In this document: positions 1 to 64,000 of the stretch, piece by piece | Layout: every line of letters begins with the position of its first letter | Numbering within the stretch: the first letter of the stretch is position 1 | Assembly: GCA_030159075.1 (NCBI GenBank) | Contig: BROG01000943.1 | Span: 144,011-208,010 of the forward strand | Reading direction: 5' to 3' | Origin: Atrina japonica | Taxonomy: Eukaryota; Mollusca; Bivalvia; Pterioida; Pinnidae | Length of the DNA stretch: 64,000 nt | Program-made: the position numbers and the translations under genes | The notes under the pieces: generated by a model | Told to the model about the DNA's origin: nothing | Databases searched by the model: none | The model's input: the letters and a program-made list of their open reading frames with translations, nothing else

Positions 1-104
1 GCGACAAAATTATAGTGTATAATGAAGGCTTGAATAAGTTGTCCAATAAATAAGTTGTTATCTCTCATCATTATCTATTCAAATAATTGAGTGAAAATAA
101 TTCA

Positions 105-500
105 AATGGAGTAGGGGCAGTCATTCGCAATGTTAAAATAATGTTGTCCGCTATGGAGGAAATTCCTGCGTGTACTCGATGACTTCAGATTTGGACAGTT
201 CCAATTTTCAACAGGTATGTAATAGTTCAATCGATTGCAAAAGCAGTCTCAGCAGGCCACTTGAAAGAACAGTGAAGATACCGAAAGAAGATGAATTATA
301 TAAAAGTCAATACGTAATGGAGTAGGGGCAGTCATTCGCAATGTTAAAATAATGTTGTCCGCTATGGAAGGAATTCCTGCCTGTACTTGATTACTTCAGA
401 TTTGGACGGTTTCAATTTTCAACAGATACGTAACATACTGTTGATTGCAAAAGCAGTCACAGCAGATACCAAAAGAAGATGAACTATACATGTATATAAA
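105..500 (+). repeat. Direct duplication, about 200 bp, two copies
   Basis: The sequence starting AATGGAGTAGGGGCAGTCAT at 105 returns at 316. The two copies stay alignable for about 185 bp. The second lacks about 20 bases present in the first before the GATGAA near the end. Confidence 0.9.
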
Positions 501-893
501 TCATGTTTTAAAGGACTGAAAGAATGATTTAAACATAAAGAATGAGTGATGAATAAATAATGATAAAACAATAATTATCCAGAATTTGAACTTGAAGACA
601 TGTACAGTTCTAAATATGGTACCGACACAGTGATGTGAAATTAGCATGGGAAACTGCCTACCAAAAATTATATCTGGGGATAATGGATGCTTGGTTTTAA
701 AAATTGAGGATTGAGGTTTATATTTAATTATCAATAAACTTTCTTAACTGAGAAGAAGTGAAACTTCTGTTATTGATGATATGATAAAAGAAGTGTGGAT
801 GATTTTCTGATTTCCGAAGTGTTCTGTTATCCGAAGGGAGCTGCGAAAGGAGCTGCGCGAAAAAGTACAATTGTCCTCAAGACTAGTAGCATA

Positions 894-1036
894 TCTGGTA
901 TGGTACATTTGTCTTGTCAACAAGATCTGGTATGGTACATCTGCCCTGCCAATCTGATACAAGTGCCCTGCCAATCTGGTACAACTGCCCTGCCAATCTG
1001 GTATGACATATATTGTTTAGCAGATCTAGTACGGTA
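894..1036 (+). repeat. Short tandem array, unit about 23 bp
   Basis: About five imperfect copies around CTGCCCTGCCAATCTGGTAC. The open frames across it on both strands are due to the repeat. Confidence 0.8.
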
Positions 1037-1509
1037 AAATGTGACTATTGGAATGAACTATAAACTGAAGATTACAAAGTGTAAGTGATAATATATGAAT
1101 TCTATTAACTTTCAAGAACAGTAACTAATATGAGCTTGATGAATTGATGAAAATAAAACTCCTGACTTATGTCCTGTGAGATTTAGGAGTCAATTAGATA
1201 GTGCCCATGTGATTTACACCTACATTTTACATAAAATGTTACACTTATTAAATGACAAAATAAAAAAAAGAAGAAATATGTGATTTTCTGCAACAAAATG
1301 ACCATCAGAATATGTACCAGTTTAGCCAACATAAATTAAAGAGAGAGTTTAAATAATGTTAAACTGCTGAATTTGAAATAAATCAGAGTTAGAATTAGAA
1401 TTATAGAATATTTAGTTACAAATACAATTAAAAGCAAACTGTTATTAAATCATTCCAAACACTAAGTTTAATGTGAGTAGATGAATGCATGGAAACATTA
1501 TGCTTGATA

Positions 1510-1865
1510 TAAAAAGGGGCATTAGCTGTGTTTTTTTTTCAATTTTATTTTCTTTTTTACTACTTAGATTGATATAAAAAACAAAAAGGAGATAAACACA
1601 GGTATAAAAATTCTTAAATTCCTATATATTTTGTGAAAATCACTTGGGAAACACAATTTGGCAATTATTCATTTGCAACTGATTATTTCATCCTTACTAC
1701 TTCTATATACATACCACACTGGACCTGACCTTATTTTCACAAAATATATAGGAATATAAGATTTTTATGCTGTGTATAGCTCTTATTTGCTACTGTAGTA
1801 GTAAAAGTAGACAAAGTTAAAATTTTTTTTTTTTTTTTTTTTTTGGATAAACACTGCTAATTCCC
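1510..1865. mobile_element. MITE-like inverted-repeat element, copy 1
   Basis: Outer arms GGGGCATTAGCTGTG (about 1516) and ACACTGCTAATTCCC (about 1851) are roughly inverted. An inner pair around TATATATTTTGTGAAAAT (1623) and ATTTTCACAAAATATATAGG (1734) is strongly inverted. A 24-base T run lies inside. A related half-element is at 54355-54500. Confidence 0.65.
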
Positions 1866-2045
1866 ATTAAGTCAGGTTTCAGTAGTGTTATATAGTCGTC
1901 AGTTTAAATTGTTCTTTGTTATTTTAATGTTACATCAGTACTGAAGACAATATTCTTCCATGATTTAAAGTAATTGTTAAATCTACTGATAAAAGTGATA
2001 ATTTCAATACTTTAGGAATTGAAACATTTACAACATAACAAAATA

Positions 2046-2231
2046 AACAGTGGAACCTGGCCTAAAGACAATCTCATTTAGGAAACCACCTCAGATATTA
2101 GACCACAAATTTTTAGTTTCTTAATTAATATATTTAATAAGTACAGAACCCCACTAAAGAGATTGTCTCAGTAATCAATCCTTTATGAATCAATCATTTA
2201 GGTGGTCTTAATAGCTAGGTTCCATTGTATT
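2046..2231. mobile_element. MITE-like element with 'GTGGAACCTGG' ends
   Basis: Left end CAGTGGAACCTGGCCTAAAG and right end AATAGCTAGGTTCCATTGTA form imperfect terminal inverted repeats about 180 bp apart. The interior holds 'rAGACCACC'-like motifs, and the same ends frame the array at 5830-6765. Confidence 0.65.
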
Positions 2232-2847
2232 AGTTTGATACTGGTATACCATAGTTTCATCAGCTGACATGATATTGTTTTATAACATTTAAATTAGATA
2301 ATTATTTGGTTACATTAAGTCAGTATTTTCTTACTTAATGCAATGCACTGTTTCTCATAAATATCCAAAACATTTTAGCCACATTGTGGAGAGCACCATG
2401 CTTGTTAACATACATAAATTTTACCTACAGAAAGACCAAGCCTAGTCATTTTTCACTTTAGTATATTTTGATATCAGTAAATTACTTGATTATTTATTTA
2501 CATGTAAATGAATTAAAATTAAAAAGAAGTAAAAAAGCAAAAAATAAAATGCATTAGCAGTAATCATACTGATACAAGAGCACGTTAGGAAGCTTGATGA
2601 TTAATCTCGGACTTCACTTTCACAAGTCAAAGATCTCAGCATCAGGTAAGACTCAGTCAATGTATCAATGTCCATGCATTCAATGAAGGTATAGTTAAGA
2701 GCAGTTTATCTGTGTTGATGTAAGATTGCAGAACAAACATAATGTTATGACACATCCCATGATAAAATCTACTTACCCGTTTATACACCTGTTGATGGGC
2801 AAAATGGTAAGGATGAGAACTGCACAGTGGTATAAGTAACATCAATC

Positions 2848-2945
2848 TACCTAACTCAATCACCCCTAGAAACACGTTTGGACTTGTCCAAGCCAGTGAA
2901 TTACAGAAGAGTCTATTGTTTTTAGGGGATGTTGAGTTAAAAACC
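2848..2945 (+). repeat. Dispersed repeat, 'CACCCCTAGAAACACG' family, copy 1
   Basis: Alignable with 4862-4960 and 30466-30545 (shared core: ACA/CATTTGGACTGGTC then CAGTGATTTACAGAA-like text). Origin unknown. Confidence 0.7.
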
Positions 2946-3109
2946 GATCTCTCACCATAATCACTTTCTGATGTGTCTTGTAGAGGATATAATGAAGCCC
3001 TCTATGGGGTCACATGTCAGTGACCTCTGTTAGGGTCATTTTCCACTCATGAAAATGGGACTTACAAGATCTAGAACAATTGCAATGAGATGTAAGTAAT
3101 TTCACAACA

Positions 3110-3395
3110 AGAGTTGTTTGTAAAAGAGTTATGTCCCCTCCGCCACAAATGGAAACTGAATTATTGGAAATTTTCAAAGTTCAAGGGGCATAATTCTGTA
3201 AAAAATTAATTGAAGGTGAGCAAATAAAAACTTTACCTAGATACTCTAATGATGTATCTGTATGCCAAATTTCATTTCATTATGTGCACCCATTGCAGAG
3301 ATTTTGAACAGAAACTGTTGGTGTGTACGGAACGACTGACCAACCAACAGTAGCAAAGTGATATCCCCCTCCTTCTACAAAAGGGGCAGTTTGTA
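3110..3395 (+). repeat. Dispersed bivalve-type repeat
   Basis: It has the form of a widespread bivalve repeat: GTTCAAGGGGCATAATTCTG, then a 'ccaaatttcatttcattatg' segment, then 'ggaacgactgacc', ending in ATATCCCCCTCCTTC. Family recognition is from memory. Confidence 0.55.
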
Positions 3396-4861
3396 GAATT
3401 CATGAGGACAATTTTGGTGATTCAATCCTATCAAAAGTTACTATGAAAGGAATTTTCTACCTCCGAATTGTGTGTTCAATATTGTTCATTATGTTTATAA
3501 TGTATACATCCCTTTACCATTTGAAAAACTTTCAAGATTGTGTATGCTGCATTGTCATTGGTAGAACATGACACACCTACAAGTTCACTTGCAAGTAACC
3601 CCATAATTGATTTATTACATCCTTTATGTGTCACATCAGAAAACAGGAGTGATGAGAGATTGTTTTTTTTTTATAAGATTGAAGTAATATGTGCATATTG
3701 TGAAAAAGATGTGGGAATGGTGATTTTTTTTAACACATCAATCACTACAATGTGTTTAAATATATCTATCTCAGCATCTTCAAAACCTAACATAACAGAT
3801 GAAAGACAATTTCATGAAAGTATTGCTGTCTTAATATGACCCATCCTCCAAAAAAACAAAAACAAAAAAACAAAACAAAAAAAACCCACAAAACAATAAC
3901 AATAAAAAAGTAAAAGAAAAAAGAAAACAAAAACAAACTAAATGACAAAAATACTGTTGAATGATTGTAGTGTGTAGGACGATGTATGTTTGTTTTTTTT
4001 CTTCTCCTTAAAGCTATCAATTTAAAGTGATTTGACCCCGAAATCTAAAGCAACCTACCAAAGGTCATGGACATGTTACTTGTAAAGTATGAGTTCTCTA
4101 GAATCCAGACTTTTGACCAATATTCAAAGGACTCTACAAGACTAAAAATTAGATTTTTTATTGATTGGTTTACATCATGTTAAGAATTTTCACTTATACA
4201 AAGATGTCCTCAGTTTTAGGTTATGGACAGGGGCTAATAGAGTAAGGGTGATTTTACATGCCACGCTTGCTTTGACATGAGAATTTGGTTTTAAGTCTCA
4301 TCTGAAAGACTCGAAAATGACTTTTTAGTTATATAAATGGAAGGATAATATGATTGACTGTTGAGTAGTTTTGGTTAAGTTAAGATTTTGTTGTATATAC
4401 TTTAAGATATAAGAGACTTTGTCAGCAGTCTGGGAGATTGAGCAGGAAAGTAACATATATTTAAATGACTAAGGAAAACTTGTGTTATATCAGGTATATC
4501 ATAATTAGACAGATTGTATTTACATGTTAGGATCTGCACAGGTGTGTACCTGTAGTAAGACAGGTATTAAATCAGTATGATTAACAGGAACCTGGTTTTA
4601 ATATTAAAAATTGATATTTATGTGATACATCAAACACACGACATGTGTCAATCATAAATTAATTTGAAAAAAGGAGTTGTAAATTATCAGCAATTTTATA
4701 TAAGATCTGTTCTCATTAAAAAGATCAAAATGTTACAGTGAATGAAATGTGTATTACTGAGAAGAGTATATATATTTACAGCATGGTGACAAAAATCATA
4801 ACATTTTATCTACTTCCTGGAGGACTTGGCCAATTTTCCTGTGTACAGTTTCTGTGTACAT

Positions 4862-4960
4862 TAACCCATTCACCCTAAAGAAACATTTGGACTGGTCAAA
4901 GGCAGTGATTTACAGAAAAGTCAATTGTTTTTCTGGGGTTGGCAAGTTAAAGACTGTCAT
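4862..4960 (+). repeat. Dispersed repeat, 'CATTCACCCTAAAGAAAC' family, copy 2
   Basis: Second member of the family at 2848-2945 and 30466-30545. Confidence 0.7.
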
Positions 4961-5468
4961 GTGTTCCTCATTTACTGAACCTAATGAAGGATCAAGGTCA
5001 TTCTGTATTCCCCATATTTCATGTCAAATATAAAAACATGGCCATCATTTATGTTCTTGACATATGATTGTGTAAATACTGACAACCTAAAGTTAGTATG
5101 AGATTATAGACAGTTTCTGTACTCCTAAGATCCTTTTTCAGATAGGTCTTGGCCACTTTATACATTATGACATCAAAAATAGAGGGATATAAGATCAATG
5201 ATCTTACATCATACTTACAAACTGCTTCAGTAAAAGCAAGACAAATGTAAAAATTCTAGTTATCTGTTTTCACTCTGAGATTTTGACAAAAATAAACCCA
5301 ATGTCAGGGAACAGAGCTAAAACCAAACTTGTTGAGGGATGTAAAGGCACACAATAAACATGCAATGAAATAAACAAAACTGGGGCAGGAAAGAAAATGA
5401 CTTTTGTCACCAAGCTGTGAGCAATGTATGGAGTAAGCTAACACATCAAGGTATATCTATGATCTTAC

Positions 5469-5558
5469 CTTCATTCTGAAGAATGTAATACTGGTAAGTA
5501 AATCTACAGTGGACTTAAGATCTTGTAACCGAGCTCGATCTGAAGCTGGGAAATTGTT
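5469..5558 (-). CDS. unc-13: unc-13 exon 16: MUN (last exon in window)
   Basis: The 90-nt exon (30 codons, phase 0) lies between TTTACAG and GTAAGA. It reads [18 protein letters not shown] then [32 protein letters not shown] is conserved in UNC13. The next expected segment (a VQELQ-type start) is not seen between 1 and 5468, so the transcript continues beyond the left edge. Confidence 0.96.
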
Positions 5559-5829
5559 CTGTAAAAATAAACATAATACTTTAGTTAATTGTTTGAAGTC
5601 AAGACCTAAATAAGTACTAAAAACAATTGTCACTGCTGCTATTGAATGGATACCCTCAGGGTTCCAAACTCTTCATACACAAATATTTCAGATATAAACC
5701 TGAGACCAAAGTCAGACCAACAACCAATATATATGAATATCTTTGGCTATTTACTGAGTAAGTTTTGGGTGGAATCAAACTATGACCTAAAACATGCAAA
5801 ACCTCAGGTTTCAATAGAAGGCACTAAAA

Positions 5830-6765
5830 TATAATACAGTCACCTAAAGACCATCTCACTCAGGAAACCATTTCACCTAAAGACCACCTCACTTAGGAGA
5901 CCATTTCACCTAAAGACCACCTCACTTAGGAGACCATTTCACCTAAAGACCACCTCACTTAGGAGACCATTTCACCTAAAGACCATCTTACTTAGGAGAC
6001 CATTTCACCTAAAGACCACCTCACTTAGGAGACCATTTCACCTAAAGATCACCTCACTTTGGAAACCATCTCACCTAAAGACCACCTCACTTAGGAGACC
6101 ATTTCACCTAAAGACCATCTCACTCAGGAAACCATTTCACCTAAAGACCACCTCACTTAGGAGACCATTTCACCTAAAGACCACCTCACTTTGGAAACCA
6201 TCTCACCTAAAGACCACCTCACTTAGGAGACCATTTCACCTAAAGACCATCTCACTTAGGAGACCATTTCACCTAAAGACCACCTCACTTAGGAGACCAT
6301 CTGACTTAGGAAACCATTTCATCTAAAGACCACCTTACTTAGGAAACCATCTCATCTAAAGACCACCTCACTTAGGAAACCATCTCACCTAAAGACCACC
6401 TCACTTAGGAAACCATCTCATCTAAAGACCACCCCACTTAGGAGACCATCTCACCTAAAAACCACCTCACTTAGGAAACCATCTCACCTAAAGACCACCT
6501 CATGTAGGAGACCATCTCACCTAAAAACCACCTCACTTAGGAAACCATCTCACCTAAAGACCACCTCACTTAGGAGAACATCTCACCTAAAGACCACCTC
6601 CCTTAGAGAGTTGTCTCACATTTAACTCCACTGATATTCTGTCTCTTTCAATTTTCTTAATATATTTTATAAATCCAAACTCTCACATAAACGATGACCT
6701 TGCTAATCAGATCACCACAAGTCAGAGAATTAGGCGGTCTTAATAACTAGGTTCCAATGTACATG
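5830..6765. mobile_element. MITE-like element expanded by an internal minisatellite
   Basis: Right end GGTCTTAATAACTAGGTTCC (6735) is nearly identical to the right end of the element at 2046-2231, and the left end has ACAGTCACCTAAAGACC. The array fills the left and central part. Confidence 0.6.
5841..6615 (+). repeat. Minisatellite, 33-bp unit, about 23 copies
   Basis: The unit begins CACCTAAAGACCACCTCACT and continues TAGGAGACCATTT. Variants alternate GAGACC/GAAACC and CACCTC/CATCTC. It starts 282 bp downstream of exon 16's acceptor side, within the intron between exons 15 and 16, and lies inside a MITE-like frame (5830-6765). Confidence 0.95.
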
Positions 6766-6962
6766 TCATACTGAAGACCTGTATCTGTAAGTTTTAATTT
6801 ACCGTACATAACTACAGAAACTGTTAAAAAACATTTATTTTCACAATTTATCTCTATGGGTGAAAGTTCTATGACGCTATGCTATACAAATACACAAAAA
6901 ACATCATTAGCCTTGTCAATATCTGAATTGTTTATCAAGAAATGTGAAATGTATTTACTTAC

Positions 6963-7031
6963 CCTATACATTGACAAATCTATCCTCAAAGAATTGTGTA
7001 ACTGATCAAGTAATTTCACAAATTTCTCTTT
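6963..7031 (-). CDS. unc-13: unc-13 exon 15: MUN
   Basis: The 69-nt exon (23 codons, phase 0) lies between TTTCCAG and GTAAGT and reads [17 protein letters not shown] then DLSMYR. This is the conserved MUN helix following SNFG in Munc13. Confidence 0.96.
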
Positions 7032-7143
7032 CTGGAAAGATATACAATAGTATAAAAATGACATTCTTTATGGATATAAAATTCATATATGACAAATTTG
7101 AAAATTGCTTCAGCAAAACAACAACAAAAACACACATTATGAG

Positions 7144-9301
<2,158 letters not shown>

Positions 9302-9677
9302 TTAAATATTCAAGTAATTTCTGTGCTGAAAATATTGTCTGGAGGATATGTTGTGTAGAAAATCATTTATGCTAATTTTCAGGAAATGAACAAGAATTTT
9401 AGTTTGCAATTTATGTTTAAGCTATGATCCTGTTCCACCTGGGCAGTGACTTATGTCAAGTATGTACAACAAAAATCTTAAATTTTAAATTTGTACATTG
9501 GATATAAAACAAAATTATATCTCTGAAAATAATTGTATAGGCCGATAATTTCCTATCTTAATGGGATGAAATCATTAGTACATTAAAAATGAGTTCAATA
9601 ATCAGATTTCATAATTACTTCATATATGATGCACTCAATATTTTTGTAGATGCAAAGTAAATATATCAAAAACTTAC

Positions 9678-9775
9678 GTCATTGCTTGATAAATGGATTC
9701 TATACCATATCTCATAGCAAACTCATCCACAATTTCCTGGGCTGGTTCATCAAAGTATACTTTCCACGCCTCATC
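9678..9775 (-). CDS. unc-13: unc-13 exon 13: start of MUN region
   Basis: The 98-nt exon lies between CACTAG and GTAAGT. It reads [19 protein letters not shown], then [13 protein letters not shown], and ends with AC of a Thr codon. The sequence is nearly invariant in UNC13 proteins and marks the start of the MUN region, the helical rod that acts on syntaxin-Munc18 and SNAREs. Confidence 0.96.
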
Positions 9776-10142
9776 CTAGTGATAAAAATACATAATTAGG
9801 TCATGTATGTATATATAACTAGGTCACAGAGAAACTAGGTTAAACAGAAACATTAAACTAGGTCATCATATAAAATGATAAAACATCATTCATAAACACA
9901 ATTCATATTGAAAGTATATCTAGGTCATATGTAAGTGTTAGTTTTACAGAAACAGATGTGACACAGGTACGTGTACAGTCTTAATATAAATAAAAAGGTA
10001 CATATAACACTTATCTAGGTATCTAAAAATATATATAAAGAGGTCATAAATGTGCATCAGCCACAAAGACATGCATGTGTGTAAATTATGAATAATGTCA
10101 AATATTATTAAGGTAATATAAAAAAAAAGCCGTGCTTTATAG

Positions 10143-10320
10143 AAATTGTCTTGAGAGACCAATGCCATAGAAGACCACCTGTCTTATAAAACTACATTTT
10201 GAAAACCATTTTGTCAAATAATCTTATTTAGGTAAAACCTTGTTTGAGAGACCACCTGTCAAGTAAGACCACAGTTCAGTGGTAGATGGAGTGGTCTCTC
10301 AAGACAGATTCTAATGTATA
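10143..10320. mobile_element. MITE-like element, 'TTGTCTTGAGAGACCA' ends
   Basis: TTGTCTTGAGAGACCA at 10147 is inverted as TGGTCTCTCAAGACA at about 10292. The interior has 'AGACCACCTGTC' on both sides. It lies in the intron between exons 12 and 13. Confidence 0.75.
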
Positions 10321-10470
10321 ATTATTTCTAATGAATTTTTATGTTCAAAACTTGTGAAATAATAAAACCTACAAAAACATCATACTTCCTTCATTTGTCG
10401 GTCAACATACTTGATTTTCCTTCAGTTTGACAGTTCAATCATATGGAGGGTACAACATATTTCTACTTAC

Positions 10471-10533
10471 CCCTTTAGCCTCTGGTAGTTTGACCATCCC
10501 ACCAGCAAGTTCACAAAGGTAATGAAATAAATT
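10471..10533 (-). CDS. unc-13: unc-13 exon 12: C2B-MUN connector
   Basis: The 63-nt exon (21 codons, phase 0) lies between ATTTCAG and GTAAGT and reads NLFHYLCELAGGMVKL then PEAKG. It matches the Munc13 segment beginning NLFH that follows C2B, with the middle diverged. Confidence 0.93.
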
Positions 10534-11304
10534 CTGAAATCATAAAGAGTTATAATAAGAAAATGTAATGTGAACTAAAATAAATCTGAGAACAAGAACA
10601 ATTTACAATACTCAGAATAAACAGCTATATTTTTATTATTTTTATTTTGTTTAGAATTCCATTGTATTTTCATTTACTGTTGACAATCTACACAACTACA
10701 TCGAATGTTTCACATGCAATAATACCAAGGTCCATACAGCCAATGAAAATAATTTGAAAGCACTTTTCCAGATTTATTCAAAATATTTTTCAAGCACTAT
10801 AAAGGTCTTGCAAGCCAAACCAAAGAATACACTGTCAGCAAAGTGCTTACACAGTTCAATGGCAATCCTCAAAATACTGCTTAAGACTTCAACTATACAC
10901 AGAAGAATTCCAGCAGTACAGCATCACAGAAATGCTCTACTCACATAGAATATGTTAGGTCAACATTTATTTATTTCTTTTTTATTTTCAAGCAGTAAAA
11001 CAAATACAAATAGATTTCAAGGACTCTGAGAAATAGAAATCAATCATTTATCAAGCAATTTTTAAGGGTATGATTTTTTAAAAGGTTTTTTAAGGACTAA
11101 CTCAATATTCAAGCACTTTTCAAGGTTTGCATCAACTATGGCTACATTTTTTTTTACATTTGATCACAAGTATCATCATATTCATAAACTGTAAGATATT
11201 TGCCTAATTACTGTGTTCTATTTACTGCCTGACCTCCTTGTATTACCACTCATCACAAACCTCATGTATGTATATATACTATACATGACATGGTGCCAAC
11301 TTAC

Positions 11305-11420
11305 CTCATGTAGACATGTATACTGTACATGGTACGGGGCCACTTTTTCTTCTCCTTTGATCTCTACACTGATGTGAAGTCTAATGGCCCCTGACACAGC
11401 AGATTTGTCTGTTCTCTTTT
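11305..11420 (-). CDS. unc-13: unc-13 exon 11: end of C2B
   Basis: The 116-nt exon follows TTAAG, completes Glu, and reads [20 protein letters not shown], then [18 protein letters not shown], ending at GTAAGT in phase 0. [16 protein letters not shown] is the last strand of the UNC13 C2B domain, and [18 protein letters not shown] the conserved connection to MUN. The 3' splice site lacks a strong pyrimidine tract near the AG. It lies 6.65 kb downstream of exon 10b. Confidence 0.95.
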
Positions 11421-12860
11421 CTTAATGATATAAACGCACATAGAATCAATTGAAAAATATATCCATGCAAAGTTGCAAATTGATAAAAATGAATATTGCC
11501 CTACAGATTTTCCCACTAAGTGTTTATATAAAAGCCATTTTTTCTCTTTTATATAGCATCTCTCACAATAAAATTTTCTTTTTTTGTTCTATTAATTTTT
11601 ATCTTTAGTTTTTTATTGTTGACCTATACTTAATTATAACTCAGCAATTGTTGGACTGGTTATATTTTTCTGAACAAAATGTGATACTCTTATGTTGCAA
11701 CATATCCTGACTCTTTGAATAAGTGCAGGAATGTTTATAATACAACAATATATGGAAATGTTACAACAGCTGGTCTTGTTATAAAAGTCCGGCACAATAA
11801 AACATCAAACAAATATTGATAACATTCTTTGAAAATTATTTTTTCTTGATCAAATGTATTTAAATTTCTATAATTTTAAATTCATTATCCTTCTTAAAAA
11901 GAAATATTATTTTCAAGAATCTGTACTCAAATCAAACTAATCTTCAAGAATTAAGGTATAGATACTTAAATACTAAAAAATTAAAAAAGAAGAGGGGTAC
12001 AGAGTAACACAAGGTTCTGTTATCTACTGCAGTTAATACATAAATATATGTTTACAAAGTTGCTGTCACTGTTCATTCAAGCTTACGCTGTTTTTCATAT
12101 TTCAGATGCTGCTTTTTTTAGTGGAAATAAACATATATTGAAATATATGGACTAAACTTTTGTGGTGAGATACAAGTAAACTGCAAATATTCCCAGGAAA
12201 CAAGAGACATAACATAAATTTTTTAAATCTGAAGCGACTTAACCAAAATGAAAAAAATGGAAGTTGAAAAGGGAGGAAAATGATACATTCAAAAGCATAT
12301 ATATTTGAGACATTGAAAAATACACACTGCAGGAAAAAAAAATATAAAAATGATTTTCATGTCTATTTATGATAATAATGAAGTACATGAATTGGTAGAA
12401 AATTCATTTACTGTTACATTTGATGGGAATACCTAAAAACAACACTATATTGCATAATCATAAAAGCTAATGTTGGAAACAATACAGAATATATATTACA
12501 GATAAAAAAGCCAAATTTTTTACATGTCTATCTAAGATATTAAACTGTAGTACATAGACAGGTATAGTAATAACAAAGATGGAAATACCCACAAACATAC
12601 TACTATAATGAATATTTTATCTACATGAGAGTATCTATAGAAGACAGATCTGATATAGGCAAATATCTAACAGGCTAACAAGTTCACAGGGATGAACTGT
12701 ACACATGCAATAGCAGCTGAGAATTGTACTAAAGAATGAATTAAACTTCTTAATACTTATTTATTAATAATATATTTATTATATATTTAATATAATTATT
12801 TTTGTGATACTTTCAACCCCCAAAATGATAACAATAAAGGTAAGGGGCCAAAAGAGTTGG
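11421..12860. other. Intron 10-11, unique-looking AT-rich part
   Basis: No exon, RNA gene or clear repeat is recognised in this stretch; it is AT-rich with poly-T and poly-A runs. Confidence 0.6.
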
Positions 12861-12861
12861 A

Positions 12862-14500
12862 ACATTTACCCTAGGACCCATCTTATCCACAGACATATCT
12901 GTCCCAAGAAGCATGAACATCACAAGTATTGATGGACCCAACTTATTCACTGACCCCTGTATCCCAGGATGGACTTCGCAATGACCATAGGACCATTTTA
13001 TCTACAGAATCCTCTATCCCAGGCAGCACTGATGTCACAATGATCAGGGGACCTGTCTTATCTACAGAAACCTCTGTCCCAGGGAGCACCGACTTCATAA
13101 TGACAAAAGGTCTCATTTTATCTACAGACCCCTCTATCCCAGGAAGCATGGACTTCACATTGACCCGAGGACCCATCTTATCTAGAGAACCCATTGTCCG
13201 AGGAAGCACTTACTTCACAATGACCATAGGACTCACATTACATTCAGAACCCTCTACCCCAGCAAGCACAGACTTCACATTGACCTGAGGCCCCAGCTTA
13301 TCTACAGAAACCTCTATCTCAGCAAGCACAGACTTCACATTGACCTGAGGCCCCATCTACTGAAACCTCTACAGAAACCACATCTGAGGCCCCATCTCTA
13401 CAGCAAACCTCACACAGACTTCACATTGACCTGAGGCCCCATCTTATCTACAGAAACCTCTATCTCAGCAAGCATGGACTTCACATTGACCTGAGGCCCC
13501 ATCTTATCTACATCTATCTCAGCAAGCAAACCTCCTCACAGCAAGGCCCCATCTTATCTACACACCTCTACCTGTAAGCATGGACTTCACATTGACCTGA
13601 GGCCCCATCTTATCTACAGAAACCTCTATCTCAGCAAGCATGGACTTCACATTGACCTGAGGCCCATCTTATTATCTAAACCTCTATCTCAAAGCATGGC
13701 CTTCACATTGACTGAGGCCCCATCAAGCACAGAAACCTCTATCTCACATTGCCTTCCTGAGGCCCCATCTTATCTACAGAAACCTCTATCTCAGCAAGCA
13801 TGGCCTTCACATTGACCTGAGGCCCCATCTTATCTACAGAAACCTCTATCTCAGCAAGCATGGCCTTCACATTGACCTGAGGCCCCAGCTTATCTACAGA
13901 AACCTCTATCTCAGCAAGCATGGACTTCACATTGACCTGAGGCCCCATCTTATCTACAGAAACCTCTATCTCAGAAAGCACATTGACCAAGCCCCAAGAA
14001 TCTACAGAAACCTCTATCCCAGCAAGCATGGCCTTCACAATGACCTGAGGCCCCATCTTATCTACAGAAACCTCTATCCCAGCAAGCATAGGCCTTCACA
14101 TTGACCTGAGGCCCCATCTTATCTACAGAAACCTCTATCTCAGCAAGCATGGCCTTCACATTGACCTGAGGCCCCATCTTATCTACAGAAACCTCTATCT
14201 CAGCAAGCATGGCCTTCACATTGACCTTCTTATCTACAGAAACCTCTATCTCAGCAAGCATGGCCTTCACATTGACCTGAGGCCCCATCTTATCTACAGA
14301 AACCTCTATCTCAGCAAGCATGGCCTTCACATTGACCTGAGGCCCCATCTTATCTACAGAAACCTCTATCCCAGCAAGCATAGGCTTCACAATGACCAAA
14401 GGATCCATCTTATCTACTGACCCTTTTTCCCAGGGAGCACTGACTTCATAACGACAAACAGACCCATCTTATCTACAGAAACCTCTGCCCTAGGGATCAT
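12862..14500 (+). repeat. Minisatellite, 60-bp unit, about 26 copies
   Basis: The unit contains ACCTCTATCTCAGCAAGCAT, CACATTGACCTGAGGCCCC and ATCTTATCTACAGAA. The centre is nearly homogeneous and the outer copies (12862-13260, 14380-14500) are diverged, the usual pattern of array homogenisation. Units at 13340-13740 are scrambled by internal deletions. Sixty is a multiple of three, so the array is open in frames on both strands; I do not call a protein. Confidence 0.95.
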
Positions 14501-15095
14501 AAACGTTACAATTTTGATTACACTAACCCTCTAGATGTAACATATCACATTTGATGATAAATGTTTTTGAGAAGTTTTGTATTCAAATGTTCAAAAATAT
14601 TATAGACTATGCCCTTCTATAATTATAGAATGAAAAAGTGAAGGAAGAGAAAACTTAAAGCAAAATGAGTTGTCGAAGAGCAGATTTTATTCAATACTTT
14701 ATCTGGCATATATCTGAAAGATATCCCCTGGTGGTTAAAAACAAATACAAGCCGATAACTCAAATTGTTTTAAACAAAGAGTAAAGAGAAACGTGGATGG
14801 TTATATCTCTATAAAGAAAAGACAGAAATAAGACACTATTACTGCAGAGGGAAGATGCTAGAAAAACTGGTAAAAGACGAAAAAGAAACTAATTAAACTG
14901 GGAGTTTCAAAAGAGAAACTGTGGTCATATTTGGAAGATAGAAAAGAAACTAATGAAGTGAACTAAGAACTAAGAATAAAGACACTAGGTTATACTGGAG
15001 TAAAAGAATAGAGACACTAGGATTATATATGGAACATAGATAAAAACACTAGGTTTATACCTGAATATAACTTTAATGCACAAAATTTAATATTT
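14501..15095. other. Intronic spacer between two arrays
   Basis: AT-rich sequence with no recognised exon. From about 14990 it shades into the next array ('gacactaggattata'). Confidence 0.55.
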
Positions 15096-15099
15096 GAAC

Positions 15100-15680
15100 A
15101 ATAGAAAAGAGACACTATGATTATACATCAGGCAGATAGGCAAGAGACACTATCATTATATATCAGGCAGATAGACAAGATACACTAAGATTATATATCA
15201 GGCAGATAGACAAAAGACACTAGGATTATGTCAGGCAGATAGACCAGAGACATTAGAATTATATATCAAGCAGACAGAAAAGAGACACTGATTATATATC
15301 AGGCAAACTGGCAAGAGACACTAGGATTATATATCAAGCAGACAGAAAAGAGACACTAGTATTACATCAGGCATATAGGCAAGAGATACTAAGATTGTAT
15401 ATCAGGCAGATAGACAAGAGACACTAGGATTATATATCAAGCAGACAGAAAATAGACACTAGGATTATATTTGGCAGATAGGAAAGAGGCACGAGGTTTA
15501 TATATCAGACAGATAGACAAAGAGACACTAGGATTACATATCAGGCAGATAGACAAGAGATTATTTGATTATATATCCGGCAGATCGCCAAAAGACGCTA
15601 GGATTATATATCCTGCAGATAGGCAAAAGACACTAGGATTATATATCAGGCAGACAAGACAAGACACTAATATTATATCA
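15100..15680 (+). repeat. Minisatellite, about 35-bp unit (ATATATCAGGCAGATAGAC)
   Basis: About 16 diverged copies joining GACACTAGGATTATATATCA with GGCAGATAGACAAGA. The half 'gacactaggattata' is shared with the next array, so the two arrays share an origin. Confidence 0.93.
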
Positions 15681-15764
15681 GGAATATACAAAAGAGATAC
15701 TAGAAATAGAAAAAAGAACACATGTCATATTAAGAAGAAGGATAAGAGTCACTTTGATAACATT

Positions 15765-16930
15765 AGGTAGTCCAAGGATTATACTGGACAAATACAGATA
15801 ACACACTAGGATTATACTGGGAAGATACAAAGATGATACTAGGGTTGTAAAGGAAAGATACAACAAAGATACTAGGATTATATGGGAAGATGCAACTAAC
15901 ACACTAGGATTATATAGGGAAGATACAACAATGACAATAGGATTATATTGGGAAGATACAGTGATGACACTAGGATTATATTGAGAATATACAACAACAC
16001 TAGGATTGTATTGAGAACATACAAAAACACACTACGATTATAGATTATATTGGGAAGATACAAAAAACACACTAGTATTATAGATTATATTAGGAAGATC
16101 AATGATGACAATATGATTACATTGGGAAGATACAAAAAACACACTAGGATTATAGATTATATTGGGAAGATACAACAATAACATAAGGATTATATTGGGA
16201 AGATACAACAATAACATAAGGATTATATTGGGAAGATACAACAATAACATAAGGATTATATTGGGAAGATACAACAATAACATAAGGATTATATTGGGAA
16301 GATACAACAAAGACACTAGGATTATATTGGGAAGATACAACAAAGACACTAGGATTATATTGGGAAAATACAACAATGACACTAGGATTATATAGGGAAG
16401 ATACAACAAAGACACTAGGATTATATAGGGAAGATACAACAAAGACACTAGGATTATATTGGGAAGATACAACAAAGACACTAGGATTATATAGGGAAGA
16501 TATAACAAAGACACTAGGATTATATAGGGAAAATACAACAAAGACACTAGGATTATATAGGGAAGATACAACAATGACACTAGGATTATATAGGGAAAAT
16601 ACAACAAAGACACTAGGATTATATAGGGAAGATACAACAATGACACTAGGATTATATAGGGAAAATACAACAAAGACACTAGGATTATAAAGGGAAGATA
16701 CAACAAAGACACTAGGATTATATAGGGAAGATACAACAAAGACACTAGGATTATATAGGGAAGATACAACAATGACACTAGGATTATATAGGGAAAATAC
16801 AACAAAGACACTAGGATTATAAAGTGAAGATACAACAAAGACACTAGGATTATAAAGGGAAGATACAACAAAGACACTAGGATTATATAGGGAAGATACA
16901 ACAATGACACTATGATTACACAACACAATA
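15765..16930 (+). repeat. Minisatellite, 33-bp unit (GGGAAGATACAACAAAG)
   Basis: About 35 copies of GACACTAGGATTATATAGGG + AAGATACAACAAA. The unit length is a multiple of three, so long apparent reading frames occur on both strands (for example 16038-16946 on the minus strand). They are low-complexity repeats and I do not call them genes. Confidence 0.95.
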
Positions 16931-16957
16931 GTATACTTTCACACACAAATGAATTTT

Positions 16958-16960
<3 letters not shown>

Positions 16961-17047
<87 letters not shown>
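16961..17047 (+). repeat. (GA)n microsatellite
   Basis: Uninterrupted GA dinucleotides for about 87 bases, immediately after the 33-bp array. Confidence 0.98.
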
Positions 17048-17050
<3 letters not shown>

Positions 17051-18073
17051 TTTTCTACAAGACATAACAATGATGATGTCCCGTGATCATGTCAACCAAG
17101 ATAGAGGAGAGAACTGACACAATTGCTTTGACACATCGGTGTACTTAATCAATCACTTACTCCGACATTTGTCTATCATCATGAAATGTCGAGAAAGCAC
17201 TGAAATATCAATGACAGGGAATTCCATAGGTATGTGACCTTGGTTGACATTAAGATTATTTTGTTTATAACAACATATACAAAATATTTGTCGATTCTTT
17301 TGACCCTTTTTTATTTTAAAGGAAGCACAGGAATAAATTCAGGCACAGTTTCGCCATGCAGGCATTCAACGATACTTTGCGGTTCATGCTTCTATCAAAA
17401 ATAGGCCTAGCAAATTATACAGAAACAAAACCAAAATGTACATGAAGGGAATAAATGTAAGAGTAGAAATGAGTATGGGTAGCTCAATGATATATTTCTG
17501 GTCAAATGGAACCTAACTCACATTCAGAACAAAATTTCCAAATATAGAAAAAAAGAGAGTATAATTGATTAAAGGTAAATATCATAATCTAATTGTGGAA
17601 GATACAGGTACATCATACCCTAATTCTAATAGATTGCAGGTAAATATCATAACCTAATAATAACAGATTACAGGAAATCATAATATAATTGTAATAGATT
17701 ACAGGTGTAGATTACAGTCTATTGATTGGCATGGCCATTTTAAGTAAATATCATTTTCACTTTACCTTTCTAACTTTGTCTAGAATTTTTCCTAAAATTA
17801 CTTACATACATGTACTTGTACACAGAAATACCAATTTTAATGTTAGTCTTTTAAGTTTAATTTTAAAATATTTTTGAACAAGGATGAAATCATATACAGG
17901 GCATTAATGGCGAATATATGTTCTTTCCACCAAGCATCTACATATAAGTCAACCAAATGGATAAACAAAAATAACAGGAATTGAACATAGGAAAAGAGTA
18001 AGACAGCATCCATTGGGGATTACAAGACAACTACAGTGTTATGATCACAGAGATACCAGCATGGCGCACTGAC
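17048..18073. other. Intron downstream of exon 10b
   Basis: No exon is recognised. It contains a weak repeat of 'aggtaaatatcataa...taatagattacagg' (17565-17710). A TGCATG on the transcript strand lies at 17355-17360. Confidence 0.5.
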
Positions 18074-18201
18074 CTAAATTATACCATACGTCCATATCGC
18101 CACTCAATGTGGTGACATCTATAACAGTTTGACCCAAAAAATCGTCCGATTCTCGAGTGAATTTTTGTCTCAACTTAGAGGGAATATCATCATCTTCATC
18201 C
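18074..18201 (-). CDS. unc-13: unc-13 exon 10b: alternative C2B loop-3 exon (downstream copy)
   Basis: The 128-nt exon lies between CTTACAG and GTCAGT. It reads [42 protein letters not shown]. It differs from exon 10a at 9 of 42 residues, mostly in the loop-3 insert (LKSKLMQKL versus IPSKLRQKF) and conservatively after it. The acidic ligands and [10 protein letters not shown] are identical. Phase is the same at both ends, and 256 nt together is not a multiple of three, so inclusion of both would break the frame. Confidence 0.93.
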
Positions 18202-18832
18202 CTGTAAGACACGAGGAAAGCAAACACAACATTTAGGAATTTGAAAAATTAGGAATACACAGGCATTAGTAGAAAAGGTGAGATGAAATATTTTGGTTGC
18301 AACTCCAACTACTTGCTTAAAAAAAAAACATGAAATATTTTGTGCCGACATGAGACTTAGCAGCAATGCTTTGCTTCAGAGGCTGGTCAATTACGATTGC
18401 ATTTCAAATGAAGAAGGCGATGAAAATAGTTTTGTAAGCAACCAATATATTACACCACCAGCCCGTCTCGCAGGCTAAGTGAAGCTATCACAAGTCCAAT
18501 AAAAATATGTGATGGAGTCTGCACACATGCAAAGTGATAGCGTGTAATGTGCAGTTTCAAAGAAAACTGCAGAAATGTCTCCATGACGACAGTTTATACC
18601 GTGTAAACATCTGTCCTCAAAAAACATAACATATATAATGCAATATGAGATGTTCTGTATAACAGACGATATTTCATGTTAATTGTCTTGATGAAAAATC
18701 ATACATGGTAAAAATAAAATGAAATGTAATTCAAGAAAATGATATATGTTTACAATTTTTTGAGGACAGACAATTGCAGTACCACACTAAGTAATTTCTG
18801 AAGAGTTCTACTGGGTTGTCATGGCAACTTAC

Positions 18833-18960
18833 CCAAATTATACCAAACATCCATTTCACCACTGAGGGTACGGACCTCAATGATTGTCTGGCCCAGAAAA
18901 TCATCTGACTCTCTTGTCAGTTTCTGCATTAGTTTGGATTTCAAATCATTGTCTTCATCC
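18833..18960 (-). CDS. unc-13: unc-13 exon 10a: alternative C2B loop-3 exon (upstream copy)
   Basis: The 128-nt exon lies between TTGTAG and GTAAGT. It completes Trp, reads [42 protein letters not shown] and leaves one base. It encodes calcium loop 3 (acidic cluster DEDND, later ESDD) and the unusual helix-like insert that Munc13 C2B has in this loop, then the following strand. A copy of equal length and phase lies at 18074-18201. Aspartates expected to bind calcium are kept. Confidence 0.95.
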
Positions 18961-19835
18961 CTACAATCATTTCATCACCCATATGTCATGATATCAGTAT
19001 TGTCAAAAATGAAACAAAATGTCTGGGGCAGAATATATCACTGGGAAAGCCGTCTGAATGATGAAGTGAATTAAATTTAAAATATTATTGTCAAAATTCA
19101 TCAACCCTTGATATCACATTTGGACTTGCCCATTTCAAAGAATGGTCAAACCATCTATAAGAATTCAGGGATGTATGATTTAGAATAAACATTTTATAAT
19201 AATTTTACATGCAACACAACTTTGTTCACACCTCAATTATGACAGTAGACCATACTGTTTATTGATTTGGGTGAGTCTAAATATGTCCACAGGTAGATGA
19301 GCTAACTATAAAAAAAAAAAAATGATGTATTATGAGTGATTACCATTGGTAATGGACAGACCAACACTCACCTTGTTGTTAGAAAGTTATGGAAATCTAA
19401 CATAAACATGGCTGGCAAGTTAAAAATTCCTTTTTTTAAAGTAAAAGAGGAATTACTGATTTTGAAAATTTTTCATTTGTTAGAACAGTTTTTCAGTCTT
19501 CTTTTGTTTTTGAAAACATTATTGTGTAAACTCAGTTTTATTACAGAGTTTTCCATGATATTACTGTTGAATCATGGGAAAGAACCCAACTTTGAGAAGG
19601 TGCAGGTCTGCACAGAACACATTACCATTGGTATGTATGGATTGGTACTCGCTGTTCTGTTCCTGACAATGGTAAACACCCTATGTGACAAGGTATGTTT
19701 GGGTTGACGGCCTATATTTTCTATGAACATGTCCATGTTGATACAAATAAAGATATTGTACTTTTTATGAATGGCCACATACTTTTTACAGATTAGTTTA
19801 GTTATGTTCAGTAATGGTCAGTCATAATTTTAATG

Positions 19836-20012
19836 CTGCTCAGATGGGATACAAAAGTGAGATGCTCAAGTGATATACGAGATTGAGCTGATCAGGTGGA
19901 ATATGAGAGAGGTGTTCAAGTGCAATATGAGAGTGAGTTCAGGTGGAACATGATATTGAGCTGATCAATTGAAATATGAGAATGAGCTGATCAGATGGAA
20001 TATGAGAGTGAG
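19836..20012 (+). repeat. Short tandem array, about 30-bp unit
   Basis: About five imperfect copies of GAGCTGATCAGATGGAATAT followed by GAGAGTGA. It lies in the intron between exons 9 and 10a. Confidence 0.8.
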
Positions 20013-20501
20013 CAAAGCTCTCTTAACTTGTTTACTGCTCCCATAAAAAGGACTCAGCTATGCAGTTTCACATTTTTTGCTCTGAAAAAATTGTAGATTC
20101 AGCTGCTCCTCTACATCTATAGTTAAGCACTTTTAAGTTTGACATCTCTCTGAGATTTTTTTCATATATTAAGAGATGTCACTAGCTTTAGGTGAAGTGC
20201 CGAAAATGTTGACCTGTGCTATTGACAGATACCTGTCATGACCTCGGTTTATAGTTTTGACGCAATTGTTCTACTATCTCAGTGGTTACTATACAGAAAG
20301 CAGCTGAATATAATGAAGTGTATGAATTACATGACAGTTGAATTATTAATGGTTCCATTAAAATAAATATCTACCACAACTTCAATTTGTGAGAATGAGG
20401 AAAAGGCTGGTAATGTATTTAACAAGTGGAAGATGTCATTGCAATAAATCAGTCATCAATTTCAATGGGTCTTCATCTGTAATCATTTACAACATACTCA
20501 C

Positions 20502-20543
20502 CAAACTCTGACTTTGATTCTGTCGGAGGAGTTATGACACTCA
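20502..20543 (-). CDS. unc-13: unc-13 exon 9: 42-nt C2B micro-scale exon
   Basis: This very short exon lies between TTTACAG and GTGAGT. It completes Phe, then reads ECHNSSDRIKVRV and leaves TG of the Trp codon. The peptide is the conserved C2B strand leading into calcium loop 3. Phase fits both the exon before and either copy of the alternative exon after it. At 42 nt it is easily missed by gene finders. Confidence 0.95.
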
Positions 20544-20861
20544 CTGTAAAAAAAATAATCCTTATATATATTATGTTTTCAATCAGCATTATTCAGTTTC
20601 TTTCTGTAGTATCAGAAAATGTTGCTGTGGTTTTAATTTCGCTAATTTCATTTATCAAGGAAAATTAAACCATGGCAAAATTTTACATGAACGTACATAG
20701 TAATAAGTTCCTTTAAAAACAGGCGTTTTATTTCAATGAAATTTCAAAACAATGAAATTTTAACCCCACAAAATTTTCTGATTTTACAGTATATAAAAAC
20801 TTGTTTACATCTTACAGTAACATAAAGGCAAATACTATGGAGACCACTGCCAGAATAAAGC

Positions 20862-21325
20862 CAAAACTGTCTTAGCGACCCCTGTATTCAGTGACTCCCT
20901 GTCTTATGTGACCATCATCAAGTCCACCCAATGTTAATTACTATAAAATTGGCCTGTTTTAAGTGACTCCCTGTCTTTCCTGACAAGTGACCATGAACTT
21001 ACACATCCTAACTGTACATAAGTCTGTATTAAACGACTTTTAGACAACCTGATACCTGACAATAAGTGTCAATTACATAAACAATAGGCCTTATCAAAAT
21101 AAACACCTACCAGCTTAACTTATTTTTATTATTTATATCTTATCTACATCTTATAAATCCAGCAATCTTGTTGTATGTGTAAGACAGTAACATATAGACA
21201 TGAAGAGCTACACAAATTGATGTGGTCAAAAAACCGAGATCTGTGTTAAGCGACTCTCTGTCTTATACGACCATCATTGATCAGTCCCAGAGAGTCACAT
21301 AAGACAGTCTCGACTGTATACTGAA
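20862..21325. mobile_element. MITE-like element, 'ACTGTCTTAGCGACC' ends
   Basis: Left part has CTGTCTTATGTGACC and right part AGTCACATAAGACAGTC in inverted orientation. Motifs of the form 'gcgactctctgtctta' recur inside. It lies in the intron between exons 8 and 9. Confidence 0.65.
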
Positions 21326-21666
21326 GTCATGTGTATTGTAGGTACCATGTAAAACAAGATGAGTCACTGGACAACCCCTGACCCATGGGTCATTAGTCTG
21401 ATAATTATTGTAAAGATTTACTTGCTAGTTATATCAATGTGTTCCATTTGTTTGATAAATATCCCATGGAAGTGACAAAATTTGAAGCACAAAGACTACT
21501 TCATATGTTTATATCTTAGAGTATCTTTATATCTTTATATATATATATATATTCCTAGAATGAATAGGATATATCTTATTCACATTCTATACAATTTTGT
21601 TTGATTTCTAACATTTGCAAGAACTCATTGTGTTGTTGAAAATTGTGAAAAAATTCTATAACTTAC

Positions 21667-21808
21667 AAATAAAATTTTTCATTCCAATCAGGATTCAAGT
21701 TTTGTGGGACTGTTTTAGTCCGTTTTTTGACTTTGCCAACTTGGACCGTTACATAAGGATCACTTGTACCTGTTTTATCCTTCCCAATCAGACCTTGGGC
21801 ACATATCA
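21667..21808 (-). CDS. unc-13: unc-13 exon 8: C2B domain, calcium loop 1
   Basis: The 142-nt exon lies between TTTTTCAG and GTAAGT. It begins by completing Val and reads [19 protein letters not shown], then [16 protein letters not shown], then [11 protein letters not shown]. It carries the first calcium-binding loop of C2B with aspartates at about residues 369 and 375 (KDKTG and SDPYV) and the polybasic KVKKRTK strand typical of phosphoinositide-binding C2 domains. It ends with TT, completed by T of the next exon to give Phe. Confidence 0.97.
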
Positions 21809-21959
21809 CTGAAAAAATGAAATAGCACTTATATAACTGAAAAAAGATATCTCTTATATCATGCATAAATATATATATATATATATATATCACCGCAAAA
21901 AAAATAATATCACTTATCTCAATGCAAAAAATATCCATTAGGCCAAATAAATATATATA

Positions 21960-22412
21960 CTAGGTTCTCAGGCCCCGCTGCATCCCTAAAAACACTCCCG
22001 CGTCGACGATTTTTATTTTCGTCAAAATCTGGAATTTTTTCATATCCGGTCCGATATTGATTTTGTGTTTAGGAATAACTTAACGGAGTCGTCTGTGCGC
22101 TTGACGAACATAAAAAAGTTACCTTTCTATTGAGGCTGTTACTTAACATTGACTAGACATCGAGCGAGATGTCTTTAATTTCTTGCCAAATCTCACATAC
22201 GAGCAAAGTTTTCTTCATCTTGATAATACACATTTGTGCCCTGGAAGGGTAAGCAGATCATGATTGATAAGATATATCTAGACAGCTGAAGCAGTGGATT
22301 TGATGAAATTTCTCGAAAAAAAGAAAGACAACTTTCTTCTTCTGAAAAAAAAAAAAAAAAAAAAAGCCTCCCTCCCTCATCCATATTTTTAAAAAGTGGC
22401 CTGAGAACCTAG
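21960..22412. mobile_element. MITE with perfect 15-bp terminal inverted repeats
   Basis: CTAGGTTCTCAGGCC at 21960-21974 is exactly inverted as GGCCTGAGAACCTAG at 22398-22412. The interior is richer in CpG than its surroundings (21985-22170) and ends in an A run of about 21 bases. No transposase frame is seen. It lies 152 bp upstream of exon 8 on the transcript strand. Confidence 0.85.
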
Positions 22413-25400
22413 GCATTTTTTTTGTATGGCCTTACATTAATGCATAAAAAGATATCATTGAGAAAAATATATCATTTTTATTAATGAGAAAAAAGTTGAA
22501 ATCACTTTCATGCTGAGGTAATAAAACAAAATAATATGAGATATCACTCATGAATGAGAAAAAATAAAATATTATTTTACAATAAATATCAAAAAATGGA
22601 CTAAATATAAACAACTTTATTGTGTACAATAAGAAGAAATACTACAAAATTACGGTTTTGTATGCAACTCTATAAATGACAGTGGATGAAGAGAAAAGGA
22701 TGATAAATTAATCGGACTAAAAGTTCTGTTAAAATTTCAACAAATTACATCCTGATAAATGCTACAACGACTATGGGGAATTTTATTTGCCAGGCAACTG
22801 AAAACATGATTTACCATCGCAAGACATCATATTTTATTTTATACAATAGATTCTAGTTATAAACATAATTAGTCTACTCTTTTCCACCACAAGGTGTAGT
22901 TTTGTATTGATCTGTTTTTAACTTTAATTTTCCAAACAAAGAGATAATAGATTAATGCTAAATTATTCATACACTTTAATTTCAGTACTAGTACTAATCA
23001 ACATTCAATGCACTTGAGATTTGATATTAAACTTTATAAACAATCCCTTTCATTTAGTTCATCAATTTTTTTATCATTTACATTGAATTTACCACTTGAA
23101 TACAACTGACTTCAATATCTGTACTGTTAGATATTTATCTAGGAGTGTACAATATTGGAAAGCTAACTACTAAAAACAAATTGAACTAATTAGAATTGCC
23201 TCAAAAACTCTTAACTAATTAACTAACTCTGAAAATAATAGGTGCAACAGCCCATCCGGTGAATAAGTTGAATAAATAATCAAAGTACTGAAAGTACTGA
23301 AATGGGTTCTTATTTTGACAAAATAACCCTTGGATTAGAAGTAAACCACTTTTAATTAAGAAAAAATATTTCTGAAAGAAAGGCAGGGTAAAATGAAAGT
23401 AAAGATACATTGCCATATATGCATAAGACAGTTAATTTAATCCTACCACTTCTTTAAACATTTCAATTTCTCATCACAATTTGCATGTACATGTATTAAT
23501 AAACTTAATAGTAAAATGTATTAGTGTTACAGAAATTCTAATGTTTTTACATGACACGATAAAACAAACATAACTTACAAGTACAAAAAAATTACAATTT
23601 ATGTTTTATAATTTTGAACTTAACATTTAGGGCAGTAGATATATTATTCTTAAGACAATGTCACTTTTAAGAAAAAAATAACAAAATCTTAACTTACAAA
23701 AAAACATTACAATAATGTACTGTATAAGTTTAACTGGCAATTTCATAGTAGCAGACAATCTTTGTTTATGAAACGTTGAAAGTGAAACTAGTACTGTGGA
23801 TTACATGTGTGTAAATATAATACTTGTTCTTTACATGCAAAATGTCACTCCACTGGTATTTGTTTCTTATAGTGAGATAGCAAAATTGTCCCTTAATATT
23901 CATATGCAAACTCTTCCACTTCCGACATCTCTGACATGTTTTTATATATTGCTTTTGTTGTATTACAATATCTATCATGTTGGAAAGTTTTGGCATCCAT
24001 GACATTATAGCTTGAAGTTAAAATGCTAACAATTGGTTGAAATGATATCAAGAACCATTGAAATTGCATCTTACAGTTTTGATATTTTAGTTCATGGTAA
24101 AAATAAGAATATGCTTTAAACAAAATGAAAATGCATATTTTTTATATTTAAATGGATTTTAGGAATAAAAAAGTAAATTTCAGCAATACCTGTGAAAAAT
24201 AATGTCTAAAAACAATACTGACAACAGTTTTCAAATACTGTTTACTGACAAAAAAAGTGTATTTTAAAGTATAAAATGATGTCCATTTTAATCCATTTCT
24301 TCCAAGTAGCTCTTCTGCAATTATGTTTATACTTATGGCAGAAGGATACAACGTTGATCATTTTCTGTTTACTGATATCAGAATCTAAATTTAGCTCTGC
24401 CCAGAATCAGTATCTATCAATAGACGTTAATTAGGTAGTGTTAAAGGACGTACAGACAAAAAGAATTGTATTTCAAAAGGCAGGAATAAGTAGAACTATC
24501 TTGTATTTTATCAAAAGATTATTCAAACTTAACTGAATTTCATTTTCACCCAAATATTTTGCACTTCTGTAAAAATTCAATTCAAACATCGAACTATATT
24601 TCCTTGCATAGACCTATGAGGAACACTTCACTGCAACCTTGACCTTAAATAAGCCGAGGTCACAGAACATTTTTGGGCAATCAGTAGCAACTATGCTAAG
24701 TGTCAATTAAAACAGTTTCTGAAGGAATGCTATAGCATAGAAAAGCTGATGGATGAAATATTTCAACATCTCCATCTTTTTCTTTTTTGGGTGGGGTGGG
24801 GTGAAAATGTGAGCAAGTTGTGCAAACCTGACAGAGATGGGACTGATGTTAAGATAATCATATCATATGCTGTCAGATTGAAACAACAGGTATTTGTTAA
24901 ACAGTCTGACAAACTCAAATACAGAGTCTCCTGAGATGTATCACATTTCATACCACATATAAACACTATCAAATATTTAACAGCAAGCAAAATGATGGAT
25001 GATTGTTATGGATCTCTTGTGTGTGTGTGGAAAAAATAACTGGTGAAATATTTGAACATTCGTTACGTAATATATATTCATCTAACTAGCTCGATAACAT
25101 ACAGGTAAAAGATAAACAGTTTTGTGGAAATATAAAGTGCATTCTAGAGAGTTTTTCAGGGACATTATATTTTTTTCACGTTTTAAAGTTCTATGTAAAT
25201 ATCACTGTTTTATTAATAACGAAAACTTATTTTTATCTAGATATTTTAACTGAGAATGTGATACATATATATTTAATGATATGAAAAATAATTCCAAAAT
25301 GACTAACAAAAAATTGTGTTCAGGTTTGTAATAAAGTAAGTACAAACCATACTTCACATATAAATCAAAGAAAAAGTTTAAAAAAATTTTTTTGAAAATT

Positions 25401-25575
25401 TTCTTTCTTGTTTTTCTATCTTAAAGACCATTCAAATTGTACATGTTAGACCTAAATTTCAAAAAACATGTTTACTGTTAACAAACTGCAACTGTTATTA
25501 GAATTTTCATAAAATTTGAAAGTTTTCAATACATTTTATAAGAGTGCAGCTATATACATTATATGTAAAAAGAAT
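22413..25575. other. Intron 7-8, AT-rich, no feature recognised
   Basis: I see no exon, RNA gene, array or paired terminal repeat; small open frames on both strands look random. Confidence 0.55.
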
Positions 25576-25579
25576 AATG

Positions 25580-26100
25580 TGATATCATTAAGAAATTATG
25601 TGTTATGAGACTGAACAACATTACAAATGATTATGTGTGAATAAAATAACATGACAAGCAATTATGTGTGAATGGTTTAACATGACAAGAGATGATGTGT
25701 GAATAGAATAACATGAAAAGTGATTATGTGTGAATGTTTTAACATGACAAGAGATGATGTGTGATTAGAATAACATGAAAAGTGATTATGTGTGAATGGT
25801 TTAACATGACAAGAGATGATGTGTGAATAGAATAACATGAAAAGTGATTATGTGTGAATGGTTTAACATGACAAGAGATGATGTGTGAATAGAATAACAT
25901 GACAAGCAATTATGTGTGAATGGTTTAACATGACAAGAGATGATGTGTGAATAGAATAACATGACAAGTGATTGTGTGTGAATAGAATAACATGGCAAGT
26001 GATTGTGTGTGAAGAGAATAACATGATAAGCGATTATGTTTGAATAGAATGGATAATATTATGTGTATAAAGAATAACATGTTATCTGATTATGTGTAAA
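25580..26100 (+). repeat. Minisatellite, 31-bp unit in 62-bp dimers
   Basis: About 16 copies of AACATGACAAGAGATGATGT + GTGAATAGAAT, alternating with a form ending in ATGGTTT. Confidence 0.93.
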
Positions 26101-26239
26101 AAGAATGAATACATAGAGTGTCTCAGAACCCACATGATCCAATGTAGCTCAACATATTAATCTTAACTAAACTACAGAATTGGAAAATAAAAGTACCAAG
26201 AATTAAAATGAATACCGAGGCCTATTGTAATTATATTAC

Positions 26240-27850
26240 CTAATCCGCTATTTTTGTATATCTACTGTGGGTATAATAGTTGTGTATATCTACTCTGGGT
26301 TTACTAATTATATATCTACTGTGGGTATACAAATTATATATCTACTCTGGGTATAATAGTTGTGTATAACTACTGTGGGTATACTAATTATATATCTACT
26401 GTGGGTATACTAATTATATATCCACTGTGGGTATACTAATTTATATCTACTGTGGGTATACTAATTATATATCTACTGTGGGTATACTAATTATATATCC
26501 ACTGTGGGTATATTAATTATATATCCACTGTGGGTATACTAATTATATATCTACTGTGGGTATACTAATTATATATCCACTGTGGATATACTAATTATAT
26601 ATCTACTGTGGGTATACTAATTATATATCTACTGTGGGTATACTAATTATATATCCACTGTGGGTGTACTAATTATATATCTACTGTGGGTATACTAATT
26701 ATATATCTACTGTGGGTATACTAATTACATATCTACTGTGGGTATACTAATTATATATCTACTGTGGGTGTACTAATTATATATCTACTGTGGGTATACT
26801 AATTATATATCTACTGTGGGTATACTAATTATATATCCACTGTGGGTATATTAATTATATATCCACTGTGGGTATACTAATTATATATCTACTGTGGGTA
26901 TACTAATTATATATCCACTGTGGATATACTAATTATATATCTACTGTGGGTATACTAATTATATATCTACTGTGGGTATACTAATTATATATCCACTGTG
27001 GGTGTACTAATTATATATCTACTGTGGGTATACTAATTATATATCTACTGTGGGTATACTAATTACATATCTACTGTGGGTATACTAATTATATATCTAC
27101 TGTGGGTGTACTAATTATATATCTACTGTGGGTATACTAATTATATATCTACTGTGGGTATACTAATTACATATCTACTGTGGGTATACTAATTATATAT
27201 CCACTGTGGGTATACTAATTAGATATCCACTGTGGGTATGATAGTAGTGTATAACTATTGTGGGTATACTAATTATAAATCTACTTTGGGTATGATAGTA
27301 GTGTATAACTATTGTGGGTATACTAATCATATATCTACTGTATGTATACTGATTATATATCCACTGTGGGTATACTAATTATATATCTTATGTGGGTATA
27401 CTAATTATATATCTACTGTGGGTATACTAATTATATATCCACTGTGGGTATACTAATTATATATCCACTGTGGGCATACTAATTATATATCCACTGTGGG
27501 TATATTAATTATATATCTACTGTGGGTAAACTAATAATATATCCACTGTGGGTATACTAATTATATATCCACTGTGGGTATAATAGTTGTGTATAACTAC
27601 TCTGGGTATACTAATTATATATCTACTGTGGGTAGACTAATCATATATCTTCTGTGGGTATAATAATTATATATCTAGTATGGATATATTAACTATGTAT
27701 ATCTACTGTGGCTAGACTTAATTATGTATCTACAATGGCTATACTGATTATATATCTACTGTGGCTAGACTAATTATGTATATTTATTGTGGCTAGACTA
27801 ATCATATCTATCATGGCTATACTAATTATGTATATCTACTGTGCTGCTGT
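26240..27850 (+). repeat. Minisatellite, 26-bp unit, about 60 copies
   Basis: The unit is TACTAATTATATATCTACTG + TGGGTA. Variant positions repeat at 338 bp (13 units): GTGGATATAC at 26582 and 26920, ACATATCTACTG at about 26727 and 27065. The right end (27640-27850) decays into 'gtggctagacta' variants. Confidence 0.96.
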
Positions 27851-28419
27851 GGTTATATTAGTAAGTCTTCTTACAATTACTAAATATCAAGAACTACATA
27901 TGTATAAACACATATATAGTCATGACAGAAATACAGTGAGGAATTCCCCTGTATTACAATCACTAGCATTTCAGCAATGAACCTAAATCAATGATTCCCC
28001 CATCAACATTTTGTGTTTTACAGATGAACTATTTACAGTTGACAAGGCTTAAGTATGACATTTTAATATACTTTTTACAAGATATATGTTAAAAGACTTA
28101 GCTGACTGAACATGCAGCATATGTGTTGCATATAAAACCTACCATATCAAAACCTATGACCTTGTTTTAGCATTTCACCAGAAATAAAATTTCAAAACAA
28201 ATCAAGAACAAAAAGGTCAAATACTGTATAGAATTTCAAATTAAAACATACAAAAATATATGTATATATATTTATATGAAGATATATGTATTCCATACCA
28301 CCCAATACTAAAGTATCATACTACGATACAAATGATTACATGTTTAACAAGCTGGTACCGCATTCTGATCGTGCATATAAAGCCCCCACTGATACGTTAC
28401 CACATGGTGTACATTATAC

Positions 28420-28526
28420 CTTTCAGACTGATATTAGCGGACCATTTAGAGGTCCCATCTAACACAATTTGTTTGGCACTTTGCTTGTAACCTGCATGTA
28501 ATGCAGGACCTATAGTAAACACATGT
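28420..28526 (-). CDS. unc-13: unc-13 exon 7b: alternative linker/C2B start (diverged copy)
   Basis: The 107-nt exon lies between TTTTCAG and GTATAA, in the same phase as exon 7a. It reads HVFTIGPALHAGYKQSA, then [18 protein letters not shown]. By eye 17 of 35 residues equal exon 7a; the block [10 protein letters not shown] is preserved while the first half is freely changed, losing most basic residues. Intact frame, good splice sites and retained core argue for a functional alternative exon rather than a decayed copy. Confidence 0.88.
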
Positions 28527-29131
28527 CTGAAAACACAAAATGATAATGATATTGTGAAATGGTTGCTATGGTGATCAAGTGTTGTTTGTTGGCTAGAATT
28601 TATACAAACGTTCACATAAAGAAACCCATATTGCTAATAGTAGGCCCCACTTTTTGAAGCTGGAATAATTTCAATGTACAACACTACATACAAGTTTTAG
28701 AAAAACTTGAAATGTACTTCATATTTGGAGGAAATAGACTTTTTAGCTAGGAGACATGCACAGTAACCCAACATTTTATGATAATTCAAAAATGTTCATA
28801 CGTTAGTGCAGCAAACATCAGTTTCTCTACCTGAGAGTATAAATAACTAGCCAAAAACCATAAATAAAAAGAATAGCAAAAATGTGTATACAGAGCACCT
28901 CCATATATCAAATTTCCTGTTGGATGCCTATATAGGACACTGTGTGAATTTCAAAACATCCAAATTCTTCTTTTAGTATGCAACTTGCTTTCAAATGCCA
29001 AGTTTTATTACAAGATAAGGTAGACAAGGCCTAAAGCCATGGATTAAGAGATCAGGGAGATGTGGAATCATATTGTTGCTATTCTTTAAACATACATAAA
29101 TACACACAAATAGCACAACTACCATTCTTAC

Positions 29132-29238
29132 CAGTTATAGCTATTTTAGCAGACCATTTAGATGTTCCGTCCAATACGCTTTGTTTTACAGCTTTCATAT
29201 GGCCAGTATGAGACTTTTTATCCACACCGAAAACTTGC
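29132..29238 (-). CDS. unc-13: unc-13 exon 7a: alternative linker/C2B start (canonical-like copy)
   Basis: The 107-nt exon lies between ATCAG and GTAAGA. It completes Arg, then reads [17 protein letters not shown], then [18 protein letters not shown], and leaves one base of the next codon. It is close to the usual Munc13 sequence, where [15 protein letters not shown] leads into the first C2B strand. A second exon of equal length and phase lies about 0.6 kb downstream (28420-28526). Using both would add 107 nt and shift the frame, so they should be mutually exclusive. Confidence 0.93.
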
Positions 29239-30267
29239 CTGATGAATAGCATAGCTCATAATAAACATCATTGTACGTTGATTAAAATACACAAGTTTGT
29301 GATAAGACTAGGTCACTAAATATCAGAAAATGGTGAAAGTACAAATCAGATTACATTTTTTGATTTCAAAATTGTCCTGAACAATTTCCAATTAGTAACA
29401 ACAACATGAAAAAATACTAAAAACCTGTTTCCATTTACTGTTGACCTGTAACTTATCAAAATAACACACTTTCCTGTAAAATTGTCAAAGTGACTGATGA
29501 TACCTTCACCTCATTTTGTTGAAAAATCTGTACATGTATTGACTTGTCATTGTAACAGTGGCTACAGTCTAGGGAAAAGGTTATATCATTCTATATGCAA
29601 CTTACTGATCCCAGGTGTATTGTATACCTGTAAATTTCGCCCCTGGTTATTTTCACCATTTTAAGACAGAAAACATATTCACCTGTTTCACCCTGTCTTG
29701 GATTCATCCCGACCACAATTGTCACATGGATGTTATAAATCTCAATGCTTCAATTATTTAGCTTGAAAATTTCACCTTCATTTTGAATTTGCCCTCTCAC
29801 ATCATTAAACAGAAGTGGAAATTACCAGGTATACAGTAATTATTCTTTTTTACGTAAGTAAATATCAATCAAACTGGAAGAGAAGTTTGCCTCTATCTCT
29901 TCAGAATAGTACAGGACAGTATTATAAGGTTTTAAGGTGAATTCTCCCTTAGGAATCAAATGTGATTCAGAGATGACATTTCAGGTATTGAAAATCTTCT
30001 CCAATCATTTCTTCATAGAGATTGTTGCCTATTCTAAAACATATATCTATTGTCTCCAATGTACAGGTTTTCTAAAGGACACGATCAAGACACACCTCTT
30101 AAAAGTACAACTTCCTCTTTTATTTTGGCAACATATTCAGTAGTGGATCTGGTACATTGTCATGCATGCTTATAGCTATTATAAACAAATAAATAAGTTT
30201 AATTATTCTGAATTAAGTTCACACCTAAATGCACATCCCCAAAAAGAGACACTAAAGCCTACCAATC

Positions 30268-30420
30268 ACCAAGGCCCAGTGCCATAAAACTTGAAAATTT
30301 ACTCAAGTTAGAGAATATTCTTAACTTGACCAACTCAGCCAATCAGCTTTCAGGATCAGCCAAAGTTGATTAAATATTTTAGACTTAAGTACTTCTGAAG
30401 TTTTATGGTGCCAGGCTCAG
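30268..30420. mobile_element. MITE-like element, 'GCCCAGTGCCATAAAACT' ends
   Basis: GCCCAGTGCCATAAAACTTG near 30273 is inverted as AAGTTTTATGGTGCCAGGCT ending near 30417, with 'ctcaagttagagaatattc' and 'gacttaagtacttc' extending the arms. It lies in the intron between exons 6 and 7a. Confidence 0.75.
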
Positions 30421-30465
30421 AGTCCCTATCTACACAACCATTGACCTAGAGGTAATGAAGGGTCA

Positions 30466-30545
30466 TTAACTCATTCACCCCTGAAAACACATTTGGATCG
30501 GTCTAAGCCATTGATTTACAAAAGAATCCATTGTGAGTTAAGTTC
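30466..30545 (+). repeat. Dispersed repeat, 'CATTCACCCCTGAAAACAC' family, copy 3
   Basis: Third copy of the family at 2848-2945 and 4862-4960, close to the second. Confidence 0.7.
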
Positions 30546-30830
30546 ACAATTAATTTACCCTTACTTTAAAAATGCTGCACAACCAATTAGCAGTGCTTTC
30601 TGAGAGGAAGTTTAACATGATAGTAAATCTCTGCGATATGCATACCTACATGTTACATGACAACCTACTAACATCAATTGGTCACCTGAGTCTTTCAGGT
30701 AACCTGGAAAAAGGATAGAAAAAATAAGAAATACTTTCTTCCATAATTATAGTATACAGAATTCAGATTCACCTGTCAATTAATTAAATAACCAGTCAAT
30801 TAGATCAGTGACCTCTCCATTAGTTTACTT

Positions 30831-30832
30831 GC
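30831..30832 (-). other. GC 5' splice site (GC-AG intron)
   Basis: The exon end reads ATCAG|GCAAGT, the consensus for GC-type donors (AG|GCAAGT). The frame of both downstream alternative exons requires the junction here. Confidence 0.9.
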
Positions 30833-30953
30833 CTGATTAATTCAAATATTTCTGGTTTGTTGCGCTCCCTAATTTTCATTCTGTCTCTCATTGCCATAAT
30901 AATGTTCTGAGTTTTATCTTCAGCGCCATGCTTTGAGCTTTTCTCTGCGGCAC
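30833..30953 (-). CDS. unc-13: unc-13 exon 6: C1-C2B linker, GC donor
   Basis: The 121-nt exon follows TTAACAG and completes Arg, then reads [18 protein letters not shown], then [18 protein letters not shown] and ELI. This linker is highly conserved in UNC13 proteins and includes a basic amphipathic stretch; in Munc13 the calmodulin site lies further upstream. The exon ends ATCAG|GCAAGT, so the 5' splice site is GC rather than GT. No GT in register keeps frame with either of the two following alternative exons, so the GC donor is required. Confidence 0.93.
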
Positions 30954-31841
30954 CTGTTAAGAACAGTATGAATGTTTAAGTGACAACAGATTTATGGGAT
31001 ACAAACAGTAAAGGTAAGATAATAAACAATGATAAACACAAGTAGCTATCTGAATTACTGGCACATGTAGGGTGTAATAGTTAGTACATGTTAAATGATG
31101 AAAGAGCAGAATGTAAATGCACTTGTCCTCTCATCCTGAACAAGTCGTCCTGGGCAGGTTAAAATCATAACTTGATTTTATTGTGACAACTTGCTGCTGG
31201 TGACAGGTATTTTAGTTCTAGGCCTATATAATAATTTCTTCCTTTACCGAAATGTGGCCATCTTTGACCTCACTAAGGGTGGCATGATCACAGAGAGTGA
31301 TCACATGTGATTGTCAGTGATGTATTAGATATGTATTGACAGCTTTACGGTAACCCTTGACAACAATCTGGCACCTATCTCCGACATGGGACAGTTTGAT
31401 GGTTTCCTATGTACAGTGAGGTTTATCAATTCTGTCAGTTGCAATTGGCTCCTTGTTATGTTTTTGTTTTTTAATTTTCAAAAAATTTAATATGGTATAT
31501 AGTCAAACTTTTGTACACTCAATAGTCTTAGACTAGATACAAAATGTACAGTACTCTCCAAAAATTAAATACACATTCAAAGCACTGATGTGAAATGAAG
31601 AAAATAAAACATATTTTAAAAAAAATCAAGTGATATATGTTATAAGCCAAGAAATACTGATCAAAAGCTGTTTTTCACTTGAAAATAAGAACTGTCTCTC
31701 AAATGGCTTAATATAATTTTCTGTGCATGTTAATATATATTATATTTCATGTAGTCAAAGTATAGGGTAAGCTACTTCACTTAGATGAATACTGTACATC
31801 ACATATTAAACACTTTTACATCACCAAATGGTGAAAATTAT

Positions 31842-32324
31842 ACACTGTACTACTGCATTGATAAAATTATCTCAACAGTGTGTAATCTTACATTAAAATT
31901 ATACACTGTACTACCGCACTGATAAAATTATCTCAACAGTGTGTAATCTTATGTTAAAATTATACACTGTACTACCACACTGATAAAATTATCTCAACAG
32001 TGTGTAATCTTACGTTAAAATTATACACTGTACTACCGCACTGATAAAATTATCTCAACAGTGTGTAATCTTACATTAAAATTATACACTGTACTACTGC
32101 ATTGATAAAATTATCTCAACAGTGTGTAATCTTACATTAAAATTATACACTATACTACCGCACTGATAAAATTATCTCAACGCAGTGTGTAATCTTACGT
32201 TAAAATTATACACTATACTACCGCACTGATAAAATTATCCCGACACAGTGTGTAATCTTAAGTTAAAATTACACACTGTACTACTGCACTGATAAAATTA
32301 TCTCAACACAGTGCGTAATCTTAC
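31842..32324 (-). repeat. Minisatellite, about 61-bp unit, containing the C1 exon donor sequence
   Basis: About eight units on the transcript strand. Each contains GTAAGATTACACACTG, then TTGAGATAATTTTATCAGTG. The first unit starts exactly at the real 5' splice site of exon 5 (GTAAGATTACGCACTG). Around each donor-like site the flanks are nearly palindromic. Confidence 0.95.
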
Positions 32325-32544
32325 GTTGAAGACAATCTGCATTGAGCAAGTCCTTGCATTTTTCATGACACTTAACACCACACTCTGTACATCTTACGCC
32401 TTGTCGTACCATACCCCACAGGAGCCCCTCACATTCAAAACAATATGTTGGTGACGTTGCCGTCCAAACAACAAAATTGTGAGGAGTTGTGCTAGATATC
32501 GGGTAGATTAAAGCTTGCAGCGTCTTTTTGTATACATGCATTTT
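32325..32544 (-). CDS. unc-13: unc-13 exon 5: C1 (phorbol ester/DAG-binding) domain
   Basis: The 220-nt exon encodes a complete typical C1 zinc finger. Numbering residues of the short isoform, the metal ligands run His231, Cys244, Cys247, Cys261, Cys264, His269, Cys272, Cys280. This fits the H-X12-C-X2-C-Xn-C-X2-C-X4-H-X2-C-X7-C pattern exactly. The upstream stretch [16 protein letters not shown] and the core [13 protein letters not shown] are hallmarks of UNC13 C1. Typical C1 domains bind two zinc ions and bring the protein to membranes on diacylglycerol. The exon ends one base into the Arg codon at a GTAAGA donor. That donor is the edge of a tandem array built from the same sequence (31842-32330). 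Confidence 0.97.
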
Positions 32545-32811
32545 CTGAAAAAGAAATACAGCAACAGTAAATGTTTGTTGATAACTCAAAACACAATAAA
32601 CAATTAAATATCTCCGGAATAGTTAAATGTCCAAATCATTATCCCTTTTTACATAGATATTCAAAAATAATCTTAAGATATCACATTTACAATGCCTAGA
32701 CTAAATTTCCTTTAGACTACCCCTGTACAATAAATATACTTGTACTTATACTTGCAGTACGTTGTAAATTAAATACACTTTTATGCTCATCGAGTACATA
32801 TATACGGGATC

Positions 32812-32985
32812 TATGTGGCCGAGTGGTTAGAGCATCATGCCTTAACCATTATATCTCTTACCTCTATTCAACATAGGTCCGAGTCCCCACCGGAACCTAA
32901 GTTGATTTTGTGAGGAAGTTTACCAGACTACTTGCAAAAGACTGGTGATCTCCTCAGTACATGGTAACCTGGTTCTATCATTTAG
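32812..32985 (+). mobile_element. tRNA-derived SINE, copy 1
   Basis: The head resembles a class-II tRNA: an A-box-like GTGGCCGAGTGGTTAGAGC and a B-box-like AGGTCCGAGTCCCC 55-60 bases later. A tail follows with GATTTTGTGAGGAAGTTTAC and GGTAACCTGGTTCTATCAT. A second, more diverged copy in the opposite orientation is at 63190-63370. It lies in the intron between exons 4 and 5. Confidence 0.75.
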
Positions 32986-33457
32986 GATTAAGTTCTTTAA
33001 TTTATCAGCTACTTTTGTAAACCAAAACTTTGTTGGGTAGACAGAAAGGTCCAGATACATATTTTCTTGACAAAAAGTTAAATTTACCCTAAGAAACATT
33101 ACCTGGATCTCTAGTGCATTCACAACTGATTAAGTGTCATTGCACAGGTAATTTAATGTTCTATAGACATATTTGAGAAACACTTTGCCCGCGAGTGCTT
33201 AACAATTAATAATAATACCAAAGTCCCATAACTCTGGTAAATATTGCTGAATGTTGACCAGGATAGAACTAATTTTGAATGATTCATATAAATTTACAGG
33301 ATAAAAACTCAAATTATTTGACAGAAACTAAAATATCACCAATAAGAAAAAAAAACAAGAGCCTTTGGCTCAGGTGATCTGGAAACCCAAAATAAAATGC
33401 CCACCCCTCCATCTTTGATCTCAGTGGCGTAAGAAATATATATGAATTTGTTTTTAC

Positions 33458-33526
33458 CAGTTCTTCATCTTTCAAAGACTGCCTAGCCACCATTGCTGAT
33501 GGTGCATTCCTTTTGGACTGCATTGT
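33458..33526 (-). CDS. unc-13: unc-13 exon 4 (pre-C1 segment)
   Basis: The 69-nt exon (23 codons, phase 0 at both ends) is bounded by TTTTAG and GTAAAA. It reads TMQSKRNAPSAMVARQ then SLKDEEL. The SLKDEEL end, joined to [10 protein letters not shown] of the next exon, gives the conserved lead-in to the C1 domain seen across UNC13 proteins. Confidence 0.88.
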
Positions 33527-33936
33527 CTAAAATAAAAGGATAAAACACACTAATTAGACTATCATTCTGATATAGCCACTTCTTGTGAAATGTTTGTTGT
33601 TGGTTTTTTTTTTCAAGGTTTGATGACAAGAAAAATTATGACATTACAGAACAAAATAACATGAATATTCCATATATGCATGTAGAAAGAAAATTGATGA
33701 AATTGATTAAGCAACAAGACAGGTGCCCAACAATATCTGTCGACAAAATGACCGAAAAAAAAAATGTTTGAATATGTCACTGTAACACTCGCATATTTAC
33801 AAAAATCAAAAAGATATGATACAATATACAAAATATTTCAGATTCGTGTACTTATCAAAATGCATTAGGTACGAATCTCATGAATGAATATAGGAGATGA
33901 TCAGAAAATTTCAAATTATATCTAGTGTAAATAAAA

Positions 33937-34110
33937 TACAGTGAAACTTATATAACAACCTCCTTAGGGACACAAGAAAACTGGTCTTTATAAGGAGGTT
34001 GTCTTTACGTAGAGGTCAATACGTACACAAATGGTACTATTGGGGGCAGCAAAAAATGGTCTTTGTGACCAGGTGGCCTTTATATACAATTGGTCACTAA
34101 AGCAGGTTGT
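33937..34110 (-). repeat. Dispersed element, inverted partner of 51757-51948
   Basis: Its reverse complement aligns with 51757-51948 along most of its length: AACCTGCTTTAGTGACCA, then CCCAATAGTACCATTTGT, then a TTCACTGTA end. Probably a mobile element of the MITE type. Confidence 0.8.
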
Positions 34111-34119
34111 AGGTATTCT

Positions 34120-35530
34120 AAATTTAATCACTTAGAATGATCAAGTCACACACCTGTACCCCACCTACCACAGTGGTGACATGTATTTAACACACCTGTG
34201 CTCTACCTACCAGAGTGACGACAGGTAAGTCACACATCTGTGCTCAACCTACCACAGTGGTAACATGTAAGTAACACACCTATTAAATACCCATCACAGT
34301 GATGACATGTAAGCCACACACCTGTATCCCACCTACCACAGTGATGACATGTAAGCCACACACCTGTATCCCACCTACCACAGTGATGACATGTAAGTCA
34401 CACACCTGTATCCCACCCACCACAGTGATGACATGTATGTCACACACCTGTATGCCACCTACCACAGTGATGACATGTAGGTCACACACCTGTATGCCAC
34501 CTACCACAGTGATGACATGTACATCACACACCTGTATGCTACCTACAACAGTGATGACATGTAAGTCACACACCTGTAATAAACCTACCACAGTGATGAC
34601 ATGTAAGTCACATAACTGTAATAAACCTACCAGTGACAACATGTAAGTCACATAACTGTAATAAACCTACCACAGTGATGACATGTAAGTCACTCACCTG
34701 TAATAAACCTACCACAGTGACGAAATGTAAGTCACATAACTGTAATAAACCTACCACAGTGACGACATGTAAGTCACATAACTGTAATTGACCTACCACA
34801 GTGACGACATGTAAGTCACATAACTAATAAACCTACCACAGTGATGACATGTAACTCACATACCTGTAATAAACCTACCACAGTGATGACATGTAAGTCA
34901 CATCCTGTAATAAATCTACCACAGTGATGACATGTCAAATACCTGTAATAAACCTACCACAGTGATGACATGTAAGTCACACACCTGTATCCCACCTACC
35001 ACAGTGATGACATGTAAGTCACACACCTGTAATAAACCTACCAGTGATGACATGTAAGTCACATACCTGTATGCCACCTACAACAGTGATGACATGTAAG
35101 TCACACACCTGTAATAAACCTACCAGTGATGACATGTAAGTCACATACCTGTGATAAACCTACCACAGTGATGACATGTAAGTCACACATCTGTAATAAA
35201 CCTACCACAGTAATGACATGTCAAATACCTGTAATAAACCTACCACAGTGATGACATGTAGGTCACATACCTGTAATAAACCTACCACAGTGATGACATG
35301 TCAAATACCTGTAATAAACCTACCACAGAAATAACATGTAGGTCACATACCTGTAATAAACCTACCACAGTGATAACATGTAGGTCACATACCTGTAATA
35401 AACCTACCACAGTAAGTCACACACCTGTAATAAACCTACCAGTGATGACATGTAAGTCACATACCTGTGATAAACCTACCACAGTGATGACATGTAAGTC
35501 ACACATCTGTAATAAACCTACCACATCGAC
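34120..35530 (-). repeat. Minisatellite, 42-bp unit, about 33 copies, with AG|GT junctions
   Basis: On the transcript strand the unit reads GGTTTATTACAGGTATGTGA, then CTTACATGTCATCACTGTGGTA. It lies 0.6 kb into the 15.2 kb intron on its 3' side. Forty-two is a multiple of three, so both strands show spurious open frames. Confidence 0.95.
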
Positions 35531-38330
35531 AACATTTACTGATATTTCATACAATGAATTACTGCTAATCAACAATGCATATACATTTAAGTATTAACCT
35601 CAAAGTTTTTCATTTGCCGTTCAATTTATCTGCATAACTACTATAATATCTATGATTAATCTATATTTATTATACAAGAACAAGAAAATTCTAAAATCAT
35701 ATTCTAAAAAATTGACATAGTTACAGAACACAACAACACTAATGCAAATAAACGGCAAATGATATGTAGTGCTGGGCCAAAATGCTGGCTAAACATTCAG
35801 TACAGAATTATCAAATCTATCAAACATCACACAGCAAGTGTTACATAATGATAATAAATAGTCCACTGTAAAATGTTGTACACAACATCAATACTTCATA
35901 TGTCAGCTTTAACTTCCCAATCTCAAATCTTACAATACATATCTGTGCACTAAGTTTTATCACAGTTGTTTCTTATTTACCATGCAATGCCTTTATTTTT
36001 GCCCCCAATATTAACTTTATCACCTTGAAAACTTAATTGGTTGTATAAGAATCCTTGATGGAGAGCCTAATACGCCTATACCAGGGTCCCATTTTAAGCA
36101 TTCTAAGTGACTTTCATCATCATGTCATCATATTGTAGGTGTAAAATGATAAATCAGAAATGAAGCATAGAAAAGATGAATTAGTTAAACAATTAGAGGC
36201 AGAATCTTTGCTATGTAACATTTGCCATCCTGAATTCTGAAAAGCTGTGATACTTATCCGGATCAAACGTGCCGCGAATTTGGTATACATTCGGTCATAT
36301 GTAAAAAAAAAAAAAAAAAAAAATGGGGGGGAAGGCCGCTTATAGGGACACGGGCACATAATGAGTTGAATACAGTACATGAGATAAAATCAGCATGTTA
36401 ATTTTCCATTGACAACAGATAATATTGCTTTAAACAGTCACAACTCATGTTTGTAATATTAAGTATCTGACCTTCAGGACGTATACCTGTACTGTTAAAT
36501 CATTAATTTTCATTGAGAATTTAATTTTGTAGGTAATCAAAAGCAAAACAAAAATAAATTCAAAACAAAGCCTTTTACTTGAGTGATAGACAATAGAATA
36601 TCTCAAAATCAATGACTATTAATGTCAATGATTTCGTTTTTGAAGGAAAAACTGCGAAAATTTAAACCCATGAAAATAAATGATTCAACGTAATATCCAA
36701 TACATAGTATCTGATAAACAAGTAATTCTATGATCACAAAAGAATTCAAAGTTAATCAAATATAACTTACATACATGTACTTAAGATTAGAGATTTATGA
36801 CTAAATTTACATGATGTGTTTTATAAAAATGTTAAAAAATTTGACTTAAAATATATGAACTGTTTGAGTCATATATGACCTAGCTTATAATATATGCCAT
36901 ATGACATGCATCTATCCTGTAAACCGTGACATACAAATGTAGGACATAGTATATATGACTTATATATTATAACATATGCAGGTATGATAGTAGTATGAAC
37001 AAGAACATAATACATGATGTGTATAAATATATATATGTATATATGAGAGACCTGGCTGTCCAGTAACCAGTTTATAATATATGACATATGTCATACACAG
37101 TCTACATATACATACACATGGATCTATAAAACAATTACATGTATGCCAATACAGAAGTGTCAATGTGATGATTAATGAAGCTACTTTGATTCAAAATTTT
37201 CAATGTGTGAAATCATGCAAGATAGGAAAAAGACATCTGTTACAGTGTTCAATATGCATGCAAAACTGAGAAAAAGAAACAATGAAAAACAGTAGTGATT
37301 AATATAGAATTATGAGGTAATCATGTAGCTAGCTGGTTCTCCAGTGTTGTATATATCTAACTAAACGTTGACTATATCCCCATGGGTATATGAATGACCT
37401 TGATGGGTTGCCAAGGTGATAATTTCAAAAGAACTTAAATTTTGAATATAATTATTATCCTGTGGTAGTAGATTAAAAGGTCAGGGGAATATATAAGCAG
37501 AAATATTGACCTTATATGTGACCTTTACCATCTCCAGGTTCTCCACCCTACTGTGACCTGAACTGTGATAAAGGTCACTGTCAAGGTCATCAAGCCATTG
37601 ACCTTGCTATGAAATTTAAGTACTTCATTGCTAAAGTATATAGGGCAGTTCAAAAACATGTGGCTCTTGTGAAGAAATGATTGAGGTTATTAATTTGCAA
37701 ATATGACCAACAAACAAGATGAAGAAAAGAATTCTCCTTATCAATCAATCTACACAGGGATAAAATTATTTCAGAATCCAAGTTTCGGTTATACTTTTAT
37801 TAGCTAGTGCTAGGAAATCTTGTCACTTAAATAATGATATTTAACAACTCAAAATAAAAGATCTTAAACCTTATATATATAATTAGTTCATAATTGATAA
37901 CAGGCTCAAAATCTTTAAAGTTGGGGTTCAATATATAATTAATATAATCCTTTATTTTAAAATCAAAGCATCATATTTACACAATATATCTTAGAGTTGA
38001 AGATATAATTGATTTGAGACCATAAATTCTTCGATACTGGAATTGTATTTTGAGAATCAGAAATAAGTACACCAAAGTTAACCCTTATCCCACCACATTA
38101 CATTGACTGACTCAGCCAACTACTGCTGCATATGTATTACAAAGTATACACATCACTGCCAGATTAAAACTGTGAATTTTTATCAATTTGTACTGGTCAC
38201 TTTAACTTGTAATTGTGTGTCAATTTGTGTAAACTGACCCAAATAATTTGAATAAAAATGATTGCAATTAATGTTTTTGAAGTATTCATTGTTAATTAAC
38301 AGTTAAAGTTGTAATTTCTGTGACCGTAGT
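35531..38330. other. Intron 3-4, no gene recognised
   Basis: AT-rich sequence with an A run (36302-36322) and a stretch rich in 'atatgac/catatg' palindromes (36870-37095). No exon, RNA or array is recognised. Confidence 0.5.
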
Positions 38331-38830
38331 TGCTTTCCATGACTCGGCATGAGTGAAACCGACGCGGTCTATGTCCGACATTGTGGCTTTAGATGCTCGC
38401 CAAAATTCATTAAATTTGAGACAGCGATTTATCTCTTAAACAAAAGATTCCCACATAGGTTAATTTTAACAACAAATAAAATCTAAAAGGTTACCGTTGC
38501 AAAGTACATAGCACTTAAGTCCTGGTGTCGCAGTGAAGTGAGTGTTTACCGGTAGCGAGTCAATGTTGGTCTAGTCATCTTCCTCAGTGTACAGAATAAT
38601 CCTATCGGTCGGTGACTTATCCATAGGAGTTTTCTGAGAACTTGTGTTGAATTTACATCTAAATCTTCTATTCAAATCAGAGGAAATCGCATTCCTCCTC
38701 CGAGTTGTAATTACTGAAATATAGCTCCAAATTCTATCATCGCACAGTGAACAAAGCGATGCAGACGCCATTTGTAATACTTTCGTTTCCTGGGAAGCGA
38801 GATTCTAAAGGTCGTTTAAGTCATTCAGTT
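38330..38830. other. CpG-enriched island inside the large intron
   Basis: CpG dinucleotides are visibly clustered here (for example GAAACCGACGCGGTC, GATGCAGACGCC, AAGCGAGATTC) compared with nearly CpG-free flanks. It spans a short plus-strand frame (38349-38492) and a minus-strand frame (38571-38771). It could be an internal promoter, a nested gene's first exon, or an old mobile element. Confidence 0.45.
38571..38771 (-). CDS. Unrecognised 66-residue open frame in the CpG island
   Basis: A complete frame begins MASASLCSLCDDRIW, continues with an Arg-rich middle (TTRRRNAIS, NRRFRCKFN) and ends YTEEDD. The ATG sits in AAATGGCG, a fair eukaryotic start context. I do not recognise a family. It has no sign of belonging to unc-13: skipping it preserves the frame between exons 3 and 4, and it ends in a stop. 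It may be a nested small gene or chance; a splice donor within it is possible but not convincing. Confidence 0.25.
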   Translation of the reverse strand: MASASLCSLCDDRIWSYISVITTRRRNAISSDLNRRFRCKFNTSSQKTPMDKSPTDRIILYTEEDD

Positions 38831-38939
38831 TTTATTTTTAGTGATAAAAGTGTGTCAAAAAATCAGATTAAAGACTTATCTATGACGTGTCCAGATCTTT
38901 TTATATTCACCAATGGTCTTTAACATAGGATTCCATGGT

Positions 38940-39170
38940 ATTTATAGCGTACTTTGAAATCGTATATTGACGTACTTGGCAGCGAGTGAGGGGTTACGAA
39001 AATCATATATTGACATGTTTGGCAGGGCAGAGGGTAATGTAAAATCGTATATTGACGTGTTTGGCAGTGGCAGAGGGTATTGTAAAATGGTATATTGACG
39101 TGTTTGGCAGTGGCAGAGGGTATTGTAAAATTGTATATTGACGTGTTTGGCGGGATAAGGGTTAATACTT
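38940..39170 (+). repeat. Tandem repeat, about 50-bp unit, 4-5 copies
   Basis: Copies of CGTATATTGACGTGTTTGGC followed by AGTGGCAGAGGGTATTGTAAAA. Slightly CpG-rich. It sits between the CpG island and the inverted-repeat element at 39307. Confidence 0.9.
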
Positions 39171-39306
39171 CTACTCACATTTTGGTTGCCCGGGATAAGC
39201 ACATAAGTGATTATACACTTGTAAATGGCACAGTAATGTGTGCAAAACTTAACTATAGAGTGTGAAGATCTGAGGTAATCTAGTGGCCTGACGACTCGGA
39301 TGTGGC

Positions 39307-41340
39307 TTAAAGAGCAACCTGAGTGAAAAATGAAAATTTCAGTATTTTTGTAACTAATCATTCTAAGAACAACATCGAAAACCTGATCAAAATTGGTGCA
39401 CACGTTTTCGAGATATTAGCGATAAACTGCAAAACTCACCTTTACATATAGCTCAAGTAGCCAGAAAGGGGCGGAGCTTCGTGTGACATCACAATGCGGA
39501 CTCCGGTTGTGAAGTACGTGCCTAACTATAGGCTTTGTATCAGCGGTGCCTCAGGCATGGACGGCAATTAACACACTTGCTGGTTTATTGAGTGAATATA
39601 TTTTTGTGTACAATAATGTACGAATAATTATGTTTAACTGTCGCAGTCGTGATTTTTGTTTGGAAATTTTTAATTGATCATTAAAACGAGATTAAGTTGT
39701 AACATCTTCGTGTTAGGCAGGGATAATCTACATAAAGAAATCTAGCTTTTATTTATGAATCTATGCTTACATCTCACAGAACAAAACCAAGAGACCTTTC
39801 CACTGGAAAGTGGAAAGTGTTAAATATAAACTTTGCAGAATTAAATTGTAAAAAATATTAATTGAATTACTATCTTTTTTTATATATATATATAAAAACT
39901 GATATCATAGAAGTAGGCGTAAATTGTATGTCATTTTGAAAAGACAACTGCCGTATATATCGAATTGTGCTATTGGCAGGGCAAATAAAGTACATATAAA
40001 ATGGAAATTGAGAGCAACCTTAACTGTAATGAAAATGGAAATTTACCTAAAATATGGTTCTAATAAACAACAAACAAATTAGCAACAATTATTTTTTCCC
40101 TAGGGTCGTGTTTTTATTCACCATTGGTTAAAGATTACGTGTCAATGATATAAAGAAACTTAGTCACTCTTAAAATACTGAACAGAGTCCTAATATTATA
40201 AATTAAATTTAATGTATTAGTAGTCTAACTACATTAAAAAAAAATTAAAACGCACACCAGACTAACACCACACCCAATCATCTCGGAAATATAAAATTTT
40301 AGTTGAGTCCCAAATGGAAGCTGCATTATACTTTCATGCTCCGATTATTTGCAAACAAAGCAACATACGGAGGTGTAATTTTTTAATCTTTTTATTCTAT
40401 TTTGCATTCCGTCTGAGACACATGTTTATGGCTATAATGATATTTAAAGTATTTAATTAGTCAAAACAAAATCAAAACAGGTATGCATACGATTATCAAT
40501 AAAAAATAACAATTTTCGTCACTCATATTTATTATGATCATTTAATCTATCATCGGTCAGTATCTATACATTTATTATTTATTTATTTACCTTTTTATTA
40601 ATTTATCGCTTTACATGGATTAGAAAATATCGCCGCTTCTTATAAATTCATTCAGACATAAAAAATTGTATGTAGCTTTATACGCAGTCAGAAGGGATTA
40701 ATAAACCCACCCACTGAGAATCCCGGCACGGTTTCATGACATGGCAATATACTGGAAGGTGTGAAGGAAGCAGGTGTAAAAACATCCTTAAAAGGATTAA
40801 AAATAGCATATATCACAGGCGGTCGTTTTTTTTTCTGTATAAAACACGATCTCGAACTCACGAAAGAAAAACTTCAGAGATAAAAACTCTAAATAAAGCC
40901 CGATACTCTAAATCAAGCATAACTAATGCATCCGTCCGTAACTGGGACACTGAAAAAGCCAAAATCATGTTCCGTTATATGACTGCATTTAAATAGAATT
41001 AAATTTCATAAATTTTAAACGTGTCAAAATAATTATTTATTTGGTAAATTTGTGATTTTAACAATGGTGAATATGACTCGCTTTACCATCCACTTTTAAT
41101 TTCCGCCATGAAAAAAGTCATCCTAAGGCTACTCCGTGACGTCACAGTGTAACTCACAAGTTTGCCAGAAGTGGAATGAATTCTTAATTAGTTTTCCGAA
41201 AGCAGTTAGAATCGCTCACTTTGGCGGTCAATATCTCAAGAACACGCCTACCGATTTTGATCGGGTTTTCGATGTTGTTCTTAGAATCAGGAGTTCTATA
41301 AATATAGAAATTTTCATTTTTCACTCAGGGTGCTCTTTAA
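39307..41340. mobile_element. Candidate DNA transposon, about 2.03 kb, non-autonomous, TTAA ends
   Basis: The left end TTAAAGAGCAACCTGAGTGA is inverted at the right end (41321-41340, TCACTCAGGGTGCTCTTTAA). Similarity continues inward for about 110-120 bases, including AAGAACAACATCGAAAACC on the left. TTAA at both outermost positions fits a TTAA target duplication as in piggyBac-type elements (inference). No transposase-like frame is seen inside. Confidence 0.8.
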
Positions 41341-43224
41341 CTTGAGTAAGAACACGCAAGTAAATCTATACATCTAAGTAGCATAACAATGGGATATTGG
41401 CTTCCCTAGAAAACGCATACAAGAATTAATGTATTAATCTAAGTAGCATTACTACAGGGTGTCAGCTTAAGTGAAAAGTGCAAACATATATCAATACATC
41501 AAAAAGGGGTGACCATGTGGATCATCTTAAGTGTAGCCACATTTGAATATCACTGACTTATTAAACAACAATGTTCTATGTATGTAACTGCTTCCTTGCC
41601 ATGTTCATCCCTTAAGTAAACTTGGACTCTTCTGAAGTACTGATTATGAGATAGTCTACGAGTAAAATAAGGGTGTAAATGTGACACAAATAGATGAAGT
41701 TCAAATCTACATATTCAGTTATCTACAACTTCTAGTGTGTGACAAGAAAAATGAAAAAAGTGAAAAATGAACACAACAGACTAGTGAAACCCTACTATTG
41801 CACTCAGTATATAGATATATAAATTGATGTGAGACTTTATCATAAATAAATCTATAAATAATAAAACAACAAGCTAGCATCTAAACACAGACATGTCAAA
41901 AAGGCCTGCAATACCTTAATAACCTGTAGGAAGAAAGCAAAGGCATATGTTTAAGGAAATGGATTGTTAACAATAGACATACGTTCAATGAAGGATTATA
42001 ATTAAAGAAGCTCTTAGATAATTGGGCTTCAAAGGCTTCCCCTTCTAAACAAGGCACATCAGTGAGTGACCAAACATAATCTCAATCTTTAAATTCTATC
42101 TAGACCTGGTTCAAAATATAGAACCGTATAATTCCATATTAGCTGATTGGCTAATTTAATTTTAAGTCAATTATTATCATATCAGAAAAGCTGCTACCCT
42201 ACTTCCTAAGGTTATGCAGGATTCTCTTATTTACTCATTAAATTTTTCATGGTTTTCTTTTTCAGCAAAAACTTACACACAAGTCTAAACATAGCAAAAT
42301 CTTTTTTTATATATATTACATGTACACCTACATGTACATGAAATTTACAACTTACAAATTTTCAATATTAAGATATTCTAGATAAGGTCATCTTTTGAAC
42401 AATCTAGACGTACTGTCATACCCCTAATCAGTCATTGAGATTTCAAGGTTTAAGTTCCGAGGGTAAGAACATTCTCAGACTTCCAAACACTCTCAAATGA
42501 CAAAGTCCTTTACTAGACTTCCATACTCGGGGGAGGATTTAGAATGCTAATTTTTTACCATAATAGTTTATAATTAGTTTGAGAATAAAATAATACCATT
42601 ACAAAATAATCTACAGAATAAAATAACAGGACCCAGAAATAGAAAATACAAGCACATTGAAGGAACTGAGGTGGACTTAACTTTATTTCTGTTATATATT
42701 GTAGAAATGAAAAAGTGTAAGACTGTAAAGAAATTATAAACTGTACTTGTATAGTTTCAATTACGGGGAAACTTCTCAAATCTGGTATTTCCTAGAATAT
42801 TTTAAAAATTAAATTGTTTTCTTTTATAATAAAATATTTCCATTAGATATATCAGTCACTGAACAGTTTTTAAAGATTTGTGTACCCTGAAAAATAGCTA
42901 TGGTGTCTTAGATGTTTTGTGTACCCTGAAAAATAGCTATGGTGTCTTAGATGTTTTGCAAGTTCTTAAAGTTAAAGTATATAGACCTACAACAATGCTT
43001 ATTTGTGGGCCTTTTTAAGTATATAAAGCCAAAAAATACTTAATTGTTGGCCTTAAATAAGTACATACCTAAAAGAAATACTGAAATATCAACTTTGTTT
43101 TATTCATTTAGTTCAAAGTCAATGTGGTTAAGTTCAAATCATGACTAGAAACATAAATGAGCAAAAAAATAAAATTTTGGACCTTTATACTAGCAGACAA
43201 CCAGTGAATGACCTCATTTAAACT
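41341..43224. other. Intron 3-4, mostly unique
   Basis: No exon is recognised. A 39-bp direct duplication (GTGTACCCTGAAAAATAGCT...) lies at 42881-42958. Confidence 0.55.
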
Positions 43225-44430
43225 TGGGTCATTAGCGGAGAATCTTAAACTCTGGCCATTGACAGAGAAACTTAAACTGTGGCTATTAGCAGAGAAACTT
43301 ACACTATGGCCATTACCAGATAAACTTAAACCCTGGCCATAAACAGAGAAAATTAAATTCTGGCCATTAACAGAGAAACTTAAACTCTGGTCATAAACAG
43401 AGAAACTTAAAAACTCTGGCCATTGACAGAGAAACTTAAACTGTGGCCATAAACAGAGAAACTTAAACTGTGGCCATTACCAGAGAAACTTAAACCCTGG
43501 CCATAAACAGAGAAACTTAAATTTTGGCCATTAACGGAGAAACTTAAACTCTGGTCATAAACACAGAAACTTAAACTCTGGCCATTAACAGAGAAACTTA
43601 AGATCTGGCCATAAACAGATAAACTCGAACTGTGGCTATTAGCAGAGAAACCTACCCTATGGCCATTACAAGAGAAACTAAAACTCTGGCCATAAATAGA
43701 AAAACTTAAACTCTGGCCATAAACAGAGGAACTTAAACTGTGGCCATTACCAGAGATACTTACACTATGGCCATTACAAGAGAAACTAAAACTCTGGCCA
43801 TAAATAGAAAAACTTAAACTCTGGCCATTAACGGAGAAAGTTAAACTCTGGCCATAAACAGAGGAACTTAAACTGTGGCCATTACCAGAGATACTTACAC
43901 TATGACCATTACCAGAGAAACTTAAACTATGGCCATAAATAGAGAAACTTAAACTCTGGCCATTAACGGAGAAAGTTAAACTCTGGTCATAAACAGAAAA
44001 ACTTAGGAAACTGAGTAATTGTTTGTGGTACATTAAACTGTGGCCATTACCAGAGATACTTACAGTATGACCATTACCAGAGAAACTTAAACTATGGCCA
44101 TAAATAGAGAAACTTAAACTCTGGCCATTAACAGAGAAAGTTAAACTCTGGTCATAAACAGAAAAACTTAAACTGTGGCCATTACCAGAGATACTTACAC
44201 TATGACCATTACCAGAGAAACTTAAACTATGGCCATAAATAGAGAAACTTAAACTCTGGCCATTAATGGAGAAACTTAAACTCTGGTCATAAACAGAAAA
44301 ACTTAAACTGTGGCCATTACCAGAGATACTTACACTATGACCATTATCAGAGAAACTTAAACTATGGCCATAAATAGAGAAACTTAAACTCTGGCCATTA
44401 ACGGAGAAAGTTAAACTCTGGTCATACAGC
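43225..44430 (-). repeat. Minisatellite, 27-bp unit, about 44 copies
   Basis: Copies of CTGGCCATAAACAGAGAAAC + TTAAACT, alternating with forms in CCATTACCAGAGA and CATTAACGGAGAAA, giving a higher-order period of about 108-135 bp. The unit is 9 codons, so the minus strand is open for 341 codons (43407-44432) encoding a Ser/Gly/Tyr repeat. I regard this as an array artefact. It resumes at 45325-45565 after a 0.9 kb interruption. Confidence 0.95.
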
Positions 44431-45324
44431 ATAATGTTATGAATGAAGATAAGTATACAAGGTGAATTCTAGAGATTAAAGACCATCTGTATTACCTTTT
44501 ATCATACTGTATTTTTATTTTCTTTTAGAATGAGGGCATTCACTATTCCATGATTCATTTGCAGGGGAATTATTAAGCACAAAATGCACTTTTTTTTTCA
44601 AATCTGCTGTCTTGTTGATGATGTTTGTTATAAAAATGCATCTATAAATATTATGGATGGTTGTCATACATTGTATAGCCTAAACCAGCAGTCATGTGAC
44701 ATTTTTAAATGTTGTTTCAAAAAGAACATGTAATAAACCTGTACTTCTGTAGTAATTAAATTAATTTTTGGATTTATGGCAAAGAGACTACATTTTATAC
44801 AGCAGTAAAATTTGATATCATATTGATAATTTTTTCTATTGAATACGTACAAATTATTTTGATTTACAGTAAAAATTGAAAGAAATCTGAATCATTTTTA
44901 AGTAAATAGTATTTTCACCATTTTTAAGTAAATGGTATTTCATCATAAACATTTTTAATCCATGTAAAACAAGTCTTAAGCAAGAAACCACCATATTCTA
45001 ACTTTATTTTGTTGTTCTGATCATGTGTGTTGATTTATTTATTTTTCAAGATTTACTTTGTCAGGAATTATATTTATAATCAGTTCACATGTTTTCAATC
45101 AAAATTTGAAGGCACTAGGTGTCTGAATGGATCATAAGCAGCAGTTTAGGTAAAATTGCCTAGGTTATGAAGAAAAAGAAAAGAAAAAAAAACTCGCTCG
45201 CTTGTGCAGAACTGGTATCGCTCTTCAAAATTTGGCATATTCTAAAAAAAAAAAAAAAAAAAAAAAATCGCCCTCTCGCTCCAATTTTTTGGGGCAAAAA
45301 ATCCAAAGAACTAAAATTTAAATT
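44431..45324. other. Interruption within the 27-bp array, possible insertion
   Basis: Both edges carry the same array text (TTAACGGAGAAA, then TTAAACTCTGGTCATA). Inside are two A-rich tracts (45169-45190, 45245-45267) around 'ctcgctcgcttgtgcagaac', which could be a retroposed tail. No coding sequence is recognised. Confidence 0.5.
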
Positions 45325-45565
45325 GGTGTGGCCTTAACGGAGAAACTTAAACTCTGGTCATAAACAGAAAAACTTAAACTGTGGCCATTACCAGAGATAC
45401 TTACACTATGACCATTATCAGAGAAACTTAAACTATGGCCATAAATAGAGAAACTTAAAACTCTGGTCATAAACAGAAAAACTTAAACTGTGGCCATTAA
45501 CATTGGAAACTTACACTATGACCATTACCAGAGAAACTTAATCTCTGGCCATAAACACAAAATTT
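45325..45565 (-). repeat. 27-bp minisatellite, second block
   Basis: About eight units of the array at 43225-44430 in the same orientation. Confidence 0.92.
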
Positions 45566-46324
45566 AAATGTCTGTAAAATCTAAATTTGAATTTGCTAAA
45601 CAAATAAATCAGTTTATGTAATAATCAATACTTTGCCATGAATATGATCATTTTATTCTAATGTTCTCCTATTCATTCAGATGTAAACGCAATAGAATCA
45701 GCTTTCTGGTTCACATTCATTGTATTTGCGGTTGACTGGAGTACTTGATATGCTACATCATAATTAGGAAAGACACACTAGTGTTTGTTTCATTTTTAAT
45801 TTCCCACTGGAATGTGTTTTACATCATGATCAAAATAAACAAAAACAAATTGAAGTTTTTTATGTGATGTATGATTTTCTGGTATTTAATTTAGCAGTGT
45901 TTGGTCATCGGTCGATAGATTTGGATTCAGATAAATCCAAAATAACAATTGACTCAATGGAGTCAAGTTAAAGATATACCTGTTAAACAACTCACTGAAT
46001 GCTAGAAACTTTTAAAAAGTCCAATAAAAGTTTTAAAAAAAAATATGATGTTGGGAAAATAATCATCTTTAAAACAAACCTTGAATTCCCCAATTTAAAA
46101 TGCTTAAAGCAAGCCTATAGAAACCAAAAACAGTTATGAAAATATTGGCTAGGACAATGGCAACATATATAGTTCTGACAGCTGCAAGGAAACAATTTCT
46201 AGAATTTTTGCCTTACAAGTTAAGCAATCCCTGTATATAACTAATTTAAACCCTACTGAAAAGGTTAAAGTTCAATATGTCGGAGATTTAAATTGCACTG
46301 TGAGTCAAATTATTTTAAAAGTCA

Positions 46325-47012
46325 CTTTGTGTTCCCTTCACTTTGGGCACTGTCCCTTTTTTAACTTTTGACACTGTGTCCCTTCACTTTTGACACTGTG
46401 TTCCCTTCACTTTGGACACTAGTGTCCCTTTCACTTTGGATAATGTGTCCCTTTCACTTCTGACACTGTGTCCCTTTCACTTTGGACACTGTTTCCACTT
46501 CACTTTGGACACTGTCCCCTTCACTTTGGATACTGTGTTCCTTCACTTTTGACACTGTGTCCCCTTCACATTGGACACTGTGTCCCCTTCACTTTGGACA
46601 CTGTTTCCACTTCACTTTGGATACTGTGTCCTTTCACTTTTGACACTGTGTCCCCTTCACTTTGGACACTGTGTCCCCTTCTCTTTGGACACTGTGTCCC
46701 CTTCACTTCCGACACTAAGTCCCCTTCACTTCTGACACTGTGTCTCCTTCACTTTGGACACTGTGTCCCCTTCACTTCTGACACTAAGTCCCCTTCACTT
46801 CTGACACTGTGTCTCCTTCACTTTGGACACTGTGTCCCCTTCACTTTGGACACTGTGTCCCCTTCTGTTTTGACACTGTGTCCCCTTCACTTCTGACACT
46901 GTGTCCCCTTCACTTTCAACATTGTGTTCTCACTTTGGACACCGTGTCCCCTTCACTCTGGACACTGTCCCCTCAATTTGGACACTGTGTCCCCTTCATT
47001 TTGGACAATGTT
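46325..47012 (+). repeat. Minisatellite, 23-bp unit, about 30 copies
   Basis: Copies of ACTGTGTCCCCTTCACTTTG + GAC. All three frames of the unit lack stops on the plus strand, giving apparent proteins; not called as genes. Confidence 0.95.
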
Positions 47013-47639
47013 CCCTGGGTAGTGTAATAATAATAAAATTTGGTATAGTTTAATAAACTTTTCTCATCTAAAGAAAGTTTTGCCCACATGCAAAGAAGAA
47101 TATTACATAAAGATGAAATTGATCAGTATTTTAAATTTCAATGCCATAAGAGATGAAACTGATCACTTTTTGAAATTTGAATATAAAAAAATAAAGAATT
47201 TAAAACTTTTGCATACTTTCTGTATTAATGAGATAAAATGTTTTCATTTGTTATAATCTAGTGTAAGTAATCAATATCTTGTAAAGATATATCTGGGGCA
47301 CTTCTGGGTCTGGATTGTGTTGTTACAACATGTAACAGATCAACAAAGAGATGATTATAAATAACAGTACAAACACTGCACAAGCAAATAAACATAAGGG
47401 GGTCCAAAGGTCTATGAGACAATGGGACAGGAAAGGTAGGTTGACAAAACAAGGAAATACATGATAACTGGATTATCTCCCTTGTTAACCTCATGTTATC
47501 AGACACTTTTGCAAAACTACAACATTGACTCCAATCCACAATGCTTAGCCAATGTCATTGTTATTTTATATTATGTGAAATAAGTCAAAAAAATCTCTCC
47601 CCAGCACACTTAGTAATCTATCTGTACATGTAGGTGTTT

Positions 47640-48345
47640 TTATTTGTATCATTTTGATGTTTCATTTTCTATAACACAGAGTTATTTTGTTATCTGCACC
47701 ATATTGTTTTCTATATCATGTTGATATTTTCTCACCTGTATCATGTAAATATTTTAATATTCATGTCACACAGATGTCAGTTTCTGTATCATGTTGATAT
47801 TTTGTTATCTGTATCATGTTAATGTTTTGTAATCTGCATCATAGTAATGTTTTGTTATCTGTATCATGTTAATGTTTTGTTATCTGTACCATGTTAATGT
47901 TCTGTTATCTGTATCATGTTAGCATTTTATTTGTATCATGTTTATGTTTTGCTATCTGTATCATGTTATTGTTTTGTTATCTGTATCATGTTGATGTTTT
48001 GTTATCTGTATCATGTTTATGTTTTGTTATCTGTATCATATTTTTGTTTTTTTTATCTGTATCATGTTAATGTTTTGTTATCTGTATCATGTTGATGTTT
48101 TGTTATCTGTATCATGTTAATGTTCTGTGATCTGTATCATACTGATGTTTTGTTCTCTGTATCATATTTATGTTTTGTTATCTGTATCATGTTTTTGTTT
48201 TGTTATATGTATCATGTTTATGTTTTGTTATCTGTATCATGTTATGTTTTGTTATCTGTATCATGTTTATGTTTTGTTATCTGTATCATGTTAATGTTCT
48301 GTGATCTATATAATATTGGTGTTTTTCTATCTGTATCATGTTGAT
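47640..48345 (+). repeat. Minisatellite, 25/26-bp unit, about 27 copies
   Basis: Copies of TGTTATCTGTATCATGTTAA + TGTTT. The transcript strand is A-rich (AAACATTAACATGATACAGA). Confidence 0.94.
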
Positions 48346-48438
48346 GACATTTTGTTGCATACGTAAAACAGATGATGTGGTTTTATCTACAAGATACAAA
48401 GCCACCTTATTATTTTAGTTAACAATTGTGAATTATAT

Positions 48439-48460
48439 ATATGTGTGTGTGTGTGTGTAT
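48439..48460 (+). repeat. (TG)n/(TA)n microsatellite
   Basis: Short TATATGTGTGTGTGTGTGTG tract. Confidence 0.85.
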
Positions 48461-48748
48461 ATACCATCTCACATGGTTTTCTGTTTACTAGTGATTGCCT
48501 GATAAGAAATATAGCTTCCTTTTATCTATTATTTGGTGATGTTGATTACAGTGGTTTGAATATAAAAGCCCTCTCTGTTTTGTACATATTACTGTTGATT
48601 TGGGACATACTTGTCCTAATGTCTAGATGAAAACATGAGGAAGCTTTATAAATTTACAAAGAAACCAAAGAAGTCACTTATTTACTTTTGGTAAGTATAT
48701 TACATGTATAACATTATATATACACTGGAAAAAAATAAATTCACGTAC

Positions 48749-48818
48749 CAAATCGCTGACCAGTGCAACCGATTTCCGCCGACTTGGTGGTTTGATTTCT
48801 GGCATGGTATCAAGACAA
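48749..48818 (-). CDS. unc-13: unc-13 exon 3 (pre-C1 basic/Ser motif)
   Basis: The 70-nt exon lies between ATATAG and GTACGT. It completes a Gly codon and reads CLDTMPEIKPPSRRKSV then ALVSDL. The Ser-Arg-Arg-Lys-Ser run followed by Leu-Val-Ser resembles the segment that precedes C1 in vertebrate Munc13 proteins (from memory). The RRKS context could be a basophilic kinase site, which is inference. It ends in phase 0 and is followed by a 15.2 kb intron (33527-48748), the largest in the window. Confidence 0.82.
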
Positions 48819-49084
48819 CTATATATATCATTGTGTTCAGGTGGTCTATGTTGATTAAAAAAATATTTTGAAAAATTAATATGTAGTTTGACAAATAAAG
48901 AAATTAAACTGCAATAAATTTTGTTACAGTTTCAAAAGTTGAAATTTCTATTTTGTGTTCAAAGTTTGGATACAGTTTAGAATGTTCAAACAATAGCATC
49001 AAGGTCCATAGGAATTGTAGATGGCTAATCTTGAACACATAAGGCCAGTTTCACAAATTGCTGCTGGTTTTAATATAGAAATAA

Positions 49085-49212
49085 CTATAAACCATTGCTA
49101 CAGAGAACTAGTCACATTTCTGAGAAGACAAACCGTTACTACAGAGAATTAGTCAGTTCTGAGAAGACAAAAAAATTACTACAGAGAATTAGTCACATTT
49201 CTGAGAAGATTT
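49085..49212 (+). repeat. Three-copy repeat, about 45 bp
   Basis: Copies of TACAGAGAATTAGTCACATT + TCTGAGAAGACAAA. Confidence 0.8.
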
Positions 49213-49696
49213 TTCCAATTGCATTTTTTTATATTTCACACAATATTTACTTACATGACAGAAGGGATAAAATTGTAATAGGTCATATCAGTGACTCGGG
49301 TAGGCCTACTTTAAAATTTCACGACTTACATTTTACAGGCTATTTCCTATGCATGGGTATACAATAGTGATCTAATCTATTACTGATCTATAGCATTTTA
49401 TTTTTAATTGCATACATGCTACTGTTAAGAAATTCATTGGATTAAAACCAGAAAAACAAGTTATCCTAAGTTAATTACCATTTCTATGAAGTTTCATGGA
49501 AATTCATTCAGAATTTTTCAGATTAAGTTCGAAATTTAAAAGTTTACACACAATGGATTTCAATAGGTCACTTCAGTCTTTAGCTTAGCATACCTAAGAA
49601 AAAATGTACAAAGCCAGGATCGCTCAGAAATGCATAAAAATAATATGACTGAAAAAATGCTAAGATCATAGTTAATCAATATCAAGGTCAACTTAC

Positions 49697-49770
49697 CCTC
49701 CATTAGCGTGTGACCACGCCCGTTCTCTGATAATGTCCTCTGGATGGCCACTCATATTCAAGGATCCACT
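49697..49770 (-). CDS. unc-13: unc-13 exon 2 (SGHPEDIIRERAW)
   Basis: The 74-nt exon is bounded by TCTAG and GTAAGT on the minus strand and reads SGSLNMSGHPEDIIRERAW then SHANG. It starts in phase 0 and ends two bases into a codon, which the next exon (48749-48818) completes with a single T. The match of phases on both sides is the main evidence. It belongs to the region between the N-terminus and C1, which is poorly conserved between UNC13 proteins. Confidence 0.75.
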
Positions 49771-50093
49771 CTAGATAAAAGACAAAATTTAATAGACATT
49801 ACATAAAAAAGGACAAAAAGGTTGATAAATGTCAGTGTGTTAAATGATTACATAGCAAATCAAAATGGCAAAATGACCTTTAACACCTGCAGCTTAAGAC
49901 TTAAGTTTTCTCAACACTAAATGCACACTGTAGAAATTACCTGGATACACTAATCAAAATCCTTGAGACATGTACTACCTACTGGTGATCTATTTACTAC
50001 ATGTAATAAACAATTAGCAGGTGACATTTACTGACTGCTAATTATACTGTTTGGTATTAAAAAAAACAAAACAACAAAAAAACAAAAAAAACC

Positions 50094-50244
50094 ACAAAGC
50101 AATCTGCTTCCTACTGTCATTCGGCTACTGAGCCATGTTTCTTCTTCCTTTTTTTTTTTTTGTCCGGAACACCTGGCCATTACCAAAAGAAGAAACATGC
50201 ATGACGTCAATGGCCAAATGACAGTAGGAATCAGATCGCTTTGT
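50094..50244. mobile_element. Palindromic MITE, 151 bp
   Basis: ACAAAGCAATCTGCTTCCTA + CTGTCATT at the left is inverted at the right (AATGACAGTAGGAATCAGAT + CGCTTTGT) with two mismatches in 28. Inner arms match around ATGTTTCTTCTT. It lies between exons 1 and 2. Confidence 0.85.
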
Positions 50245-50783
50245 TTTTGTTTTGGAAGGTGCTTGATATTTAGTGTAATGGAATAAATTTTGGATTTATT
50301 ATAGATGAACTAATCATTCTCGGTTTGTTTGAAGAAAATTCTCTTATACATGTACCAAACATTTATTAAATACAGAATTCTTCAGAGATATTCAATAGAC
50401 ATAATTTCTTACAACAAATAAAATCACAATTGAATAGATGAAGCCATCATTTCTTACAATAGAAACAACTCTTCGATGTTAAAACCGAGGCTGATTCTTA
50501 CAAAATGCTGACCACCATTCAATGAGTACAAGATCTCACCTGATGGTCAGATAAGCGCCAAATAAAAACATAAAACATTTGGCAGCTGCCAAATACCCGT
50601 CTTGTGGTCAGATAAAAAACACAAATATCCGGCATTTTTATGGTGGCAGCAATAATAATGTATATTTTTACTGTGGTACAAGTTAGCTTTAGTTCAAAGG
50701 TAATTGTAAATAAATACACCTGGGAGGAAAGAAAAAGATAGGGTAGAATATCTATGGTTGACTCTTGTGTGTCTATGTCTTTG

Positions 50784-50786
<3 letters not shown>

Positions 50787-50819
<33 letters not shown>
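50787..50819 (+). repeat. (GT)n microsatellite
   Basis: About 15 GT dinucleotides. Confidence 0.95.
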
Positions 50820-50821
<2 letters not shown>

Positions 50822-51221
50822 CACATGCATATGTTTAATATATGTAAATCATACTTATCTCAACCATACACTTAATCAATTATAACGTTTATTTTTATTG
50901 ATTTTCCTGTTGATTTGACAGCAAAACTCTTTCCATGACATACATGATGGAGAAGACGAATCACAAGACAGAGTAAGTTGTGTGGATTTCACATGAAATG
51001 TGAATTCTCATAATCTATCGACTCTGTCCTTGATATATAGTGTTTATACCACCAAACATTACATTGCATTCCCTTGATATGTTTGTTATGACAACAGATG
51101 AGTAAGTTTCTGTCTATTGACATAAAACAGTGAATCAAGAAATTAACACAAAACCTACGGCAACCAAAACCAAAACAAGAAAAGTTTAATTCAGTAAAAA
51201 ATAAATCTCAAAGCTAATGGC

Positions 51222-51333
51222 CTGGACCCAGTAGCACAACAACTTGTTAAATTTAATGTGAAGTTAACCAATGTTAAACCAATGGGCTAACTGTACGTTA
51301 AATTTAACAATGTGTTATGCAACCGGTCCTGGT
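51222..51333. mobile_element. MITE-like element, 'GACCCAGTAGCACAAC' ends
   Basis: CAACTTGTTAAATTTAA on the left is inverted as TTAAATTTAACAATGTGTT on the right, with outer ends GGACCCAGT and ACCGGTCCT. Similar in plan to the element at 30268-30420. Confidence 0.75.
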
Positions 51334-51756
51334 CTTTTTCTGACATTTTTAAGGAAATGCCATTGGCAATATAACTGTGAATTTGCATTACATTTGCAGA
51401 AAGTTTGCCTACCATAAATTTAAATGTAATTGAATCTCTTTCTTTTTTCATGCTTTATCTCCTATCTTTATTCATTTTTCATCTGGGTAATTGTCTCTAC
51501 ACATTTCCTTCAAATTCAGAAAAAAACATGCATTCTGCCTTGGTAATAGGGCTGAATATCAGCCTTTGAGAGCTAAAGAAAAATGCCTGATGGCATCTGC
51601 TTTTTAGGCAAAAAAGGGCAAGGATCATGGATTACAAAAATGTTATTTCCAATACATGAAGGGTGTAACTTTCAAGAGAATTTGCTCAATATATTTTAGC
51701 TGAAACTGAAAATACTGACATTTACACATGACACATCAGACAAATAAGATTGGCAA

Positions 51757-51948
51757 TACAGTAAAACCTGCTTTAGTGACCACCTGTGTATAAAGACCAC
51801 CTGGCCATAAAGACCATTCTTAACTGTCCCCAATAGTACCATTTGTATACAAATCAACCTCTATATAAAGACCACTTCCCTATCAAGACTGGTTTTTCTG
51901 TGTCTCTATGGGGGTCTTTATATACAAGATTCACTGTACATCACAGGG
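51757..51948 (+). repeat. Dispersed element, inverted partner of 33937-34110
   Basis: It begins CAGTAAAACCTGCTTTAGTG and ends near GATTCACTGTA. Shared with 33937-34110 in opposite orientation. Confidence 0.8.
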
Positions 51949-52200
51949 AGTGATCCTTTATGCAATGTGTAGTAGCTTACTTTAACCGTCCTTCAAATCA
52001 TGCCAATGAAATTTGATTCACAAAGTTCTAATTCAAACATGATCCATATCTATCCATTTATTGAATAAAGTCAATATTCAGACAGCATTTCGAGTATTTG
52101 TTGGATCAATGAATGCCCCTACCTGTGAAACCATTATAAAGGGAAAGGTGAACAATTACAAAAATTTAACCAAAACCTTAATTAGACTGACCAATGGACA

Positions 52201-52351
52201 GACACAAACACTGCCACCCACACCCAGCGAATTGGTTAATACACAGGTTTCTCTTTGAAAACACTGTGTACATACATGTAATGTACAGTGTTTTCAAGGA
52301 GAAACCTGCGTATTAACCAATTTGCTGGGTGTAGGTGGCAGTGTTTGTGTC
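52201..52351. mobile_element. Long near-perfect palindrome, 151 bp
   Basis: Arms of about 70 bases: GACACAAACACTGCCACCCA at the left pairs with the GGTGGCAGTGTTTGTGTC end at the right. Complementarity continues through GAATTGGTTAATACACAGGT and GAAAACACTGT to the centre near 52276. Probably a foldback element. Confidence 0.9.
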
Positions 52352-52414
52352 AAACAGGCCAATTAGCAAACACTTGATTGTCAGCCTAACATATAACAGT
52401 CAGTGTACATACAA

Positions 52415-53435
52415 TAAAGAGACAGACCAATTATTGATACACTTTCCAGTCTAATCACCAGACACTTGTCATTGTAAATATAATAGAGACAGACCAATTA
52501 CTGATACACTTCCCAGTCTAATCACCAGACACTTATCATTGTAAATATAATAGAGACAGACCAATTATACATACACTTCCCAGTCTAATCACCAGACACT
52601 TGTCATTGTAAATATAATAGAGACAGACCAATTATACATACACTTCCCAGTCTAATCACCAGACACTTGTCATTGTAAATATAATAGAGACAGACCAATT
52701 ACTGATACACTTCCCAGTCTAATCACCAGACACTTGTCATTGTAAATATAATAGAGACAGACCAATTATACATACACTTCCCAGTCTAATCACCAGACAC
52801 TTGTCAATGTAAATATAATAGAGACAGACCAATTACTGATACACTTTCCAGTCTAATCACCAGACACTCGTCATTGTAAATATAATAGAGACAGACCAAT
52901 TATACATACACTTCCCAGTCTAATCACCAGACACTCGTCATTGTAAATATAATAGAGACAGACCAATTATACATACACTTCCCAGTCTAATCGCCAGACA
53001 CTTGTCATTGTAAATATAATAGAGACAGACCAATTACTGATACACTTCCCAGTCTAATCGCCAGACACTTGTCATTGTAAATATAATAGAGACAGACCAA
53101 TTACTGATACACTTTCCAGTCTAATCACCAGACACTCGTCATTGTAAATATAATAGAGACAGACCAATTACTGATACACTTTCCAGTCTAATCACCAGAC
53201 ACTTGTCCATGTACATACAATACAGAAACACTTATTATAGATACACTTTCTAGTCTAATTACCAGACACTTGTCATTGTAAATATAATAGAGACAGACCA
53301 ATTACTGATACACTTTCCAGTCTAATTACCAGACACTTGTCCATGTACATACAATACAGAAACACTTATTATAGATACACTTTCTAGTCTAATTACCAGA
53401 CACTTGTCAATGTAAATATAATACAGAAACATCGT
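52415..53435 (+). repeat. Minisatellite, 67-bp unit, about 15 copies
   Basis: The unit contains GAGACAGACCAATTACTGAT, ACACTTCCCAGTCTAATCAC and CAGACACTTGTCATTGTAAA. It starts 64 bp after the palindrome. Alternate copies carry CTGATACAC or TACATACAC. Confidence 0.95.
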
Positions 53436-54354
53436 TTTCATGCGATGACTTAAAGTAGGCTTGTTGTACGTATAAATTAAAGACCTATACACTCTAGAGC
53501 AACAAATTAAAGATAGAAATTCAACCAATTTGGAAACAAAAAGTTACAAAACCTTCATAGCAGTATATACCTGGATGTATTGTAACACACTTTGATTATT
53601 ACAGCAGATGGTATTGTGAGACCCAATATTGTCAAGGATTGTATATTAGATTGTAGGATCTTTACATCACAATATGTCATTGTATCCCCAAAACATATTG
53701 TAATTATATATGAGCCAAAGAGAGAAAAAAGGGTCATTAGGACAATTTGGGGGGGGGGACGACTTTATTTTTATGTTTTAAAAAACTTGAACATATATGG
53801 ATTATGGGAATGAGTAAAGCCGAGCAACTAATTCTTTGTATCTAGTGTGAAAATTCAACAAAATTAGATATATTACATCTAACAGAATTCCCAGTTACTG
53901 GAATGCCTTGTTTTCTTGCACTTCATTGGTTATGTCATACTAAGACCCTTTTACTCAGTCATTGGCTTATATATACATGCATAAAGAAGACTGTTAGCTT
54001 TTATCTTTTTATCTCCAATCTACACACAATCATTCTACTAATTATTATGATAATTTGTAGACGTACCTATGGACAGAAAGTGGTTGGTGAATTATTGGCG
54101 GCTTGCATGGGATCAAGTACTCAATCCTAAGTTTGTCAATCATCTTGACATGTGCACTTTATATATTAGGTCAAGGTGACATCCAGACCACATTTGTTAC
54201 ATTAGTTGATAATTACATCTTTTACCTGGCTGTATATATATACAGGCATAAAAAGTTTTAATGTGCCTACACAATTTGAAAAAATAAGGTCAGTTCCAGT
54301 GTTGTATTCATATACAAATAGCAAGGTCAAGTTAATCAATTGCCATTACTGGGT
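53436..54354. other. Intron 1-2, no gene recognised
   Basis: AT-rich with a G run (53750-53758). No exon or array is seen. Confidence 0.5.
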
Positions 54355-54500
54355 TTCTCAAGCAATTTTCACAAAATATATAGGAATTTAAGAATTTCTA
54401 AGCATGTGTGTAACTCTTTTGTTATTGTACACCAATCTAAGCAGTAAAAAAGAATTTATTTTTAGAAAAACATAGCTAATGCCCTTTTTTATATCATATA
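54355..54500. mobile_element. MITE-like element, copy 2 (half)
   Basis: ATTTTCACAAAATATATAGG, then GAATTTAAGAATTTCTAAGC, and an end AAACATAGCTAATGCCC match the element at 1510-1865. It lies 419 bp downstream of the first coding exon on the transcript strand. Confidence 0.65.
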
Positions 54501-54918
54501 TATATATATATATGGCTAACATGTGTTTTCTCATCAACTACTGTTGGAGTTTGGAATGACACCTTAAGATGTGTAATTTAACCTAATCAGGGAATAATCA
54601 CAAATACAAAGGTTTTTGATAAAGTAAGGGGATTTTCATAATAAATTCTCATATGCTACATCTAAATACAAAATATTGGACTGTCTTATACATACTACAG
54701 GATGTAAATCTAAAAAGCAATAGTGAAGTCAGTCTTGCTCTTTGAATCTAGCTTTACAGCTAAATCCCTTTCAAACTCCAGTACCCCCTTATCTCATTTG
54801 AAAAAAAAAAGAAAAATGATTAATTTATAAAACAAGCAAAAGAAAAATAATGTATGACATACAAAAATCTTATATAATTGTATAATTAGAACAACGAAAC
54901 AAAGTATATCAGTAGTAC

Positions 54919-55332
54919 CTGGTCCTCAGCAAAAACTTCATCATTTAGGACAAAGTCTGGATCTGTCAAATATGAGGGGTCAATATGCCCATAACAGCAA
55001 GGTAAAAGCATCTTATCATTTTCAGTTGAATTACATTCCTCATAATTATCAAAAAGATTCCTCAAACAATAATCATCCTGAAAACTAGCATAATATGTCT
55101 CTGGGTCAAACTTTTCTTCTTCTGCATCTTTGCAAATTGTTTCACTGTACTGTTGATGTAAAGCCAGACAGTCTGACCAGGTTGGACGAGTGTAGACTCC
55201 AACATGATCCTCTTCCCACCTGTCAGTCTCGGAATCGTCAACCAAATGTTCATCTATCACTTTGTAGTGGTTATCTTCACCTTCCTCCGCCAACAGACCA
55301 AGTGATGATAGTTTGTCTAAAATCAGCCCCAT
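54919..55332 (-). CDS. unc-13: unc-13 first coding exon: acidic N-terminus of short isoform
   Basis: This 414-nt segment encodes 138 residues from MGLILDKLSS to FAEDQ and ends at a GTACTA donor in phase 0, matching the phase of the exon at 49697. The ATG at 55332-55330 is chosen because a TAA lies in frame nine bases upstream. A possible 3' splice site (TTTACAG) lies just before that, at about 55344, so the exon may have a 5' untranslated upstream exon. The protein is rich in Asp and Glu (for example EEDHV, DDSETDRWEED) with scattered Cys and Tyr and no recognised domain. By position it replaces the C2A-containing N-terminus of long UNC13. I do not recognise a homologue; that it belongs to unc-13 rests on strand, phase and splice sites. 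It could also be an internal alternative first exon. Confidence 0.72.
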
Positions 55333-55343
55333 ATTGTTTTATC

Positions 55344-58300
55344 CTGTAAATGTTTCACTTCTCCAGAAAGTGACTAATATTATACTGTAGAATATCTACC
55401 ACTAAGTGGTGTAACAAAACCACTACAGACAGATAACAGAAAATAAATGTCAGCAGATAATTCTGTCATATTTACATTTGAGGCCGCTTCAGTCCCGTTA
55501 CACTCAGTTACATCGATCACAGGTGAAGCAAAACATATAATAAATCTATTCCCTCAATCTGCGTCCTTTTTTTTTTTAAGTGTATGTCTATATAGAACAG
55601 AAAATGATTTATCTTGCAGCAGATGTGTACCACACAGGATAAGCAAAGAGCTCACATAAGGAGATAAATATGGGCAAATTATCAAAACTTTGAGCTAAAC
55701 AAGCTTTAAACATGTAAATGTGTGTAAAAGCACAATACAATGAAGAAAGCTAATTAGCAATAACAGGATATTAATGGAGATTGTTCTTAAAGTGAACAAC
55801 AGATCTTCTATTAAACACTGTTTATTGTTTTCAAACAATGGCTCAGTTTATTTGACCAGGATAAATGAGGAGTCTATATACTTCCGGTCTGCTGCGTAAC
55901 TTTGTCTACGATCATTAAAACATTATCCTGTTTCATTACTCTAATACCAGAGACCATCACATATGATTAGAATGTAGTAACATTGGCAAATGCAAGAGTT
56001 AATACAGTAACAGCCCTTGACAGAAAAGGTCGTAAAATTGCAAATGACTCTAGAGAGCCAGATATAACAATATTATAGATTTACAACTTGTACTTATAAG
56101 CCAACAGTTTATACAGCGTTGATAAACGGGCAAAACAACACAACTTGACACCAACAATGACAAGCCTGTCTATTATCCCCACGAAATTCTAGGCTTTCTG
56201 GTCCTCTCTACTTCAATTTACTTATAGAGGATCAATTCTTAACTTTGTGTAATTTTAGAACCAGTGGACAATCAATAATTAATACATCTAATGAGAAGAA
56301 TATACAGTGTTTTCTGTGTATTGACCAATCGCTGACCATCTGGGGTCAAATACTTGAAGTGTTGTCTCTGTTCACTCATTTATATTATTGATTATGCATT
56401 ATTCAATGGGTTTTCCTGTGAAATGCTTCATACATAAACAGTGTATCTATAATTTCCACTAAAACAAGGATGTCAGTTTTTCGAATGGACCTAGTCGCCT
56501 ACAAAATATCCATCAATGCTTATCCAGCAAAACTTCTGTTGTATCACTCTGTAAACCACTAGCACTGCCTCTTCTGTATATCAGCTTCAACACAATCACT
56601 ATGTATGTGCAAACTTTTGTATAATCCACTTTCTGTTTAACTTTTTATATGTGTGTAAACTTTTGTATAATCCACTTTCTGTTTAACTTTTTATATGTGT
56701 GTAAACTTTTATATAATCCACTTTCTATGTGCGTAAACTTTTATATAATCCACTTTCTATGTGCGTAAACTTTTATATAATCCACTTTCTATGTGCATAA
56801 ACTTTTATATAATCCACTTTGTGTTTGTAAATTTTAACATTTTTTCACTTTCTACAGTGTATAAACTTTGATATAATCTACTTTCTGTGTATCAAATGTT
56901 GAGATATAGTGCTGACCCTTCAGTAATTAAGATCCATATTACTGATCACAGCTTTTGTTTTATGATTCTAGAGAAATTCTAGGAAAACTTCAACACATGT
57001 GGTATACCACAGAATGCAACAAGACAACAGTTCTATATCAATGTTTTAAAACATTCTTCTTATAGTTCTAAACTAAAACCTGACTCAATCTGACCAAGAA
57101 GCTCTTAGTATCAACAAATAAAATGATTGCTACTTAGACTACCACTCAAAAAAGTCAAAAAATATATAAACAAATAAAATATAATATCCAAGAATCAAAA
57201 TGACATCCAAGTATCCTTATTGTCATATCCAAATTAAAGAAACATATAAATGAAATTCACCTTCTACATTTAACATTTTACTTTGATATATTTTTTTTCA
57301 TAATCACAAAAGATCATCTGTCAATAAATGCAAATCACCATCAAGTGTCAATACACAGCAGATCATTCATCAATACACAACAAATCATAGTTCACTATAT
57401 ACCAAGATCATTTGTAAATACACAATAGATCATTTATAAATAAGATATCAGATCTATGGTCAATACACAACAGATCCATTACTTAGTCAAAGTACAAAAG
57501 ATGTAATTCCAGCATAATACATCACATCAAATGGTCAAACTATCATGTACCAGTAAAAATATAATCACAACAGATCCATTATCAAAGCACAAGAGATCTT
57601 CAGTTAAGCACAGCAAATCTTCTTACAGTGAGTGTCATCTACATATCCACAGTTATAACTCAAAAAATTAATCATATTGGCACATCAGTCATCATTTTCT
57701 CTGATTCAAAATTTATTTATTTATTTTTTTTTTTTTTAGATATGAGTCCTATTTTTGAGTTCATTTAGAAATGCAGCAATATTTCATTCAAGAGAAGCTA
57801 TTTTATGTCTATTATTCTTCTTGAATGTGAGGCTGATGGTTTAATTATACATGATTGCATTGAATTTTTATCTCAGGAAAGCTAAGTGATCAAATATTAG
57901 CTTTATATCCCCAAAAATCCGTCACAGTTCTAAATATATTAAATTAATTCATTTATTAACAAATAAGGTAGCACTTCCAAATAAGATTTCAATGTAATAA
58001 TGAACACTAAACTGTTTTAGACTTGTCATCCAGTCTGATGAATGAGTGTGTAACTGTTTCTCCCAATTTGAAGTACAAGTGATCAGAAAAATTCTGATAT
58101 TTTGAGAATGGAAACCTCAAATTGTCACATTTTGAGCTGAATTCTTTGTTGATCCAAGTAAAATTGGTTATTTACATGCTTTGTCCATTACATCAAATCT
58201 TTGATGCTCAAATTAATACTAATTTCTTAAATAAAGCAATAAATTTCCTATATGAAGCAATGATATTTCATAGCTTCTCCCGATGACAAATGCGTATGAT

Positions 58301-60195
58301 GAAATGACATCTACCTGCCTCTAACATTGACCTATTAGCATTAGTACTAAGATAGATTATCTTTAATTGTAAACATCACTGATTTCCATGCAAGTCTTCA
58401 TTAATCAAAGTACTTCCGCCTACTTTCAAAGATCCAACATCTCCCTGTATCTGTGGATCACACGTCCACAATTATCAAAGTAAAATAAATGTAGAAACAG
58501 ATTTTTTCATCATCACATATAGGTCGTGGGCTAGTGATGCTAATTCTGTAACAGGTGTGTGCTGTTCACTGTGTCAGAATAATTCAGTGACCAATGGTCA
58601 ATTTGTTGATTTTCTTCTTTATTCTCATCAAAAGTTATCTGTTACTCTGTATCCATTGAAAATAATCCATTCTTACATTGAAAAAATGTCACTTTTTGAA
58701 AATGAACTGAGGTCAATGTATTTAATGTAAGATAGTTAAAATTTCAATTAAATTTGTTTAACATAAAGTACTCCTTTAGGAGAATAAATCAACACAAAAC
58801 TCCAACTGACTAATATATTCTGCATCTGAATCTGTACAGAAATTAAAATAATAGACTTTCGATGATTTCAATTATTCTCAAGTAGAAGTTTAAAAGATTG
58901 TAAATAAAACAACAAATATTGTTTCCAAAAGTAGGAGCACACTAATAGTTAAAGGTCCCTTGTGAATATCTTCTAATCTACTTTCATCAACCACACTATC
59001 ACAGACCATGAGATTCACATCATGACACATATATTCAGTCTACTACAGGAAATATCAAATATCAATTCCAGTCAGTGATATTGTATCTACACTAAATTTG
59101 TCAATATATTTCTGCATAATATTTGTAAATTGCCAATACTCAGCTTACTATTGTACATGTATATACAAACAGTCAATAGTTTTGGATTTAAATTATTCAG
59201 GGCTGATAGAGTACACGGCAGCTGTTACTGCTGACTTGTAAATAAGTCAGATTTTTTTAGTTTTTGAAAATTATCTAACAATTTGATAAAACAGATGTTT
59301 GAAGTAAAACAAAAATTTACAACTAGATGTTTTCTTTTAGAATTATTTATTAAAACCTTCTAAATGAAGAAGCAATCATATTTCATTTCCTACACTTCAC
59401 ACTTTTTATCTTCACCTTCAAAACATCATTTGTTGACTTTGAATAGACCTTGGTCTTGTAATTCATGGATGTGGAAAAAGCCTGGCTTCCATGGTAAAAC
59501 TGGCCAATTATAAATCACCAAGACTCACAACAATTTCCACTCTCTGATGAAGAATACAATTAAAAACAGCAGGTCAAACTTGAAGTTCCCAATGTTCATT
59601 TCATTTGAAATAGACATCTTGTAATCAAAGCTTTATGCTATAGTGAATCTCAATATTTAAATCAATGTTAATTCATTTTACAATTATATAACAGTATGGT
59701 TAGAGGTAAAACCAGCTAATTCTGACTTGCTAAGTAAATCTTAACTCCTACAGTCATAATTTGCAGTTCAAACAAAACTTAAGTTTACAATAAATTTTAA
59801 TTGAAATTAAATGAAATTTCCTTCAATCAATTATATTTTTACTATAACCATGGTGCACACCAGAAATCAATGGCTGGATGAGAGAAAACAAGATTTAATA
59901 CTTGAGTTTTCTGATTGTTTTACTAATGTTTTTGTCTATTATTTTTTTCAACTTATATGGAGATCTCACCAGCTTTATATGCCGAAGTTTAGACAATGCT
60001 TAGGATCTGTAGCAAAACAAAATTATTTTTTCAGTGTTCTAAAATCATTTTTTGAATTTGATATGACTTGCTCAGTTGCTCGAGATATCAGTTTTGATTG
60101 AAATTATAGAAATGTAGACTTTAGTTATGGATTCATGTGAATAAGACAGAATTAGGGTGCCCATGGACAAGTGGTGGGAAGCCAATGGTTTAATT
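55344..60195. other. 5' flank or upstream intron of unc-13; no exon found
   Basis: No coding exon, C2A-like segment or clear core promoter is recognised. It contains a short repeat (56590-56890), loosely repeated 'acacaacagatca' text (57340-57610) and a T run (57721-57739). It may hold the promoter of the short isoform or an intron of a long one. Confidence 0.5.
56590..56890 (+). repeat. Short tandem array, about 33-45 bp unit
   Basis: About six copies around TAAACTTTTATATAATCCAC + TTTCTATGTGCG. Confidence 0.88.
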
Positions 60196-60199
60196 AACT

Positions 60200-61560
60200 G
60201 CCAGGTACATTGTAACTGTAGATATTTATTTTGCCAGGTACAATGTAACTTGGTATTTTGCCAGGTATATTGTAACTTTTTTTTTTTTGGGGGGGGGGGG
60301 CAGGAATTCATAACATAGGTTTTTTGCCATGTGCCATACAGTTTACCTATTTATTTTGTAAGGTATATTGTTACTTAACCTTTTGCCAGATACAATTAAA
60401 CTTGCTGTTTTGTCATGAACACTGTAAATTAGTTTTGTTCCAGGTATATTATAACTGGGTCTTTTGTCAGGTATATTGTAACTGGGTCTTTTGTCAGGTA
60501 TATTGTAACTGGGTCTTTTGTCAGGTATATTGTAACTGGGTCTTTTGTCAAGTATATGTAACTGGTCTTTTGTAAGGTATTGTAACTGGGTTTTCTGTCA
60601 GGTACTGGGTCTTCTGTCAGGTATATTGTAACTGGGTTTTCTGTCAGGTATATTGTAACTGGGTCTTCTGTCAGGTATATTGTAACTGGGTCTTCTGTCA
60701 GGTATATTGTAACTGGGTCTTCTGTCAGGTATATTGTAACTGGGTCTTTTGTAAGGTATATTGTAACTGGGTCTTCTGTCAGGTATATTGTAACTGGGTC
60801 TTTTGTCAGGTATATTGTAACTGGGTCTTTTGTCAGGTATATTGTAACTGGGTCTTTTGTCAAGTATATTGTAACTGAGTCTTTTGTAAGGTATATTGTA
60901 ACTGGGTCTTCTGTCAGGTATATTGTAACTGGGTCTTCTGTCAGGTATATTGTAACTGGGTCTTTTGTAAGGTATATTGTAACTGGGTCTTCTGTCAGGT
61001 ATATTGTAACTGGGTCTTCTGTCAGGTATATTGTAACTAGGTCTCTTGTCAGGTATATTGTATCTTAGCCTTTTGTCAGGTACATGTACATGTATATTGT
61101 AACTTGTCAGGTATATTGTAACTTAGCCTTTTGTCAGGTACATGTATATTGTAACTTTTCAGGTATATTGTAACTTAGCTTCTTGTCGGGTATATTGTAA
61201 CTTAGCCTCTTGTCAGGTATATTGTAACTTAGCCTCTTGTCAGGTATATTGTAACTTAGCCTCTTGTCAGGTATATTGTAACTTCGCCTCTTGTCAGGTA
61301 AATTATTACTTACTTGTCAGGTTATTTAACTTAGCCTCTTGTCAGGTATATTGTAACTTAGCCTCTTGTCAGGTAAATTATTACTTAGCCTCTTGTCAGG
61401 TTTATTGTAACTTAGCCTCTTGTCAGGTATATTGTAACTTAGCCTCTTGTCAGGTATATTGTAACTTAGCCTCTTGTCAGGTATATTGTAACTTAGCATC
61501 TTGTCAGGTAAATTATTACTTAGCCTCTTGTCAGGTTTATTGTAACTTGCCTCTTGTCTT
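60200..61560 (+). repeat. Minisatellite, 27-bp unit, about 48 copies in two subfamilies
   Basis: Left block: CTGGGTCTTCTGTCAGGTAT + ATTGTAA (about 60450-61040). Right block: CTTAGCCTCTTGTCAGGTAT + ATTGTAA (about 61055-61560). The border between the two forms is sharp. Both strands have spurious long frames because 27 is a multiple of three. Confidence 0.95.
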
Positions 61561-63189
<1,629 letters not shown>

Positions 63190-63370
63190 GTAGTGAAGGA
63201 GAGAACCTGGTAACAATTACCCAGAAAGAGATCACCAACTTTCCCCATCTACACTGACAAACTTCCTCAGAAAATCAGTTTAGGTTGCAGCAGGATTTGA
63301 TCCCACACTGATTAGAGATGAGATACTTCATGGTTTAAAGTGGTCAAAGAGACCTCGCTTGTGTTCAAAG
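63190..63370 (-). mobile_element. tRNA-derived SINE, copy 2 (diverged)
   Basis: On the minus strand the tail aligns with the SINE at 32812-32985: AACCTAAACTGATTTTCTGA + GGAAGTTTGTC, then TTGGTGATCTCTTTCTGGGT, then TACCAGGTTCTC. The head has a B-box-like GGGATCAAATCCTG. Confidence 0.7.
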
Positions 63371-64000
63371 AAGTACATATATTACACCAATCATTATACA
63401 TGTCATTCAAAACAAAAAAGTACAAACTGATTTTCTAACTTGTACTGAAAATGCTGTAATCCATATTGATCAAAATATAGAGATCATATATCAATCAATA
63501 TAAACATATAACCAAGTCCTGACATTACCAAATTTACTCAATACTCAAGCTCAACTAACTTTTTATGATATTAAGTTAAAAATACACAAAAGTTATTCTG
63601 TAACTGGATGTATGTGTATACTGACAGCATACAAATGTAAATAATGATCAAAATTATTGCTCATTTGAAGAAAAGAACCCAAAAGTTTTACAAATGATTA
63701 CATAGTCAAAATAATGAAATAAAAGTTGAGCTTGAGTAGCGAGTAAATTTGGTGACTTCAGGCCCTTGACAAAAAAATATTACGCTCAGTACAATGTAAC
63801 GAACATCAAGAGACTATCCTAACAACCAGATAAAAATGATCTGTTTCATCCCTCATACCAAATATTGATTTCAAGAACTTCCTTGATGTTGTTAACAAAG
63901 ACAGGTGCTTCTTTGCTAATATTTATAGTCGAAAGTATTGAGTCAGATCTCATTACCTGTAGTATGATTATAATCATCTGGTTAAAGGATTAACCCCAAT

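Follow-up and report, generated by a model that had tools for sequence, protein, structure and literature searches.

In the unc-13 gene of Atrina japonica, two tandem pairs of homologous exons, A/B and A2/B2, very probably form two mutually exclusive switches, which may tune membrane binding by the C1-C2B module of the predicted protein. The A/B pair would offer a choice between two forms of the part of C2B that runs from calcium-binding loop 3 onward, and the A2/B2 pair would swap the C1-C2B linker together with the first C2B strand, so that up to four C1-C2B modules could be made from one gene. Both pairs lie in the window, by which we mean the whole stretch of 64,000 nucleotides that was analysed (Table 1).

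Table 1. Exons and introns of unc-13 around the two exon pairs, in window positions, with exon-intron borders marked by a slash.
Feature	Position	Strand	Description	Borders
C1 domain exon	32325..32544	minus	Placed by Pfam and rat probe	
Exon preceding the second pair	30833..30953	minus		GC donor, CAG/GCAAGT
Exon copy A2	29132..29238	minus	107 nt; C1-C2B linker and C2B start; rat 660-694	
Exon copy B2	28420..28526	minus	107 nt; homologous to A2	
C2B exon following the second pair	21667..21808	minus		
C2B exon upstream of A/B	20502..20543	minus	ECHNSSDRIKVRV; ends two bases into a W codon	
Exon copy A	18833..18960	minus	128 nt; C2B from loop 3 onward; aligned to rat Munc13-1 757-798	18960-18833: acceptor TGATTGTAG/GGATGAAG ... 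donor AATTTGG/GTAAGT
Intron between A and B	18202..18832	minus	631 nt	
Exon copy B	18074..18201	minus	128 nt; homologous to A	18201-18074: acceptor GTCTTACAG/GGATGAAG ... donor AATTTAG/GTCAGT
Exon downstream of A/B	11305..11420	minus		

A tandem exon pair in the C2B domain

An earlier note on this DNA had proposed that two exons of 128 nt and equal phase encode the same piece of the UNC-13 C2B domain. We found both copies exactly at the positions proposed, with the same length and phase and with canonical splice sites. Each begins with GGATGAAGA and is followed by a GT donor, and either copy joins position 20502 to position 11420 in frame, leaving the reading frame open each way. The two exons are identical at 88 of 128 nucleotides and encode 33 identical residues out of 42, which is the number that had been counted by eye. 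Inclusion of both copies breaks the frame, as had been predicted, with an early stop ten complete codons into B; when neither copy is included, a stop arises at the junction. The proposal of a mutually exclusive pair thus held with respect to homology, length, phase, splice sites, frame and purifying selection, and exclusivity itself, here and in the second pair, is what we infer from the frame together with the asymmetry of the splice sites. On these sequence features, the tandem A/B copies are best read as a candidate mutually exclusive exon pair in the C2B domain of UNC-13.

The gene around the exon pairs

Exons were placed with a probe sequence that we take to represent rat Munc13-1. From the C1 domain (32544) onward, the matching exons run down the minus strand. 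Once the window had been extended by four stretches of 10 kb from its contig, they could be followed across MUN and C2C as far as position -24380 in window numbering, almost to the C-terminal end of the probe. Plus-strand rows and rows of 38% identity or less were dropped, and a few short stretches of the probe stayed unmatched; no frame break was seen in the matched exons. A Pfam scan of the window exons placed C1 and C2 domains in order, above the cut-offs (PF00130 and PF00168), with similar C2 scores for the domain containing A (88 bits) or B (87.4 bits). The best matches among solved structures were all to Munc13-1 (5UE8, 7T7C and 6NYC; best E 2e-109). The predicted order of C1, C2B, MUN and C2C is that of UNC13/Munc13, to which we assign the gene. 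Because the contig, of 208,010 nt, ends at the right edge of the window, the N-terminal end of unc-13 may be missing.

A second exon pair in the C1-C2B linker

The rat Munc13-1 probe also exposed a duplicate that is absent from the earlier note. Its copies, A2 and B2, encode the C1-C2B linker and the first C2B strand and are separated by an intron of 605 nt. They are identical to each other at 17 of 35 residues, and to rat Munc13-1 at 27 of 35 (A2) and 17 of 35 (B2). The frame is broken when A2 and B2 are both included and also when both are skipped. All four combinations of A2 or B2 with A or B are open, giving a frame of 472 residues over 13 joined exons. Of the 15 exons scored, only the one preceding this pair lacks a GT donor and has GC instead (30832-30833, minus strand).

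Selection on the exon copies

A and B differ at 40 of 126 coding bases, 27 of which are third positions; by the Nei-Gojobori method, dN is 0.15 and synonymous sites are saturated. We compared this pattern with a neutral simulation in which 40 random substitutions were placed in A. Over 20,000 trials, a mean of 17.1 of the 42 residues were kept and a stop appeared in 76%, and not one trial reached 33 residues without a stop. The third-position bias, the dN value and the neutral trials together support that A and B have both long been kept as protein-coding sequence. For A2 and B2, dN is 0.40 and synonymous sites are again saturated; 2 of 20,000 neutral trials equalled the conservation of this pair without a stop.

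These results bear on whether B, or B2, could be a relic exon that is no longer spliced in, with A alone being used. The far greater divergence of B2 than of A2 from the rat sequence would fit such a relic, but B2 too is conserved beyond neutrality, as its two matching trials indicate. B, for its part, has kept its frame, both of its splice sites and 32 of the 42 rat residues, with changes that fall mostly at third positions and that none of the neutral trials reproduced. We therefore consider a relic unlikely, and favor the reading that both members of each pair are in use.

Splice-site asymmetry and possible mechanisms of exclusion

Each of the four alternative exons has an AG acceptor and a GT donor, with signals of unequal strength. 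Among 15 acceptors, pyrimidine content between -20 and -5 was lowest for A (0.31), and that of B (0.81) tied for the highest, and the U1 pairing of the donors was -9.8 for A and -5.9 for B. The second pair shows a similar tendency, with pyrimidine contents of 0.56 (A2) and 0.75 (B2) and U1 pairing of -8.0 and -5.7, respectively. Since the donors of A and B both match the consensus at 7 of 9 positions, their asymmetry lies solely in these U1 energies. We propose that the unequal sites would compete, A presenting a purine-rich acceptor with a strong-U1 donor and B a pyrimidine-rich acceptor with a weaker-U1 donor. Passages of a study of duplicated exons describe unequal polypyrimidine tracts in those that are regulated, and treat differences in branch point and polypyrimidine tract as a shared means of control; in U2AF1, the main example in these passages, the exon with the less favorable signals is the one used more (PMC5224494). 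By this precedent, splice-site strength does not reveal which copy is the default.

The same features could serve regulated poison splicing, in which occasional joint inclusion or joint skipping would chiefly set the level of UNC-13 via nonsense-mediated decay, rather than producing two proteins. Transcripts with both copies or neither would run into an early stop, and the purine-rich acceptor of A could often be skipped. However, a pure poison exon need not keep a C2B frame in which 32 of 42 residues are those of the rat, and we regard this explanation as quite improbable. If the copies are instead mutually exclusive, as we favor, transcripts with both or neither would be frameshifted and removed by decay.

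Several mechanisms that could enforce exclusion were considered. Steric exclusion, for which a human survey, in the passages available, counted cases with less than 50 bp between donor and branch point (PMC5740500), is ruled out by the inter-exon introns of 631 and 605 nt. According to the same passages, 377 human clusters (60%) have lengths that are not divisible by three (PMC5740500). Docking and selector pairing was sought for the first pair in the introns upstream of A and between A and B and in the initial 1 kb of the intron downstream of B, which is 6.65 kb long, and none was apparent there: the best duplexes reached -32.6, -32.6 and -30.6, against means of -32.3, -32.4 and -32.6 for 12 approximate dinucleotide shuffles each. 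The inter-exon introns folded with z values of -3.56 (first pair) and -3.57 (second pair), and with -1.61 and -3.61 when a second script was used with 14 shuffles. Such folding is not exceptional for the window, since 6 of 32 control segments were as extreme (z of -3.6 or lower); the controls were a random draw from the window from which known tandem arrays were excluded only within 5000-33000.

The Rbfox-type motif TGCATG is found once in each inter-exon intron, at 18531 and 28760. There are 26 sense-strand sites in the 64 kb, which corresponds to about 0.25 expected per intron and to a chance of about 5% that both would carry one, and we take the motif as a lead only. Rfam, searched with E values as high as 1 admitted, gave no match within 18074-18960. 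The intron between A and B also contains a 28-nt inverted repeat (79%; 18610-18637 and 18743-18770), which could represent a small mobile element or have arisen by chance.

Copies in the gene and in the assembly

We scanned the 104-kb stretch for duplicates with 26 exon peptides, each used singly and all from exons at or downstream of 33526. Old duplicates were found solely at A/B and A2/B2, and the other matches, with E of 0.057 or worse, were put down to chance. A search of the whole assembly (832,074,514 bases in 2347 contigs) with the A peptide returned two candidates, both of which were scored and which proved to be A and B, the latter with E = 5.4e-16; there was no third match in this single search of 832 Mb. 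Since nothing but A and B matched in this search, their likeness is not due to chance.

The intron flanks of A and B are 35% identical upstream and 33% identical downstream (60 nt, ungapped comparison), and such unrelated flanks argue against a duplication that is recent or that arose falsely in assembly. An assembly artefact or paralogue collapse, with two alleles or genes set in tandem, is conceivable in an assembly split into 2347 contigs but extremely improbable, given the unrelated introns around A and B, their saturated synonymous sites and the lack of any second strong match of the flanking exons in the 104 kb scanned or of a further match to the A peptide in the assembly. Collections of viral and prokaryote contigs gave 11 and 115 pattern matches, none of which was related, as expected.

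Residue differences between A and B

Residues are given in rat Munc13-1 numbering, taken from the 5UE8 alignment and consistent at K706, K720, R750, K752 and R769. A is identical to rat Munc13-1 at 34 of 42 residues and B at 32 of 42. The two copies differ from each other at positions 760, 762, 763, 767, 770, 782, 784, 786 and 791. The changes had been described in the earlier note as concentrated in loop 3, a tendency that proved weak: 5 of the 20 residues in rat 757-776, limits that we chose, differ between the copies, as opposed to 4 of the 22 in the rest of the exon. That all acidic residues are kept was accurate in the sense that each acidic position of A is also acidic in B, but two of these are swaps from E to D, and B has an extra D760. 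The D757 and D759 positions, which we take to be calcium ligands of C2B, are identical in A, B and rat, and position 769 (rat R769) is K in both copies. Five conserved aspartates are attributed to C2B in passages of a study of UNC-13 (PMC11991699).

B shares the rat residue at 760, 762 and 770, A shares it at 763, 782, 784, 786 and 791, and neither does so at 767, which makes each copy a different mosaic with respect to rat. The charge of the whole exon is -5 for A, -7 for B and -4 for rat, that of residues 762-772 is +4, +4 and +6, and the hydrophobic moments are 0.52, 0.54 and 0.55, respectively. B is less basic overall, yet has a rat-like phenylalanine at 770. With moments and 762-772 charges this close between the copies, membrane binding need not differ greatly.

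Proposed function of the exon pairs

In simulations described in passages of a study of Munc13-1, the amphipathic helix of a C2B calcium-binding loop touches the membrane whether or not calcium is present, and the calcium-free pose also brings the sides of C1 and C2B, along with the linker, into contact with it; the authors caution that the simulations are biased by their starting poses (PMC8648301). These simulated contacts of helix and linker suggest that both exon pairs would swap parts of one membrane-facing surface. The same passages report that R769E and K603E severely impair priming, and that release probability is lowered by K706E and raised by K720E (PMC8648301). Mutual inhibition of C1 and C2B depends on the linkers, according to the passages of another study (PMC11991699). 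A functional role of the A/B swap in priming or plasticity is plausible, because D757, D759 and the position of R769 all lie within the exon, R769 being the residue whose replacement by E is so damaging to priming in those passages (PMC8648301).

We propose, with less certainty, that all isoforms would retain calcium coordination, priming competence and the loop-3 amphipathic helix, and that at the membrane face they may differ in charge and in their hydrophobic side chains. The isoforms would then bind lipids with different affinities and favor the membrane poses to different degrees, and shifts in phosphoinositide- and calcium-dependent binding could make priming, release probability or short-term plasticity vary by cell type. 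Vertebrates have several separate Munc13 genes. As a tentative and rather doubtful extension, the two pairs might constitute a 2 x 2 splice code at the membrane-touching surface of Munc13, cell-type-specific and perhaps coordinated, that spans in one gene the range of priming and short-term plasticity which vertebrates spread over several.

UNC-13/Munc13 sets the number of fusion-ready vesicles, and calcium, diacylglycerol and PIP2 influence release through its C1-C2B module. With two natural forms each of the loop-3 helix and the linker, the pairs would supply evolution-tested mutants of a surface that has been proposed to switch Munc13 between orientations. Comparison of A with B and of A2 with B2 would show which residues tune priming versus release probability, and also whether animals with a single unc-13 gene diversify their synapses through splicing. 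If our reading is right, one gene would make several kinds of release machinery.

Relation to known systems

Among the literature matches listed, none describes an exon pair at the place of A/B or A2/B2 in unc-13, UNC13 or Munc13; both exons may already figure in gene models that other databases have generated automatically. The pairs would join a known class, that of mutually exclusive exons in C2 domains. Such exons arose several times in invertebrates, in Syt1, Syt34 and Esyt2, as described in passages of one study (PMC2823689). There, as proposed here, homologous alternative exons change a portion of a C2 domain in proteins of invertebrate exocytosis, but the gene families are others and the collection, by the title of the study, is without UNC-13 (PMC2823689). 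Unlike in those genes, unc-13 has a further pair next to its C2 domain that would alter the linker too, which adds interest to the case.

Drosophila Cav2 (cacophony) offers another parallel: this one presynaptic gene of an invertebrate has two mutually exclusive exon pairs that lack conservation in vertebrates, and its isoforms set release probability and plasticity, according to the passages available of that work (PMC11828482). Cav2 is an ion channel whose roles were established by experiment, whereas the unc-13 pairs are known from sequence (PMC11828482). Mammalian Munc13-1 C1-C2B (5UE8, 7T7C; PMC8648301, PMC5344669) has the same domain order, and in our alignment A and B both keep its D757 and D759 and have a basic residue at position 769; no exon pair at this place was described for it among the literature matches listed.

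Alternative isoforms of UNC-13 are familiar from other invertebrates. In C. elegans, it is the N-terminal part that distinguishes UNC-13L from UNC-13S/MR, whereas A/B lies inside C2B. These C. elegans proteins resemble the isoforms proposed here in coming from one unc-13 gene and in differing in release, as stated in passages of one study (PMC11991699). Drosophila unc-13 is among the genes that are alternatively spliced in a neuron-specific manner in circadian neurons, in a report whose passages do not name the exons concerned (PMC6025963).

Repeats and young duplications at the locus

The introns of the gene are rich in minisatellites (12873-17047, 7143-9078 and 26257-27843), with units of 60, 33, 25 and 26 nt repeated as many as about 75 times, and they also contain a (GA)43 run. 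Such repeats make up much of the 6.65-kb intron that follows exon B. Open frames of tandem PDKRPSYNI-like units on the minus strand at about 60200-61600 are probably minisatellite as well, and not protein. Between window positions -7213 and -6752, on the minus strand, a MUN exon precedes three almost identical copies of its 3' part, 112 nt apart, each carrying a GTAAGT donor, a pattern that represents a young expansion of an exon fragment.
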